A DNA stretch of 64,000 nucleotides, taken from Pseudomonas sp. ANT_H4. Its GTDB lineage: Bacteria; Pseudomonadota; Gammaproteobacteria; Pseudomonadales; Pseudomonadaceae. The position numbers and the translations under genes are program-made. This document shows positions 1 to 64,000 of this stretch, in pieces. Under the pieces are notes generated by a model that saw nothing but the letters and a program-made list of their open reading frames with translations, did not search any database and had not been told where the DNA came from. Each line of letters begins with the position of its first letter. Positions within the stretch are counted from its first letter, which is position 1. Location: NCBI RefSeq assembly GCF_008369295.1, contig NZ_VOBG01000006.1, forward strand, positions 62,001 to 126,000. The letters are read 5' to 3'.

Positions 1-2
1 CA

Positions 3-779
3 TTGGTCGACCTCGAACTCACCATCGCATCCGGTGAGATGGTCGCGCTGATTGGCGCTTCCGGTTCCGGCAAGTCCACGTTGTTGCGCCACCTCGCGGG
101 CCTGGCCTGTTGCGACAAGAGCAACGGCGGCAGCATCAAGGTGCTGGGCCGGGAAGTGCAGGCCAGCGGGCGATTGAATGGCAAGGTGCGGCGGTTGCGG
201 GCTGATATCGGCTATATCTTCCAGCAGTTCAACCTGGTCAACCGCCTGAGCGTGCTGGACAACGTGCTGCTCGGTTGCCTGGGCCGCATGCCGCGCTGGC
301 GAGGCAACCTCGGCTTGTTCAATGCCGAGGAAAAACAGTTCGCCATGGAATCCCTGGCCCGCGTCGGCCTGGCCGACCTGGCCGCTCAGCGCGCCTCCAC
401 CCTGTCCGGCGGCCAGCAGCAGCGTGTGGCGATTGCCCGTGCATTGACCCAGCGTGCCGAAGTGATCCTCGCCGACGAACCCATCGCCTCTCTCGACCCG
501 GAGTCAGCGCGTAAGGTCATGGAGATTCTCGCCGATATCAACCGCCGCGACGGCAAGACCGTAGTGGTGACCCTGCATCAAGTCGATTACGCCATGCGTT
601 ATTGCCCGCGAGCCGTGGCGCTCAAGGGCGGGCGGGTTCATTTCGATGGGCAAGCCTCGCAGATGAGCAGCCAGTTCCTCAATGATTTGTACGGTGCCGA
701 CGTCGACACCAGCCTGATGTTTTCCGACCAGTCCCGCCGCACCGAGATCACGCCTCGGCTGGCGCTGGCGCGCGCTTGA
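3..779 (+). CDS. phnC: Phosphonate ABC transporter ATP-binding protein PhnC (5' end cut by window)
   Basis: ATPase subunit of the PhnCDE importer that brings phosphonates across the inner membrane. Counting from the first visible codon, the Walker A loop GASGSGKST is at residues 18-26, the Q-loop around 73-75, the signature LSGGQ at 134-138, Walker B ending in DEP at 158-160, and the switch His near 192. The frame is open to the left edge, and PhnC proteins are slightly longer than the 258 codons seen, so roughly 10-20 N-terminal residues and the start lie outside. The TTG at position 3 is not claimed as the start. phnD follows after 32 bases. Confidence 0.95.
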
Positions 780-811
780 AAGCCCATCCACGACCCACAG
801 GAATCCCTTCC

Positions 812-1813
812 ATGTTGAACCGCATCGGCCACGTGTTTCTGTCCGCCGTCTTGTTGGCAAGTGTCGCGATGGGCAATGCCCAGGCGGCCGACAAAGCCAT
901 CAACTTCGGCATCATGTCCACTGAGTCTTCGCAAAACCTCAAGAGCATCTGGCAGCCGTTTCTGGATGACATGCACAAGAAGACCGGCCTGACCATCAAC
1001 GCCACCTTCGCCTCCGACTACGCCGGCCTGATCCAGGGCATGCGCTTCAACAAGGTCGACGTCGCCTGGCTGGGCAACAAGGCCGCCATGGAAGCGGTGG
1101 ACCGCTCCAACGGCGAGATCTTCGCCCAGACCGCCGCCGCCGACGGTGCCGCCGGTTACTGGAGTGTGCTGATCGTGCGCAAGGACAGCCCGATCAACTC
1201 TGTGGAAGACATGCTCAAGAATGCGAAGAACCTGACCTTCGGCAACGGTGATCCGAACTCCACCTCGGGCTATCTGGTGCCGGGCTACTACGTGTTCGCC
1301 AAGAACCACGTCGACGCCGCTACTGCCTTCAAACGCACCCTCAACTCCAGCCATGAGGTCAACGCCTTGAGCGTTGCCAAGGGGCAGTTGGACGTTGCCA
1401 CCTTCAACACCGAGAGCTGGGGCCGCCTGGAAGCAACCCAGCCGGACAAGGCCGCGCTGCTCAAGGTGATCTGGAAGTCGCCGCTGATCCCTGCCGACCC
1501 GCTGGTGTGGAGCAAGGCGTTGACCGACAGCGAGAGAACCAAGATCCGCGACTTCATCTTCAACTACGGCGACACCGATGAAGAGAAGGTCGTGCTGAAG
1601 AATATGCAACTGGGCAAGTTTCTTGCCTCCAGCGATGACCAACTGTTGCCGATCCGCCAGCTGGAACTGTTCAAACAACGCACCACCATCACCGCCGATA
1701 CCAAGCTGGAAGCCGCCGACAAGGCCAAGAAACTCGCCGATATCGACGCCGACCTTGCCAAGTTGCAGCAGCGCATTACCGAGTTGGACAAGAAGACCGC
1801 AGCCAACGGCTGA
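812..1813 (+). CDS. phnD: Phosphonate-binding periplasmic protein PhnD
   Basis: Periplasmic substrate-binding protein that delivers phosphonates to PhnE/PhnC. The 333-residue product starts with a typical Sec signal (MLNRIGHVF, a hydrophobic stretch, then a likely cleavage near AQA at residues 23-25). The mature part contains the PhnD-family opening INFGIMSTESSQNLK and a C-terminal Lys/Asp-rich helix. I chose the ATG at 812 because an ACAGGAAT ribosome site sits about ten bases upstream and the signal peptide begins there; an upstream in-frame TTG overlaps phnC and is less likely. A strong stem-loop with a run of A in its loop follows the gene. Confidence 0.95.
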   Translation: MLNRIGHVFLSAVLLASVAMGNAQAADKAINFGIMSTESSQNLKSIWQPFLDDMHKKTGLTINATFASDYAGLIQGMRFNKVDVAWLGNKAAMEAVDRSNGEIFAQTAAADGAAGYWSVLIVRKDSPINSVEDMLKNAKNLTFGNGDPNSTSGYLVPGYYVFAKNHVDAATAFKRTLNSSHEVNALSVAKGQLDVATFNTESWGRLEATQPDKAALLKVIWKSPLIPADPLVWSKALTDSERTKIRDFIFNYGDTDEEKVVLKNMQLGKFLASSDDQLLPIRQLELFKQRTTITADTKLEAADKAKKLADIDADLAKLQQRITELDKKTAANG

Positions 1814-1819
1814 TCCCCT

Positions 1820-1847
1820 GGCGCGGCGCAAAAAAAAACGCCGCGCC
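1820..1847 (+). other. Strong stem-loop between phnD and phnE
   Basis: Two perfect 9-base G+C arms (1820-1828 and 1839-1847, GGCGCGGCG and its complement) enclose a loop of C plus nine A. No T-run follows, so it is not a classic terminator. In other importer operons such hairpins after the binding-protein gene protect the upstream mRNA and raise the amount of binding protein over permease; that role here is inferred. Confidence 0.7.
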
Positions 1848-1865
1848 TCCTTCTGAGAGAGACCC

Positions 1866-2648
1866 ATGACCACTCTGCACGCTGAAGCTGTCGGCAAGCG
1901 CACCTGGCCCCAGTACCTCGGTTGGGGCTTGTTCCTGATCGTGCTGGCCTGGGCCTGGCGCGGCGCCGAAATGAACCCGCTGGCGCTGTACCGCGATTCC
2001 GGAAACATGGCGACCTTCGCCTCCGACTTCTTTCCGCCGGACTTCCATGAATGGCGCTCCTACCTCAAGGAGATGATTGTCACCGTGCAAATTGCCCTCT
2101 GGGGCACGGTGCTGGCGATTGTCTGCTCGGTGCCGCTGGGCATTCTCTGCGCCGACAACATCACGCCATGGTGGATTCACCAGCCGCTGCGCCGGGTGAT
2201 GGACGCCTTCCGCTCGATCAATGAAATGGTCTTCGCCATGTTGTTCGTGGTGGCGGTCGGCCTCGGTCCTTTTGCCGGTGTTCTGGCCTTGTGGATCAGC
2301 ACCACCGGCGTTCTCGCCAAGCTGTTTGCCGAAGCCGTCGAAGCCATCGACCCAGGTCCGGTGGAAGGCGTTCGGGCTACCGGTGCCAGTGCCTTGCAAG
2401 AGGTGATCTACGGCGTGATCCCGCAAGTGATGCCGCTGTGGGTGTCCTACGCGCTCTACCGCTTTGAAGCCAACGTGCGCTCGGCGACGGTGGTGGGGAT
2501 GGTCGGTGCTGGCGGGATCGGCGTGATCCTCTGGGAAAATATCCGCGCCTTCCAGTTCGTGCAGACCTGCGCGGTGCTGCTGGTGATCATCGTGGTGGTG
2601 AGCATGATCGACGTCCTTTCCCAACGCCTGCGCAAGCGGTTCATCTGA
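1866..2648 (+). CDS. phnE: Phosphonate ABC transporter permease PhnE
   Basis: Inner-membrane permease of the PhnCDE importer, 260 residues. It has several hydrophobic spans (for example residues 18-32, 72-98, 122-150 and a C-terminal span with [11 protein letters not shown]). The EAA-type cytoplasmic loop that contacts the ATPase is visible as [19 protein letters not shown]. The ATG at 1866 is preceded by a purine-rich GAGAGAG. It is separated from phnD by a strong hairpin and from phnF by a short terminator-like hairpin, so its transcript level may differ from both neighbours. Confidence 0.93.
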
Positions 2649-2658
2649 CTCCGGAGGG

Positions 2659-2679
2659 GTGCCCTTGGGCGCTTTTTTT
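2659..2679 (+). terminator. Short hairpin plus seven T just before phnF
   Basis: GTGCCC (2659-2664), loop TT, GGGCGC (2667-2672), one G-T pair, followed directly by TTTTTTT (2673-2679). This looks like a weak intrinsic terminator or attenuator between the transporter genes and phnF. The stem is only six pairs, so partial read-through is expected, which fits the downstream genes being in the same operon. Confidence 0.5.
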
Positions 2680-2683
2680 AACC

Positions 2684-3388
2684 ATGCAGTTGTCTAGACA
2701 AGATGAACCGGTGTACCGCGAACTCGCAGACATCCTGCGCCGCGAGCTGAGTGACTACCTGGCCGGCGACTTCCTGCCCGCCGAGGTGCAGTTGGCCGAA
2801 CGCTTCGGCGTCAACCGTCACACCCTGCGCCGCGCCATTGATGAACTGGTGTTCGAAGGCAGCCTGTTGCGCCGCCAAGGCAAAGGCACCCAGGTGCTGG
2901 AGCGGCCGCTGATTTACCCGATGGGCGCCGACACCGCTTACAGCCAGTCACTGTCGGCCCAAGGCTTGGGCGTGGAAGCGGTGCTGCTCAAGCGTCGCTA
3001 TTGCTTCGCCAGCCGCGAAGAAGCCGAGCATCTGGGCATCGCCGAGATGGCGCCGATGATCGAGTTGCAAACCCTGCGCAAGCTCGATCACCAGCCCGTC
3101 AGCCTGATCCGCCATCGCTACTGCGCCAGCCGCGCACCGCTGCTGGCGGACTACGTCGGCGGCTCCCTGCGCCATTACTTGCGTGAACGCGACCTGCCGC
3201 TGACCCGCACCCTGAGTCTGATCGGTGCCCGTTTGCCCAGCCGCGACGAAGCCGCGCTGCTGATGATGCCTCGGCATTTACCCGCGCTGAGTGTGTTCAC
3301 CCTTTCCCGCGATCGCGACGGCCACCCGGTGGAGCTTGCGCAGTCCACCAGCCGTTCGGATCGCTTCCAGTACCAGGTAGTGACCTGA
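2684..3388 (+). CDS. phnF: GntR/HutC-family regulator PhnF
   Basis: Transcriptional regulator found within phn clusters; 234 residues. The N-terminal winged helix-turn-helix (about residues 8-75) contains PAEVQLAERFGVNRHTLRRAI, the classic GntR recognition helix. A UTRA ligand-binding domain follows from about residue 95, with FTLSRDRDGHPVE near the end. The ATG at 2684 has no ribosome-binding sequence next to it; the nearest, GGAGGGG at 2653-2659, is 25 bases away with a hairpin between them. Its own 5' codons contain a HutC-type palindrome (2690-2701), suggesting autoregulation. The stop overlaps the phnG start. Confidence 0.92.
   Translation: MQLSRQDEPVYRELADILRRELSDYLAGDFLPAEVQLAERFGVNRHTLRRAIDELVFEGSLLRRQGKGTQVLERPLIYPMGADTAYSQSLSAQGLGVEAVLLKRRYCFASREEAEHLGIAEMAPMIELQTLRKLDHQPVSLIRHRYCASRAPLLADYVGGSLRHYLRERDLPLTRTLSLIGARLPSRDEAALLMMPRHLPALSVFTLSRDRDGHPVELAQSTSRSDRFQYQVVT
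2690..2701. promoter_or_regulatory. Palindrome TTGTCTAGACAA, candidate PhnF operator
   Basis: A perfect 12-base palindrome covering codons 3-6 of phnF. Its core GTCTAGAC fits the GT-N-TA-N-AC pattern of HutC-subfamily GntR operators, the subfamily to which PhnF belongs. The position just after the terminator-like hairpin suggests PhnF bound here could block elongation or a local promoter. This is an inference from motif and position. Confidence 0.5.
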
Positions 3389-3837
3389 TGGAGACCCAGA
3401 TGAACCCGTCCAAGCGACAATACTGGATCGGCGTGCTCGCCCGCGCGCGCCTCTGTGAACTGCAACCTCACGAAGACGCCTTGCGTGATGTGGACTACCA
3501 ACTGATCCGCGCTCCCGAAGTCGGCATGACCCTGGTGCGTGGCCGCATGGGTGGCAATGGCGCGCCATTCAACGTCGGCGAAATGAGCGTGACCCGCTGC
3601 GTGGTGCGCCTGGCCGATGGCCGTACCGGCTACAGCTATCTGGCGGGGCGCGACAAGCTCCACGCCGAGTTGGCGGCCCTGGCCGACGCGCATTTGCAGG
3701 GTGCGCAGCCGAGCCTTTGGCTCAGTGAATTGATCACCTCTTTAGCCAATGCCCAGGCCACACGTCGGGCGCAGAAAGAGGCAGAAACCGCTGCCACCAA
3801 GGTGGAGTTCTTCACCCTGGTCCGAGGAGAAAGCTGA
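3388..3837 (+). CDS. phnG: Carbon-phosphorus lyase core complex subunit PhnG
   Basis: Small subunit of the PhnGHIJ core complex, which carries out the first steps of phosphonate breakdown: coupling the phosphonate to a ribose triphosphate and cleaving the C-P bond. 149 residues, the usual size. Family features include the early RYW-like QYWIGVLARA and the conserved stretch around GEMSVTRCVVRLADGRTGYSYLAGRD. Its ATG overlaps the phnF stop (ATGA-type) and its stop overlaps the phnH start, so translation is probably coupled. An in-frame ATG 12 bases further in is an alternative start. Confidence 0.93.
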   Translation: METQMNPSKRQYWIGVLARARLCELQPHEDALRDVDYQLIRAPEVGMTLVRGRMGGNGAPFNVGEMSVTRCVVRLADGRTGYSYLAGRDKLHAELAALADAHLQGAQPSLWLSELITSLANAQATRRAQKEAETAATKVEFFTLVRGES

Positions 3838-4427
3838 TGAATGCCCAACTGTTGCAACCGGCGTTTGTTGATCCTGTGTTGGATGCCCAGCAGGGTTTTC
3901 GTGGGGCGCTCAAGGCCCTGGCCGAACCGGGCATGATCCAGGCCTTATCCACCGCACCGAGCCTCGACGGCCTGGCGCCCGCTACTTACGCCTTGTGCCT
4001 GGCTTTATTGGATGTGGACACGCCGCTGTGGCTGGCGCCGTCCTTCGACACGCCGCTGATTCGCGCCAACCTGGCGTTCCATTGCGGTTGCCCGCTGACT
4101 GCGCGCCGGGAAGAAGCATCGTTTGCCTTGCTCGATGCCCAGGAGCTGCTGGACCTGAGCGGTTTTGATCACGGTAATGATCGCTACCCCGACCAGTCCT
4201 GCACGCTGCTGGTCCAGTTGCCCGAACTGGAGGCCGGTCGCCCGCTGAATTGGCGCGGTCCGGGGATCAAGAGCCAGCGCCGGGTCAGCCTGCCGCTGCC
4301 CCACGGCTTCTGGCTGGAACGCCAGCGTCGCGAGGCCTTCCCCCGTGGCCTGGACGTGCTGTTCGCCGCCGGTCACCACCTGATCGGCCTGCCCCGCAGC
4401 ACCCGAATCGTAGAGGAGCTTGCCTGA
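3837..4427 (+). CDS. phnH: Carbon-phosphorus lyase core complex subunit PhnH
   Basis: Subunit of the C-P lyase core complex, 196 residues, matching the family size. It carries the typical PhnH opening FVDPVLDAQQGFRGALKALAEPG and the middle GRPLNWRGPGIKSQRRV. PhnH has a fold related to PLP enzymes but no cofactor site; its role in the complex is structural or substrate related. The start overlaps the phnG stop, with GAGGAGAAAGC as ribosome site, and its stop overlaps the ATG of phnI. Confidence 0.93.
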   Translation: MNAQLLQPAFVDPVLDAQQGFRGALKALAEPGMIQALSTAPSLDGLAPATYALCLALLDVDTPLWLAPSFDTPLIRANLAFHCGCPLTARREEASFALLDAQELLDLSGFDHGNDRYPDQSCTLLVQLPELEAGRPLNWRGPGIKSQRRVSLPLPHGFWLERQRREAFPRGLDVLFAAGHHLIGLPRSTRIVEELA

Positions 4428-5503
4428 TGTACGTAGCCGTCAAAGGTGGCGAACAGGCCATCGACAATGCCCACCGCCTGCTGGCGAAAAAACGCCGGGG
4501 CGATACCACTATTACCGAACTTGGCGTCGAGCAGATCCGCCAGCAACTGCCCCTGGCCGTGGCTCGGGTGATGAGCGAAGGCTCACTGTACGACGAAGAA
4601 CTGGCCGCGCTGGCGATCAAGCAAGCGGCGGGGGATCTGGTGGAAGCGATCTTCCTGCTGCGGGCCTACCGCACCACGTTGCCACGCTTCAGCCCGAGCC
4701 TGGCGATTGATACCTCGGCGATGCAACTCAGTCGGCGCTTGTCGGCGACGTTCAAGGATGTGCCCGGCGGTCAATTATTGGGTCCGACGTTTGACTACAC
4801 CCATCGCCTGCTGGACTTCGCATTGCTGGCCGAAGGTGAGTATCCGGGGCCGCAGACCACTCCTGGCGCGAGCCTGGAACCTTGCCCGCGAGTGCTGGGA
4901 TTGTTGGTGAAAGAAGGCCTGATCAAAAACGAGTCCGACAACGAAGGCACCGTCGCCGACATCACCCGCGACCCGCTGGAGTACCCGGCCAATCGGGCCC
5001 AACGCCTGCAGGCCCTGGCCCGTGGCGACGAAGGTTTTCTGCTGGCCCTGGGTTACTCGACCCAACGCGGTTACGGCCGTAATCACCCGTTTGCCGGGGA
5101 AATTCGCATCGGCGACGTGGAGGTGTGGATCGAGCCCGAAGAGCTGGGTTTCGCCATCTGCCTGGGCAGCATCGAAGTGACCGAGTGCGAGATGGTCAAT
5201 CAGTTCGTTGGCTCGGCCACGGAGCTGGCGCAGTTCACCCGCGGCTACGGTTTGGCTTTCGGTCACGCCGAGCGCAAGGCCATGGGCATGGCGCTGGTGG
5301 ACCGCTCGTTGCGGGCCGAGGAGTTCAACGAAGAAATCGTCTCACCGGCGCAGCGCGAAGAGTTTGTGCTGGCCCACTGCGACAACGTCGAGGCCGCAGG
5401 TTTTGTCTCGCACCTCAAATTGCCTCACTACGTGGACTTCCAGTCCGAGCTGGAGCTGATCCGCAAACTGCGCCAACCGGCCGAGGGCACCCGCCATGAA
5501 TGA
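4427..5503 (+). CDS. phnI: Carbon-phosphorus lyase core complex subunit PhnI
   Basis: Core-complex subunit that displaces the base from a purine ribonucleoside triphosphate with phosphonate, giving ribose 1-phosphonate 5-triphosphate; it has nucleosidase activity by itself. 358 residues, close to the E. coli protein. Start chosen at the ATG at 4427 (MYVAVKGGEQAIDNAH), overlapping the phnH stop and preceded by GAGGAGCT. Conserved segments include AIKQAAGDLVEAIFLLRAYRTT and HVxFQSELELIRKLR-like sequence at the end. The last codons overlap phnJ by eight bases. Confidence 0.95.
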   Translation: MYVAVKGGEQAIDNAHRLLAKKRRGDTTITELGVEQIRQQLPLAVARVMSEGSLYDEELAALAIKQAAGDLVEAIFLLRAYRTTLPRFSPSLAIDTSAMQLSRRLSATFKDVPGGQLLGPTFDYTHRLLDFALLAEGEYPGPQTTPGASLEPCPRVLGLLVKEGLIKNESDNEGTVADITRDPLEYPANRAQRLQALARGDEGFLLALGYSTQRGYGRNHPFAGEIRIGDVEVWIEPEELGFAICLGSIEVTECEMVNQFVGSATELAQFTRGYGLAFGHAERKAMGMALVDRSLRAEEFNEEIVSPAQREEFVLAHCDNVEAAGFVSHLKLPHYVDFQSELELIRKLRQPAEGTRHE

Positions 5504-6362
5504 CCTGACCCAGACACCCGCGCGTGACCCGGCGTACAACTTCGCCTACCTCGACGAACAGACCAAACGCATGATCCGCCGCGCCTTGCTCAAGGCCGTG
5601 GCGATCCCCGGTTACCAGGTGCCATTCGGCGGGCGCGAGATGCCGTTACCTTATGGCTGGGGCACCGGCGGCATGCAATTGACCGCCGCGATTTTGGGTG
5701 CTGACGACGTGCTTAAGGTCATCGACCAAGGCGCCGATGACACCACCAACGCGGTCTCCATTCGCCGCTTCTTCGCCCGCACCGCTGGCGTCGCCACCAC
5801 CGAAAGCACGCCGGACGCGACGGTGATCCAGACCCGCCACCGCATCCCGGAAACCCCGTTGCAGGCCGATCAGATCATGGTTTATCAGGTGCCGATTCCG
5901 GAGCCGCTGCGCTTTATCGAACCCTCGGAAACCGAGACCCGCACCATGCACGCCCTCAACGATTACGGGGTGATGCACGTAAAACTCTACGAGGACATCG
6001 CCACCTTCGGCCATATCGCCACCAGCTACGCCTACCCGGTGATGGTCGACGAACGCTACGTGATGGACCCGTCTCCGATCCCCAAATTCGACAACCCGAA
6101 ACTCGACATGAGCCCGGCGCTGATGCTGTTTGGCGCAGGTCGGGAAAAGCGTTTGTACGCGGTGCCGCCGTACACCCAAGTCACCAGCCTCGACTTTGAG
6201 GATCACCCGTTTGAGGTGCAGAAGTGGGAGCAGTGCTGCGCCATTTGCGCCAGCCGCGATTCCTTCCTCGATGAGCTGATTCTCGACGACGCCGGTACCC
6301 AGAGTTTTGTCTGTTCCGACACCTGGTACTGCGCCCAACGGGTCAAGGAGAGCAACCAATGA
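5496..6362 (+). CDS. phnJ: Radical SAM carbon-phosphorus lyase PhnJ
   Basis: Catalytic subunit that breaks the C-P bond of 5-phosphoribosyl 1-phosphonate by S-adenosylmethionine radical chemistry, releasing the alkane and ribose cyclic phosphate. 288 residues. The cysteines corresponding to E. coli C241, C244, C266 and C272 are at 248, 251, 273 and 279 with identical spacing, and the glycyl-radical Gly32 equivalent is Gly39 in AIPGYQVPFG. An extra Cys at 247 gives CC-AIC. The key residues are intact, so the enzyme should be active. It overlaps phnI and phnK. Confidence 0.96.
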   Translation: MNDLTQTPARDPAYNFAYLDEQTKRMIRRALLKAVAIPGYQVPFGGREMPLPYGWGTGGMQLTAAILGADDVLKVIDQGADDTTNAVSIRRFFARTAGVATTESTPDATVIQTRHRIPETPLQADQIMVYQVPIPEPLRFIEPSETETRTMHALNDYGVMHVKLYEDIATFGHIATSYAYPVMVDERYVMDPSPIPKFDNPKLDMSPALMLFGAGREKRLYAVPPYTQVTSLDFEDHPFEVQKWEQCCAICASRDSFLDELILDDAGTQSFVCSDTWYCAQRVKESNQ

Positions 6363-7174
6363 ATCAACCCATGATGAAACCACAACCTGTCGAACCCCTG
6401 TTGCAAGTGCGCGATTTGTCGCTGCTGTATGGCCCGCAAAAGGGCTGCCAGGGCGTGAGCTTCGACCTGTATCCCGGCGAAGTGCTGGGGATTGTCGGCG
6501 AGTCCGGCTCGGGGAAATCCACCTTGCTCTCGCTGCTCAGCGGGCGCTTGCCGCCGCAGGCCGGGAGCATTGCCTATCGCTTAAAAGAGAGCCGCGGCAA
6601 GGGCGGCGAATGGCTCGACTTGTACAGCGCCAGTGAAGCTGAGCGGCGTACTTTGCTGCGTACCGAATGGGGCTTCGTCGAACAAAATCCACGGGACGGC
6701 CTGCGCATGGGCGTCTCGGCTGGCGCCAACATCGGCGAGCGCCTGATGGCACAAGGCGTGCGCAATTACCAGCAACTGCGGGGCGCCGGCCTCGACTGGC
6801 TGAGCCAGGTTGAAATCGACCCGCTGCGCATCGACGACTTGCCCCGGACATTCTCCGGCGGTATGCAACAACGCCTGCAAATCGCCCGCAACCTCGTTTC
6901 GAGCCCGCGCCTGGTGTTTATGGACGAACCCACCGGCGGCCTCGACGTTTCTGTGCAGGCGCGCTTGCTCGACCTGCTGCGTGGCCTGGTGCGCGAGCTG
7001 GACCTGGCGGTGGTGATTGTCACCCACGACCTGGCGGTGGCGCGTCTGCTGGCCGACCGCTTGATGGTGATGCGCCGCTCACGGGTGGTGGAAACCGGGC
7101 TGACGGACCAGATCCTTGATGATCCGCAGCACCCTTACTCTCAACTGCTGGTGTCTTCGGTACTGCAGCCATGA
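6359..7174 (+). CDS. phnK: C-P lyase accessory ATP-binding protein PhnK
   Basis: ABC-type ATPase that binds the PhnGHIJ core rather than a membrane permease and is required for phosphonate use in vivo. 271 residues. Walker [10 protein letters not shown] is at 47-55, the signature SGGMQ at 166-170, and Walker B LVFMDE at 185-190, followed by the switch His in [11 protein letters not shown]. The sequence resembles the oligopeptide-transporter ATPases, as usual for PhnK. The start overlaps the phnJ stop by four bases, and an ATG four codons in is an alternative. Confidence 0.95.
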
Positions 7175-7893
7175 TGAACGCCTTGATCGAGGTCCGTGAC
7201 CTCTCGAAAACCTTCACTTTGCACCAGCAAAACGGCGTGGTCCTCAACGTGCTGCGCGGGGTGAATTTCAGCGTAAAGAGTGGCGAATGCCTGGTGCTGC
7301 ACGGCCAGTCCGGCGCCGGTAAAAGCACCTTGCTGCGCACCTTGTACGGCAACTACCTGCCGGCTGGCGGCAGCATCCGTGTGCAGCATGCCGGTGCGTG
7401 GCTGGAGCTGGTGGGCGCCGCACCTCGGGACATTCTCCAGGTGCGCCAGCAGACCCTCGGCTACGTCAGCCAGTTCTTGCGGGTGATCCCTCGGGTGGCG
7501 TGCCTGGATGTGGTGATGGAGCCAGCCCTGGCCCGTGGCTGGTCCACGTCGTTGGCGCGCTCGCGTGCCGAGTTATTGCTCACTCGCCTGAACATCCCCG
7601 AGCGCCTGTGGCAGCTGGCACCAGGCACCTTCTCCGGTGGCGAGCAGCAGCGGGTCAACATAGCTCGCGGCTTCATGGTGGAGTGGCCAGTGATGCTGCT
7701 GGACGAACCCACCGCGTCCCTGGACGACAGCAATCGCCAGGTGGTGCTGGAACTGATGAATGAAGCCAAGGCTGGCGGCGCTGCGCTGATCGGCATCTTC
7801 CATGACCGCGCCGCCCGTGAAGCAGTGGCCGACCGTCATTTAGATATGACCCCCACCGCCGTCGCCGAAGAGGAATACGCCCATGCTCGCTGA
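7171..7893 (+). CDS. phnL: C-P lyase accessory ATP-binding protein PhnL
   Basis: Second non-transport ABC ATPase of the C-P lyase system, resembling LolD-type ATPases; it associates with PhnK on the core complex. 240 residues. Walker [10 protein letters not shown] at 45-53, signature SGGEQ at 155-159, Walker B ending LLDEP at 176-180, and the switch His in [11 protein letters not shown]. Overlaps phnK by four bases at its start and phnM by eleven bases at its end. No missing motifs. Confidence 0.95.
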
Positions 7894-9028
7894 ACAGATC
7901 CTCAGCAATGCTCGCTTGGTCAGCGCTGACCGGGTGTTCCTCGGCTCCCTGGTGCTGCGTGACGGGGTGATTGTCGACATCGCCGAAGGCCGCAGCCAGT
8001 TGCCTCAGGCCCAGGATTTGAATGGCGATTTCCTGTTGCCGGGGCTGGTGGAATTGCACACCGATAACCTGGAAAAACACATGACCCCGCGTCCCGGCGT
8101 GGACTGGCCATCCACCTCGGCGGTGCTCAGCCACGACGCGCAGATCATCGCCGCCGGCATCACCACGGTATTCGACGCGGTGTCCATCGGCGACGTCAAT
8201 CCCAAGGGCAACCGCATGCAGAAACTGCCGGCGATGCTCGACGCCATTGCCTCGGCTGAAAGCGCCGGCCTGACCCGCGCCGAACACCGGCTGCACCTGC
8301 GCTGCGAGCTGTGCCATCCCGATACGTTGAGTGTGTTCCGCGACCTGGTGGAAAACCCGCTGGTGCAACTGGTGTCGGTGATGGACCACTCGCCGGGCCA
8401 GCGCCAGTTCGTGCTGCAATCCAAGTACCGTGAGTACTACATGGGCAAGTACCATTTGAACGACGAGACGATGGACGCCTTCATCATCCTGCAAATGGCC
8501 AACTCACGGGAGTACAGCGACCGCTACCGCGCCGCCATCGTCGAGCATTGCCTGGCTCGCGGCCTGTCGGTGGCCAGCCATGACGACGCCACGCTGGCCC
8601 ATGTCGAGGAATCGGCACGCTACGGCATGACCATCGCTGAATTCCCCACCACCCTCGAAGCGGCCCGTGGCTGCCAGCAAGTGGGCATGAAGGTGCTGAT
8701 GGGCGCACCGAACATTGTGCGCGGCGGTTCCCACTCGGGTAATGTGGCCGCCGCTGGCCTGGCCGCCGAGGGATTGCTGGATATACTTTCCAGTGACTAC
8801 TACCCGGCCAGTCTGCTGCAAGCGGCCTTTGCACTGGCCGCGCTGGACAACGACTGCGATCTGCCCCAGGCGGTCAAGATGATCAGCCTGGCGCCTGCAC
8901 GAGCGGCAGGCTTGAGCGATCGCGGCGAAATTGCCATTGGCCTGCGGGCAGACCTGGTGCAAGCCAGGACGCAAGACGGGCTGCCAGTGGTCCAACAAGT
9001 CTGGCGACAAGCGAAGAGGGTGTTTTGA
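7883..9028 (+). CDS. phnM: Ribose 1-phosphonate 5-triphosphate diphosphatase PhnM
   Basis: Amidohydrolase-family enzyme that removes diphosphate from ribose 1-phosphonate 5-triphosphate to give the PhnJ substrate. 381 residues, the family length. The metal-site region [20 protein letters not shown] is near residues 51-70, HAQII.. follows, and other family signatures are [25 protein letters not shown] and [13 protein letters not shown] (the conserved Asp/Ser-rich metal-site segment). Overlaps phnL and phnN. Confidence 0.95.
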
Positions 9029-9591
9029 TGGCAGGCAGGTTGATCTATCTCATCGGACCATCGGGTTCGGGCAAGGACAGCCTGCTGGATGCCGCGCGAA
9101 CGCGGTTGGCCGAACGCGGCTGCCGCATCGTGCGCCGCGTCATCACCCGCTCGGCAGAAGCCGTGGGTGAAGCCGCCCAAGGCGTCAGCCCTGAACAGTT
9201 CACTGCCCTTGAAGCCGAGGGCGCGTTTGCCCTCAGTTGGCACGCCAACGGTTTGTCTTACGGCATCCCACGGGAGATCGACGATTGGCTGACGGCGGGG
9301 GAGGACGTGCTGGTCAACGGCTCTCGTGCTCATCTGGCGCAAACCCGGCTACGTTATCCGACGCTGCTGGTGGTGTTGCTGACGGTTGATCAAGCGGTAT
9401 TGCGCCAGCGTTTGCTGGCGCGGGGGCGCGAATCCCTGGCCGACATTGACGAGCGGCTGGCGCGTAATACCCGATTCAGTGAGGGCTTGATCGCTGCACC
9501 GGGGGTGTTCCTGCTCGATAATTCCGGCCAGTTGGACCACACGGTCGAGCGCCTGCTGGGCTGCCTCGACGGACAGCCCGCATGCGCCTGA
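9028..9591 (+). CDS. phnN: Ribose 1,5-bisphosphate phosphokinase PhnN
   Basis: Kinase that makes PRPP from ribose 1,5-bisphosphate and ATP, closing the C-P lyase pathway into nucleotide metabolism. With start at the ATG at 9028 it has 187 residues, the usual size. The P-loop GPSGSGKDS is at residues 10-18 and the guanylate-kinase-like core includes RRVITRSAE and the C-terminal ERLARNTRF. A TTG one codon earlier also overlaps phnM's stop, but the ATG is preferred. Overlaps phnP by ten bases. Confidence 0.93.
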   Translation: MAGRLIYLIGPSGSGKDSLLDAARTRLAERGCRIVRRVITRSAEAVGEAAQGVSPEQFTALEAEGAFALSWHANGLSYGIPREIDDWLTAGEDVLVNGSRAHLAQTRLRYPTLLVVLLTVDQAVLRQRLLARGRESLADIDERLARNTRFSEGLIAAPGVFLLDNSGQLDHTVERLLGCLDGQPACA

Positions 9592-10331
9592 CCCTGCTGG
9601 GCACCGGCGACGCCCGCCAAGTCCCGGTTTATGGCTGCGAATGCGCCGCCTGCGGTCTTGCCGGCAGCGATGAAAGCCTGCGTCGCCGGCCGTGCAGCGC
9701 GCTGATCGAATGCGGTGACCAGCGTTGGCTGATCGACAGCGGTTTGCCCGACCTCACCGAACGCTTCCCGCCACGCAGCTTCAACGGGATTTTCCAGACG
9801 CATTACCATGCCGATCACGCCCAAGGCCTGCTGCATCTGCGCTGGGGCCACGGGCTGGTGATTCCGGTGCATGGGCCGATGGATTCGCAAGGCCTGTCCG
9901 ATCTCTACAAACACCCCGGCATCCTCGATTTCAGCCAGCCGTTTGCCGAATTTGAAGCCCGCCAGTTTGGTGAGCTGACCGTCACCGCGTTGCCGCTGCA
10001 ACACTCCAAACCGACCCTTGGTTATCTGCTTGAAGGGGAAGGCCGCCGCATCGCCTATCTGACCGACACTGTTGGCTTGCCACCCGCCACTAGCGCCTGG
10101 CTACAGCGTGCGCCCCTGGATGTGCTGGTGCTCGACTGCTCCATGCCGCCGCAACCCCTGGCGCCGCGTAATCACAATGATCTGACGCTGGCGTTGCAGT
10201 GCGTTGATGAAGTGGGTGCGCAACTGGGGGTATTGACCCATGTGGGGCATACCCTGGATGCCTGGTTGTTGCAGCATCGAAGTGAGTTGCCGCGCCACGT
10301 GACGGTCGGGTGGGATGGACGGGTGGTTTAG
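9582..10331 (+). CDS. phnP: Phosphoribosyl 1,2-cyclic phosphodiesterase PhnP
   Basis: Metallo-beta-lactamase-fold hydrolase that opens the cyclic phosphate left by PhnJ, giving ribose 1,5-bisphosphate for PhnN. 249 residues. The active-site HxHxDH is H74-Y-H76-A-D78-H79, and the structural zinc cysteines known in E. coli PhnP are present at 19, 21 and 24 (CECAAC). Last gene of the cluster; I see no clear intrinsic terminator after it. PhnO is absent, as in many non-enteric clusters. Confidence 0.95.
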   Translation: MRLTLLGTGDARQVPVYGCECAACGLAGSDESLRRRPCSALIECGDQRWLIDSGLPDLTERFPPRSFNGIFQTHYHADHAQGLLHLRWGHGLVIPVHGPMDSQGLSDLYKHPGILDFSQPFAEFEARQFGELTVTALPLQHSKPTLGYLLEGEGRRIAYLTDTVGLPPATSAWLQRAPLDVLVLDCSMPPQPLAPRNHNDLTLALQCVDEVGAQLGVLTHVGHTLDAWLLQHRSELPRHVTVGWDGRVV

Positions 10332-10508
10332 CCGCACGCCTCAACTCCAAACCTGCCGGCCAACTCCAGTTTTAAATAAATCGTCCCTCCTTTATCAGCG
10401 CCATTTTAACAATCAGTAAAACAGCCGCCAGTCGGTCTGATGATTTCTGTGCTTGAGTAAAGGTAACTCTAGGGTTGCTTTTATTCGGCCGGAAGCAAGG
10501 AGGCTGTG
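10332..10508. other. Gap between phnP and the hicA-like gene
   Basis: 177 bases, visibly richer in A+T than the surrounding genes in its middle (about 10370-10430). It probably holds the promoter of the toxin-antitoxin pair, but I could not pick a convincing -35/-10 pair. The ribosome site AAGGAGG at 10497-10503 is strong. Confidence 0.4.
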
Positions 10509-10697
10509 GTGCAAAGCAGGCTATTGATAAAGGAGTTGCAAGAGGCAGGCTGGGTGCTGGATCGGGTCACGGGCAGTCATCATGTTTTCACCCGCCGCTA
10601 TAGCCCGTACACGATACCGGTGCCCCATCCCAAGAAGGATCTTCCCTTGGGTACCGTCAGGAGTATCAGGAAGCACGCCGGGTTGTTTTCGTTTTAG
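10509..10697 (+). CDS. hicA: HicA-family mRNA interferase toxin
   Basis: Short toxin of a type II toxin-antitoxin pair that cleaves mRNA in the cytoplasm. With the GTG at 10509 as start the product is 62 residues beginning MQSRLLIKELQEAGW, a common HicA opening; the spacing of five bases from AAGGAGG also favours it over the GTG one codon earlier. The double-stranded-RNA-binding-like fold shows the active His in GSHHVF (residues 22-27) and the family pattern TIPVPHPKKDLPLGTVRSIRK. The antitoxin gene follows after 23 bases. Intact, so probably functional. Confidence 0.88.
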   Translation: MQSRLLIKELQEAGWVLDRVTGSHHVFTRRYSPYTIPVPHPKKDLPLGTVRSIRKHAGLFSF

Positions 10698-10720
10698 GTC
10701 GGTTTTTCAGGAGGTTTTTC

Positions 10721-11125
10721 ATGCAATACCCAATCTGTATCGAATGGGGCGACGATCATATCGCCACCGGTATTCAGATCCCCGATATCCCAGGTGCGGT
10801 AACGGCCGGGGACAGTTTTGAAGAGGCTTACAACGCCGCAATTGAAGTGGCGCACATCATGCTGCAAGAGATCGCCGCAGAAGGCCGGGCCATTCCCATG
10901 CCGACGTCGGTTGCCGCGCACCACAGCAATGAGCAATACGCGGGGATGGGCTGGGGGATGCTGGAGTTGGATATCACGCCTTATCTGGGCAAGACCGAAA
11001 AGGTCAACGTGACCTTGCCCGGTTATGTCATCCAGCGCATTGACCGGTATGTGCGTGAGCATAAGGTCAAAAGCCGCTCGTCATTTCTGGCGGATGCGGC
11101 GTTGGAGAAGTTGGTTCGGTTGTAA
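10721..11125 (+). CDS. hicB: HicB-family antitoxin
   Basis: Antitoxin partner of the HicA-like toxin, 134 residues. The N-terminal half is the degenerate RNase-H-like HicB fold (YPICIEWGDDHIATGIQIPDIPG, then GDSFEEAYNAA). The C-terminal part, from about residue 95, has a ribbon-helix-helix DNA-binding pattern (KVNVTLPGYVIQRID, then SRSSFLADAALEKL), so it should repress its own promoter. AGGAGG precedes the ATG. Confidence 0.88.
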   Translation: MQYPICIEWGDDHIATGIQIPDIPGAVTAGDSFEEAYNAAIEVAHIMLQEIAAEGRAIPMPTSVAAHHSNEQYAGMGWGMLELDITPYLGKTEKVNVTLPGYVIQRIDRYVREHKVKSRSSFLADAALEKLVRL

Positions 11126-11129
11126 GGGC

Positions 11130-12326
11130 TTACGCCGCCGCTACAACCCCTTGCCTGGAGGCACTCAAAAACCGCAACAGCGCTACCAGCGGGAACGCAC
11201 TGCCCACCAGCACCACCCCCAGCCAGCCGCCATGTTCATACACGCTGCTGGCAATCGCCGAGCCGAAGGCGCCGCCGATGAAGATGCTGGTCATGTACAG
11301 CGCATTCAGGCGGCTGCGGCTGTTGGCGTCGAGGGCGTAGATGGCGCGTTGGCCGAGGACCATGTTCATCTGCACGCAGAAGTCCAGGACCACACCCGTC
11401 ACCGCCAAGCCAATCACGCTGTAGATCGGGTGTACGAAGGCTGGCAGGAAGCTCAACGCGGCAAACACCATCGCCAGCAGCGAGGCCCGGTGGGTGTGGC
11501 CGGCATCCGCCAGGCGGCCGCTGATGGGGGCGGCGATGGCGCCCAGGGCACCGACCAGGGCGAACAGGGCGATCTGGCTTTGGGTCAGGCCGTGGTTGCG
11601 TGAGAGTTCCAGGGGCACTGCGGTCCAGAACAGGCTGAACGTGGCAAACATGCACCCCTGGTAGAACGCCCGCTGACGTAGCAGCGGTTGCTGGCGCAGC
11701 AAGGTGCCCAGGGAGCGCAGCAACTGGCCATAGCTGGCAGAGTGATCCGGTTGGCGCTTGGGCACGGTCAACAGCAGCACGACGCTGATGGCGGCCATCA
11801 GTGCGGCGGCCACGATGAACATCGCGCGCCAGCCGAAGTGATCGGCCACCACGCTGGACACCGGCCGTGCCAGCAAAATGCCCAACAGCAGGCCGCCCAT
11901 AATGCTACCGACTACCCGGCCACGGGACTCGGCCGGCGCCAGGTGTGCGGCCAATGGAATCAGGATTTGCACCGACACGGAGCTGAAGCCGATCAGCAGC
12001 GACACCAGCAGGAACAGGTTCGGCTGTTCGGTGAACGCCGCGCCCAGCAGGCTGGCAATGGCCACCACGGTGGTGATGATCATCAGCCGGCGGTTTTCCA
12101 GCAGGTCGCCCAGGGGAACCAGAAAGAACAGGCCCAAGGCGTAACCGACTTGGGTCAGGGACACGATCAGGCTGGCCATGGCCGGCGTCAGGCCGATGTC
12201 CGGGGCGATCAGCTCGATGATCGGTTGTGCGTAGTAGATGTTGGCGACGATGGCGCCGCAACAGAACGCAAACAGCATCACCATGCCTCGGGTCATGGTG
12301 TTTGTACTTTGCGAAGTAGCGTTCAT
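11130..12326 (-). CDS. MFS transporter, drug/sugar efflux type
   Basis: Inner-membrane exporter of the major facilitator superfamily, 398 residues with about twelve hydrophobic spans. The loop between helices 2 and 3 reads VPLGDLLENRRLMI, a form of the MFS motif. Early residues GAIVANIYYAQPIIELIAPDIG resemble the AraJ/YdhP-like DHA1 exporters. I place the start at the ATG at 12326; an upstream in-frame ATG at 12374 would add 16 residues without MFS character. Substrate not predictable. It ends five bases after the convergent hicB. Confidence 0.85.
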   Translation of the reverse strand: MNATSQSTNTMTRGMVMLFAFCCGAIVANIYYAQPIIELIAPDIGLTPAMASLIVSLTQVGYALGLFFLVPLGDLLENRRLMIITTVVAIASLLGAAFTEQPNLFLLVSLLIGFSSVSVQILIPLAAHLAPAESRGRVVGSIMGGLLLGILLARPVSSVVADHFGWRAMFIVAAALMAAISVVLLLTVPKRQPDHSASYGQLLRSLGTLLRQQPLLRQRAFYQGCMFATFSLFWTAVPLELSRNHGLTQSQIALFALVGALGAIAAPISGRLADAGHTHRASLLAMVFAALSFLPAFVHPIYSVIGLAVTGVVLDFCVQMNMVLGQRAIYALDANSRSRLNALYMTSIFIGGAFGSAIASSVYEHGGWLGVVLVGSAFPLVALLRFLSASRQGVVAAA

Positions 12327-12470
12327 GGCGTTCTCATAAAAGCGAAGGAAAGTGGCGTGCGAGAATAAAGACAAGGATCAGGCGGGAGTAGGCTGTTTAC
12401 GGTGATAACACTCATGCCGGGTATTAATGACTGAAACGTTAACTTTCGGGCCGAATGTCAATGATACATT

Positions 12471-12716
12471 TAGTTGCAACTGCAAAAACAGGAAGTCGAC
12501 GGCCATGAAGGCCGGACGTTGACCGTCAAATACAAGGGCAGTGAGCAGAAGATCGTCGTGCCGGATGATGTGCCGACCGTCAACCTGGAACCGGGTGATC
12601 GGAGTTTGTTGAAGGCGGGGGTCAAGGTGGTGTTGTTTGCGTCACAGGGGGTAGACGCAACCATTACCGCGCAGGCTGTTTTGGCAGGCAAGGATGGCGT
12701 GACGCCGCCGATGTAA
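12471..12716 (+). pseudogene. C-terminal remnant of a periplasmic hypothetical protein
   Basis: About 80 codons (GRTLTVKYKGSEQKIVVPDD... ending GKDGVTPPM) resemble the last third of a roughly 180-residue secreted pseudomonad protein that has two DUF5666-like beta repeats, as I remember that family. A TAG (12471) stands directly before the open stretch, there is no good ribosome site, no ATG and no signal peptide, and the upstream bases do not encode the missing part. I read it as a truncated leftover. Family identity is from memory, so moderate confidence. Confidence 0.5.
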
Positions 12717-12733
12717 CTGCCTGGCGCAGAAGA

Positions 12734-12765
12734 AGTGTGGGAGCTGGCAAGCCAGCCCCCACACT
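12734..12765. repeat. REP hairpin between the remnant and sbp
   Basis: Inverted repeat with 15-base arms, AGTGTGGGAGCTGGC and its complement with one mismatch, and a two-base loop. This GTGGGAGC type is a common Pseudomonas REP. It lies between converging reading frames and may act as a transcript end for both. Confidence 0.8.
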
Positions 12766-12792
12766 TGTCTGTATTTCTTCAGTTAGAGCGGA

Positions 12793-13794
12793 TTACTGCC
12801 CGGTGTAGATCTGATCAAACACCCCACCATCATTGAAGTGGGTTTTCTGCACATCGCGCCAGTTGCCGAAGGTCTTCTCAACCGACAAAAAGTCGACTTT
12901 CGGGAAGCGGTCGGTGTACTTGGCCAGCACTGCCGGGTCACGTGGACGCAGGTAGTTGTTGGCGGCGATTTCCTGGCCTTCTGGCGACCACAGGTACTTC
13001 AGGTATTCCTCGGCAGCGGCGCGAGTGCCTTTCTTGTCGACGACTTTGTCGACCACCGACACTGGCGGCTCGGCTTCGGCGGAGACGCTTGGGTAGATCA
13101 CTTCGAACTGATCACGGCCGAATTCACGGGCGATCATTTCCGCTTCGTTTTCAAAGGTCACCAGCACGTCGCCGATCTGGTTGGTCATGAAGGTGGTGGT
13201 GGCTGCACGGCCGCCGGTGTCGAGCACTGGCGCTTGTTTGAACAGCTTGCCGACAAAGGCCTTGGCCTTGTTCTCGTCACCGCCGTTTTTCAGCACGTAA
13301 CCCCAGGCCGACAGGTAGGTGTAGCGGCCGTTGCCGGAGGTTTTCGGGTTGGGCACGATCACTTGCACGCCATCCTTGAGCAGGTCCGGCCAATCTTTCA
13401 GGGCCTTGGGGTTGCCCTTGCGCACGATAAACACGGTGGCGGAGGTGAACGGCGCGCTGTTGTTCGGCAGGCGGGTGACCCAGTTGTCCGGCACCAGTTT
13501 GCCGTGGTCTGCGAGGGCGTTGATGTCGGTGGCCATATTCATGGTGATGACGTCAGCCGGCAGGCCGTCGATCACTGAGCGCGCCTGTTTGCTGGAGCCG
13601 CCGAAGGACATCTGCAGGGTAATCTTTTCCTTGTGCTCGGCTTCCCAATGTTTCTGGAAGGCGGCGTTGTAGTCCTTGTAGAAATCGCGCATCACGTCGT
13701 AGGAGACGTTGAGCAGGGTGGTCGGTGCAGCCTGGACGACGCCAGCCAGTGCGAGGCCGGCGGCCAGAAGGGAGGCGCTAACGAGTTTTTTCAC
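12793..13794 (-). CDS. sbp: Sulfate ABC transporter substrate-binding protein
   Basis: Periplasmic sulfate (or thiosulfate) binding protein, 333 residues. The signal peptide ends near VVQA at residues 20-23, followed by the family opening LLNVSYDVMRDFYKDYN and conserved segments GGSSKQARSVIDGLPADVITMN and PSVSAEAEPPVSVVD. No cysTWA permease or ATPase genes are beside it, so it must work with an importer encoded elsewhere. In pseudomonads such genes are usually under CysB control and induced by sulfur limitation; I could not identify the operator in the 106 bases upstream. Confidence 0.93.
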   Translation of the reverse strand: MKKLVSASLLAAGLALAGVVQAAPTTLLNVSYDVMRDFYKDYNAAFQKHWEAEHKEKITLQMSFGGSSKQARSVIDGLPADVITMNMATDINALADHGKLVPDNWVTRLPNNSAPFTSATVFIVRKGNPKALKDWPDLLKDGVQVIVPNPKTSGNGRYTYLSAWGYVLKNGGDENKAKAFVGKLFKQAPVLDTGGRAATTTFMTNQIGDVLVTFENEAEMIAREFGRDQFEVIYPSVSAEAEPPVSVVDKVVDKKGTRAAAEEYLKYLWSPEGQEIAANNYLRPRDPAVLAKYTDRFPKVDFLSVEKTFGNWRDVQKTHFNDGGVFDQIYTGQ

Positions 13795-13900
13795 TGCTCA
13801 TTCCTTGTTGTAGGGTGAAGTCGACTTGTTAAGTAAGGGCAATATGCCAGCGACTATAGCCGGGGCGGCATAGACGCTTAAAGATTAAAAAGAACTTTGC

Positions 13901-14725
13901 TTATTCCATTTTTTTGAAAAGGCTATTGCCGCAGCGTGAGCAAAACGCCGCGTTGGGTTCATGGCTGCTTTTCTTGCACACCGGGCAGTCCTGTTGCAGC
14001 TGTTCGCCGCGCATGGCGTTGGCAAGTTCCGCGGTGAAAATCCCGGTGGGCACGGCGATGATCGAATAACCGGTGATCATTACCAGCGACGAAATCACCT
14101 GGCCCAACGGCGTCTTGGGCACGATGTCGCCAAAGCCCACGGTGGTCAGGGTGACGATCGCCCAATAGATGCCCTTGGGGATGCTGGTAAAACCATGCTC
14201 TGGCCCTTCGATCACGTACATCAAGGTGCCAAATACTGTCACCAGGGTGCAGACGCTGAGCAGAAACACCACGATTTTCTGCTTGCTGCCGCGCAGCGCC
14301 GACATCAGGTAATTGGCTTGCATGAGGTAGGGGCTGAGCTTGAGCACCCGGAAGATGCGCAGCATGCGGATGATGCGGATGATCAGCAGGAACTGGGCGT
14401 CGCTGTAATACAGGGCGAGGATGCCGGGGACGATGGCCAGCAAGTCCACCAGCCCGTAGAGGCTGAAGGCATAGCGCAACGGCTTGGGGGAGCAATACAG
14501 CCGCAACACATACTCGATGGCGAAGATGATGGTGAAGCCCCATTCAATGTAGGCCAGCACGCTCGCGTAGTTTTGGTGCACCTCGTCGATGCTGTCGAGG
14601 ATTATGACCACCAGGCTTGCCAGGATGATCAGCAGCAGGATGCTGTCGAAACGGCGCCCGGCTGCGGTGTCGCTTTGGAAAACCATGACGTAGAGCCGCT
14701 GACGCCAGTTGTTGTTGCTGTCCAT
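13901..14725 (-). CDS. Voltage-gated-type potassium channel with C-terminal zinc ribbon
   Basis: Six-span cation channel of the inner membrane, 274 residues from the ATG at 14725 (an upstream TTG would add six). S1 is about residues 28-45, the voltage-sensor helix S4 carries regularly spaced Arg/Lys at 117-131 (RIIRMLRIFRVLK), and the selectivity filter TTVGFGD is at 194-200. Unusually, the cytoplasmic tail ends in a four-cysteine ribbon, C247-x2-C250 and C262-x2-C265. The gene is 31 bases downstream of the urea transporter gene and 106 upstream of sbp, all on the same strand. Confidence 0.88.
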   Translation of the reverse strand: MDSNNNWRQRLYVMVFQSDTAAGRRFDSILLLIILASLVVIILDSIDEVHQNYASVLAYIEWGFTIIFAIEYVLRLYCSPKPLRYAFSLYGLVDLLAIVPGILALYYSDAQFLLIIRIIRMLRIFRVLKLSPYLMQANYLMSALRGSKQKIVVFLLSVCTLVTVFGTLMYVIEGPEHGFTSIPKGIYWAIVTLTTVGFGDIVPKTPLGQVISSLVMITGYSIIAVPTGIFTAELANAMRGEQLQQDCPVCKKSSHEPNAAFCSRCGNSLFKKME

Positions 14726-14756
14726 GGAGGTCGCCTGAATCAATATTCAGCGAAGC

Positions 14757-15638
14757 CTAGGGGGATTCGAACGGGCTGTCCACGCTGGCCCTTTGTATAA
14801 CCCTGCGACTGGCGTGCACCAGCCAGCAGGCGAGGATAAATGGCGCGGTCAGGGGGGGCAGATTCAGGGCCGCAAAGCCTGGGGTGAGGACGATTGCCAG
14901 GAGGATACCCATCAGTGGCAGCCAGGGTTGGCGACGCTGCTGGCTCAATGCTAAAGCCGCTAGCGCCGGGTTATAGCTGTGCAGGCCAAGCAGGGCGCTG
15001 GCGGATTCGTCCAGCAACAGGGCGAGTACCACGCCAGCGCTGGCGCCGATCAATGCCCACAGCGCGACGCGACGATTGGCGAGCAATAGACCGAGCAGGA
15101 TTAACAGACCAGCCAGGGGTTGATCCAGCAGGATAATTTGCGCAAGTCCTGTAAACGGTGCACTGAGCAATGCCCAAGTGTCGGGTTCACTCCATGCAAC
15201 AGTCGTTGGCGCAGTAGTGCCTAGCAACAGCCAGCCCAGCCCAACAAAGGGTGCGGTGTAGGCCGGCAGGTCATCGGGATTCGCCGCGCGCTTGAGCCAT
15301 TGCCGGGTGAGGATCGCACTGAGGCCGCCACAGGCCAGAATCAACGGCGGCAACAGGGCTGACCAGACGAAATGCTGGCTGATCAGTAAACCCAGCAGCA
15401 CGCCGTTATAGCTGTAGAGTCCGGCTTGGCGTTCGGCCTTGGGATAGCCCCGGCGCTGGGCCGTCAGCAGGCCCGCGACACCGCCCAGCAACGCGCCGCC
15501 GAGTAGGCTCGGGGCGCCCGACAGGATCGCCAGCAGGCACAGCAAGCCACATAGAGGATGGCGCTGGAGGAAGATTTGGCTGAAGCCGTTGAGCAGGGCT
15601 TCGGCCCAGTCGGGGCAGTGTTGAGGATGGTTGGACAT
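14757..15638 (-). CDS. Urea transporter (UT family)
   Basis: Membrane channel-like protein for urea, 293 residues from the ATG at 15638 (MSNHPQHCPDWAEALLNGF). It is hydrophobic throughout and shows the internal duplication of the UT family: YSYNGVLLGL in the first half and HSYNPALAALAL in the second. No urease genes are in the window. It sits upstream of the potassium channel gene and downstream of a REPIN, so it is not part of the pykF operon. Confidence 0.85.
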   Translation of the reverse strand: MSNHPQHCPDWAEALLNGFSQIFLQRHPLCGLLCLLAILSGAPSLLGGALLGGVAGLLTAQRRGYPKAERQAGLYSYNGVLLGLLISQHFVWSALLPPLILACGGLSAILTRQWLKRAANPDDLPAYTAPFVGLGWLLLGTTAPTTVAWSEPDTWALLSAPFTGLAQIILLDQPLAGLLILLGLLLANRRVALWALIGASAGVVLALLLDESASALLGLHSYNPALAALALSQQRRQPWLPLMGILLAIVLTPGFAALNLPPLTAPFILACWLVHASRRVIQRASVDSPFESP

Positions 15639-15668
15639 CAGTATTAATCTGGAAAAGGGTGCTGAACC

Positions 15669-15818
15669 TGTGGCGAGCGGGCTTATTGTGGCGAGCGGGC
15701 TTGCCCGCGTTGGGTTGCGTAGCAACCCCAAAGAATTCGCTGGGTTCTTTCAGGCAGAACTCAGTGTCAGGTTCTTGGGCCGCTGCGCACCCCAGCGCGG
15801 GCAAGCCCGCTCGCCACA
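15669..15818. repeat. REPIN (inverted REP pair) between pykF and the urea transporter
   Basis: TGTGGCGAGCGGGCTTGCCCGCG at 15687-15709 is repeated in inverted orientation at 15796-15818, with an 86-base spacer carrying a further small hairpin (GGGTTGCGTAGCAACCC). A truncated third copy (15669-15685) precedes the left arm in direct orientation. This organisation is the REPIN unit described in P. fluorescens, mobilised in trans by RAYT transposases (none seen here). Confidence 0.85.
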
Positions 15819-15841
15819 GGGAAAGCCTCTCCACAGGGTGA

Positions 15842-17257
15842 TTAGATCAACGTCTCTATACGCAGCGAGTTGGTCGACCCCGGCTGCCCAAACGGCACCC
15901 CCGCGGTAATCACCAACGTATCCCCACGCTTCGCCATCCCTTGTGCCTGGGCAATCTCCAGTGCCGTGGAACACACCTCATCCACCTGCCGCAGCCGATC
16001 GTTGACCACCGAATGCACGCCCCAGGCCAGGCTCAAGCGCCGCGCCGTTGACAGGTTTGGTGTCAGGTTGAGGATGGGTACCGATGGCCGCTCCCGAGCC
16101 GCCCGCAGGCTGGAGGTGCCGGACTCGCTGTAGTTCACCAGCACCGCCACCGGCAGGATGCTGCTGATACGGCGGATCGCGCAGCTGATGGCGTCCGATA
16201 CCGTGGCGTCGGCCTTGGGCCGGCTGACGTCCAGTTGCGTCTGGTAATCCGGGCCGTTTTCCACCTGGCGGATGATCTTGCTCATCATCTGCACCGCTTC
16301 CAGCGGGTATTCACCGGAGGCGGTTTCTGCCGACAACATCACCGCATCAGCGCCCTCGGCCACGGCGTTGGCCACGTCGGTGACTTCGGCGCGGGTCGGC
16401 GCTGGTGAGAAACGCATGGATTCGAGCATCTGCGTGGCCACCACCACGGGCTTACCCAGTTGGCGGCAGGTGGTGATGATGTCTTTCTGGATCTGCGGCA
16501 CACTCTCAGCCGGCACCTCCACCCCCAGATCCCCTCTGGCGACCATGATCGCGTCGCTCAGTTCGGCGATTTCCTGCAAGCGCTGCACTGCCGAGGGCTT
16601 CTCGATCTTGGCCATCAGGAAGGCCTTGTCGCCGATCAGTTCACGGGCTTCGCGGATGTCTTCCGGACGCTGCACAAAGGACAGCGCCACCCAGTCCACC
16701 CCCAACTCCAGGCCGAAGCTCAAGTCGCGGCGGTCCTTGGCGGTCAGCGGGCTCAGTTCCAGCAAGGCTTGTGGCACGTTCACGCCTTTGCGGTCCGACA
16801 GTTCGCCACCGTTGAGCACGGTGGTGTCGATGGCATCGGCGTACTTGGTGATCACCCGTAAACGCAGCTTGCCGTCATCCAGCAACAGGTCCATGCCGGG
16901 CTCCAGGGCCGCGATGATTTCCGGGTGGGGCAGGTTGACCCGACGTTGATCGCCGGGAGTACTGTCCAGATCAAGGCGCAGGGCCTGGCCACGAATCAAC
17001 TGCACCTTGCCCTCGGCAAAACGCCCGACTCGCAGCTTCGGTCCTTGCAGGTCCATGAGGATGCCGAGGGGATAGTTGAGTTGTTTCTCCACCTCGCGAA
17101 TCCACTGGTAGCGCAGGGCATGATCGGCGTGATCGCCGTGGCTGAAGTTCAGGCGAAAGATGTTGACCCCAGCTTCCACCAACTCGCGGATGTCATCGAT
17201 GCCGTGGGTAGCCGGCCCCAGGGTGGCGAGGATTTTGACCTTCTTGTCAGGCGTCAT
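15842..17257 (-). CDS. pykF: Pyruvate kinase
   Basis: Makes pyruvate and ATP from phosphoenolpyruvate and ADP. 471 residues from the ATG at 17257 (MTPDKKVKILATLGPATHG). Active-site segments are present: RLNFSHGDH near the N-terminus, AKIEKPSAVQ (active Lys) and VARGDLGVEVPAE (metal and substrate). The start overlaps the end of ttuD, so it is the last gene of the gcl operon, matching the pykF locus of P. putida and P. aeruginosa; the second paralogue pykA lies elsewhere in those genomes. This links glyoxylate assimilation to lower glycolysis. Confidence 0.93.
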   Translation of the reverse strand: MTPDKKVKILATLGPATHGIDDIRELVEAGVNIFRLNFSHGDHADHALRYQWIREVEKQLNYPLGILMDLQGPKLRVGRFAEGKVQLIRGQALRLDLDSTPGDQRRVNLPHPEIIAALEPGMDLLLDDGKLRLRVITKYADAIDTTVLNGGELSDRKGVNVPQALLELSPLTAKDRRDLSFGLELGVDWVALSFVQRPEDIREARELIGDKAFLMAKIEKPSAVQRLQEIAELSDAIMVARGDLGVEVPAESVPQIQKDIITTCRQLGKPVVVATQMLESMRFSPAPTRAEVTDVANAVAEGADAVMLSAETASGEYPLEAVQMMSKIIRQVENGPDYQTQLDVSRPKADATVSDAISCAIRRISSILPVAVLVNYSESGTSSLRAARERPSVPILNLTPNLSTARRLSLAWGVHSVVNDRLRQVDEVCSTALEIAQAQGMAKRGDTLVITAGVPFGQPGSTNSLRIETLI

Positions 17258-18542
17258 GGTCAGGAGACTCTCTGTCAGGGCTTTCAAGGATCACAATGGC
17301 GCGAAAATCGTTGACGTTGGTGCGGGTCGGCTCGGTGATGATCAGCCCGTCGAGCGCGGCGAAGTAACCGTAGCCATTGTTGTTGTCCAGCTCATCGCTG
17401 GCGCTCAGGCCCAGGGCTTCGGCACGGGCGTAGCTGCAGGGGGTCATGATCGCCCCGGCATTGTCTTCGGAACCGTCGATGCCATCGGTGTCACCGGCCA
17501 GGGCGTAGACACCGGGCAGGCCCTTGAGGCTGTCGGTCAGGCTCAGGAGGAATTCGGCGTTGCGCCCGCCACGGCCATTGCCGCGCACGGTGACGGTGGT
17601 TTCGCCGCCGGAAAGAATCACGCACGGCGCCGCCAGCGGCTGGCCGTGCTGGACGATTTGCCGGGCGATACCGGCGTGGACTTTGGCCACGTCCCGCGCT
17701 TCGCCTTCCAGGTCGCCGAGGATCAGTGGGCTGAACCCGGCCTGGCGTACTTTTACCGCCACCGCCTCCAGGGATTGTTGCGGGCGGGCGATCAGTTGGA
17801 AATGGCTGCGGGCCAGACACGGATCGCCGGGTTTGACGGTTTCCGACTCGGGGTTTTGCAGCCAACTGCGCACCGAGACGGGGGCTTCAATCTGGTAGCG
17901 CTTGAGGATCGCCAGGGCCTGTTGCGAGGTGCTTGGGTCGCCGACTGTGGGGCCGGAAGCAATGACCGTGGCCTGGTCGCCCGGCACATCGGAAATCGCG
18001 TAGGTATAGATCGTCGCCGGCCAGCATGCCTTGGCCAGGCGCCCGCCCTTGATCGCCGAGAGGTGCTTGCGCACGCAATTCATCTCGCCAATGGTGGCGC
18101 CGGATTTGAGCAGGGCCTTGTTGATCGATTGCTTGTCGGCCAGGGTGATACCCGCGGCGGGCAGGGCCAGCAAAGCAGAGCCTCCGCCGGACAACAGAAA
18201 GATGACGCGGTCGTCTTCCTCCAGGTTGCTGATCAGTTCCAGCACGCGCTTGGCGACGGCTTGGCCGGCGGCGTCCGGCACTGGGTGGGCGGCTTCGACT
18301 ACTTCGATTTTTTTGCAGGGTGCGCCGTGGCCGTAGCGGGTGACCACCAGGCCTGAGACTTCACCTTGCCAGCAATTTTCGACAACCTGGGCCATGGCGG
18401 CGGCAGCCTTGCCCGCGCCGATGACAATGATGCGGCCGGTGCGGTCGGCGGGCAGATGAGGTTCGAGGACTTGCTGGGGGTGGGCAGCGTCGATGGCTGT
18501 GGCAAACAGCTCGCGAAGCAGGTGTTGCGGATCGACCGACAT
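17247..18542 (-). CDS. ttuD: Glycerate kinase / hydroxypyruvate reductase, TtuD family
   Basis: MOFRL/DUF4147 family, 431 residues from the ATG at 18542 (MSVDPQHLLRELF). Conserved blocks are IVIGAGKAAAAMA near the N-terminus, the FLLSGGGSALLALP phosphate-binding loop, ILSGGETTVTVRGNGRGGRN and LAGDTDGIDGSEDNAGA. Often annotated as hydroxypyruvate reductase from the tartrate pathway; the fold is that of glycerate 2-kinases, and in this operon a kinase acting on the glycerate made by GlxR makes better sense. Overlaps pykF by 11 bases. Confidence 0.88.
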   Translation of the reverse strand: MSVDPQHLLRELFATAIDAAHPQQVLEPHLPADRTGRIIVIGAGKAAAAMAQVVENCWQGEVSGLVVTRYGHGAPCKKIEVVEAAHPVPDAAGQAVAKRVLELISNLEEDDRVIFLLSGGGSALLALPAAGITLADKQSINKALLKSGATIGEMNCVRKHLSAIKGGRLAKACWPATIYTYAISDVPGDQATVIASGPTVGDPSTSQQALAILKRYQIEAPVSVRSWLQNPESETVKPGDPCLARSHFQLIARPQQSLEAVAVKVRQAGFSPLILGDLEGEARDVAKVHAGIARQIVQHGQPLAAPCVILSGGETTVTVRGNGRGGRNAEFLLSLTDSLKGLPGVYALAGDTDGIDGSEDNAGAIMTPCSYARAEALGLSASDELDNNNGYGYFAALDGLIITEPTRTNVNDFRAIVILESPDRESPDHDA

Positions 18543-18607
18543 AAGCGGGCTCCCGGGAATTTTTGTTATTAGGGGTGCACAAACTTCAGGCGCAAACACG
18601 ACCACCT

Positions 18608-18719
18608 GTAGGCGCGAGGGGGACGCCTAGTTCTTGCTCGCGAAAAACCTGAGGACGCCGGGTTTATTCAGGCACCCAGCGTCATCGTTGACGGCCATCG
18701 CGAGCAAGCTAGCGCCTAC
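18608..18719. repeat. REPIN between ttuD and glxR, overlapping the glxR stop
   Basis: GTAGGCGC plus CTTGCTCGCGA on the left (from 18608) and TCGCGAGCAAG plus GCGCCTAC on the right (to 18719) form an inverted pair around about 50 bases. The right outer arm supplies the TAG stop codon of glxR (18716-18718, - strand). The repeat lies inside an operon, so it may fold in the mRNA between glxR and ttuD. Confidence 0.8.
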
Positions 18720-19603
18720 TCACGAATCGAAAAATTCGCCATATGCTCCAGCCCCTTGATCAGCGCCGAATGGTCCCAGTTGCTACCGCCAATGGCCGCG
18801 CAGGTGCTGAACACTTGCTGGGTGCCAGCGGTGTTGGGCAGGTTGATCCCCAACTCTTTCGCACCGGCCAGGGCCAGGTTCAGATCCTTCTGGTGCAGGC
18901 TGATGCGAAAGCCCGGATCAAAGGTGCCCTTGATCATCCGCTCGCCATGCACTTCCAGAATCTTCGAGGAGGCAAACCCGCCCATCAGCGCTTCACGCAC
19001 CTTGGCCGGGTCGGCGCCGTTTTTCGAGGCGAACAACAACGCTTCGGCCACCGCCTGGATGTTCAGGGCAACGATGATCTGGTTGGCCACCTTAGCGGTC
19101 TGGCCGTCGCCATTGCTGCCTACCAAGGTGATGTTCTTGCCCATGCTCTGGAACAGCGCCAAGGCCCGTTCAAAGGTTTGTGGCTCGCCACCGACCATGA
19201 TGCTCAAGGTGCCGGCCTTGGCACCGACTTCACCGCCGGACACTGGGGCGTCGAGGTATTGCGCGCCGGTCTCGTTGATTTTTGCGGCGAAGGCCTTGGT
19301 GGCCGTTGGCGAAATCGAGCTCATGTCGATGACGACTTTGTTCGGCCCCAAACCTGCGGCCACCCCGTCGGCGCGGAACAACACGTCGTCGACCTGCGGG
19401 GTGTCGGGCACCATGACGATGATGAATTCAGCTTCCTGGGCCACTTGCTGCGGGTTGGCCAGGGCCACGGCACCCGCGGCGATCAGTTCTTCTGGCGCTT
19501 TGCCGAAGTGCTCGGAAAGGAACAGTTGATGACCTGCCTTTTGCAGGTTTGCGGCCATGGGCTGGCCCATGATGCCGGTGCCGATAAATCCGATTTTAGC
19601 CAT
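18716..19603 (-). CDS. glxR: Tartronate semialdehyde reductase
   Basis: 2-hydroxy-3-oxopropionate reductase: reduces tartronate semialdehyde from Gcl to glycerate with NAD(P)H. 295 residues. The dinucleotide loop is at the N-terminus (IGFIGTGIMGQPMAANL), the substrate segment DAPVSGGEVGAKAGTL is near 118-133, and the catalytic Lys is in NGDGQTAKVANQ near 170. Third gene of the gcl operon, 60 bases after hyi; GAGGATTT precedes the ATG. Its stop codon lies in a repeat element. Confidence 0.94.
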   Translation of the reverse strand: MAKIGFIGTGIMGQPMAANLQKAGHQLFLSEHFGKAPEELIAAGAVALANPQQVAQEAEFIIVMVPDTPQVDDVLFRADGVAAGLGPNKVVIDMSSISPTATKAFAAKINETGAQYLDAPVSGGEVGAKAGTLSIMVGGEPQTFERALALFQSMGKNITLVGSNGDGQTAKVANQIIVALNIQAVAEALLFASKNGADPAKVREALMGGFASSKILEVHGERMIKGTFDPGFRISLHQKDLNLALAGAKELGINLPNTAGTQQVFSTCAAIGGSNWDHSALIKGLEHMANFSIRE

Positions 19604-19663
19604 GAAGAAATCCTCTTTTTATTCGATGTTGATTGTTCCCATGCGGAGGGCGGGAACGATCAG

Positions 19664-20446
19664 TTAGATGGCATTGTGGCTTTTCAGCCAACCCAAACCC
19701 GCTTCGGTAGTGGTCAACGGCTTGTACTCACAGCCCACCCACCCCTGATAACCAATGCGATCCAAATGTTCAAACAGGAACCGGTAGTTGATCTCACCGG
19801 TGCCCGGTTCATTGCGCCCAGGGTTGTCTGCCAGCTGGATATGGTTGATTTCGCCCAGGTGCGCGGTCATGGTCCGGGCCAGGTCGCCTTCCATGATTTG
19901 CATGTGATAGATGTCGTATTGCAGGAACAGGTTGGCGCTGCCCACCTGCTCGCGAATCGACAAGGCTTGCGCCGTGTTGTTGAGGTAGAAGCCGGGAATA
20001 TCGCGAGTGTTGATGGCTTCCATCACCAGCTTGATGCCCACCGCTTGCAGCCTGTCGGCGGCGTATTTGAGGTTGGCGACGAAGGTTGTTTCCAGCGAGA
20101 CCTCATCGACACCTTGTGGACGAATCCCCGCCAGGCAGTTGATCTGGGTGTTGCCCAGCACTTGGGCGTAGGCGATGGCCAGCCTCACACCGGCGCGGAA
20201 TTCCTCGACCCGACCCGGATCGCAGGCAATGCCCCGATCGCCCTTGGCCCAGTCACCGGCCGGCAGATTGAACAGCACTTGGGTCAGGCCATTGGCATCC
20301 AGTTGCGCCTTGATTTCGGCAGAGCTGAATTCGTAGGGGAACAAGTACTCCACGCCACTGAAGCCGGCGTCGGCAGCCGCTTTGAAGCGGGCAAGGAAGT
20401 CCTGTTCAGTGAACAGCATGGACAGGTTGGCAGCAAAACGCGGCAT
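19664..20446 (-). CDS. hyi: Hydroxypyruvate isomerase
   Basis: Interconverts hydroxypyruvate and tartronate semialdehyde. 260 residues from the ATG at 20446 (MPRFAANLSMLFTEQDFL), a TIM-barrel xylose-isomerase-like protein. Conserved metal-site segments are MEAINTRDIPGF (Glu near residue 142), LQYDIYHMQIMEGD and GEINYRFLFEHLDRIGYQGWVGCEYKP. It lies 56 bases after gcl; short inverted runs (GTTCCCGC) surround the gap. Confidence 0.93.
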   Translation of the reverse strand: MPRFAANLSMLFTEQDFLARFKAAADAGFSGVEYLFPYEFSSAEIKAQLDANGLTQVLFNLPAGDWAKGDRGIACDPGRVEEFRAGVRLAIAYAQVLGNTQINCLAGIRPQGVDEVSLETTFVANLKYAADRLQAVGIKLVMEAINTRDIPGFYLNNTAQALSIREQVGSANLFLQYDIYHMQIMEGDLARTMTAHLGEINHIQLADNPGRNEPGTGEINYRFLFEHLDRIGYQGWVGCEYKPLTTTEAGLGWLKSHNAI

Positions 20447-20502
20447 GGCGGTTTCCTCAAAAGCGTCATCGTTCCCGCGGATTACGCGGGAACGAACAAT
20501 CA

Positions 20503-22278
20503 TTAATCGAGCAGCGAAATCGCGGTGGGTGCGTCATTGCCCACCAGCGCCAGGTCTTCGAATTCATTGACGGCGTTGATCTCGGTGCCCATGGAAATAT
20601 TGGTCACCCGCTCCAGAATAATCTCAACGATCACCGGCACCTTGAATTCTTCGAGCATTTCCTGGGCGCGGCGCAAGGCCGGCTGGATCTGATCTGGCTC
20701 GAATACCCGCAGGGCCTTGCAACCCAGACCTTCGGCGACAGCCACGTGGTCGACGCCATAACCGTTGAGTTCCGGTGCGTTGAGGTTGTCGAAGGACAGC
20801 TGCACGCAGTAGTCCATTTCGAAACCGCGCTGGGCCTGGCGAATCAGACCCAGGTAGGAGTTGTTCACGACTACGTGGATATACGGCAGCTTGAACTGCG
20901 CGCCCACCGCCAGCTCCTCGATCATGAACTGGAAATCATAGTCGCCGGACAGTGCCACGACCTTGCGGGTCGGGTCAGCCTTGACCACGCCGAGCGCTGC
21001 CGGAATGGTCCAGCCCAACGGGCCTGCCTGGCCACAGTTGATCCAGTGCCGAGGCTTGTAGACATGCAGGAACTGCGCGCCGGCAATCTGCGACAGGCCG
21101 ATGGTGCTGACGTAGCAAGTGTCTTTGCCGAACACCTGGTTCATTTCTTCGTACACCCGTTGCGGCTTGACTGGCACGTTGTCGAAGTGAGTCTTGCGGT
21201 GCAGGGTGGCTTTGCGCTGCTGGCAATCGTGGAGCCAGGCGCTGCGGTCCTTGAGCTTGCCGGCGGCTTTCCACTCGCGGGCCACTTCAATAAATAGGGT
21301 CAGGGCGCAGCCGGCGTCGGAAACGATGCCCAGGTCCGGGGTGAATACACGGCCGATTTGCATGGGCTCGATATCGACGTGAATGAATTTGCGGCTCTCG
21401 GTGTACACCTCCACCGAACCGGTGTGGCGGTTGGCCCAGCGGTTGCCGATGCCCAGCACCACGTCCGATTTCAACATCGTTGCGTTGCCGTAGCGGTGGG
21501 AAGTTTGCAGCCCGACCATGCCGACCATCAGCGGGTGGTCGTCGGGGATGGTGCCCCAGCCCATCAGGGTTGGGATCACCGGGATGCCGGTCAATTCGGC
21601 GAACTCCACCAGCAGGTCGCTGGCGTCGGCGTTGATCACGCCGCCACCGCTGACCAGCAATGGGCGCTCAGCCTGATCCAGCAGGGCCAAGGCTTTTTCC
21701 ACCTGGATGCGGGTCGCCAATGGCTTGGTCAGGGGCAGCGGTTGATAGGCGTCGATGTCGAATTCGATCTCGGCCATCTGCACGTCGAACGGCAAGTCGA
21801 TCAACACCGGGCCGGGGCGGCCGGAGCGCATTTCATGGAACGCTTTCTGGAAGGCATAGGGCACCTGGCCAGGTTCCAGGACAGTGGTCGCCCATTTGGT
21901 CACCGGCTTGACGATGCTGGTGATGTCCACGGCCTGGAAGTCTTCCTTGTGCATCCGCGCCCGTGGTGCCTGCCCGGTAATGCACAGGATCGGGATCGAA
22001 TCGGCTGAGGCGCTGTACAACCCAGTGACCATATCAGTACCGGCTGGCCCCGAAGTGCCGATGCACACACCGATGTTGCCCGCCTTGGTGCGGGTGTAAC
22101 CCTCGGCCATGTGCGAGGCGCCTTCAACGTGGCGAGCAAGGACGTGATCGATGCCGCCGAGCTTCTGCAAGGCCGAATACAGCGGGTTGATCGCGGCGCC
22201 CGGGATGCCAAAGGCCGTGTCGACCCCTTCGCGACGCATCACCAGAACGGCGGCTTCGATTGCTCTCATTTTGCTCAT
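20503..22278 (-). CDS. gcl: Glyoxylate carboligase (tartronate semialdehyde synthase)
   Basis: Thiamine-diphosphate enzyme that joins two glyoxylate to tartronate semialdehyde and CO2. 591 residues. Where most enzymes of this family have the activating Glu, this one has Val51 in [13 protein letters not shown], the hallmark of glyoxylate carboligase. The ThDP/Mg motif is [10 protein letters not shown] followed by NN in HVVVNN. First gene of gcl-hyi-glxR-ttuD-pykF; a TTGTATACAA palindrome lies 28 bases before the ATG. Serves growth on allantoin/xanthine, glycolate or ethylene glycol. Confidence 0.96.
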
Positions 22279-22305
22279 GGTTTTGATGCCTCTTGTGTTT
22301 TGTAA

Positions 22306-22315
22306 TTGTATACAA
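22306..22315. promoter_or_regulatory. Palindrome TTGTATACAA upstream of gcl
   Basis: Perfect 10-base palindrome 28 bases upstream of gcl. The same sequence occurs at 22445-22454. It fits the shape of GntR-family (FCD subgroup) operators. In P. putida the gcl operon is repressed by the GntR-type regulator GclR, encoded elsewhere, so this is a candidate site; inferred. Confidence 0.55.
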
Positions 22316-22444
22316 GTGGTATTGAGTCAAAGTGTATTCACGGCGAGCGGCGCAGGTCAATCCATTTTATTCGTTGACCTTTACGTTCGTCGGAAGCCTT
22401 TTAGACGGGGTTATTTCGACGCGTGGTGCGTATGTTTGTAAATA

Positions 22445-22454
22445 TTGTATACAA
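22445..22454. promoter_or_regulatory. Second palindrome TTGTATACAA, upstream of the DUF336 gene
   Basis: Identical to the site at 22306-22315, 139 bases away, and 93 bases upstream of the DUF336 gene. One site near each divergent gene suggests a shared repressor, possibly with looping. Surroundings are A+T rich. Confidence 0.55.
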
Positions 22455-22522
22455 AAAACTAATATATTGTGTTCTATTTGTTTTGTCCGGCTTCTGATCA
22501 TTCAGAGCCCCACGGCTTTCCC

Positions 22523-22530
22523 AATAACAA
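22523..22530 (+). promoter_or_regulatory. Hfq/Crc CA motif before the DUF336 gene
   Basis: AATAACAA fits the AANAANAA pattern recognised by Hfq/Crc in Pseudomonas catabolite repression, and lies 16 bases before the ATG, next to the ribosome site AAGGACG. Candidate for carbon catabolite control of translation. Confidence 0.4.
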
Positions 22531-22546
22531 GATAAGGACGGCACCC

Positions 22547-22987
22547 ATGAGCGCTTTAACCTTGAAAGTCGCAGTCAACCTGGCCAGCCAGGCCATCGCC
22601 GCAGGCCGCACCATTGCCGCTGCACCACTGACCATCGCGGTGCTCGACAGCGGCGGGCACTTGATCACCCTGCAGCGCGAAGACGGTGCGAGCCTGCTGC
22701 GCCCACAGATCGCCATCGGCAAGGCCTGGGGGGCGATTGCCCTGGGCAAGGGCTCGCGGTTGTTGGCGTTGGATGCGCAGCAGCGGCCAGCGTTTATTGC
22801 AGCGTTGAACAGCCTGGGGCAGGGCAGCGTGGTGCCGGCGCCGGGAGGGGTGTTGATCAAGGATCGGGATGGGGTGGTGCTGGGGGCGATTGGGATCAGC
22901 GGGGATACTTCGGACATCGATGAGCAGTGTGCAATCAGTGCGATCGAGGGGGTAGGATTGCTGGCGGATGCGGGGGTGTCAGCCTGA
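22547..22987 (+). CDS. DUF336 (GlcG/HbpS-like) protein
   Basis: 146 residues from the ATG at 22547, preceded by AAGGACG. The whole protein is one DUF336 domain: SQAIAAGRTIAAAPLTIAVLDSGGHL, then LLRPQIAIGKAWGAIALGKGSR, then PAPGGVLIKDRDGVVLGAIGISGD. Members include GlcG of glycolate operons and the haem-binding HbpS; the biochemical role is not settled. Its divergent position to gcl and the shared palindromes point to a function in glyoxylate/glycolate metabolism. No signal peptide seen. Confidence 0.85.
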   Translation: MSALTLKVAVNLASQAIAAGRTIAAAPLTIAVLDSGGHLITLQREDGASLLRPQIAIGKAWGAIALGKGSRLLALDAQQRPAFIAALNSLGQGSVVPAPGGVLIKDRDGVVLGAIGISGDTSDIDEQCAISAIEGVGLLADAGVSA

Positions 22988-23011
22988 CTTGAGGTGACTG
23001 GAAGGGCCCCA

Positions 23012-23105
23012 TCGCGAGCAAGTCGCACCGCCGCTCCCACATGTTGAATGTGTTCACAGATCAAAAATGTGGGAGCGGCGGTGCGACGATTCGACTTGCT
23101 CGCGA
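23012..23105. repeat. REPIN between the DUF336 gene and the TetR gene
   Basis: Arms of about 30-39 bases: TCGCGAGCAAGTCG-CACCGCCGCTCCCACAT on the left is complementary to the right side ending GACTTGCTCGCGA, with a short bulge. The inner arms carry the GTGGGAGC REP core. It lies between convergent genes and could end both transcripts. Confidence 0.82.
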
Positions 23106-23127
23106 CTGGCGCAGGCGCTGCGGTCCA

Positions 23128-23733
23128 TCAGTCGGGCTCACAGCCCTTGAGCACCAACCGAATAATCGTCTGGGCTGCCGCTTCATAGTCGGCTTCGTCC
23201 AGCTTTTCTTTTCCGGTCACCACCGAGATTTGCCAGTCGAAGTCGGCATACGTCTGCGTCGCGGCCCAGATGCTGAACATCAGGTGGTTGGGGTCGATGG
23301 CGGCGATCTGTCCGCGATCTACCCAGGTCTGGATGCACGCGATGTTGTGTTTGGCCTGGGCGTTGAGCTGTTCCACCAGGTCGGGGCTCAGGTGTGGCGC
23401 GCCGTGCATGATTTCGCTGGCGAAGACCTTGGAGGCGAAGGGCAGGTCGCGCGAGATACAGATTTTCGAGCGGATGTACGCCGTCAACACTTCCTTGGGA
23501 TCGCAGTCGGGATTGAATGGCGTGGAGGCGGCAAGGATCGGCTCGATGATGCTTTCGAGCACCTCGCGGTAGAGGTTGTCCTTGGACTTGAAGTAGTAAT
23601 AGACGTTGGGTTTGGGCAGCCCGGCTTTGGCGGCTATGTCACTGGTTTTGGTTGCGGCGAACCCCTTGTCGGCAAACTCCTCGCTGGCAGCCCGCAGGAT
23701 CAGTTCTTTGTTGCGCTCGCGAATGGTGCTCAT
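23128..23733 (-). CDS. TetR-family transcriptional regulator
   Basis: 201 residues from the ATG at 23733 (MSTIRERNKELIL). The N-terminal helix-turn-helix includes FAATKTSDIAAKAGLPKPNVYYYFKSKDNLY, a standard TetR recognition helix. The C-terminal half (ICISRDLPFASKVFASEIMHGAPHLSP, then IWAATQTYADFDWQI) resembles the RutR/YcdC group, whose members respond to pyrimidines or purines. In P. aeruginosa a TetR gene lies close to gcl as well, so a role in nitrogenous base or glyoxylate control is possible but not shown. Confidence 0.85.
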   Translation of the reverse strand: MSTIRERNKELILRAASEEFADKGFAATKTSDIAAKAGLPKPNVYYYFKSKDNLYREVLESIIEPILAASTPFNPDCDPKEVLTAYIRSKICISRDLPFASKVFASEIMHGAPHLSPDLVEQLNAQAKHNIACIQTWVDRGQIAAIDPNHLMFSIWAATQTYADFDWQISVVTGKEKLDEADYEAAAQTIIRLVLKGCEPD

Positions 23734-23867
23734 AGACCAGGAGTTTCCTTGCCAAGACAGGCGGTTGCGCATGGTAGCACCGGCTATCCGCGAGCCTCAA
23801 GAATGTGCCCGCAATGCCTTGCGCCGCGCTATGCTCGCCACTATCCCACATTAAGGACGCCTGATTC

Positions 23868-24782
23868 ATGGCAGGAAGCAGCTTACTAGTACTGATAGAC
23901 GACATCGCCGCCGTTCTCGACGACGTCGCGCTGATGACAAAAATGGCCGCCAAGAAAACTGCTGGCGTATTGGGCGATGACTTGGCCCTTAACGCCCAGC
24001 AAGTTTCCGGTGTACGCGCCGAGCGCGAAATTCCGGTGGTATGGGCGGTAGCCAAGGGCTCGTTTGTCAACAAACTGATCCTGGTGCCTACTGCGTTGCT
24101 CATCAGCGCCTTCGTGCCTTGGGCCGTCACGCCGCTATTGATGCTCGGTGGCGCTTACCTGTGTTTCGAAGGCTTTGAGAAACTGGCCCACAAGTTCCTC
24201 CACAGCAAGGCTGAAGACCACGCCGAACATGCGCAACTGGTGCAGGCCGTCGCCGATCCGGCCACTGATCTGGTGGCCTTTGAGAAGGACAAGATCAAGG
24301 GCGCAATCCGCACTGACTTTATCCTCTCGGCAGAAATCATTGCCATCACCCTGGGCACCGTGGCCGATGCGCCGCTGATGCAGCAAGTCATCGTCTTGTC
24401 GGGCATCGCCCTCGTCATGACTGTCGGCGTGTATGGGCTGGTAGCCGGCATCGTCAAGCTCGACGACCTAGGCCTGTGGCTCACCCAAAAGCCCGGCCAG
24501 GTGGCCCGCAGTATTGGCGGGGCAATTTTGCGCGCCGCGCCCTACATGATGAAAAGCCTGTCGGTGATCGGCACGGCTGCAATGTTCATGGTCGGCGGCG
24601 GCATCCTCACCCATGGTGTGCCGGTGGTGCATCACTGGATTGAAACCGTCAGCCAGAGCACCGGCGGTTTGGCCTGGTTGATGCCGACCTTGCTCAATGC
24701 GGTGGCGGGGATTATTGCCGGGGCGGTGGTGTTGGGTGTTGTCAGCGTTGTCGGCAAGACCTGGAAAGCAGTGAAAGCCTAG
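23868..24782 (+). CDS. DUF808 inner-membrane protein (YedI-like)
   Basis: 304 residues, beginning [38 protein letters not shown], the DUF808 signature. Hydrophobic spans lie at about 71-95, 150-200 and 225-300, giving perhaps six to eight membrane passes. Widely conserved in proteobacteria without a known function. A bidirectional terminator follows. The gene stands alone between tetR (divergent) and mlaA (convergent). Confidence 0.85.
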
Positions 24783-24796
24783 GACTTCGCCGCAAT

Positions 24797-24828
24797 AAAA
24801 AAGGCCATTCAATCGAATGGCCTTTTTT
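24797..24828. terminator. Bidirectional terminator between the DUF808 gene and mlaA
   Basis: AAAAAAGGCCATTC, loop AATC, GAATGGCCTTTTTT: perfect 14-base arms whose A and T ends give a T-run on either strand. It lies between two converging genes. Confidence 0.92.
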
Positions 24829-24842
24829 GTGCGCGCTTGCCG

Positions 24843-25631
24843 TTACTCGGCAATCTGCAACTTGCGCGACTCGGTGTACACGTAGCGCACCTTCTCATAC
24901 TCAAACGGCGAGTTCATCTGACCGTAGCGGAAGCTGGTCTGGTAGCGCTTGTCGACGGCGCGCAGGGCCCAGATTTCCGGATGGTTTTCGCTGACCTTGG
25001 ACACATTGAGGAAGTTGATCTGGGATTCGGCGCTGTAGTCCACCAGCAGACCGCCGGTGTCCCGCAGGTTCGACGGGCCGAAAATTGGCAGCACCACATA
25101 GGCACCGCCCGGCACGCCATAGAAACCCAGGGTCTGGCCGAAGTCTTCGCTCTGGCGCGGCAGGCCCATGGCGGTGGCAGGGTCCCACAGGCCGGCGATG
25201 CCGAGGGTGGTGTTGAGCAGCAGGCGCCCGGTGGTCTCCAGGGAGCGATGGCCCTTGAGCTGCAGCAGGCTGTTCATCAGGTTGGGTACGTCACCCAGGT
25301 TGTTGAAGAAATTGCTGACGCCAGTACGCAGGAAACTTGGGGTGACATAGCGGTAACCGTCGACCACCGGCAGGAACACCCATTGGTCGAAGCGGTAGTT
25401 GAAGTGGTACACCCGACGGTTCCACGACTCCATCGGGTCGTAGACGTTGAGGGCGTTCAGCGTCGAGCGTTCGAATTCACGCTGGTCCAGGCCAGGGTTG
25501 AACTTGAGCTTGCTCAGCGGTTCCTTGAAGCCGTCTTCATCGACCATGGTGGGTGTGTGGGCCTTGCTGTTATCGGCATTGGCGGCGCCTGTGCAGAGTA
25601 ACGCAGCAATAAGCAGGAGATATTTAGCCAC
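24843..25631 (-). CDS. mlaA: MlaA/VacJ-family outer-membrane lipid asymmetry protein
   Basis: Family that removes phospholipids from the outer leaflet of the outer membrane and hands them to the MlaC carrier. 262 residues with a signal peptide ending near AANA at residues 16-19. No good lipobox is visible (the Cys at 13 is preceded by ALL), so it may not be lipidated, unlike E. coli MlaA. Family segments: YDPMESWNRRVYHFNYRFDQW, NNLGDVPNLMNSLLQ, FGQTLGFYGVPGGAYVVLPIFGPSNLRD. Start overlaps the end of the hydrolase gene by eight bases. Confidence 0.87.
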   Translation of the reverse strand: MAKYLLLIAALLCTGAANADNSKAHTPTMVDEDGFKEPLSKLKFNPGLDQREFERSTLNALNVYDPMESWNRRVYHFNYRFDQWVFLPVVDGYRYVTPSFLRTGVSNFFNNLGDVPNLMNSLLQLKGHRSLETTGRLLLNTTLGIAGLWDPATAMGLPRQSEDFGQTLGFYGVPGGAYVVLPIFGPSNLRDTGGLLVDYSAESQINFLNVSKVSENHPEIWALRAVDKRYQTSFRYGQMNSPFEYEKVRYVYTESRKLQIAE

Positions 25632-26922
25632 GGAAGAACTCCAGCATAGCGTCGGCGTTGACGCGGTAATTGAGGTTGCCGCAGTGGCCGCCCAGTGGGT
25701 AGACGGTCAAGCGATCGCCGAAGGTTTTACGCAGGAAGCCGAGGTCGCCAGGGCCGAGGATTACATCATCGGCGTTGTGCATGACCGCAATTTTCGGGCT
25801 GTCGCGCAGGTAATCCTTGAGGGCGTAGAGGCTGACCTGGTCGATCAACTGCAACAGGCTGCCGCCATCGGAACGGGCGCGCCACATCGGGATCACTTGT
25901 TCGGTCAGGTAGCAGTCGAAGTCGCATTGCAGCGCACGCTTGAGGAACGGCGTGAGGCTGGTGCCTTCGGTGATTGGGTATTTCGGTGGGATGATCAGGC
26001 CGCGGCGGTTGATCAGGTCTGAGGTAAAGGCAATGTCGGCCGCCGAAAAGCGGAACGTGGTGCCGATCAGCATCGCCATTTGTTCGTTGGACAGGTGCTG
26101 CTTGGAGTTCTGGAAGTCGTAAAGCAGGGCGTCGTTGAGGTCAATGTAGCCCTTTTGCTGGAAGTAGCGGGTCAGCTTGTTCAGCACCAGTTCATAGAAC
26201 GTGGTGCTGTTGTTGATGCCCTTGACCTCGGTTTGCACCAGCTTGTCGAGGTTGGTGACCGAGGTGTAGAGGTTGACCGGAGGGTTGAGCAGCAGCACTT
26301 TCTTGAAATTGAAGCTGCGCCGGGTCTCGTCCAGCTTACTGACGAATGCTGCGTCCAGGGCCCCCAGGCTGTAGCCGGTGAGGTAGTACTCGGTGACCGG
26401 CAGGCGCGGGTGTTGCGCGCGCACGGCTTGCATTACCCGGTACATGTCCTCAGCGTCTTCACTGGTGATGCCCGGTGTGGCGAAGCGCGACGCAGCGCTG
26501 ATGAAGTCGAAGCTGGTGGGCGACGACAACTGGACCACATGGTAACCGGCCTTGTAATAGAGCTTTTTCAGGTATTCGTTGATGGTGCTGTCGTAGCGCG
26601 CACCAGTGCCGGAGATCAGGAAAATCAGCGGCGCGGCATGGTCTTGCTTGGCCATGCGGTAGGTGAGTTTCTTTACCGCCCAGAAGTTGTCGGGCAGGCT
26701 GAATTCACGTTCCGGGCGCATCGTCAGGCTGTAGTCAGACTGATCGATCTCGTCATCGGTCGGCAGTTCAGGTCGAAGATGAGGGGGCGTGGTGGCGATG
26801 GTCGCTTCGAACGGGTTGGTCAAAGGGTAGCCATAGCTGGCGGGGTCGACATCGACCGCCAGTGCTGACGCACTTAAAAAAAGGCCGCCCAACAGGGCCG
26901 CACAGCGTAAGGAACGGAGCAT
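25624..26922 (-). CDS. Secreted alpha/beta-hydrolase, MlaA partner gene
   Basis: 432 residues with a Sec signal (cleavage near ALA, about residue 22). The catalytic set of an alpha/beta-hydrolase is visible: Ser185 in GYSLG, an Asp at about 385-386 in HNADDVI, and His at about 413 in GGHCGN; the oxyanion region is LIFLISGTGARYDS. Homologues in pseudomonads have been labelled serine/threonine kinase, but I see no kinase motif. Co-transcription with mlaA (overlap) suggests a lipase or lipid-related role in the periplasm or outer membrane; that is inference. Confidence 0.78.
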   Translation of the reverse strand: MLRSLRCAALLGGLFLSASALAVDVDPASYGYPLTNPFEATIATTPPHLRPELPTDDEIDQSDYSLTMRPEREFSLPDNFWAVKKLTYRMAKQDHAAPLIFLISGTGARYDSTINEYLKKLYYKAGYHVVQLSSPTSFDFISAASRFATPGITSEDAEDMYRVMQAVRAQHPRLPVTEYYLTGYSLGALDAAFVSKLDETRRSFNFKKVLLLNPPVNLYTSVTNLDKLVQTEVKGINNSTTFYELVLNKLTRYFQQKGYIDLNDALLYDFQNSKQHLSNEQMAMLIGTTFRFSAADIAFTSDLINRRGLIIPPKYPITEGTSLTPFLKRALQCDFDCYLTEQVIPMWRARSDGGSLLQLIDQVSLYALKDYLRDSPKIAVMHNADDVILGPGDLGFLRKTFGDRLTVYPLGGHCGNLNYRVNADAMLEFFRG

Positions 26923-27157
26923 GACTTAATCCCTAAGAGGAAACGTGCTGAATGAAGTTCGCAGGCTATGACCACGGCGTTGCCACCGAAGTGCCAGCCG
27001 TCGGCACAAAAAGTCGGTAAAAACAGCGAGAGTCAGAATAATAGTAGCTAGACGATACACTTTGGCACGTTTTGTTGAACACTTATCTGCGTACAAGCCT
27101 TGCCAACCGCTACCGGGCGATTAAGCTGGGCGCCGTTTTCGCCTATCGGAGTGCCCC

Positions 27158-27529
27158 ATGTCCCGCCGCTTGCCGCTGATTCTGCTGCTTATTGCCCTAC
27201 CGTTATGGCTGGCCGCCTGTTATGGGGCTCGTTACGGCTTTATGGAGGACGGGCAGTGGGTCGGCATTTGCGCTGATGAGGCCAGCCGCTGGGAATGCCA
27301 GGTGCGCTCGAACCTGGGCCTGATGATTCACTTCAAAGTGATGGGCTGGGCGGCGCTGGTAACGTCGGTGCTGGCGTTTTTTGTGCCGGGGCGTGCCGGG
27401 TGGGGCTTGGCGGTGCTGGGATTGGTGTTCGGGTTTGCGGCGTTGGCGTTGTACAACACCACGTTTGCAGTGTTCGCCGTAGTTATTGCCGGATTGCGCT
27501 TGGTCAGGGCGCCGCGGGCCGCCGAGTAA
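27158..27529 (+). CDS. Small hypothetical membrane protein
   Basis: 123 residues with three or four hydrophobic spans (about 5-22, 55-75, 80-96 and 98-113). The first contains LAAC at residues 18-21, which could be a lipobox, but the rest looks like a polytopic membrane protein. Between the first two spans is a short loop with a Cys pair (ICADEASRWEC) that could form a disulfide. No family recognised. Stands alone. Confidence 0.65.
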   Translation: MSRRLPLILLLIALPLWLAACYGARYGFMEDGQWVGICADEASRWECQVRSNLGLMIHFKVMGWAALVTSVLAFFVPGRAGWGLAVLGLVFGFAALALYNTTFAVFAVVIAGLRLVRAPRAAE

Positions 27530-27531
27530 CC

Positions 27532-27561
27532 TGTGGCGAGGGGGCAAGCCCCCTCGCCACA
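27532..27561. repeat. Single REP palindrome between convergent genes
   Basis: TGTGGCGAGGGGG, loop CAAG, CCCCCTCGCCACA: perfect 13-base arms. It begins three bases after one stop codon and ends six bases before the other, so it probably serves as the end of both transcripts. Confidence 0.85.
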
Positions 27562-27567
27562 GAAGCT

Positions 27568-29118
27568 TTATTTGCGAACCCGCAAGCAACGCCACAACGC
27601 CGCGACCATCAATACACTCACCAGCGCCCAACCCAGGGCCTGCTGGTTCATCAAGCCTTCGCGATACAGCTGAGGCGCAATGCCGGCACCGATGATGAAC
27701 GCGAGCAAGGCAATCTCCCGACGCGGCCCAGTGACCGGACGCACCAGATACACCAGTGCCGGCAGCAGCAATGCCGCGCTCGGGAAGCTGCGATAGCGCG
27801 GGTCAAACACCAGCGCCAGCATCATTACCGCACCGGCAAAGCCAGCCAGCGCCACCAGCCAGCCGGCGCGCTGTTCCAGCCAGTTGAAACTGCGTGCGCG
27901 CCAACCTTCACGTGTGCTCAGGGCCAGGGCTGCATGGGCCAGCACCAGCAGGTTCAAGGCCACCAGCAACGCAGCCCAGATCCATTCATCAGTAAAACGC
28001 GCGGTGACACGGGTCAACTCGCTCCAGCTACCCATCGAGCAAGCCGCCACCGCGCCCAGCAACGGCAACAGCAGGGCGGCGCGTGTGCTGCGAACGCGCC
28101 CGCCCAACACCAGTGTGCCCAACAGGATTATCCCGCCAACGCCCAGCCACATCGGCCAGTACGGCACATTGGTGACCGGCCCGGCCAGCACGCCCTTGTC
28201 CTGGCGATCGGCATCAAACAAACCCCAGTAACCGCCCACCGCACCTTCGCTGGCGCGCTTCCATGGCTGGTCAAAGGCTTCGATCAGGTTGTAGTGCCAG
28301 CCATTCGATTCGGCCATGGCAACAAAGCCGCGGATGAACTTGGCTTCGTTGACTCGGCTAGGCACGGCGGTTTCGCGCTGGCGGCCTTCGCTCGGCCAAC
28401 CGGTCTCGCCGATCATCACGTCCTTGGGGGCGAAGCGGTTGCCGAAGGTCTGGCGGATATCGCCGACATGCCGGAGTGCCTGGTCGATCCCCGCCGGGTC
28501 ATCTTCCCAGTACGGCAGCAAGTGAATGGTCAGGAAATCTACCGCTGGAGCGATTTGCGGGTGTTGTAGCCAGAACTCCCACACATCGGCGTAGGTGACG
28601 GGCTGCTTGATCTGGCTCTTGACCCGCTGGATCAGCTTCACCAGCTGGGTGGCGGTGATTTCCTTACGCAGCAGGGTTTCGTTACCGACGATCACCGACG
28701 TGACGACGTCGGCGTTGGCATTGGCGGAGGCAATCAGCAGGTCGACTTCCTTGGCGGTATCCACCGGGTTGCTGTTGACCCAGGCGCCGATCATCAGCTT
28801 CAAGCCGTGCTTGCGCGCCAGATCCGGCAGGGCTTCAAGGCCGGTCATCGAGTAGGTGCGAATGCATTCAAAGCGGGTGGACAGCAGCGCGAGGTCGGCG
28901 TCCATGCGCTCAGGACGCAGTTTGAACGGCTGGTCGAAGGGTGATTGGTCTTTGTCGAACGGTGTATAGGACGCACATTGTAACTTGTGACTGGCGCTGG
29001 CGACATCCGGCAGCAGCACCGGTTGGCCGAGGCCGTACCAATAGCCACCGAGGGCAAAGAGGCCCAGCAGCAAGGCGAATAAATAGGGCTGGGCAGGGAA
29101 GCGGGCGGTCGCGGGCAT
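27568..29118 (-). CDS. Membrane-anchored GH17 beta-glucan transglycosylase-like protein
   Basis: 516 residues from the ATG at 29118. One N-terminal membrane span (about 13-30), a periplasmic glycoside hydrolase family 17 domain (about 45-300) and a C-terminal block of about seven membrane spans. Catalytic Glu residues are E147 (IVGNE, acid/base) and E238 (IGETGWPSEG, nucleophile). Related pseudomonad proteins elongate or branch beta-1,3-glucans, and GH17 domains also occur in NdvB-type cyclic glucan synthases. Likely role: periplasmic glucan modification. Gene stands alone. Confidence 0.82.
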   Translation of the reverse strand: MPATARFPAQPYLFALLLGLFALGGYWYGLGQPVLLPDVASASHKLQCASYTPFDKDQSPFDQPFKLRPERMDADLALLSTRFECIRTYSMTGLEALPDLARKHGLKLMIGAWVNSNPVDTAKEVDLLIASANANADVVTSVIVGNETLLRKEITATQLVKLIQRVKSQIKQPVTYADVWEFWLQHPQIAPAVDFLTIHLLPYWEDDPAGIDQALRHVGDIRQTFGNRFAPKDVMIGETGWPSEGRQRETAVPSRVNEAKFIRGFVAMAESNGWHYNLIEAFDQPWKRASEGAVGGYWGLFDADRQDKGVLAGPVTNVPYWPMWLGVGGIILLGTLVLGGRVRSTRAALLLPLLGAVAACSMGSWSELTRVTARFTDEWIWAALLVALNLLVLAHAALALSTREGWRARSFNWLEQRAGWLVALAGFAGAVMMLALVFDPRYRSFPSAALLLPALVYLVRPVTGPRREIALLAFIIGAGIAPQLYREGLMNQQALGWALVSVLMVAALWRCLRVRK

Positions 29119-29449
29119 GGTCTGGCCGTCTGGGGGCAAAGCCGCGCATCTTACCCGTATTTGGTCGGCGCCAGTGGGGCTGCATAATTTTGACATGCAA
29201 AGTTCGGGCGGGATTGTTACCAGGTGTCCTATAACTCGACCTGCTGGCGATGTGATGTCGTTTCCTGCTTACCTGAGGTCGCAGTCAGAGCAGGTCGCTC
29301 GTGGCAGCAGGTTGATGATCGAAGTGTCAGCACTCCACTGATGTCGCGACAGCATGATCGATGCGCGTGAAGGGGGCGCGGTGCACCACATAACAATAGG
29401 TTGACGTCGCTCGGCATCCGTCGGGCGCAGCACTTTCGGGGAAGTAACG
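29119..29449. other. 331-base gap between the GH17 gene and betX
   Basis: Carries the divergent promoters of the two genes. The clearest signal is the perfect palindrome TGTCGCGACA at 29342-29351, 98 bases before the betX ATG; I cannot name its regulator. A ribosome site GGGGAAG precedes betX. I found no further gene or convincing promoter hexamers. Confidence 0.5.
29342..29351. promoter_or_regulatory. Palindrome TGTCGCGACA upstream of betX
   Basis: Perfect 10-base palindrome in the expected position for an activator or repressor of betX. Betaine-binding genes of this type are controlled by the AraC-type regulator GbdR in P. aeruginosa, but I do not claim this is its site. Confidence 0.35.
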
Positions 29450-30301
29450 ATGAAGATGCGACGACTCTTGGGCGCAGGTGCCGCACTGGTGCTTGCGATG
29501 AACTCCACACTGGCCAGCGCCGACAGCAAAACCCTGAGCATCGGCTATGTGGATGGCTGGTCGGACAGTGTCGCTACCACCCACGTGGCGGCAGAAGTGA
29601 TCAAGCAAAAGCTCGGTTATGACGTGAAACTGCAAGCGGTCGCCACCGGGATCATGTGGCAAGGCGTGGCCACCGGCAAACTCGACGCCATGCTCTCGGC
29701 CTGGCTGCCGGTGACCCACGGTGAATACTGGGCTAAAAACAAGGACAAAGTGGTCGACTACGGCCCCAACTTCAAGGACGCCAAGATTGGCTTGATCGTG
29801 CCGGAGTATGTCAAGGCCAAGTCCATTGCCGACCTCAAGGATGACACTACCTTCAAGAACAAGATCGTCGGCATCGATGCCGGTTCAGGCGTGATGCTCA
29901 AGACCGACGAAGCCATCAAGGCCTATGGCCTGGACTACAAGCTGCAAGCCAGCTCCGGCGCCGCCATGATCGCCGAACTGACCCGTGCCGAAGACAAGCA
30001 GGAGTCCATTGCGGTCACCGGCTGGGTGCCACACTGGATGTTCGCCAAGTGGAAACTGCGTTTTCTTGACGATCCAAAAGGGATTTATGGTGCTGCCGAA
30101 ACTGTGAACAGCATCGGCAGCAAGGGCCTGGAGAAGAAAGCGCCTGAAGTCGTGGCCTTCCTGAAAAAATTCCAGTGGGCCTCCAAGGATGAAATCGGCG
30201 AAGTGATGCTGGCCATCCAAGAGGGCGCCAAGCCTGATGCAGCGGCCAAGGATTGGGTCGCCAAGCACCCTGAGCGTGTTGCTGAGTGGACCGCTCCGTA
30301 A
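29450..30301 (+). CDS. betX: Glycine betaine-type ABC substrate-binding protein
   Basis: Periplasmic OpuAC-family binding protein, 283 residues, signal peptide cleaved near ASA at residues 22-24. Aromatic residues expected in a quaternary-amine cage are abundant (YVDGWSD, MLSAWLPVTHGEYW, VTGWVPHWMF). No permease or ATPase gene adjoins it. In P. aeruginosa the orphan betaine-binding protein BetX lies directly beside the yjcH-actP pair, the same arrangement as here, and feeds the Cbc transporter; the symbol rests on that match. A terminator follows. Confidence 0.82.
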   Translation: MKMRRLLGAGAALVLAMNSTLASADSKTLSIGYVDGWSDSVATTHVAAEVIKQKLGYDVKLQAVATGIMWQGVATGKLDAMLSAWLPVTHGEYWAKNKDKVVDYGPNFKDAKIGLIVPEYVKAKSIADLKDDTTFKNKIVGIDAGSGVMLKTDEAIKAYGLDYKLQASSGAAMIAELTRAEDKQESIAVTGWVPHWMFAKWKLRFLDDPKGIYGAAETVNSIGSKGLEKKAPEVVAFLKKFQWASKDEIGEVMLAIQEGAKPDAAAKDWVAKHPERVAEWTAP

Positions 30302-30330
30302 TCAAGCAAGGCGTCTAGTTCGCACTCTGC

Positions 30331-30370
30331 AAGCCCGTCTGGCGTTTTCGTCAGGCGGGTTTTGTTGTTT
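30331..30370 (+). terminator. Terminator after betX
   Basis: AAGCCCGTCTG pairs with CAGGCGGGTTT (two wobble or mismatch positions) around a nine-base loop and runs into TTTTGTTGTTT. It separates betX from yjcH-actP. Confidence 0.8.
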
Positions 30371-30484
30371 CTGGCTTTGCAGCCCGATATTTAATGGTGG
30401 CAAAGTTGGCGACAAAGCCCAAGTCGTTCTAATACTAAGGTCGTCTGGAACCTGTCCCGCAGCTGCATAAAGTAGATACGTTCC

Positions 30485-30492
30485 AACAATAA
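30485..30492 (+). promoter_or_regulatory. Hfq/Crc CA motif AACAATAA in the yjcH leader
   Basis: Fits AANAANAA exactly and lies 24 bases before the yjcH ATG. A second match, AAAAACAA at 30509-30516, runs into the start codon. Acetate permease is a known class of catabolite-repressed gene in Pseudomonas. Confidence 0.5.
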
Positions 30493-30508
30493 TCTGTGCT
30501 GCGAGGAT

Positions 30509-30516
30509 AAAAACAA
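30509..30516 (+). promoter_or_regulatory. Hfq/Crc CA motif AAAAACAA at the yjcH start codon
   Basis: Second AANAANAA match, between the GAGGAT ribosome site and the ATG and including its A. Binding here would block initiation directly. Confidence 0.5.
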
Positions 30517-30827
30517 TGAACGACAGCATTTACCTCTCGATTCAAAACAGCCCGCGCTTCAAGGAGCTGGTTAGTAAAAGGGAAAAGTTCGCCTGGATTC
30601 TCTCGGCGATCATGCTTGGGCTGTACTCTGGATTCATCCTGTTGATTGCCTATGGGCCACAAATACTGGGGGGCAAGATCAGCCCCGGTTCGTCCATTAC
30701 CTGGGGAATCCCGATCGGGGTCGGGCTGATTGTTTCAGCTTTCGTCCTCACCGCCATCTATGTACGACGCGCCAACGGCGAATTCGACGAGCTGAACAAT
30801 GCGATTCTCAAGGAGGCTGCGCAATGA
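30516..30827 (+). CDS. yjcH: DUF485 membrane protein YjcH
   Basis: Small inner-membrane protein always paired with ActP, 103 residues with two spans (about 25-47 and 60-83). Family pattern: [23 protein letters not shown] near the N-terminus. Its exact role with the acetate permease is not established. The stop overlaps the actP ATG by four bases. Confidence 0.92.
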
Positions 30828-32482
30828 TCCGTCGTCTATTGGCTGTATTCGGCGCTTCGGTCTTTGCTCCTGCTGTTTGGGCGGCGGAAGCGTTGACTGG
30901 TGAAGTGCATAAACAACCGCTGAACGTTGCAGCGATCCTGATGTTCGTAGCCTTTGTTGGCGCGACGTTGTGCATTACTTACTGGGCGTCCAAGCGTAAC
31001 AAGTCGGCGGCTGACTACTATGCGGCTGGCGGCAAGATCACCGGGTTCCAGAACGGTTTGGCGATTGCCGGCGACTACATGTCGGCGGCGTCTTTCCTGG
31101 GGATTTCCGCGCTGGTGTTCACCTCCGGCTACGACGGCCTGATCTACTCGATCGGCTTCCTGGTGGGCTGGCCGATCATTCTGTTCCTGATCGCCGAGCG
31201 CCTGCGTAACCTGGGTAAATACACCTTTGCCGACGTGGCGTCCTATCGCCTCGGGCAAGCCCAGATCCGCAGCCTGTCGGCTTGCGGCTCCCTGGTAGTG
31301 GTGGCGTTCTACCTGATCGCGCAGATGGTTGGCGCCGGCAAGCTGATTCAGCTGCTGTTCGGCCTTGATTACCATGTGGCGGTGATCCTGGTGGGTATCC
31401 TGATGTGCATGTACGTGCTGTTCGGCGGCATGTTGGCGACCACTTGGGTGCAGATCATCAAGGCGGTGTTGCTGCTGTCCGGTGCCTCGTTCATGGCGCT
31501 GATGGTAATGAAACACGTCAACTTCGACTTCAACATGCTGTTTGCTGAGGCGATCAAGGTTCACCCTAAAGGTGAAGCGATCATGAGCCCGGGCGGCCTG
31601 GTGAAAGATCCGATTTCGGCATTCTCCCTCGGTCTGGCACTGATGTTCGGTACCGCTGGCCTGCCTCACATTCTGATGCGCTTCTTCACCGTGAGCGATG
31701 CCAAGGAAGCTCGCAAGAGCGTGCTGTATGCCACTGGCTTTATCGGCTACTTCTACATCCTGACCTTTATCATCGGCTTCGGCGCGATTCTGCTGGTCAG
31801 CACCAACCCGGCCTTCAAGGATGCGGCAGGTGCCTTGTTGGGCGGCAACAACATGGCGGCGGTGCATCTGGCCAACGCGGTGGGTGGCAGCATCTTCCTG
31901 GGCTTTATCTCAGCCGTGGCCTTCGCCACTATTCTCGCGGTGGTTGCCGGTTTGACCCTGGCCGGTGCTTCGGCGGTGTCCCATGACCTGTATGCCAGCG
32001 TGATCAAGAAAGGCAAGGCCAACGAGAAGGATGAAATTCGCGTCTCGAAGATCACCACCATCGCCCTGGCGGTGCTGGCTATTGGCCTGGGCATCCTGTT
32101 CGAAAGCCAGAACATCGCGTTCATGGTCGGTCTGGCGTTCTCCATTGCTGCCAGCTGTAACTTCCCGGTGTTGCTGCTTTCCATGTACTGGAAAAATCTC
32201 ACCACTCGCGGTGCGATGATTGGTGGCTGGTTGGGTCTGATCAGTGCCGTTGGCCTGATGGTCCTTGGTCCAACCATCTGGGTCTCGATCCTGCACCATG
32301 AAAAAGCCATCTTCCCTTACGAGTATCCAGCACTGTTCTCTATGATCATTGCGTTCGTCGGGATCTGGTTCTTCTCCATCACCGACAAGTCGGCGGCAGC
32401 GGAAAAAGAGCGGGCGCTGTTCTACCCGCAGTTCGTGCGTTCGCAGACCGGTCTGGGGGCGAGTGGGGCGGTTTCTCACTAA
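30824..32482 (+). CDS. actP: Cation/acetate symporter ActP
   Basis: Sodium:solute symporter family (SSS) permease taking up acetate and glycolate-like short acids. 552 residues: a cleavable-looking N-terminal segment (ending near VWAAE, residue 22) then about 13 spans. Typical blocks: [39 protein letters not shown] (with the SSS family sodium-site residues) and [12 protein letters not shown]. Followed by a terminator. Probably under Hfq/Crc catabolite control through the leader motifs. Confidence 0.95.
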
Positions 32483-32520
32483 GGGTTGTCGAAAGACAGC
32501 TACATAAGCTGCACCCATAA

Positions 32521-32553
32521 AAATGCCCCGGTCGAGAGATCGGGGCATTTTTT
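32521..32553 (+). terminator. Terminator after actP
   Basis: AAATGCCCCGGTC, loop GAGA, GATCGGGGCATTT followed by TTTA: strong stem with a T-run, 38 bases after the actP stop. Confidence 0.9.
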
Positions 32554-32585
32554 ATGGGTGGTTAATTTGTGGTAGCCGGGCTTTT

Positions 32586-32714
32586 TGTGGCGAGGGGGCT
32601 TGCCCCGCAGGACTGCGAAGCAGCCCCAGAAGGAAGGTTGCGGTTTTCAGGGATAACACAGCGCCTGTTTTGGGGTTGCTGCACAGCCCCGCGGGGGCAA
32701 GCTCCGTCGCCACA
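32586..32714. repeat. REPIN between actP and gltA
   Basis: TGTGGCGAGGGGGCTTGCCCCGC at the left and its inverted, slightly diverged copy GCGGGGGCAAGCTCCGTCGCCACA at the right, with about 80 bases between. The right arm has substitutions (CTCCG for CCCCC), so it is an ageing copy. Fills most of the 324-base gap with the two flanking terminators. Confidence 0.82.
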
Positions 32715-32740
32715 ATTGTCCCCCAACACAAATCCTGCAC

Positions 32741-32773
32741 AAAAAAATACGGCCTCCAAGAGGAGGCCGTATT
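32741..32773 (-). terminator. Terminator of gltA
   Basis: On the - strand AATACGGCCTCC, loop TCTT, GGAGGCCGTATT, then a run of T (the seven A at 32741-32747). Perfect 12-base arms, 34 bases after the gltA stop. Confidence 0.9.
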
Positions 32774-32806
32774 CGGTGCAGCTAAGCGGTTATCGCAAGA
32801 CACTGC

Positions 32807-34096
32807 TTATTTGCGGTCTTCCAGCTTGGAGATATCACGCTGCTCGTAGCCGGTGTACAGCTGGCGCGGACGGCCAATCTTGTACGGGCTGGAGAGCATT
32901 TCTTTCCAGTGGGAGATCCAGCCCACGGTCCGCGCCAGGGCGAAGATCACGGTGAACATGCTGGTTGGAATGCCGATGGCCTTGAGGATGATCCCGGAGT
33001 AGAAGTCGACGTTCGGGTACAGCGAGCGTTCGATGAAGTACGGGTCGGTCAGGGCGATCTCTTCCAGGCGCATGGCCAGTTGGAGTTGCGGATCGTTGTT
33101 GATCCCCAGTTCCTTCAGTACTTCGTCGCAGGTCTTCTTCATCACAGTGGCGCGCGGGTCGCGGTTCTTGTAGACCCGGTGACCGAAGCCCATCAACTTG
33201 AACGGATCGTTCTTGTCCTTGGCCTTGGCGATGAACTTGTCGATGTTCGACACATCGCCGATTTCATCGAGCATGCTCAATACGGCTTCGTTCGCGCCGC
33301 CGTGGGCAGGGCCCCACAGTGCGGCGATACCGGCAGCGATACAGGCGAACGGGTTGGCACCCGAAGAGCCCGCCAGGCGCACGGTAGAAGTCGAGGCGTT
33401 CTGTTCGTGGTCGGCGTGGAGGATAAAGATTCGGTCCATTGCCTTGGCCAGCACCGGGCTGATCGGTTTGATCTCGCACGGGGTATTGAACATCATGTGC
33501 AGGAAGTTTTCCGCGTACGTCAGGTCGTTGCGCGGGTACATCATGGGTTGGCCCATGGAGTACTTGTAAACCATCGCTGCGAGGGTCGGCATCTTGGCAA
33601 CCAGGCGGATCGCGGAAATTTCGCGATGCTGCGGGTTATTGATGTCCAGGGAGTCGTGGTAGAAGGCCGACAGGGCGCCAACCACGCCGCACATGACGGC
33701 CATCGGGTGGGCGTCGCGGCGAAAGCCATTGAAGAATGTCTTCAACTGCTCATGCACCATGGTGTGATTCTTCACGGTGCTGACGAACTGGGCTTTCTGC
33801 TCGGCTGTTGGCAATTCGCCATTTAGCAGCAGGTAGCAGGTTTCCAGGTAGTCCGACTTCTCGGCCAACTGTTCGATCGGGTAGCCCCGATGTAGCAGGA
33901 TGCCATTATCACCATCAATATAGGTGATCTTCGACTCGCAAGAAGCGGTCGACATGAAGCCTGGGTCGAATGTAAAACGGCCCGTGGCCGTCAGGCCCCG
34001 TACGTCGATAACATCAGGACCAACGGTGCCGGTTAAAATGGGCAGCTCGACGGGGGCTGCGCCCTCGATGATCAACTGCGCTTTTTTGTCAGCCAT
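32807..34096 (-). CDS. gltA: Citrate synthase (type II, hexameric)
   Basis: Condenses acetyl-CoA and oxaloacetate to citrate, entry step of the TCA cycle. 429 residues, the length of the NADH-regulated Gram-negative type. Active-site segments: [45 protein letters not shown] is the conserved central block in pieces (two catalytic His), [15 protein letters not shown] follows, and an Asp in the C-terminal [14 protein letters not shown] precedes the ATG. Divergent from sdhC with its own near-consensus promoter. Confidence 0.96.
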
Positions 34097-34154
34097 GTGG
34101 CCTCCTATTTATGCTTCAAATCATCAGACAGACCCCCCACGCAGGGCCCGCACC

Positions 34155-34182
34155 ACTATAGTGAGATAAATTCGAATGTCAA
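34155..34182 (-). promoter_or_regulatory. Sigma70-type promoter of gltA
   Basis: On the - strand TTGACA (34182-34177), 16-base spacer, TATAGT (34160-34155). Consensus -35 and five of six at -10, about 60 bases before the gltA ATG. Confidence 0.75.
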
Positions 34183-34296
34183 TTTGCCTAAAGTCTTGCT
34201 CCAGAAGGCTTTAACCGTACTTTTTCCTCGAAATTACCTGCCGTTTACGCCTTTTATCCCAACAGCGCAATCAGCTATTAGGGTGAGGTGCGCGCG

Positions 34297-34325
34297 TTGT
34301 CATTAGTTGCCTAACTGTCTATACT
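34297..34325 (+). promoter_or_regulatory. Sigma70-type promoter of sdhCDAB
   Basis: TTGTCA (34297-34302), 17-base spacer, TATACT (34320-34325). Five of six matches in both hexamers; gives a leader of roughly 130 bases. Confidence 0.72.
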
Positions 34326-34460
34326 CGACCACCGACCGCCAAGGGCTTTTGGGCTTGTTTTCATTGGGGGTCGCACTCCCTGGGTGGTGCTTACCTGACC
34401 AGTGCTCCCCCCAACAACTTTGCCCTGATTGTTAGGGGCTCTTCAGTGTGAAAAAAAGCC

Positions 34461-34835
34461 GTGAATAGCCAACGACCTGTAAACCTAGACCTAAGGACCA
34501 TCAAACTCCCCATCACCGGCGTGACGTCATTCCTGCACCGTGTTTCCGGCATCATCCTGTTTCTCGGCCTGGGCATCATGCTTTATGCATTGAGCAAATC
34601 CCTGGGTTCGGAAGAGGGATACGCCGAGGTGAAGGCATGTATGACCAGTCCGCTGGCCAAGTTCGTGGCGTGGGGCCTCCTGTCCGCTTTGCTGTATCAC
34701 CTGGTGGCCGGTGTTCGCCACTTGATCATGGACATGGGTATCGGTGAGACGCTGGAAGGCGGCAAGCTGGGCTCGAAAATCGTTATCGCCATTTCCTTGG
34801 TGATGATCGTTCTGGCGGGAGTTTGGATATGGTAA
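34461..34835 (+). CDS. sdhC: Succinate dehydrogenase cytochrome b556 subunit SdhC
   Basis: Membrane anchor of succinate:quinone oxidoreductase. 124 residues from the GTG at 34461 (MNSQRPVNLDLRTIKLPITG). Three spans; the quinone-site Ser/Arg are in SFLHRVSGIILF, the haem His in YHLVAGVRHLIMD. The ribosome site is poor. A run of seven A lies just upstream; one A fewer would put the GTG at 34448 in frame and add four residues. Overlaps sdhD by seven bases. Confidence 0.92.
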   Translation: MNSQRPVNLDLRTIKLPITGVTSFLHRVSGIILFLGLGIMLYALSKSLGSEEGYAEVKACMTSPLAKFVAWGLLSALLYHLVAGVRHLIMDMGIGETLEGGKLGSKIVIAISLVMIVLAGVWIW

Positions 34836-35197
34836 CCAGCGTTACGAACCTGTCGCGTTCGGGCCTCTATGACTGGATGGCGCAGCGTGTGTCTGCGGTC
34901 GTTCTCGCGGCTTATTTCATCTTCCTGATCGGATATCTCGTTGCCAATCCGGGTATCGACTATGCCCAATGGCACGGCCTGTTCTCCCACAGCGGGATGC
35001 GTATCTTCAGTCTGCTGGCCCTTGTGGCCCTGGGCGCTCACGCCTGGGTCGGCATGTGGACCATCGCGACCGACTACCTGACGCCGATGGCGCTGGGCAA
35101 GTCCGCGACTGCAGTACGTTTCCTCTTCCAGGCAGTATGCGGCGTCGCGATGTTCGCTTACTTCGTCTGGGGTGTGCAGATTCTTTGGGGTATCTGA
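34829..35197 (+). CDS. sdhD: Succinate dehydrogenase membrane anchor SdhD
   Basis: Second membrane anchor of complex II, 122 residues from the ATG at 34829 (MVTSVTNLSRSGLYDWMAQRVSAVV). Three spans, with the haem/quinone region LVALGAHAWVGMWTIATDYL. Overlaps the sdhC stop; sdhA starts three bases after its stop. A TTG two codons earlier is a less likely start. Confidence 0.94.
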   Translation: MVTSVTNLSRSGLYDWMAQRVSAVVLAAYFIFLIGYLVANPGIDYAQWHGLFSHSGMRIFSLLALVALGAHAWVGMWTIATDYLTPMALGKSATAVRFLFQAVCGVAMFAYFVWGVQILWGI

Positions 35198-35200
35198 TTC

Positions 35201-36976
35201 ATGGCTAACACAGTTAATACACTTTCATTCGATGCCATCATCATTGGTGGCGGCGGTGCCGGCATGCGTGCTGCGCTGCAACTGGCCCAGGGCGGTCACA
35301 AGACTGCCGTGATCACCAAGGTGTTCCCGACCCGTTCCCATACCGTTTCGGCCCAGGGTGGCATCACCTGCGCCATCGCCTCCGCCGATCCAAACGATGA
35401 CTGGCGCTGGCACATGTACGATACCGTCAAGGGTTCCGACTATATCGGTGACCAGGACGCTATCGAATACATGTGTTCCGTAGGCCCGGAAGCGGTCTTC
35501 GAACTGGAGCACATGGGTCTGCCGTTCTCCCGTACCGAACAGGGCCGCATCTACCAGCGTCCGTTCGGCGGTCAGTCGAAAGATTTCGGTAAAGGTGGCC
35601 AGGCCGCCCGTACCTGCGCTGCAGCCGACCGTACCGGTCACGCGCTGTTGCACACCCTGTATCAAGCCAACCTGAAGGCAGGCACCGTATTCCTCAACGA
35701 ATACTACGGCGTCGACCTGGTGAAGAACGAAGATGGTGCCTTTGTCGGCATGATCGTCATCTGCATCGAAACCGGCGAAACCTCCTATGTACGCGCCAAC
35801 GCCACCGTATTGGCGACCGGCGGTGCAGGCCGGATCTACTCGTCCACCACCAACGCCCTGATCAACACCGGTGACGGTATCGGCATGGCCCTGCGTGCAG
35901 GCGTTCCGGTACAAGACATCGAAATGTGGCAGTTCCACCCGACTGGCATCGCCGGCGCCGGTGTACTGGTGACCGAAGGTTGCCGTGGTGAAGGTGGTTA
36001 CCTGATCAACAAGAACGGCGAGCGCTTCATGGAGCGTTATGCTCCTAACGCCAAGGACCTTGCCGGTCGTGACGTTGTAGCCCGTTCCATGGTTAAAGAG
36101 ATCATCGCCGGCAACGGCTGTGGTCCTGATGGCGACCACGTGATGTTGAAACTCGATCACCTCGGTGAAGAAGTACTGCACAGCCGTCTGCCGGGCATCA
36201 TGGAGCTGTCCAAAACCTTCGCCCACGTCGATCCGGCTGTTGCGCCGATCCCGGTTGTTCCAACCTGCCACTATATGATGGGCGGTGTTGCCACCAACAT
36301 TCACGGCCAGGCGATCACCCAGGACGCCGATGGCGTTGATCAGATCATTCCTGGTCTGTTCGCCGTAGGTGAAGTGGCGTGCGTATCGGTTCACGGCGCC
36401 AACCGTCTGGGTGGCAACTCGCTGCTCGACCTGGTGGTGTTCGGTCGTGCTGCCGGCCTGTTCCTGGAGCAGACTCTCAAGGAAGGCGTCGATTACACAC
36501 GTGCTCGCCAGTCCGACATCGACGCTGCCCTGGCACGTCTCGATGGCCTGAACTCGCGCACTGACGGTGAAGACGTTGCTACCCTGCGTAAAGAGCTGCA
36601 AAGCTGCATGCAGAACTACTTCGGTGTGTTCCGTACCGGCGAATACATGCAGAAGGGTATCGCCCAGCTCGCTGATCTGCGTGGCCGTATCGCCAACGTC
36701 AAGATCAACGACAAGAGTCAGGCGTTCAACACCGCTCGTATCGAAGCCCTTGAATTGCAGAACCTGCTGGAAGTGGCTGAAGCAACTGCCATCGCCGCAG
36801 AAGTTCGCAAAGAGTCCCGCGGCGCTCACGCCCGTGAAGACTTCGAAGAGCGCGACGACGTTAACTGGCTATGCCACACCCTGTACTTCCCGGGTGACAA
36901 GCGCGTAACCAAGCGTGCCGTGAACTTCTCGCCAAAAACAGTCCCTACGTTTGAACCAATGATTCGGACTTATTAA
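35201..36976 (+). CDS. sdhA: Succinate dehydrogenase flavoprotein subunit SdhA
   Basis: Catalytic subunit, oxidises succinate to fumarate with covalently bound FAD. 591 residues. FAD-binding [10 protein letters not shown] at 16-25; the His that carries FAD is H47 in [10 protein letters not shown] (H45 in E. coli). Active-site blocks: [23 protein letters not shown] and [15 protein letters not shown], and [19 protein letters not shown]. Third gene of the operon. Confidence 0.97.
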
Positions 36977-36987
36977 GGGTGGCCGCC

Positions 36988-37692
36988 ATGTTGAAAGTCA
37001 GTGTTTATCGCTACAACCCTGATCAGGACGCTGCGCCGTTCATGCAGGAATTCCAGGTCAATACCGATGGTAAAGACCTGATGGTGCTGGACGTGCTGGC
37101 GCTGGTCAAAGAGCAGGACGAAGGTTTCTCCTATCGTCGCTCTTGCCGTGAAGGTGTCTGCGGTTCCGACGGCATGAACATCAACGGCAAAAACGGCCTG
37201 GCGTGCATCACGCCGCTGTCCGCTGTCGTCAAAGGCAACAAGCTGATCGTTCGTCCACTGCCAGGTTTGCCGGTAATCCGTGACCTGGTCGTCGATATGA
37301 GCATCTTCTACAAGCAATACGAGAAGGTTAAGCCATTCCTGCAGAACGACACGCCGGCTCCGGCCATCGAGCGTCTGCAGACCCCGCAAGAACGCGAGAA
37401 GCTGGACGGTCTGTACGAGTGCATCCTGTGCGCTTGCTGCTCGACTTCCTGCCCGTCCTTCTGGTGGAACCCGGACAAGTTCCTGGGTCCGGCTGCACTG
37501 CTGCAAGCGTATCGCTTCCTGGCAGATAGCCGTGACACCCAAACGTCCGAGCGTCTGGCTTCACTGGATGACCCGTTCAGCGTATTCCGCTGCCGCGGGA
37601 TCATGAACTGCGTCAACGTATGTCCTAAAGGCCTGAACCCGACTAAGGCCATTGGTCACGTACGTAGCATGTTGCTGCAAAGCGGCGTGTAA
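36988..37692 (+). CDS. sdhB: Succinate dehydrogenase iron-sulfur subunit SdhB
   Basis: Electron-transfer subunit, 234 residues from the ATG at 36988 (MLKVSVYRYNPDQDA). Three Fe-S centres: [2Fe-2S] cysteines in SCREGVCGSDGMNINGKNGLAC, then CILCACCSTSCPS and CRGIMNCVNVCPKGLNP for [4Fe-4S] and [3Fe-4S]. A GTG three codons upstream is possible but the ATG is preferred. Followed by a strong stem-loop. Confidence 0.96.
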   Translation: MLKVSVYRYNPDQDAAPFMQEFQVNTDGKDLMVLDVLALVKEQDEGFSYRRSCREGVCGSDGMNINGKNGLACITPLSAVVKGNKLIVRPLPGLPVIRDLVVDMSIFYKQYEKVKPFLQNDTPAPAIERLQTPQEREKLDGLYECILCACCSTSCPSFWWNPDKFLGPAALLQAYRFLADSRDTQTSERLASLDDPFSVFRCRGIMNCVNVCPKGLNPTKAIGHVRSMLLQSGV

Positions 37693-37733
37693 CTGACGTT
37701 GTAGTAAAAGCAGAACCGTTGTGCCCGTAGATG

Positions 37734-37763
37734 CTACGGCGCAGGCTTCAACCGGCGCCGTAG
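37734..37763 (+). other. Stem-loop after sdhB
   Basis: CTACGGCGC (37734-37742) and GCGCCGTAG (37755-37763), perfect arms with a 12-base loop, no T-run. Possibly a processing or stabilising element at the 3' end of the sdh message. Confidence 0.6.
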
Positions 37764-37829
37764 TCTTAACCTGAGCAGCGACTTACAAAGCGCGGCTCTT
37801 ATTTTGAAGAAATGAGACAAGCAGGGGCA

Positions 37830-37847
37830 TCCGGGTTGGTACCCGGA
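37830..37847 (+). other. Stem-loop in the sucA leader
   Basis: TCCGGGT, loop TGGT, ACCCGGA, perfect 7-base arms, about 105 bases before sucA. No T-run. Confidence 0.5.
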
Positions 37848-37952
37848 CTATCAGCGTGATCCTAAGTGGCTTGTTTTGGTCGCTGCACTCGGACTTTGCA
37901 AGCAGGCTCGGTGTCTTCGCCGGTGGTGTCCCCTAACCGAGGGTGACCAAGC

Positions 37953-40784
37953 ATGCAAGAAAGCGTGATGCAGCGCATGTGGAACAGCGGCTATCTTTCA
38001 GGTGGTAACGCTGCCTATGTGGAAGAGCTTTATGAGCTCTACCTGCACGACCCTAACGCTGTGCCAGAAGAATGGCGCACCAAATTTCAGACGTTGCCCG
38101 CTGACGGCAACGCTGCCACCGATGTATCGCACTCGACGATTCGCGATCATTTCGTGCTGCTGGCAAAGAACCAGCGCCGCGCCCAGCCGGTTTCCGCCGC
38201 AAGCGTGAGCAGTGAGCATGAAAAGAAGCAAGTTGAAGTACTGCGACTGATCCAGGCCTACCGTATGCGTGGCCACCAAGCAGCCCAGCTTGACCCGCTG
38301 GGGCTGTGGCAGCGTCCTGCACCTGCAGACCTGTCGATCAATCATTACGGCTTGACCAATGCCGATCTTGATACGACCTTCCGTGCCGGCGACCTGTTCC
38401 TCGGCAAGGAGGAAGCGAGCCTACGCGAAATTCACGAAGCGTTGCAGCAGACATATTGCCGCACCATTGGCGCTGAGTTTACGCATATCGTCGATACCGA
38501 ACAGCGCCACTGGTTCCAGCAGCGTCTGGAAAGCGTGCGCAGCCGTCCGGTGATCTCCTCCGACCTCAAGAGCCACCTGCTTGAGCGCGTCACTGCAGCT
38601 GAAGGTCTGGAAAAATACCTGGGTACCAAATACCCGGGTACCAAGCGTTTCGGTTTGGAAGGCGGCGAGAGCCTGATTCCGATGCTCGACGAGTTGATCC
38701 AGCGTTCCGGTTCCTACGGCACCAAGGAAATCGTCATCGGCATGGCCCACCGTGGTCGTCTGAACGTGTTGGTTAACACTTTCGGCAAGAATCCGCGCGA
38801 TCTGTTCGATGAGTTCGAAGGCAAGAAGAAGGTCGAGCTGGGTTCCGGTGACGTTAAATACCACCAGGGCTTCTCGTCCAACGTGATGACCACAGGCGGC
38901 GAAGTCCACCTGGCCATGGCGTTCAACCCCTCCCACCTGGAAATTGTTTCGCCAGTGGTCGAGGGTTCTGTGCGTGCCCGTCAGGATCGTCGTAACGATC
39001 CGACCGGTGAAAAGGTTCTGCCTATTTCCATCCACGGTGATGCGGCATTCGCCGGTCAAGGCGTGGTCATGGAAACCTTCCAGATGTCGCAGACCCGCGG
39101 CTTCAAGACTGGCGGTACCGTTCACATCGTCATCAACAACCAGGTTGGCTTCACCATCAGCAACCCGGAAGACTCGCGTTCCACCGAGTACGCCACTGAT
39201 GTTGCGAAAATGATCCAGGCGCCGATCCTCCATGTAAATGGTGATGATCCGGAAGCCGTATTGTTCGTGACCCAGTTGGCCATCGACTACCGCATGCAGT
39301 TCAAGCGTGACGTGGTAATCGACCTGGTTTGCTACCGCCGTCGCGGTCACAACGAAGCAGATGAGCCGAGCGGCACCCAGCCGTTGATGTACCAGCAAAT
39401 CGCCAAACAACGCACCACCCGTGAGCTGTACGCCGAGCGCCTGACCCTGGCCGGTGTGGTAGATGATGCGCGTGTTCAAGGCAAAATCGACGAGTACCGC
39501 AACGCGCTGGACAACGGTCTGCATGTTGTAAAAAGCCTGGTCAAGGAACCGAACAAAGAGCTGTTCGTTGACTGGCGTCCGTACCTGGGTCACGCCTGGA
39601 CTGCGCGTCACGACACCACGTTTGATCTGAAGACCTTGCAGGAATTGTCCGCCAAGCTGCTGGAAATCCCGGATGGCTTTGTAGTTCAGCGTCAAGTATC
39701 GAAGATCTACGAAGACCGTCAGAAAATGCAAGCCGGTGGCCTGCCGATCAACTGGGGTTATGCCGAAACCATGGCATACGCGACCCTGGCGTTTGAAGGT
39801 CACCCGATTCGCATGACCGGCCAGGACATCGGCCGTGGTACGTTCTCGCACCGTCACGCGGTGTTGCACAACCAGAAAGACGCGGGCACCTACATCCCGT
39901 TGCAAAACCTGTACAAGGGCCAACCACGTTTCGACCTGTACGATTCGTTCCTGTCCGAAGAAGCGGTACTGGCGTTCGAATATGGTTACTCGACCACCAC
40001 GCCTGAGGCGCTGGTGATCTGGGAAGCCCAGTTCGGCGATTTCGCCAACGGTGCCCAGGTGGTTATCGACCAGTTCATCACCAGCGGCGAGCACAAATGG
40101 GGCCGTCTCTGCGGTCTGACCATGCTGCTGCCGCACGGTTATGAGGGTCAGGGTCCGGAGCACTCTTCGGCTCGCCTGGAGCGTTACCTGCAGATGTGCG
40201 CCGAGCACAACATTCAGGTGTGTGTACCGACTACGCCGGCTCAGATCTACCACTTGCTGCGACGCCAGGTGATTCGTCCCCTGCGTAAACCACTGGTAGT
40301 CCTGACTCCAAAGTCGCTGTTGCGTCATAAATTGGCCATCTCGACCCTGGAAGATCTGGCCGAAGGTTCGTTCCAGACCGTTATTCCGGAAATCGATGCC
40401 CATGACCCGAAAAAGGTCACGCGTATCGTACTGGCGAGCGGCAAGGTCTACTACGACCTGCTGGAAAAACGCCGTGCCGAAGGTCGTGACGACATCGCCA
40501 TCGTGCGTCTTGAGCAGCTGTACCCATTCCCTGAGGACGACTTGATTGAAGTCCTGGCTCGTTACTCCAACCTCAAACATATCGTTTGGTGTCAGGAAGA
40601 GCCGATGAACCAGGGTGCTTGGTACTGCAGCCAGCATCACATGCGCCGCATCATTGGCGGTCACGACAAGTCGCTCGTACTTGAGTACGCGGGCCGTGAC
40701 GCTTCTGCTGCACCTGCTTGTGGTTATGCATCGATGCACGCCGAGCAGCAGGCAAAACTGCTGCAAGATGCTTTCACTGTTTAA
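37953..40784 (+). CDS. sucA: 2-oxoglutarate dehydrogenase E1 component
   Basis: Thiamine-diphosphate E1 subunit that decarboxylates 2-oxoglutarate and passes succinyl to SucB. 943 residues, the usual length. The N-terminal SucB-binding segment ([21 protein letters not shown]) is followed by the ThDP core with [13 protein letters not shown], the [14 protein letters not shown] Mg/ThDP motif and NNQVGFT. The C-terminal half includes [32 protein letters not shown]-type sequence. GAGGGTGACC lies before the ATG. Together with sucB and lpdG it makes the OGDH complex. Confidence 0.97.
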   Translation: [943 protein letters not shown]

Positions 40785-40828
40785 CGCCTTCGCGCTGACT
40801 GAAACCGAATTTTAAGGACCCACAGATA

Positions 40829-42046
40829 ATGGCTATCGAAATCAAAGCCCCGTCATTCCCGGAATCGGTTGCCGATGGCACCGTTGCCACCTGGCACAAG
40901 AAACCAGGTGACGCTGTCAAGCGTGACGACTTGATCGTTGACATCGAAACCGACAAGGTTGTGCTGGAAGTGTTGGCCGAAGCCGACGGCGTCCTGGGCG
41001 CTATCGTTGCCAATGAAGGCGACACCGTTCTGTCCAACCAGGTACTGGGCTCGATCGAAGAGGGTAGCGCTGCTGCCGCTCCAGCCGCTGCTGCTCCGGC
41101 TGCCGCACAAGCTGCTGCTCCAGCCGACGCTGGCGAAGACGATCCTGTTGCTGCACCGGCTGCTCGCAAGCTGGCTGAAGAAAACGGCATCAATATCGCT
41201 TCCGTTGCCGGTACTGGCAAAGGCGGTCGTGTGACCAAGGAAGACGTAGTCGCTGCTGTTGCTGCCAAGAAAGCCGCACCGGCTACCGCGCCTGCCAAGG
41301 CTGCAGCACCTGCTGCTGCCGCTCCTGTGTTCGCCGCAGGCGATCGCACCGAGAAGCGCGTGCCGATGACCCGCGTACGTGCCACCGTGGCCAAGCGTCT
41401 GGTTGAAGCCCAGTCGAATATGGCGATGCTGACTACCTTCAACGAAGTCGACATGACCGAAGTCATGGCATTGCGTTCGAAGTACAAGGATCTCTTTGAG
41501 AAGAGCCATAACGGTGTGCGCCTGGGCTTCATGTCGTTCTTCGTAAAAGCGGCTACCGAAGCGCTGAAACGCTTCCCGGCAGTCAACGCTTCCATCGACG
41601 GCGCCGACATCGTTTACCACGGCTACGCTGACGTCGGTGTTGCCGTCTCCAGCGAGCGTGGCCTGGTGGTGCCGGTTCTGCGTAACGCCGAACTGATGAG
41701 CCTGGCTGAAATCGAAGGCGGCATCGCCACCTTCGGCAAGAAGGCTCGTGACGGCAAGCTGACCATCGATGAGATGACCGGTGGTACCTTCACCATCACC
41801 AACGGTGGTACTTTCGGTTCGATGATGTCGACCCCGATCGTCAACCCGCCACAAGCTGCAATCCTGGGCATGCACAACATTCTGCAGCGTCCTATGGCGA
41901 TCAACGGTCAAGTGGTCATCCGTCCGATGATGTACTTGGCGCTGTCCTACGATCACCGCCTGATCGATGGTAAAGAAGCCGTGACTTTCTTGGTGACCAT
42001 CAAGAACCTGCTGGAAGACCCGGCTCGTCTGCTCCTGGATATTTGA
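40829..42046 (+). CDS. sucB: Dihydrolipoyllysine succinyltransferase (OGDH E2)
   Basis: Core of the OGDH complex, transfers succinyl to CoA. 405 residues: lipoyl domain 1-77 with the lipoylated K43 in ETDKVVLE, an Ala/Pro-rich flexible linker (about 78-105), the E1/E3-binding domain (about 109-145, [29 protein letters not shown] in pieces), a second Ala-rich linker, and the catalytic domain with [13 protein letters not shown] near the C-terminus (catalytic His). 44 bases after sucA. Confidence 0.97.
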
Positions 42047-42059
42047 TAGAAGCAGCGTC

Positions 42060-43590
<1,531 letters not shown>

Positions 43591-43634
43591 GCAAGATAAT
43601 AAGAAACCACGGCGGTTGCCCGTCGTGAGCCTTG

Positions 43635-43680
43635 TGCGCAAGACTCACCGCGGAATATCCGCTGGACGCAGTCTTGCGCA
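43635..43680 (+). other. Large stem-loop after lpdG
   Basis: TGCGCAAGACT (43635-43645) pairs perfectly with AGTCTTGCGCA (43670-43680); the enclosed segment forms a second hairpin, GCGGA-ATA-TCCGC (43650-43662). No T-run follows. Strong RNA structure in the middle of the lpdG-sucC gap. Confidence 0.7.
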
Positions 43681-43729
43681 GCTTTGCAAGCCTAAGGGCT
43701 GCGAAGTTGTGCAAGCAGCAGTCACAGGT

Positions 43730-43757
43730 GGTGCGGCACTAACACTAGTGCAGCACC
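43730..43757 (+). other. Stem-loop before sucC
   Basis: GGTGCGGCACTA, loop ACAC, TAGTGCAGCACC: 12-base arms with one mismatch, 34 bases upstream of the sucC ATG. May shape the 5' end of a separate sucCD message. Confidence 0.65.
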
Positions 43758-43791
43758 GAATGCGCAGTACCTAACGAAGACGGTAATAAGC

Positions 43792-44958
43792 ATGAATCTT
43801 CATGAGTATCAGGGTAAGCAGCTGTTCGCTGAGTACGGCCTGCCAGTATCCAAGGGTTACGCAGTAGACACCCCGGAAGCAGCAGCAGAAGCTTGCGACA
43901 AAATCGGCGGCACCGAGTGGGTTGTCAAAGCCCAGGTCCACGCTGGTGGTCGCGGTAAAGCGGGCGGCGTGAAGCTGGTTCGCAGCAAAGAAGACGCCAA
44001 GGCCTTCGCTCAACAGTGGTTGGGCAAGCGTCTGGTGACTTACCAGACTGATGCCAATGGCCAGCCAGTCACCAAGATCCTGGTTGAATCGTGCACTGAT
44101 ATCGCTAAAGAGCTGTACCTGGGCGCTGTCGTTGACCGTTCGAGCCGTCGCATCGTGTTCATGGCTTCCACCGAAGGTGGCGTGGACATCGAGAAGATCG
44201 CTCACGAAACCCCAGAAAAAATTCTGAAGGCCACTATCGATCCACTGGTTGGCGCTCAGCCATTCCAGGGTCGCGAGCTGGCATTCCAGTTGGGTCTGGA
44301 AGGTAAGCAAGTTGCTCAGTTCGCCAAGATCTTCGTAGGTCTGGCCAAGCTGTTCAAGGATCACGACCTGGCCCTGCTGGAAGTGAACCCGCTGGTGATC
44401 AAGGCTGACGGCGATCTGCATTGCCTCGATGCCAAGATCAACATCGACGCCAACGCCATGTACCGTCAGCCTAAGCTGAAGACTTTCCACGATCCGTCGC
44501 AAGACGATCCGCGTGAAGCGCACGCTGCCAAGTTCGAACTGAACTACGTAGCCCTGGAAGGTAACATCGGTTGCATGGTCAACGGTGCTGGCCTGGCCAT
44601 GGGTACCATGGACATCGTCAATCTGCATGGCGGCAAACCAGCCAACTTCCTCGACGTGGGCGGCGGTGCTACCAAGGAACGCGTTACCGAAGCGTTCAAG
44701 ATCATCCTGTCCGACTCCAACGTCGCTGCAGTATTGGTCAACATCTTCGGCGGCATCGTTCGTTGCGACATGATTGCCGAAGGCATCATTGGTGCAGTGA
44801 AAGAAGTCGGCGTTAAAATCCCGGTTGTTGTTCGCCTTGAAGGCAACAACGCTGAACTGGGCGCTAAAGTACTGGCAGAAAGCGGTTTGAACATCATCGC
44901 TGCTACCAGCCTGACCGACGCTGCTCAACAAGTTGTCAAAGCTGCGGAGGGCAAATAA
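43792..44958 (+). CDS. sucC: Succinyl-CoA synthetase beta subunit
   Basis: ATP-grasp subunit of succinyl-CoA synthetase, substrate-level phosphorylation step of the TCA cycle. 388 residues. N-terminal [24 protein letters not shown] and nucleotide-binding [18 protein letters not shown]-terminal CoA-ligase-type [16 protein letters not shown]. Overlaps the sucD ATG by one base. Separated from lpdG by two strong hairpins. Confidence 0.97.
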
Positions 44959-45839
44959 TGAGCGTCCTGATCAATAAAGACACCAAAGTTATCTGCCAGG
45001 GTATTACCGGTTCGCAAGGTAGTTTCCACACCCAGCAAGCCATCGAGTACGGCACCAAGATGGTTGGCGGCGTAACTCCAGGCAAAGGCGGCACCACTCA
45101 CCTGGACCTGCCTGTTTTCAACACTGTGAAAGAAGCCGTAGAAGTCACTGGCGCCACCGCTAGCGTCATCTACGTTCCAGCTCCTTTCTGCAAGGATTCC
45201 ATCCTTGAAGCAGCGTTCGGCGGCATCAAGCTGATCGTTTGCATCACTGAAGGCATTCCTACCCTGGACATGCTCGACGCTAAAGTTAAGTGCGACGAAC
45301 TGGGCGTGGTCCTGATCGGCCCTAACTGCCCTGGCGTGATCACTCCAGGCGAATGCAAGATCGGCATCATGCCCGGTCACATTCACTTGCCAGGCAAAGT
45401 CGGTATCGTTTCCCGTTCCGGCACCCTGACCTACGAAGCTGTTAAGCAGACCACTGACGCCGGTTTCGGTCAGTCGACTTGCGTCGGCATCGGCGGTGAC
45501 CCGATCCCGGGCTCCAACTTCATCGACATCCTGAAGTTGTTCCAGGAAGACCCGCAGACCGAAGCGATCGTCATGATCGGTGAGATCGGCGGTTCGGCTG
45601 AAGAAGAAGCGGCGGCCTACATCAAGGCACACGTGACCAAGCCGGTTGTTTCCTACATTGCTGGTGTGACTGCCCCTGCAGGCAAGCGCATGGGCCATGC
45701 TGGCGCAATCATCTCTGGCGGCAAGGGCACAGCAGACGAGAAGTTTGCTGCCCTGGAAGACGCAGGCGTGAAAACCGTGCGTTCGCTGGCAGACATCGGC
45801 AAGGCTTTGTCCGAGCTGACCGGTTGGGCTGTCAAGTAA
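44958..45839 (+). CDS. sucD: Succinyl-CoA synthetase alpha subunit
   Basis: Alpha subunit carrying the phosphohistidine and CoA site, 293 residues. CoA-binding [16 protein letters not shown]; the phosphorylated His is H247 in [13 protein letters not shown] (H246 in E. coli). Last gene of the TCA block, followed by a terminator. Confidence 0.97.
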
Positions 45840-45867
45840 GCCTCGCGCTTAACTGACGCTTCACCAC

Positions 45868-45898
45868 GCAAAGGCCACCTTCGGGTGGCCTTTGTGCA
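45868..45898 (+). terminator. Terminator after sucD
   Basis: AAAGGCCACC, loop TTCG, GGTGGCCTTT followed by GTGCATTT: stable tetraloop hairpin with a short T-run 30 bases after sucD. Confidence 0.85.
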
Positions 45899-45921
45899 TT
45901 TCAATATTTAGATATACGGAT

Positions 45922-45939
45922 GCGACATATAAATGTCGC
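45922..45939. promoter_or_regulatory. Inverted repeat GCGACAT-ATAA-ATGTCGC upstream of brnQ
   Basis: Perfect 7-base arms with an A+T loop in the brnQ upstream region, without a T-run. A candidate operator or leader hairpin; regulator unknown. Confidence 0.35.
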
Positions 45940-45969
45940 TTATCGGACAGTTCGCCCTGCAATAGTGCG

Positions 45970-45982
45970 TTTGTCAGACAAA
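45970..45982. promoter_or_regulatory. Inverted repeat TTTGTC-A-GACAAA upstream of brnQ
   Basis: Perfect 6-base arms around one A, 152 bases before the brnQ ATG, and overlapping a possible -35 (TTGTCA). Candidate operator. Confidence 0.35.
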
Positions 45983-46133
45983 TTCGTTAGGCTAGCTGCC
46001 TCTTTATGCGTCCGCTCCCCACAAGGAAGTTCCGCGCTAGACCGGTCGGTCCCCATCCGGGCTGATAGCATTTCCCTCATCCATAGGGAAGCCCCTCTCT
46101 AAATTCCGATTCAGTAGTGTGGTATTTCCTCAA

Positions 46134-47447
46134 ATGAAAGTGTTGAAAAGCCAGGACATCCTGGCGTTGGGCTTTATGACTTTTGCCTTGTTCGTGGGCG
46201 CCGGTAACATCATCTTTCCGCCTATCGTTGGTTTGCAGTCCGGGCCTCATGTCTGGATGGCGGCGCTGGGCTTCCTGATTACCGCAGTAGGACTGCCAGT
46301 GGTTACCGTCATCGCCCTGGCCAAGGTCGGTGGTGCTATGGACGCGTTGAGCAGCCCCATCGGCAAGGTCGCCGGTGGCATCCTGGCCGCGGCGTGCTAC
46401 CTGGCAGTGGGTCCTTTGTTCGCCACGCCACGTACCGCGACGGTGTCCTTCGAAGTCGGCCTGGCGCCACTGACCGGTGAAAGCCCGCTGGCGTTGTTCC
46501 TCTATAGCTCGGTGTATTTCCTGCTGGTGTTCTTCATCTCCCTGTATCCAGGGCGTCTGCTGGACACCGTTGGCCGTTTCCTGGCGCCGCTGAAGATCAT
46601 CGCCCTCGCGGCACTGGGCATCGCAGCCTTTGCCTTGCCCGCCGGAGATGTCGGTATCGCCACGCCTGAGTACGCCGCCGCGCCGTTCTCCCAGGGCTTT
46701 ATCAATGGTTACCTGACCATGGATACCCTGGGCGCCCTGGTGTTTGGCATCGTTATCGTCAACGCCATTCGTTCCCGTGGCGTCGAGTCGCCACAGTTGA
46801 TTACCCGTTACGCGATCATTGCCGGGCTGATTGCCGGCGTGGGCCTGGCGTTGGTGTACATCAGCCTGTTCCGCCTCGGTTCGGGCAGCCATGAAGTGGC
46901 TGCTGGTGCCGCCAACGGTGCCGCGGTGTTGCACGCCTACGTTCAACATACCTTCGGTTCCCTGGGCAGCGGCTTCCTTGCGGTGCTGATTTCCCTGGCG
47001 TGCCTGGTGACTGCAGTAGGCCTGACCTGTGCCTGCGCGGAGTATTTCAGCCGTGTACTGCCGCTGTCCTACAAAACCCTGGTGGTCATCCTTGCCGCGT
47101 TTTCGCTGCTGGTGTCGAACCTGGGCCTGACTAATCTGATTGCCTTCTCGATTCCGGTCCTGACCGCGATCTACCCGCCGTGCATCGTCTTGGTCGCGCT
47201 GAGCTTCTGCAAGGGCTTCTGGCAGGAGCAGGGCCGGATTGTCGGCCCAGTGATGCTGGTATCGTTCATCTTCGGCACCATCGACGCTTTGAAAGGTGCC
47301 GGGCTGGCGAACTGGCTGCCGTCGCAACTTGCCAATCTGCCGCTGAGTGAGCAGGGCCTGGCGTGGCTGGTGCCGTCGGTGATGACCCTGGTGGTAGCGG
47401 TGGTGATTGACCGTCTGCTGGGCAAGCGCAGCGAAGCCATCGCCTAA
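46134..47447 (+). CDS. brnQ: Branched-chain amino acid:cation symporter
   Basis: LIVCS-family carrier for Leu, Ile and Val (BraB/BrnQ of Pseudomonas), sodium coupled. 437 residues from the ATG at 46134 ([30 protein letters not shown]); a GTG 15 bases upstream is possible. About twelve spans. The opening block and [12 protein letters not shown] near the end are family typical. Follows sucD in the same place as in P. aeruginosa. Terminator after the gene. Confidence 0.93.
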
Positions 47448-47472
47448 AACGCTTTGTTACACGCTGAAATCG

Positions 47473-47507
47473 AAATGCCCCGTATCAAACGATCCGGGGC
47501 ATTTTTT
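47473..47507 (+). terminator. Terminator after brnQ
   Basis: AAATGCCCCG and CGGGGCATTT around a 12-base loop, then TTT; 25 bases after the brnQ stop. Confidence 0.88.
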
Positions 47508-47591
47508 ATGGGCGTCAGGCAGTGTCTTTTTCCGTGAGCTAACGTCGAACAGGCACAAGGCACTTTTCGCCAATGCCTTACAAGGACCCGC

Positions 47592-48332
47592 ATGTCGTTT
47601 GTCGAAGCCAACTTGATCCATCTGCTTGCCGCGCTCTGGTTTGCCATTTGCTGGGGTGGTTATACTCGTTACGCCAGTTGGAAAGCCCGTGATACGGCGT
47701 GTCTGGCCAGTGTCCTGCACCTGTATCGCGAAGACTGGATGCGCCGCATGCTGTTGCGGGACAATCGTATCGCCGACGCCAGCGTGATCGGCAACCTTGA
47801 GCGCAACGCCTCGTTTTTTGCTTCCAGCACCCTGATTATCCTCGCCGGTATCCTGACCGTGCTTGGCGCATCGGAGCGAGCGGTCTCGTTGCTGGCGGAT
47901 ATTCCCATCATCCAGCAAGCGTCCCAGGGCATGTCGGAGATCAAACTGTTGTGCCTGGCCCTGGTGTTTGTCTACGCCTTCTTCACCTTTAGTTGGTGCA
48001 TGCGCCAGTACAACTTTGCGGCGATCCTGATCGGTTCGGCCCCCATGGTCGGCGAGCGGTATGTCTCCGAGCAGGAGCGCAAGGCGTTTGCCTTGAGGGC
48101 TGCTCGGGTGATTTCGATGGCGGCTAACCAGTTCAACTTTGGCCTGCGCTCCTATTACTTCGGCATGACCATGCTGGCGTGGTTCGTCAGTCCGTGGCTG
48201 TTCATGCTGATGAGCACTGGAGTGGTGTTGGTGCTGTACCGCCGGGAATTTCATTCCGACGTATTGGAAGTCATGGTCTATACCCCTACAGAGGCTCCCT
48301 TGCCTGAATCTTCCAAGGAGGCGACGTTGTGA
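47592..48332 (+). CDS. DUF599 membrane protein
   Basis: 246 residues with four hydrophobic spans (about 7-24, 77-95, 117-137 and 195-220). The segment between the first two, with LHLYREDWMRRMLLRDNRIADASVIGNLERNASFFAS in the family pattern, identifies DUF599. No known function. AAGGACCC precedes the ATG; overlaps the MAPEG gene by four bases, so the two are co-expressed. Confidence 0.85.
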   Translation: MSFVEANLIHLLAALWFAICWGGYTRYASWKARDTACLASVLHLYREDWMRRMLLRDNRIADASVIGNLERNASFFASSTLIILAGILTVLGASERAVSLLADIPIIQQASQGMSEIKLLCLALVFVYAFFTFSWCMRQYNFAAILIGSAPMVGERYVSEQERKAFALRAARVISMAANQFNFGLRSYYFGMTMLAWFVSPWLFMLMSTGVVLVLYRREFHSDVLEVMVYTPTEAPLPESSKEATL

Positions 48333-48730
48333 GTATTCCGTTCTGGTGTGTTTTTATCAGCGCGCTGCTGATCTTCGTGGCGCGCGTGCCCGTGGCCAGG
48401 GCCATGAAAGAGCAGGGCGGTTACGACAATCGCGAACCGCGTCGTCAGCAGGCGCAATTGACCGGGTTTGGTGCACGGGCAGTGGCCGCTCATCAAAACA
48501 GCTTTGAAGCGTTCATGTTGTTTGCGATGGGGGTGTTGATGGCCCATACCACTCAGACCCAGGGCTACCTGATTGACTGGCTAGCGATCATCTTTGTGGT
48601 CGCGCGAGTGGTTTATTTACTGTGCTATTGGGCCGATCTGGCGTGGCAGCGCAGCCTGGTCTGGTTCGTCGGTTTACTCTGTTCGCTATTACTGATGCTT
48701 AGTCCGACCTTTCGTACTTTTCTCCTCTGA
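48329..48730 (+). CDS. MAPEG-family membrane protein
   Basis: 133 residues, GTG start overlapping the end of the DUF599 gene, with AAGGAGG just upstream. Four spans; the MAPEG pattern is RVPVARAMKEQGGYDNREPRRQQAQLTGFGARAVAAHQNSFEAFMLF, in which the Arg/His-Asn-Glu positions are shared with microsomal glutathione transferase relatives. Bacterial members of this type have no assigned substrate. A terminator follows. Confidence 0.85.
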   Translation: MSIPFWCVFISALLIFVARVPVARAMKEQGGYDNREPRRQQAQLTGFGARAVAAHQNSFEAFMLFAMGVLMAHTTQTQGYLIDWLAIIFVVARVVYLLCYWADLAWQRSLVWFVGLLCSLLLMLSPTFRTFLL

Positions 48731-48751
48731 GAAAAAAGCACCAGGCAAAGT

Positions 48752-48780
48752 AAAGCCCGCTCTAAGGCGGGCTTTCTTTT
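48752..48780 (+). terminator. Terminator after the MAPEG gene
   Basis: AAAGCCCGC, loop TCTAAG, GCGGGCTTT, then CTTTT. Its A-rich left side may also serve the convergent lipoprotein gene. Confidence 0.88.
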
Positions 48781-48821
48781 GCAACATGGCTTTTCAAACC
48801 ACGGCATTCAAGTCGTCAGAC

Positions 48822-49073
48822 TCAAGAACCGGTTGCAGGCGTAGCAGGAGCACTTTCTTTGGCCGCTGCTGCGTCAGATTCAGCTTTGGCTTTGGCGGCT
48901 TCAGCGTTTTCTTTTGCAGCGTCGTTCACTTTATTCTGAGCTTCGCTCATTTTTTCTTGAGCTTGTTCAGCATGTTGGTTGGCATCCTGAGCTTTGTCCT
49001 CGGATTTTTTATCGCAGGCAGCGAGGCCAAGGGCAGCGGCCAACATCAAGGAAACAGCTAAAGTCTTGCGCAT
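48822..49073 (-). CDS. Small Ala/Lys/Glu-rich lipoprotein
   Basis: 83 residues. Signal peptide with lipobox LAAC (Cys20), so the mature protein is lipid anchored and only about 64 residues. The rest is charged and Ala rich with heptad-like spacing (EQAQEKMSEAQNKVNDAAKENAEAAKAKAE), predicted as one long helix or coiled coil, resembling the Lpp/OprI class but with a different sequence. AAGGAG precedes the ATG. Function unknown; perhaps envelope structure. Confidence 0.8.
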   Translation of the reverse strand: MRKTLAVSLMLAAALGLAACDKKSEDKAQDANQHAEQAQEKMSEAQNKVNDAAKENAEAAKAKAESDAAAAKESAPATPATGS

Positions 49074-49230
49074 GGGTGTTTCTCCTTAGTGAAGATATCT
49101 ACTGGCCTTTCGAGCCTAAGGTGTACGTATTAGTTCCTTTAATCCCACAGATATATAAGCCGCGTCGCAAAGGAACTTTCTTCGGGGAGAAAAACTCCGC
49201 CGGATCAACACTAATAAGAGTCTCTATCGA

Positions 49231-49707
49231 ATGACCGACAACCCTATTTTAGAGCGTGCGGTACGCTTTGTTTCAGCCTTGCGCCATTGTCAGGTGCTGG
49301 GTATCGAGGTTCATGACGCCAGCGCGGACGGCATGACCCTGCTCCTGCCGTACAGCGCGCACATTGTCGGGGACCCACAAACCGGTGTGATCCATGGTGG
49401 TGCCCTCACATCCTTGATGGACACGGCCTGTGGCATGGCCACTTTGTGCGTTCTTGCGGAGTTCGAGGTGTGTCCGACCCTGGACTTGCGCATCGACTAC
49501 ATGCACCCGGCTGAGCCCCACCAACCGGTTTTCGGCTTTGCCCAATGTTACCGGGTGACCACCGACGTGATCTTCACCCGTGGCTTTGCCTATCAGGGTG
49601 ACCCGCAGCAACCGATTGCCCATGTGGTGGGCACCTATATGCGCATGGGCAAGCGGCTCAAGGGCACTCAAGGCCTTGGTAGCACCATCAAGGGAGAACA
49701 GGCATGA
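49231..49707 (+). CDS. PaaI-type hotdog thioesterase (first of a pair)
   Basis: 158 residues, single hotdog domain. The catalytic pattern is present: GVIHGGALTSLMDTACGMAT, with the Asp after HGG, then the core strand LDLRIDYMHPAEP. Acts on acyl-CoA or aryl-CoA esters; substrate unknown. Overlaps the second thioesterase gene by four bases, so they may form a heteromer or act in series. Confidence 0.85.
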   Translation: MTDNPILERAVRFVSALRHCQVLGIEVHDASADGMTLLLPYSAHIVGDPQTGVIHGGALTSLMDTACGMATLCVLAEFEVCPTLDLRIDYMHPAEPHQPVFGFAQCYRVTTDVIFTRGFAYQGDPQQPIAHVVGTYMRMGKRLKGTQGLGSTIKGEQA

Positions 49708-50168
49708 CCTACCAATTCAGGACTCGGATGGAACAGGCCTACAAGCGCGGCGACTACGAGGCGCTGCTCAACCTGATTCCCTACGCCAAACTGATCGGCA
49801 TCGAATGCACCCGCTTGGGGGACGAGTTGTTGTTCCGCATGCCCGCCAACAAGGACAACATTGGTAACCCGATATTGCCGGCGATCCATGGCGGCGTGAT
49901 CGCAGGCTTTATGGAGCTGTCGGCGGCGCTGCATTTACTGGTGTTTACCGGTGCGCCCTGCCTTGAAAAAAACATACCGAAAATCATCGATTTTTCTCTC
50001 GATTACCTGCGTGCCGGGCAGTTTCGCGACACCTACGCCAAATGCCAGGTGTGGCGCCAGGGTCGACGGGTGGCCAATGTGGCGATTACCGCTTGGCAAA
50101 GTACCCAAGCCGAACCCATCGCCACCGCCCGGGCCCATTTCAAGATCCAGGAGCATGACTGCCCTTGA
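49704..50168 (+). CDS. PaaI-type hotdog thioesterase (second of a pair)
   Basis: 154 residues, hotdog domain with AIHGGVIAGFMELSAALHL; Glu stands in the place of the Asp seen in its neighbour. The central strand is KIIDFSLDYLRAG. The tail of the gene overlaps the sigma32-like promoter of htpG. Function unknown beyond the fold. Confidence 0.83.
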   Translation: MTYQFRTRMEQAYKRGDYEALLNLIPYAKLIGIECTRLGDELLFRMPANKDNIGNPILPAIHGGVIAGFMELSAALHLLVFTGAPCLEKNIPKIIDFSLDYLRAGQFRDTYAKCQVWRQGRRVANVAITAWQSTQAEPIATARAHFKIQEHDCP

Positions 50169-50190
50169 AATCCTGCTCTTAGCCCCCAAC
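50164..50190 (+). promoter_or_regulatory. Sigma32-like heat-shock promoter of htpG
   Basis: CTTGAAA (50164-50170), 12 to 13 bases, then CCCCCAACT (50183-50191). This fits the CTTGAAA/CCCCATNT heat-shock consensus. The -35 covers the TGA stop of the upstream thioesterase gene. About 70 bases before the htpG start. Confidence 0.6.
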
Positions 50191-50258
50191 TTTGATGACA
50201 ACCCGCCGCCAACCCTCAAGGGCGCGGCCACTGCCATCCAAGTTGGAGTTTGATGACC

Positions 50259-52163
50259 ATGAGTGTGGAAACTCAAAAGGAAACCCTGGGCTTCCAGACC
50301 GAGGTGAAGCAACTGCTGCACCTCATGATCCATTCGCTGTATTCCAACAAGGAAATTTTCCTTCGCGAATTGATCTCGAACGCCTCTGACGCTGTCGACA
50401 AATTACGTTTCGAAGCCCTGTCCAAGCCAGAGTTGCTGGAAGGCGGCGCGGAACTGAAAATCCGTGTGAGCTACGACAAGGACGCGAAAACCGTCACCCT
50501 CGAAGACAACGGTATTGGCATGAGCCGCGACGATGCGATCACCCATCTGGGGACCATCGCCAAATCCGGCACCGCTGATTTCATGAAGAACCTGTCGGGC
50601 GACCAGAAGAAAGACTCGCACCTGATTGGCCAGTTCGGCGTGGGCTTCTACTCGGCCTTCATCGTTGCTGACCAGGTCGAAGTGTTCAGCCGCCGTGCTG
50701 GCCTTGCGGCGAGCGAAGGCGTGCACTGGTCTTCCAAGGGCGAGGGCGAGTTTGAAATCGCCACCGTCGACAAGGCTGACCGTGGGACCCGCATCGTCCT
50801 GCACCTGAAGTCCGCTGAAGACGAGTTCGCCGATGGCTGGCGTCTGCGCAACATCATCAAGAAGTACTCCGACCACATCGCCCTGCCGATCGAGTTGCCG
50901 AAAGAACAAGCAGCGGCCGAAGGTGACGACGCTCCTGCCCAGGAGTGGGAGGTCGTTAACCGCGCCAGTGCCCTGTGGACCCGTTCTCGTACCGAAGTCA
51001 AAGACGAGGAATACCAGGAGTTCTACAAGCACATCGCTCATGACTACGAGAACCCGCTGAGCTGGAGCCACAACAAGGTCGAAGGCAAGCTGGAATACAG
51101 CTCGTTGCTCTACGTACCGGCCCGAGCTCCGTTTGACCTGTACCAACGCGAAGCGCCCAAAGGCCTGAAGCTGTACGTGCAGCGCGTGTTCGTCATGGAT
51201 CAGGCGGAATCCTTCCTGCCGCTGTACCTGCGCTTTATCAAAGGCGTGGTCGACTCCAACGATCTGTCGCTGAACGTGTCGCGGGAAATCCTGCAGAAAG
51301 ACCCGATCATCGACTCCATGAAGTCGGCGCTGACCAAGCGCGTACTCGACATGCTGGAAAAACTGGCGAAGAACGAGCCTGAGCAATACCAGGGCTTCTG
51401 GAAAAACTTCGGCCAGGTCATGAAAGAAGGCCCGGCAGAGGATTTTGCCAACAAGGAAAAAATTGCCGGCCTGCTGCGTTTTGCTTCCACCCAGGGCGAT
51501 GACGGCGAGCAGAATGTTTCCTTGACCGAGTACTTGGCACGCGCCAAGGAAGGTCAGGACAAGATTTACTACCTGAGCGGTGAAACCTACGCCCAGGTCA
51601 AGAACAGCCCGCATCTGGAAGTCTTCCGCAAGAAAGGCATCGAAGTGCTGCTGCTCACCGACCGTATCGACGAGTGGCTGATGAGCTACCTCAGCGATTT
51701 CGACGGCAAGAGCTTTGTCGACGTGGCCCGTGGCGACCTGGACTTGGGCAACCTGGATTCGGAAGAAGACAAGAAGGCCGCCGAGGAAGTTGCCAAGACC
51801 AAAGAAGGTCTGGTTGAGCGGATCAAGACCGCCCTGGGCGATGCTGTCAGCGAAGTGCGGGTTTCCCACCGGTTGACCGATTCCCCGGCGATCCTGGCCA
51901 TTGGCGAGCAGGACCTGGGCATGCAGATGCGTCAGATCCTGGAAGCCAGCGGTCAGAAGGTTCCGGATTCCAAGCCGATCTTCGAATTTAACCCGGCGCA
52001 CCCGCTGATCGAGAAGCTCGATGCCGAGCAGAGCGAAGAACGTTTTGGCGACCTGTCGCACATCCTCTTCGACCAGGCAGCCCTGGCTGCTGGGGACGGC
52101 TTGAAAGATCCGGCCGCCTATGTGCGCCGACTGAACAAGCTGTTGGTTGAACTGTCGGTTTAA
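50259..52163 (+). CDS. htpG: Chaperone HtpG (Hsp90 family)
   Basis: Cytoplasmic Hsp90 chaperone, 634 residues. I start at the ATG at 50259 ([20 protein letters not shown]), the form usual in the genus; a nearer match to the GGAG ribosome site is the ATG at 50253. ATP-site motifs: [30 protein letters not shown], and [11 protein letters not shown]. Middle-domain Arg in [11 protein letters not shown]. Followed by a strong terminator. Confidence 0.96.
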
Positions 52164-52175
52164 CACCGTTGTTAG

Positions 52176-52200
52176 AAAACCCCGCTTCGGCGGGGTTTTT
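52176..52200 (+). terminator. Terminator after htpG
   Basis: AAAACCCCGC, loop TTCG, GCGGGGTTTTT: textbook tetraloop terminator 12 bases after the stop. Confidence 0.95.
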
Positions 52201-52230
52201 CGTTCTAGTGCCTACCAACCGGAGTAAATG

Positions 52231-52959
52231 ATGAGCCAAGTCACCGTGCGTTCCGTGGTCTATCAGATTGATGGCCAGTCTTATGAAAGCCGTCTGGCCT
52301 TTGATGCCAGCCACAAGGGGCCGCTGCCGGGCCTGTTGATGGCACCGAACTGGATGGGTGTCAGTGCGGGTGCCGAGGAGATCGCCAAGACCGTGGCCGG
52401 CAAGGGCTATGTGGTGCTGATCGCAGACCTGTACGGGCAAAGCGTTCGCCCTTCAAACGGCGATGAAGCCGGTGCAGCGATGATGCCGTTGAAAAATGAC
52501 CGGGCATTGCTGAACAAGCGTATGCAGGCGGCCCTTGAGCAGTTGCAAGGGCAGGCGCAAGTGGCGGTAGATACCTCAAGGCTGGCGACGTTTGGTTTCT
52601 GCTTTGGTGGGTGTTGCTCCCTGGAGCTGGCCCGTACCGGCGCGTCGTTGAAGGCCGCCGTTTCGTTCCACGGCACCCTCGACACGCCGAATCCAGCCGA
52701 TGCGAAGAACATCAAGGGCTCGGTACTGGTAATGCATGGTGCATCCGATCCTTTGGTGCCCAAAGAGCAACTGCCGGCGTTTGAAGATGAAATGAACGCT
52801 GCGGGTGTGGATTGGCAACTGCTGAGCTACGGTGGGGCGGTGCATTCCTTTACCGATCCCGATGCGAATGTGCCGGGCAAGATGATGTATGACGCCAAGA
52901 CGGCTGGCCGCGCGTTTTTGTCGATGCATAACTTGCTGGATGAAGTGTTCAAGGGCTGA
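52231..52959 (+). CDS. Dienelactone hydrolase family protein
   Basis: Alpha/beta-hydrolase of the dienelactone hydrolase type, 242 residues. Triad visible as Cys124 in GFCFGGCC, Asp173 in GASDPLVP and His205 in GGAVHSFTDP. GGAG is six bases before the ATG at 52231; the adjacent ATG at 52228 is closer. In P. aeruginosa a similar gene also follows htpG. No aromatic-degradation genes adjoin, so the natural substrate is unknown. Confidence 0.88.
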   Translation: MSQVTVRSVVYQIDGQSYESRLAFDASHKGPLPGLLMAPNWMGVSAGAEEIAKTVAGKGYVVLIADLYGQSVRPSNGDEAGAAMMPLKNDRALLNKRMQAALEQLQGQAQVAVDTSRLATFGFCFGGCCSLELARTGASLKAAVSFHGTLDTPNPADAKNIKGSVLVMHGASDPLVPKEQLPAFEDEMNAAGVDWQLLSYGGAVHSFTDPDANVPGKMMYDAKTAGRAFLSMHNLLDEVFKG

Positions 52960-53102
52960 TCGTTGGCCTTATCGCGGTACAGGTATCTACACATCTGTTG
53001 AGGTTGCTGATAGCTGGAGGGCAGGTTTTAGGGGGCGATTGAGTACATGTCCGTTACCGAAATAACGGATATGTACCCAGCCCACCAGCAGCCACAAATT
53101 TT

Positions 53103-53975
53103 TCAAGCCTTGTTCCCAGGCAACTCAATCCGCTCACTTTCCCCCGGCACCGTCGGCCAATCCCCGGCCGCCCAGCGCTGCCGAGCCTGTTCGATCAGCG
53201 CCGGATCACTGGCGACAAAATTCCAATTGATTCGCCTCGGCCCATCCAGCGGCGCGCCACCGAATACCACGAGATGGCAAGCAGTTTCGGCAAACAGCGC
53301 CATTGTTTCGCCTGCCGGTAAAATCACCAGGCTATGGACCTCCAAGGCCTCGCCATCAAGCTGCGCCTCACCCTCCAGCACATACACCGCCCGCTCCTCA
53401 TGCTCGTGGGGGATCAGCAAGGTCGTGGCCGTCTGCATCTGCACCTCAGCGTACAGGGTTGGCGACAACACCGGCACCGGCGACTCCAGGCAGAAGCCGC
53501 TGCCAGCAATCAGGCGGATCTTTACCCCAAGGTTGTCACTCATGGGCAGGCTGGCGGCCGAGTGATGGCTGTAATGCCCCGGCCCTTGTTCGTGTTCCTT
53601 GGGAGAGGCCAGCCACACTTGTAGCCCATGCAGGCTGAAACCTCTGGCCTTGAGGGCTTCTGGCGTGCGCTCAACGTGGGCAATGGCGCTGCCGGCAGTC
53701 ATCCAGCTGACATCTCCGGCCTTGACCACTTGATCGGAACCCAGGCTGTCCTTGTGCAGGAGTTCGCCTTCAAACAGGTAGGTGAGGGTGGAGAGACCAA
53801 TATGGGGATGCTGCCGAATATTCATGCCGCTGCCCGGTGCGTAGCGGGTTTCCAGCATATGGTCAAAGAACACGAAAGGACCGACGCTACGGCATTGCCT
53901 TGAAGGCAGCGGGCGCAGGATCGGTTGGCCCTCGACATCCTCGGCGCGAGGGCGAATCACGGTCACAGTGGTCAT
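53103..53975 (-). CDS. Pirin-family protein
   Basis: Bicupin, 290 residues from the ATG at 53975 (MTTVTVIRPRAEDVEG). The iron-site residues match pirin: H56 and H58 in QHPHIG, H100 and E102 in AHVERTPE. Bacterial pirins may be quercetinases or redox-linked regulators; not resolved here. Lies downstream of the osmC-type gene on the same strand, 64 bases apart. Confidence 0.88.
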   Translation of the reverse strand: MTTVTVIRPRAEDVEGQPILRPLPSRQCRSVGPFVFFDHMLETRYAPGSGMNIRQHPHIGLSTLTYLFEGELLHKDSLGSDQVVKAGDVSWMTAGSAIAHVERTPEALKARGFSLHGLQVWLASPKEHEQGPGHYSHHSAASLPMSDNLGVKIRLIAGSGFCLESPVPVLSPTLYAEVQMQTATTLLIPHEHEERAVYVLEGEAQLDGEALEVHSLVILPAGETMALFAETACHLVVFGGAPLDGPRRINWNFVASDPALIEQARQRWAAGDWPTVPGESERIELPGNKA

Positions 53976-54039
53976 GGTACATCCCAATCTGAGCGGGGTT
54001 GATGAGGCTGAGCATAACCCGCTCGATGGGATGTTGGCT

Positions 54040-54468
54040 CTATTGGCTGAAGGCACCTTCCGAGAGCTTGGTCTCGATGATGACGTCGGTAGTGGTCATC
54101 AGCTTGTGTACCGGGCAGCGATCGGCTACGCGATGCAGTTCGTCGCGTTGGTCGTCGGTCAGCACGCCCTTGAGGGTCAGCTTGACGTTGAGTTTGTATT
54201 TGCCCTTTTGCTCTTCGCTGCTGTCATGGGTGACTTCGACGGTGACGCCGGTCAGCGGGATGTCCTTTTTCTGCGCATAGAGCTTGAGGGTCAAGGCCTT
54301 GCAGGCGCCGAGGGCCGCGTCGAAGTAGTCATGAGGGGAGGGCGCGGAGTCTTCGCCGCCCAGGCTCTTGGGCAGGTCGGTAAACAACTCATGCTTTTCA
54401 TTGCCATCAGCAATCTCGATGCTGTGGCGAAAGCCTTTGTCGGATTCGGTATTCACGGTAACAGGCAT
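54040..54468 (-). CDS. OsmC/Ohr-family peroxide reductase-like protein
   Basis: 142 residues from the ATG at 54468, with GAGG upstream; an ATG at 54480 is an alternative. The two redox cysteines are C56 in ALGACKALTLK and C118 in VADRCPVHKL. The family reduces organic hydroperoxides with thiols; this sequence is closer to the YhfA/OsmC-like group than to Ohr. Pairs with pirin downstream, suggesting a stress response context. Confidence 0.85.
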   Translation of the reverse strand: MPVTVNTESDKGFRHSIEIADGNEKHELFTDLPKSLGGEDSAPSPHDYFDAALGACKALTLKLYAQKKDIPLTGVTVEVTHDSSEEQKGKYKLNVKLTLKGVLTDDQRDELHRVADRCPVHKLMTTTDVIIETKLSEGAFSQ

Positions 54469-54608
54469 GGCGAACCTCATTAGGTGGCAGGATGAAGGTC
54501 ATGCAGTTATAGAGCATGCTGGCACCCGGGTGTTCCCTGCTTTTTTGTCGCTGAACCCGGACGGGCGGCCAGGGGTCTACCTGTATTCGTCCTTATCGAG
54601 GTTTTCCC

Positions 54609-55625
54609 GTGCCCTGGACCCGCTTGAGTATTGCCCTGTTGCTGGCCACCATCAGCGTTGCCACCCAAGCGCGCGACTACAGCTACAGCGACGCGCACCT
54701 GCATTACGTCGACTTCTTCCAGGAGACGGCAGGCATGGACAAGTTGCTCAAGGCCATGGCTGAGAATCGTATTGAGCATGTGATGATTTCCGGCGTCCCA
54801 GTGGCAAAGAAATGGCACGAAGACGAGCCCAAACGTCCGCGCTACTACGCTGGTGACGACGCCGATGCCTACTGGTACAGCGCCACGGATGTAATCGTCG
54901 CGGCGGCAGTGAATAAACTGACACCCGAACAACGCCAGTATTTCCACCCGTTCCTTACAGGGTTCAACCCCAACGACAAGAATTCCGCCTCCCATATCCA
55001 GCGCATGCTCGACCTCAATCCCGGCCTGTGGCAGGGCATTGGGGAAGTCTTCACTCGCCACGATGACCTGACCGCCCTGACATCGGGCGATACCCCACGG
55101 GCCAACAACGAAGCCATGACTCGGATTTATCATTTGGCCGCCGAAAATGATCTGCCAGTGATGCTGCATTCCAATATCACTTCCAAACGTGAGCGCAATC
55201 CGCTGTACCTGGCGGAAATGGAAGAACCGCTGCGCAATCACCCCCATACACGGTTTATCTGGGCCCACGCTGGCACCAGCATGGAGATCCATCGCCACCA
55301 GACGCAGTTGGAGTTCCTCCTGCCGACCCTGACTCGGATGCTGGAGGCGTATCCCAATCTGTACATTGACCTATCCTGGAGCGTGCTCACGCCTTACTTG
55401 CTGGATGGCGCGGGAAAGCCACGTCCAGAGTGGGTAAAGCTGGTGGAGCGCTTCCCGGAGCGCTTCATGCTGGGTTCCGACGTGGTAGGGCGCTTCAGCA
55501 AACTGGGTAAGAAGATGCGCAGCTTTGATCCGTTTCTTGATGCACTGCCTGAAGACGTTGCGAGAAAGGTCGCCCGAGATAACTTCCTGGCGATTTTGCC
55601 CAATGTGGGAGCTGTCGAGCCTTAG
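54609..55625 (+). CDS. Secreted amidohydrolase_2-family protein
   Basis: 338 residues from a GTG at 54609; CGAGG lies a few bases upstream. Signal peptide cleaved near TQA (about residue 21). The mature protein is a metal-dependent TIM-barrel hydrolase: DAHLHYVD near the start, GIGEVFTRHDD in the middle, MLHSNI, and FIWAHAGTS, ending with MLGSDVV (metal Asp). Periplasmic location is unusual for this family. Substrate unknown. Confidence 0.78.
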   Translation: MPWTRLSIALLLATISVATQARDYSYSDAHLHYVDFFQETAGMDKLLKAMAENRIEHVMISGVPVAKKWHEDEPKRPRYYAGDDADAYWYSATDVIVAAAVNKLTPEQRQYFHPFLTGFNPNDKNSASHIQRMLDLNPGLWQGIGEVFTRHDDLTALTSGDTPRANNEAMTRIYHLAAENDLPVMLHSNITSKRERNPLYLAEMEEPLRNHPHTRFIWAHAGTSMEIHRHQTQLEFLLPTLTRMLEAYPNLYIDLSWSVLTPYLLDGAGKPRPEWVKLVERFPERFMLGSDVVGRFSKLGKKMRSFDPFLDALPEDVARKVARDNFLAILPNVGAVEP

Positions 55626-55703
55626 CGAGGCTGACAGCTCCTTGGTCATCTTCCCGTCACACCCGTGTCATAAGCTCCCGCCATCTTAATCAAGGAGCGC
55701 ACC

Positions 55704-56168
55704 ATGCATTTCACCCGTACAAGCGCCCTGGCGGCGCTGATGATGATCAGCAGCCTGGCCAGTGCCGAAGTCCGTATCGAAGGCCCGGTGGAATACGGCG
55801 TGTTTGACGGCCCAAAAGCCGCGCTGCAATCGGGGGAGCGCGTGTTGCGCCGCAGCAACGAACAGATCCAATCCAGCGAAGTGGTCCCCGCCAAGCTGGG
55901 CACCAAGTTCGGCCTGCGCTATCAGTTGGTCGGCAAAGTGGCTGAAGACACGCCGCTGACCCTGCTCTACTTCACCCCCGGCATCCGTACGCCCGACGGT
56001 GTTCTCCATGACAAGTTTGAAGTCACGCAGAAACTGGTGCCCGGTGCACCTCAGGATGTGATGGCCTACGAGTTCACCGAGAGCCACGAAGTGGTGCCGG
56101 GAGAATGGCGTTTCATGGTGTTCCAGGGTGACCGCCTGCTGACGCAAAAGAGCTTTACCGTCCGCTGA
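55704..56168 (+). CDS. DUF3859 periplasmic protein
   Basis: 154 residues with a signal peptide (cleavage near ASA, about residues 19-21) and a beta-rich mature domain typical of DUF3859: VRIEGPVEYGVF, then KFGLRYQLVGK, then ESHEVVPGEWRFMVFQGDRLL. Similar to an immunoglobulin-like fold. Function not known. AAGGAG lies upstream of the ATG. Confidence 0.8.
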   Translation: MHFTRTSALAALMMISSLASAEVRIEGPVEYGVFDGPKAALQSGERVLRRSNEQIQSSEVVPAKLGTKFGLRYQLVGKVAEDTPLTLLYFTPGIRTPDGVLHDKFEVTQKLVPGAPQDVMAYEFTESHEVVPGEWRFMVFQGDRLLTQKSFTVR

Positions 56169-56305
56169 GTCGCCACAGCATTGGCCGCGAGCGGCTAATG
56201 CGTTTTGATATCGCGTTTTCGTCTTACGCAAAGTTCACAAGGCGCCGATACCTTTCAAGAGCAACCCGCTGCAGGTAGATGCAGCGCTTTTGGAAGGAGC
56301 CAATG

Positions 56306-57931
56306 ATGAGTATCAGAAGTCTGAATATCGCCCCCCGGGCAGGTCTGAGGTTTGGTTTGCTGGCGTTGATGGTGTTTGCCCTGGGCGGACTCGCCTTGCA
56401 GCAGATGGCCAATATGCGTGAACAGTCGAGTCAGGTGGAAACCAACTGGCTGCCCAGTGTGATGGCTGTCGGGGACATGAGTCAGGACCTGCTGCGGGTG
56501 CGGGCCTTGACCTTGCGCTTGCTGATCAATCGCGACCCCCTGGTGCTGGCGCAAAATGAACAGAAAATCATCGACATTAAAAACGGCCTGCACGCCGCTC
56601 AGTCGCTGTATCAAGGGTTGATTGTTCTGCCCGAAGAGACGGTGCTGTTCGACCGCTTTAAAACCGAGCAGCAGCAATACCTGCAACGCCAAGAGCAAGT
56701 CATGGCGTTTTCCCGACAAAACCAGTTGGAAGATGCGATCAAGGTCGCCAATGGTGAGATGAATCACGTGGCCGATGAAATGGCCGGCACCCTGCGCGAA
56801 CTGGTCAATCTCAACAAGGTTAACGCCAATCAGGCGGCGACTTTGGCCCAGCACATGTTCAGCCAATCCTGAGGCTGGGTGATCGGCATGATTGCCGCGA
56901 CGACCCTGATCACGATCGGCCTGGCGTTGTTGTTGACTCGCAGTATTGTGCTGCCACTCTCCCAGTCGTTGAAAGTCGCCCAGGGCGTAGCCAGTGGCGA
57001 TCTCACAGCTGAGATTACCGTCAGCGGCAAGGGCGAGCCGGCGCGCTTGCAACAGGCGCTCAAGAGCATGCAGGAGAACCTGCGGGAAACCATCCGGCGC
57101 ATCTTGGACTCATCCAATCAGTTGGCGTGCGCCTCCGAAGAGCTCAGTTGTGTCCCTGAAGACGCAACCCGTGGCCTGCATCAGCAAAGCCAGGAAATCG
57201 AACAGGCGGCCACTGCGGTCAACCAGATGACGGCGGCGGTGGAGGAGGTGGCGAGCAATGCGGTGGCGACTTCCCAAGCGTCCCGCGAGTCTGATCGCAT
57301 TGCCCAGCAGGGGCGCGAACAGGTGCATCAGACCGTGCTGTCCATTGAGTCCCTGGCTGACGACGTAGCCGCCAACGCCACGCAGGTCGAGGATCTGGCG
57401 CAAAAGGTCTATGGCATCAGCAAGGTGTTGGACGTGATCCGTTCGATTGCCGAACAGACCAACCTGCTGGCGCTCAACGCCGCCATCGAAGCGGCGCGGG
57501 CCGGGGATGCCGGGCGCGGGTTTGCCGTGGTGGCCGATGAAGTGCGGGCGCTGGCCCATCGCACCCAGCAGTCGACCCAGGAAATCGAGCAGATGATCAG
57601 CGGGATTCAACAGGGCACCGATCAGGCCGTCAGCTCCATGCAGCAGAGCAACAGCCGGGCACGTTCAACCCTGGATATTGCCAAGTCGGCGGGCATGGCA
57701 CTGGAGGAGATTGCCTCGGTGTTTACCCTGATCAACGAGCGCAATCTGGTAATCGCCAGTGCCTCGGAGCAGCAGGCGGCGGTGGCGCGGGAGGTGGATC
57801 GCAATTTGATGAACATCCGCGACTTGGCGCAGCAGACGTCGGCGGGGGCCAATCAGACCAGCGAGGCGAGTCAGGAGTTGTCGAGGTTGGCGGTGGATCT
57901 TAATACGATGGTGGCGCGGTTTTCGGTGTGA
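56306..57931 (+). pseudogene. Methyl-accepting chemotaxis protein gene with in-frame TGA
   Basis: Chemoreceptor-like gene in one frame from the ATG at 56306 (MSIRSLNIAPRAG; AAGGAG six bases before) to 57931, interrupted once by TGA at 56870-56872. Before the stop: first membrane span and a four-helix-bundle sensor domain (about 190 residues). After it: [13 protein letters not shown] (second span), HAMP, and the full signalling domain with the conserved hairpin [38 protein letters not shown] single base change (for example from TGG or CGA) would explain it. A similar transducer gene lies next to fabB in P. aeruginosa. Confidence 0.85.
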
Positions 57932-57946
57932 TTCATTTACCACAAT

Positions 57947-57978
57947 AAAAAACGCCCCGAATCAGTCGGGGCGTTTTC
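57947..57978. terminator. Bidirectional terminator between the chemoreceptor gene and fabB
   Basis: AAAACGCCCCGA, loop ATCAG, TCGGGGCGTTTT, flanked by A-run and T-run so that it can act for both converging genes. Confidence 0.92.
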
Positions 57979-57998
57979 ATATGATCAAGCTGCGGGGC

Positions 57999-59219
57999 TT
58001 ACTTGCCCTGCCAGCGTTTCAGCACCAGTGTGGCGTTGGTGCCACCGAAGCCGAAGCTGTTGCTCATCACGGTGTTGATGGTTGCATTTTCACGGGTCTT
58101 GGTCAGGATCGGCATGTCAGCCACTTCCGGGTCCAGTTCCTCGATGTTGGCAGAACCTGCCATGAAGTTGCCTTCCATCATCAGCAGGCAGTAGATCGCT
58201 TCGTGAACGCCGGCGGCGCCCAGGGAGTGACCCGACAAGCTCTTGGTAGAGCTGATGGCGGGAGCCTTGTCGCCGAACACTGCACGTACGCCTTCCATTT
58301 CCTTGGCGTCGCCGACTGGAGTCGAGGTGCCGTGGGTGTTCAGGTAGTCGATCGGGCCGTCAACGGTAGCCATGGCCATCTGCATGCAGCGGATGGCGCC
58401 TTCGCCGCTTGGCGCAACCATGTCGTAGCCATCGGAAGTAGCGCCGTAACCGACGATTTCCGCGTAGATCTTCGCGCCACGGGCCAGAGCGTGTTCCAGC
58501 TCCTCGACCACCACCATGCCGCCGCCGCCGGCGATGACGAAACCGTCACGCTTGGCGTCATAGGCACGGGAGGCCTTTTGCGGGGTATCGTTGTACTGGG
58601 TGGACAGGGCGCCCATGGCGTCGAACAGGAACGACTGGCTCCAATGTTCTTCTTCACCGCCGCCGGCGAACACGATGTCCTGCTTGCCCAACTGGATCTG
58701 CTCGACCGCGTTACCAATGCAGTGAGCACTGGTGGCACAAGCGGAGGAGATCGAGTAGTTCACGCCCTTGATCTTGAACGGCGTGGCCAGACAGGCGGAA
58801 ACGGTGCTGCCCATGGTCCGCGTGACGCGGTACGGGCCAACGCGCTTGACGCCTTTCTCGCGCAGGATGTCCAGCGCTTCCATCTGGTTCAAGGTCGATG
58901 CGCCACCGGAACCTGCGATCAGACCGGTGCGCGGGTTGGAAACCTGCTCGTCGGTCAGACCGGAGTCGGTGATCGCATCCCTCATGGCCAGATAGGCATA
59001 GGCGGCGGCGTGGCCGACGAAGCGATAGATCTTGCGATCGATCAGCTCTTCGAGGGGCAGGTCGATGGAGCCGGAAACCTGGCTACGCAGACCCATTTCG
59101 GCATATTCCGGGTTGAAACGGATGCCAGGGCGACTTGCACGCAGGTTAGCGGAGACGGTCTCTTTGTCATTGCCCAGGCACGAAACGATGCCCAGACCAG
59201 TGATAACGACGCGGCGCAT
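57999..59219 (-). CDS. fabB: 3-oxoacyl-ACP synthase I
   Basis: Elongating ketosynthase required for unsaturated fatty acid synthesis. 406 residues. Active-site Cys161 in [12 protein letters not shown], His in [11 protein letters not shown] (about 296) and His in [13 protein letters not shown] (about 331). Second gene of fabAB, eleven bases after fabA. Confidence 0.96.
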
Positions 59220-59230
59220 GCGGATAACCC

Positions 59231-59746
59231 TTAAAAGTTGTCAGTGGAAGTAAATACGCCGACCCGAAGGCCTTCGGCAGTATAAATCTCGCGACCGTCG
59301 ACAGTCACCGAACCATCGGCAATAGCCAGGTTCAGCTTGCCCTTGAGGACGCGCTTGATGTGAATGTTGTATGTGACCTTCTTGGCGGTCGGCAAGACCT
59401 GACCAAAGAACTTCACTTCGCCCGAACCCAAGGCGCGACCACGGCCCGGCAGACCTTGCCAGCCGAGGTAAAACCCGACCAACTGCCACATGGCGTCGAG
59501 GCCCAGGCAACCTGGCATGACCGGATCGCCTTCGAAATGGCAGGCGAAAAACCACAGGTCAGGGGTGATATCCAGCTCGGCGACCAATTCACCTTTGCCG
59601 TACTTGCCACCTTCTTCGCTGATATGGGTGATGCGATCCACCATCAACATGTTCGGGGCGGGCAGTTGCGCGTTACCTGGGCCGAATAGCTCACCGCGAC
59701 CGCAGCGCAGCAGGTCTTCCCGAGTAAAGGCGTTTTGTTTGGTCAT
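59231..59746 (-). CDS. fabA: 3-hydroxydecanoyl-ACP dehydratase/isomerase
   Basis: Introduces the cis double bond at the ten-carbon stage, starting unsaturated fatty acid synthesis. 171 residues, catalytic H70 in [14 protein letters not shown] and D84 in LGLDAMWQL, exactly the E. coli numbering. Co-transcribed with fabB. A DesT-like palindrome lies 132 bases upstream. Confidence 0.97.
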
Positions 59747-59878
59747 GCGAGCTCCTCAATAGTCCCATGCGGCAGGGTAGGGCAAATCTTCCCGACCGAC
59801 TGAAGCGTTCATGCCTCACATCGGCAGCCTACACATAGACTATTGCGTTGTAGTGAAAGTCACAGCGTCAAGGTCATG

Positions 59879-59896
59879 AATGTACACTTGTGCACT
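59879..59896. promoter_or_regulatory. DesT-like palindrome upstream of fabAB
   Basis: On the - strand AGTGCACAAGTGTACATT, an inverted repeat of the form AGTGNAC-NNN-TGTNCAYT. This resembles the operator of DesT, the TetR-type regulator that senses acyl-CoA saturation and binds the desCB and fabAB promoters in P. aeruginosa. Motif recalled from memory; position relative to the start site not determined. Confidence 0.5.
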
Positions 59897-59994
59897 GAAA
59901 TTTTAAACCGGGCCGGTTTACGGGCCCGTTCGGGTGCCTAAGACTGCCGCACTTTCGCCTTTCACGCCAGTCGCAGTTGGCTGACGATGCCGAT

Positions 59995-61896
59995 CTAATG
60001 AACCCACCGTTGTAAGATTTGCTGTAAATCCGTGCGTTTGAACGGCTTGGACAGGTAATCGTTCATTCCCGCGGCCAAACAGGCTTCCCGATCACCCTGC
60101 AAGGCGTTGGCGGTCAGGGCGATGATGGGCAGGTCGGCGCATCCGGGCAATTGGCGAATCTGCCGGGTGGCCTCGTAACCGTCGATCACCGGCAGCCGGC
60201 AGTCCATCAGGATCGCAGTAAAAATCAGGCTCTCGGCACTGCGAATCGCCTCGGCGCCATCAGTGGCGATACTGACCTCAAACCCCAGGCTGCGCAGCAT
60301 GGCTTCGACCACCGTGCGGTTGACGGGGTTATCCTCCACCAGCAGGACATTGCGCCCGCCGCCCGCACTGGCTTTGCCTTCGGCATTCGGCGCGATGACC
60401 GGCAGGCTCTGTTGGTAGATCGCCAAGGGGATTTCAAGGGTGAACACCGAACCTTGGCCTTCTTCGCTTTGGGCCCGCAAGGTGCCGCCCATCCGTTCGG
60501 CGAGGGTGCGGGCAATAGGCAGGCCCAGGCCGGTACCGCCGTAACGTCTTGAAATGGAACTGTCCGCTTGCTGAAAGGCGTCGAACATCAGCTCCAGGCG
60601 CTCCGCCGAGATGCCAATCCCGCTGTCGCGCACGGTGCAGGTGAACCACAGCAGTTCATGGTCCAGGTTTTGCCAGTGGGGCTCGACGGTGACGGTGCCG
60701 TGCTCGGTGAACTTCAGCGCATTACCGATCAGGTTTACCAGAATCTGCCGGATGCGCGTCGGGTCGCCCTGCACGCGCAATGCATCCATGCCAGGCGCAA
60801 TTCGTAACTCCAGCAACAGGCCGCGCTGCACGGCGTTGTGCTGGAAGGCCTGGGCGCAGCTGTTGATCAACTCCACCAGATTGAACGGAATGTGCTCCAG
60901 CTCCAGGGCTGCGCGCTCGATGCGCGAGAAGTCGAGGATGTCATTGATGACTTTAAGCAGGTGCTCTGTGGACTCGCAAGCCAGGGCGGCGTACTCGGTC
61001 TGCTCTTCGGTCATGGTGGTGGTTTCGAGCAGTTGCAGCATGCCCAGCACACCGTTCATCGGCGTGCGCAGTTCGTGGCTCATCATTGCCAGGAAATCGG
61101 ATTTGGCATTGTTGGCCCGCTCGGCCTCTTCGCGCGTCTGGATCAACTGGGCCATGGCCTGCTGCTGTTCACGGCTGGCCTGGTGCAGGCCTTCGGCAAG
61201 GTTGTTGATGTGGCGCGACAGGTCGCCCAGCTCGGAGTCATCGACAATGGGCAGCGGGGTTTTGTAGTCCCCTTGCTGGATGGCCTTGACCGCGTTGCCC
61301 ATGGCACTGATCGGTTGCGACAGGCTGGCAGCCAGGCGCCGCGCCAGCAGGAAGGTGAAGAGCAAAGCGAACAACGCGAGAATCCCTGCCTTGAAGAGGA
61401 TTTCCTGTTGACGCTGGCTGAAGGCATCGTTGGACATGCCGACGATCACGCGGCCCAGATAGTCAGCGCGTGGTGCCTTGGGCTGCGCGGTGCTGTCCTG
61501 GAAAAAATCATTGCCCAGTTGGATATGTTGCAGCCGTATTGGCGCCTGGAACACTTTCACCGTCAGCGAACGGTCGTGTTTTTCCGAGGGTTGTTCGACG
61601 TAGATCAGGATGTTTTCTGTGCTGTCCTGGATTTCCAGGAAGCGCACATGAGGTGTGGCCAGGGTCGCCCGCAACAGGCTTTCCAGTACGTCGTTGTTGC
61701 CGGAGATCACCCCGTACTCGGTGGCCGGAGCCAGTTGGTTGGCGATCAGTTGGCCGGTGTGATCCAGTTCCTGGCGCAGGTCCTGAATCCGCACGAAGGT
61801 GAAGAAGCTGATCAACAGCAACGTCAGCAACAGGGCCGGGCCCAGGGTGATGAGCTGGGTGCGGGTGTTGATGTCCCAACGTCGACGCAACGTCAT
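59995..61896 (-). CDS. Hybrid sensor histidine kinase (PA1611-like)
   Basis: 633 residues from the ATG at 61896. Membrane spans at about 17-37 and 168-188 enclose a periplasmic sensor domain of 130 residues; then HAMP (about 189-240), a HisKA domain with H274 in SHELRTPMNG, an ATPase domain (N, G1 and G2 boxes: NLIGNALKFT, DSGIGIS, GTGLGLPI) and a receiver with D565 in LMDCRLP and K617. No phosphotransfer domain. Same place beside fabA as PA1611 of P. aeruginosa, which acts with RetS and the HptB pathway. Overlaps the binding-protein gene by four bases. Confidence 0.9.
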   Translation of the reverse strand: MTLRRRWDINTRTQLITLGPALLLTLLLISFFTFVRIQDLRQELDHTGQLIANQLAPATEYGVISGNNDVLESLLRATLATPHVRFLEIQDSTENILIYVEQPSEKHDRSLTVKVFQAPIRLQHIQLGNDFFQDSTAQPKAPRADYLGRVIVGMSNDAFSQRQQEILFKAGILALFALLFTFLLARRLAASLSQPISAMGNAVKAIQQGDYKTPLPIVDDSELGDLSRHINNLAEGLHQASREQQQAMAQLIQTREEAERANNAKSDFLAMMSHELRTPMNGVLGMLQLLETTTMTEEQTEYAALACESTEHLLKVINDILDFSRIERAALELEHIPFNLVELINSCAQAFQHNAVQRGLLLELRIAPGMDALRVQGDPTRIRQILVNLIGNALKFTEHGTVTVEPHWQNLDHELLWFTCTVRDSGIGISAERLELMFDAFQQADSSISRRYGGTGLGLPIARTLAERMGGTLRAQSEEGQGSVFTLEIPLAIYQQSLPVIAPNAEGKASAGGGRNVLLVEDNPVNRTVVEAMLRSLGFEVSIATDGAEAIRSAESLIFTAILMDCRLPVIDGYEATRQIRQLPGCADLPIIALTANALQGDREACLAAGMNDYLSKPFKRTDLQQILQRWVH

Positions 61897-62825
61897 GGGC
61901 GTTTTTCTCCTTCGGCCAATCGGGTCGCAACGTTGGTTTCGTTCACCTGTTCGATCCCCAGCGAGCGCGCCACCTGCGCGTTGCCCACGACTTTGAAGTG
62001 TTCCGGGTACAGCGATCGCGGCCAACGGGACGGTGCATGGTCCAGCAAGCGGTCGAGGACGTTTAGCCAGTCGTTCTGGTCGCTGTAGGTGCTGGCCAGG
62101 CTGCCGGCCCTAACGAAGCCGGCGTTGGGCCCGATCAGCGGCAACTGCCTGGCGTAGCTGCTCAAGAGCAGGTTTTTCACGGTTTTTGGGTTGTACAGCT
62201 GCGGATCGTCCAGCCCCAGCAACACATCGCTGTTTTTGAACAAGGCTTGCAGCGGCCGGCTGTCGTTAATGTCGTCCCAGTGCTGGGGGACGATTTCCAG
62301 GCCCAGCGGGCTGGCGTACTGGCGCAGTTCACGCAGCAGGAACTCGCTGTCGTTGCCATACAGCACACCAATGCGCCGGGCCTGGGGCAGGATGTTGGCG
62401 ATCAAGTGCAATTGCCGGTCCAGCGGTGGATCGCTCCACAGCAGGCTGATCTTGTTTGGCAGGACATTGCCCAGGCGTTGTCGGGCTTGCAGGCGGCTGA
62501 TGCGCAGCACCAGAGTCGGCGGTCCCTGGGCGTCCTGCAAACGCCAGTCCAGGCTTTGCAAGTCCAGCAGGATAAGGCGGGTGCTGGCGGGCAACTGGCC
62601 GGGAGCTGGCAGGTCTTTCAGTGGCTTGAAGTCGACCTTGTCCTCGGGGCGCTGCTGGCTGAGTGCCTGGGCGAATGCCTGTACGCCGGGCCCATCTTCG
62701 GCGGCGATCAGCAGGATCTCGGCGGTCCAGGCGGGGGCAGCAAACATCAGACTGACAAGCAGCAGGCAACGCCTCCAGAAACTTGAGGAAAAGGGGGCGG
62801 TCATCCGTGACTGAGCATGGTTCAT
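61893..62825 (-). CDS. Periplasmic ABC-type substrate-binding-like protein
   Basis: 310 residues with a signal peptide (cleavage near AWTA, about residue 35). The body resembles the ABC_sub_bind (TrpX-like) family: RIGVLYGNDSEFLLRELRQYASPLGLEI, then FKNSDVLLGLDDPQLYNPKTVKNLLLSSYARQLPLIGPNAGFVRAGSLAS in the family pattern. No permease or ATPase gene is nearby. It sits one base after the receptor and overlaps the kinase gene, so it probably serves as a ligand sensor for that kinase instead of in transport; inferred. Confidence 0.8.
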   Translation of the reverse strand: MNHAQSRMTAPFSSSFWRRCLLLVSLMFAAPAWTAEILLIAAEDGPGVQAFAQALSQQRPEDKVDFKPLKDLPAPGQLPASTRLILLDLQSLDWRLQDAQGPPTLVLRISRLQARQRLGNVLPNKISLLWSDPPLDRQLHLIANILPQARRIGVLYGNDSEFLLRELRQYASPLGLEIVPQHWDDINDSRPLQALFKNSDVLLGLDDPQLYNPKTVKNLLLSSYARQLPLIGPNAGFVRAGSLASTYSDQNDWLNVLDRLLDHAPSRWPRSLYPEHFKVVGNAQVARSLGIEQVNETNVATRLAEGEKRP

Positions 62826-62826
62826 G

Positions 62827-63999
62827 CTACAACTCTAACTCCGCACTGAAGTAGAGCACGTGGCGCTGGTCGTAGTTATTGTTGGGCCAGGTGGTGGGCT
62901 GGTTATCGAGCCGTTGTTGCAACATGCCGGCCAGCTCCAGGTTGGCTTTGCCCAGGGCAATGCGTTTGGCCACCCGCATGTCGACCCGTTGGAAGCGATA
63001 TTGGTTGAGTGCATCGTCGCCATAATAGAACAACGCACTGGACCAGCCGGCGCCCCACTCACGCATCCAGCCGGCCGAGCCGCTGTTGCGGGCTGTTTGT
63101 TGCTGGTCGAGCGGGTTGCTGGCGCTGGCGTCGACGTAAGCATAGGTCAGCCGTAGGCGGTCGGCAGTGCTTACGTGCCAGTCGAGCTGAGTTTCAGTAC
63201 CGATAAAACGCGAGCTGTTGGTGTTGCTGGCAATGTACTGATTGTTGCGCAACGGTTCGCTGATCATGCCGGTGATTTCGTCATAGAACAGCTTCACATC
63301 GAGGTTTAGCCCGATGTCGGCGAAAAAGCCGTTGTAGCCCAGCTCACGGGAGCGCATCAACTCCTTGTCGAGATTACCCGGGCCGCGTGTCTTGACGAAG
63401 TACTGGCCTGAGGTCTGCCCATAGGCAGGGGAACTGAGGTTGGTGACTCGGTAGCTCCAGTTGACGTTGTTCTCGAACATGTCCGGCGAGCGGATGGCTT
63501 CGGAGTACACGGCGCGCAAGCCGTGGCGCGGGTTGATCAGGTAGTTGACCGCGACCCTTGGCGTCAGTGAGTTGCCGCTCAGGTGGGTGTTTTCGTACAT
63601 CGCGCCGCCCTGCAGCAACCAGTGCTCGCTGGCGCGCCACTCCAGGTGGCCGAACAGGCGCCAGGTGGTGTCGTCGAGGGTGCCGTTAAAGTAGGTGTCG
63701 GAGTCGGCGCGGTCATAGCGGTAATTCAGGCCACTGACCAGGCGCAGGCTGTCGGACAGGCTCAGGGTGTCTTGCAGCTCCAGGTCGTAGCGGCTTTCCT
63801 TGGTGCTTTGGTCGATGTTGCCGCAGACGCTGTCTTTGCCGCCGTTTTCCCATTGACCCAGGACTTGGTTGCCCAGGGCCTGTTCGGCCGCACTGCCCGG
63901 TGGCGCGCCATTCTGGCTGAATGCGTCCATATGCCGCGCCAACTTCTCGGCATAGTTGGGATTGAGCTGCCACAGTTGCGTCAGTTCGGGGCTGAACGA
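62827..63999 (-). CDS. TonB-dependent outer-membrane receptor, C-terminal part
   Basis: The last 390 residues of a 22-strand TonB-dependent receptor; the frame is open to the right edge so the plug and N-terminus are outside. Alternating beta-strand patterns run throughout (LRLVSGLNYRYDRAD, HLEWRASEHWLLQGGAMYENT, LRAVYSEAIRSPDMFENNVNW, LRLTYAYVDASASNPLDQQ), ending in YFSAELEL. A Cys-containing loop is near the visible start. First gene of the three-gene operon with the binding protein and the hybrid kinase. Substrate not predictable; not obviously a siderophore receptor. Confidence 0.85.
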   Translation of the reverse strand, partial: SFSPELTQLWQLNPNYAEKLARHMDAFSQNGAPPGSAAEQALGNQVLGQWENGGKDSVCGNIDQSTKESRYDLELQDTLSLSDSLRLVSGLNYRYDRADSDTYFNGTLDDTTWRLFGHLEWRASEHWLLQGGAMYENTHLSGNSLTPRVAVNYLINPRHGLRAVYSEAIRSPDMFENNVNWSYRVTNLSSPAYGQTSGQYFVKTRGPGNLDKELMRSRELGYNGFFADIGLNLDVKLFYDEITGMISEPLRNNQYIASNTNSSRFIGTETQLDWHVSTADRLRLTYAYVDASASNPLDQQQTARNSGSAGWMREWGAGWSSALFYYGDDALNQYRFQRVDMRVAKRIALGKANLELAGMLQQRLDNQPTTWPNNNYDQRHVLYFSAELEL

Positions 64000-64000
64000 G

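Follow-up and report, generated by a model that had tools for sequence, protein, structure and literature searches.

A small hairpin appears to bring a distant Shine-Dalgarno sequence to the phnF start codon, beside a probable PhnF operator inside the gene

In a stretch of 64,000 nucleotides from Pseudomonas sp. ANT_H4 (the window), phnF appears to be translated via a small hairpin that folds a distant Shine-Dalgarno sequence (SD) up to the start codon, as judged from the comparison of related leaders. We consider it fairly probable that about 50 bases around this start form a two-layer control of phnF, which consists of a split ribosome-binding site at the RNA level and a PhnF operator at the DNA level. 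For the RNA layer, the strong SD is located 26 nt from the AUG, which would be too distant for it to work unaided, and the short hairpin would fold between the two elements and leave some 12 nt, so that the ribosome could then use the SD. The run of T following the hairpin (A in some relatives) would mainly serve as unstructured spacer, and in lineages with six or more T, among them that of the window, some of the transcripts may also end at the hairpin. For the DNA layer, PhnF sitting on codons 3-6 would check readthrough into phnF and the C-P lyase genes and would leave the transporter genes free. Comparison of the relatives shows conservation of the operator core, the hairpin and the spacing; we infer the use of the fold by ribosomes, the binding of PhnF and the block that bound PhnF would pose to RNA polymerase.

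The gene order at this locus is phnC-phnD-phnE-phnF-phnG on the forward strand, and the start of phnC falls before the window. The permease gene phnE (1866-2648, stop codon at 2646-2648) adjoins the module on its 5' side, phnF (2684-3388, ATG at 2684) encodes a GntR/HutC-type regulator, and phnG (3388-3837), the first C-P lyase gene, follows on the 3' side. All three products scored above the curated NCBIfam cut-offs (PhnE, TIGR01097, 313.3 bits vs. 216.7; PhnF, TIGR02325, 167.3 bits vs. 156.8; PhnG, TIGR03293, 163.1 bits vs. 89), and the nearest named relatives of phnF belong to P. frederiksbergensis and other Pseudomonas. Between phnE and phnF, on the same strand, we found the detached SD GGAGGGG (2653-2659, core GGAGG at 2653-2657), the last G of which is the first base of the stem. 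The hairpin GTGCC-CTTG-GGCGC (2659-2672) consists of a left arm (2659-2663), the loop CTTG and a right arm (2668-2672), and its core has an energy of -6.0 kcal/mol. It is connected to the ATG by the spacer TTTTTTTAACC (2673-2683), in which seven T (2673-2679) give the structure a terminator-like look. The perfect palindrome TTGTCTAGACAA occupies codons 3-6 of phnF (2690-2701) and constitutes the probable PhnF operator. The original prediction had described a ribosome site detached from the start codon, a short stem followed by seven T, an ATG without adjacent SD and a HutC-type palindrome in codons 3-6. The SD, the five-pair stem with its T7 and the palindrome were found as described, the missing SD of the ATG is supported by comparison with relatives, and the palindrome is kept as DNA among them.

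Such a layout is rare in the window. Of its 52 long open reading frames, none but that of phnF has six T in the 14 nt 5' of a possible start, and the full arrangement (far SD plus hairpin, no near SD) was found at 3 of 1873 ATGs, phnF being one and the other two probably chance. No known RNA family matched between positions 1800 and 3000 (Rfam, up to E = 1). We considered a leader peptide starting at TTG 2665, which has good SD spacing and opens a 10-codon frame ending within the palindrome; by eye, this TTG is not kept in relatives and the candidate was rejected. An exact 10-base inverted repeat (2637-2646 with 2701-2710) flanks the module, and it was dismissed as a module part because it is present in just 3 of 93 distinct contexts.

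The 6.13 Mb genome contains the palindrome TTGTCTAGACAA only once in exact form. All near copies among the matches listed carry two mismatches and none carries one, and within 6 kb around phnC-phnF no further copy of the 10-base core was found when up to two mismatches were allowed. To put the census on an independent footing, a protein search of 398 genomes of the genus was used; here, the core TGTCTAGAC was present in all 103 PhnF genes recovered. The pattern ATGNNNNTGTCTAGACAA occurred in 100 of the 398 genomes, once in each, and the reversed pattern in none (0/398). These 100 are among the 103 PhnF genomes, and the remaining three (G133, G270, G401) deviate at one edge. In a sample of the phylum, ATGNNNNTGTCTAGACAA was detected in 3 of 398 genomes, all three from the genus. 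Outside codons 1-8 of such genes, AGA accounts for 11 of 3219 arginine codons (0.34%) and TCT for 30 of 1996 serine codons (1.5%). The core is thus invariant (103/103) even though both codons are rare elsewhere, which argues for selection on the DNA. A further count, in which 118 of 118 distinct genes carried TCT and AGA, is circular, since the search pattern required these bases, and the non-circular figure is 103/103. Selection at the DNA level on codons 3-6 is most likely for a PhnF operator, and codon usage disfavours a protein-level reason for these codons.

The probable operator sequence is also found outside the genus. Four of four Advenella loci carry ATGNNNNTGTCTAGACAA despite a protein identity of 51-52%. 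Among 31 Enterobacteriaceae loci, 26 have a TCYAGAC-type, AGA-bearing variant in the same codons, and the other five, including E. coli K-12, have ACA for AGA. In other Gammaproteobacteria with PhnF, a GTCTAGA-type site is located 5' of the gene in three of four loci (L144-L146), and the fourth (L143) has GTCTAGTC. At one locus from another family of the order (L009), phnE precedes phnF and neither operator nor hairpin was seen there by eye. Loci L010-L030 were left out because they encode other GntR proteins, not PhnF (27-30% identity among the matches listed). An Advenella query recovered PhnF in 0 of 120 genomes of a second family of the class, a sample that had no positive and is therefore uninformative. 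TTGTCTAGACAA fits the HutC operator consensus NyGTMTAKAC in the form quoted in the available excerpt of PMC4494728, and we infer that PhnF binds to 2690-2701.

To follow the hairpin across relatives, 181 loci with the operator core were collected, and since many represented the same or overlapping stretches, they were reduced to 110 distinct leaders; the Enterobacteriaceae loci (L148-L178) were excluded from these counts. The hairpin is present in 105 of the 110 leaders with 22 different arm pairs, and at all four Advenella loci. This set is anchored on the operator core; independent of that anchor, reading all 103 leaders of the PhnF genomes in the genus sample yielded the hairpin in 99 (absent in G070, G135, G175 and G133). 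When the arm halves were exchanged between leaders, with every exchanged pair searched afresh, which avoids the circularity of arms picked for pairing, the native combinations had a summed energy of -183.6, and the exchanged ones averaged -84.1 (sd 14.0, lowest -138.9); none of 20,000 permutations was as low as the native set. Restricting this test to 17 hand-thinned families gave the same outcome. The native partner was the best one for 6 of 22 left halves and 11 of 22 right halves, because strong or related arms can often pair equally well. Individual base shuffles gave p ≤ 0.05 in 13 of the 22 arm classes, which are related to each other, and the predicted hairpin probability was at least 0.5 in 19 of 22 (the window, L216 and L041 being below). 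Pair counts do not draw on a plain MAFFT alignment of these 22 leaders, in which the arms were shifted against each other. The hairpin is thus supported by arms that have changed and yet still pair in relatives; most relatives keep operator and hairpin, as far as their sequences tell, though the hairpin letters have changed many times.

The hairpin ends 9-12 nt from the ATG in all 105 hairpin leaders (search range 8-14), and no SD-like 3-mer occurs in the spacer of any of them (105/105). The linear distance between SD and ATG varies from 23 to 32 nt; subtraction of the hairpin brings it to 9-13 nt in all of the 105 leaders except L004 (17 nt). For the window, an aligned spacing of 26 nt shrinks to 12 nt when the 14-nt hairpin is removed. 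The idea that the fold brings GGAGGGG near the ATG is supported by this comparison, with a spacing of 12 nt rather than the about 11 originally proposed. In four of the five hairpinless leaders, an SD is found directly at 12, 12, 9 and 13 nt (L137, L138, L139 and L214, respectively); L206, in which we saw neither a credible hairpin nor a clear SD, was counted as hairpinless. Four of the seven leaders from a sister genus retain the hairpin with an A run replacing the T, and in L008 an insertion parts phnE from the module with the hairpin still beside the ATG. The spacing, the direct SD of leaders without hairpin, the A-run hairpins and L008 favour bridging over termination. Three observations temper the numerical side of this argument. 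Hairpin length correlated with linear spacing under one SD rule (rho 0.62, p 0.002) and not significantly under the other (rho 0.32, p 0.17). The effective spacing varies nearly as much as the linear one (sd 1.84 vs. 1.99), and its constancy is partly set by the search ranges. Moreover, Advenella and L126 have weak SDs that match at only 3 bases under the first of these SD rules. Several leaders have acquired additional sequence between phnE and phnF: L137, L138 and L139 carry long repeat-like stems there, with the hairpin lost and the SD direct, and similar-looking insertions are present in L008, which retains the hairpin, and in L206, which is without it and has ATT in place of the usual ATG.

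The hairpin resembles an attenuator in that a GC-rich stem is directly followed by T7, as in an intrinsic terminator, and 80 of the 105 hairpin leaders have six or more T. As an intrinsic attenuator, it would end part of the phnCDE transcripts and keep transporter expression above lyase expression, and operator-bound PhnF might increase termination by stalling the polymerase close to the T tract; we regard this reading as rather unlikely. Weaker stems do go along with more T (rho 0.68 for the 22 classes and 0.68 for the 18 classes without A runs), a statistic that ignores kinship. However, several lineages have the stem but lack the T tract: of the 105 hairpin leaders, 25 have T5 (3), T4 (6), an A run (4) or a shorter or broken tract (12), so that attenuation would be lineage-limited. 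Conversely, T tracts remain in the hairpinless leaders L137-L139 and L214, and in some Enterobacteriaceae (L176, L178) a T run lies near the start after a direct SD, with no hairpin by eye. The core stem amounts to just -6.0 kcal/mol, and it is absent from the hits of a consensus-based terminator scan, probably owing to G-U pairs that can extend the stem into the T tract. Taken alone, the window hairpin does not go beyond chance (shuffle p = 0.146; z = -1.43 for the 101-nt fold around it). Thus, the T tract of the original prediction holds here and in most relatives, and its attenuator function receives weak support. In another reading, the SD would be hidden by pairing with the T tract and opened by ribosomes ending phnE, so that phnF would be translated only with phnE. 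The minimum-energy fold of 2646-2690 contains the hairpin within an 11-pair stem that includes SD-T pairs (-11.6 kcal/mol), and in the window leader from -45 to +30 the core hairpin has a probability of 0.19 and the SD is unpaired with 0.20. Since the window SD is largely engaged in pairs, some of them with the T tract, and the SD of many other arm classes is mostly paired as well, this hidden-SD switch is a live rival. We nevertheless consider it improbable, because SD-T pairing is impossible in the A-run lineages, L008 keeps its hairpin far from the phnE stop and the SD is more open in some classes (0.68 in L007, 0.59 in L208, 0.53 in L008).

The least probable alternative, which we think very unlikely, is that the hairpin closes the phnCDE message as a stem for RNA processing or stability. 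The large repeat-like stems in the phnE-phnF gap of L137-L139 would suit it, as would a GC-rich stem with perfect pairing and a loop containing A9, located between phnD and phnE (1820-1847), perhaps itself a stability stem after the binding-protein gene; the hairpin, however, keeps its place relative to the phnF start (9-12 nt before the ATG) and not to the phnE stop, as L008 illustrates. On the DNA side, the palindrome, the sole strong copy of the probable operator in the genome, lies inside the transcribed unit and downstream of phnCDE, so that PhnF, if acting there, would act either on readthrough or on a local promoter. Its position makes a PhnF roadblock between phnCDE and the lyase genes a plausible candidate. 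A local phnF promoter under this operator is an unlikely substitute for the roadblock: it would agree with the GTCTAGA-type sites 5' of phnF in L144-L146, but no promoter was found between positions 1 and 8000 in a scan that covers the sigma-70-like type only. For the favoured split site, the hairpin could also serve opposite ends, being required for phnF translation and, with T6 or more, stopping some transcripts, with operator-bound PhnF holding the polymerase nearby. This combination is tentative and we would not bet on it. If it is true, phosphate starvation alone would govern the transporter genes, and regulator and lyase would additionally respond to PhnF and the ligand of PhnF. On the RNA polymerase footprints that we assume, a stall at the operator would leave the RNA ending at about 2672-2676, which coincides with or slightly precedes the position in the T tract where release usually occurs.

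Hairpin-bridged ribosome sites are known from phage T4, and our literature search returned no chromosomal example among the matches listed. According to the available part of PMC3014915, tested split sites of T4 genes 25 and 38 have SD-AUG distances that a hairpin reduces from 27 to 11 nt and from 22 to 5 nt, respectively. The phnF site resembles them in that an SD too far from the AUG is brought closer by an intervening hairpin (here 26 to 12 nt). Unlike these phage sites, as that part describes them, phnF is a bacterial chromosomal gene with many stem sequences, a frequent T tract and an operator in its first codons, and its split site is predicted from sequence. Natural repressor roadblocks are described for PurR, GalR, CcpA and CodY in the accessible portion of PMC10310618; as there, the operator lies in a transcribed region, a position from which a bound repressor can halt the polymerase, whereas the putative phnF site overlaps the start codons of the regulator's own gene and lies between transporter and lyase genes. 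LacI-stalled polymerase is removed mostly by Mfd, as stated in the excerpt of PMC4132739. For the phosphate response of the operon, P. fluorescens SBW25 produces PhnD when phosphate is depleted (PMC5082522). Like PhnF of Mycobacterium smegmatis, the protein is a GntR-family regulator of phn genes, but the mycobacterial one has two sites in a divergent promoter region (PMC7866108, as far as its excerpt goes), and here one site is predicted in the regulator's own coding sequence. We consider the phnF site a real and partly explained case, which is conserved and laid out like the T4 split sites but bacterial, and which goes together with a probable operator inside the gene. Since nature supplies 22 versions of the stem and several leaders that have lost it, the spacing rule is directly testable in a bacterial case. 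The arrangement offers a simple answer to how uptake and C-P lyase could be expressed separately from a single operon that responds to phosphate starvation and, if true, bacterial chromosomes may hold such split ribosome sites as a class that has been overlooked.

Two minor observations concern the surroundings of the module. Two GTCAT boxes with a spacing of 11 bp are located before phnC and outside the window (L083, 1850-1865); we take them to be reminiscent of a Pho box, and a scan with the 18-mer Pho-box consensus gave best matches only with 6 mismatches. Further downstream in the window, two small open reading frames (10506-11125) presumably resemble a HicA-HicB toxin-antitoxin pair.
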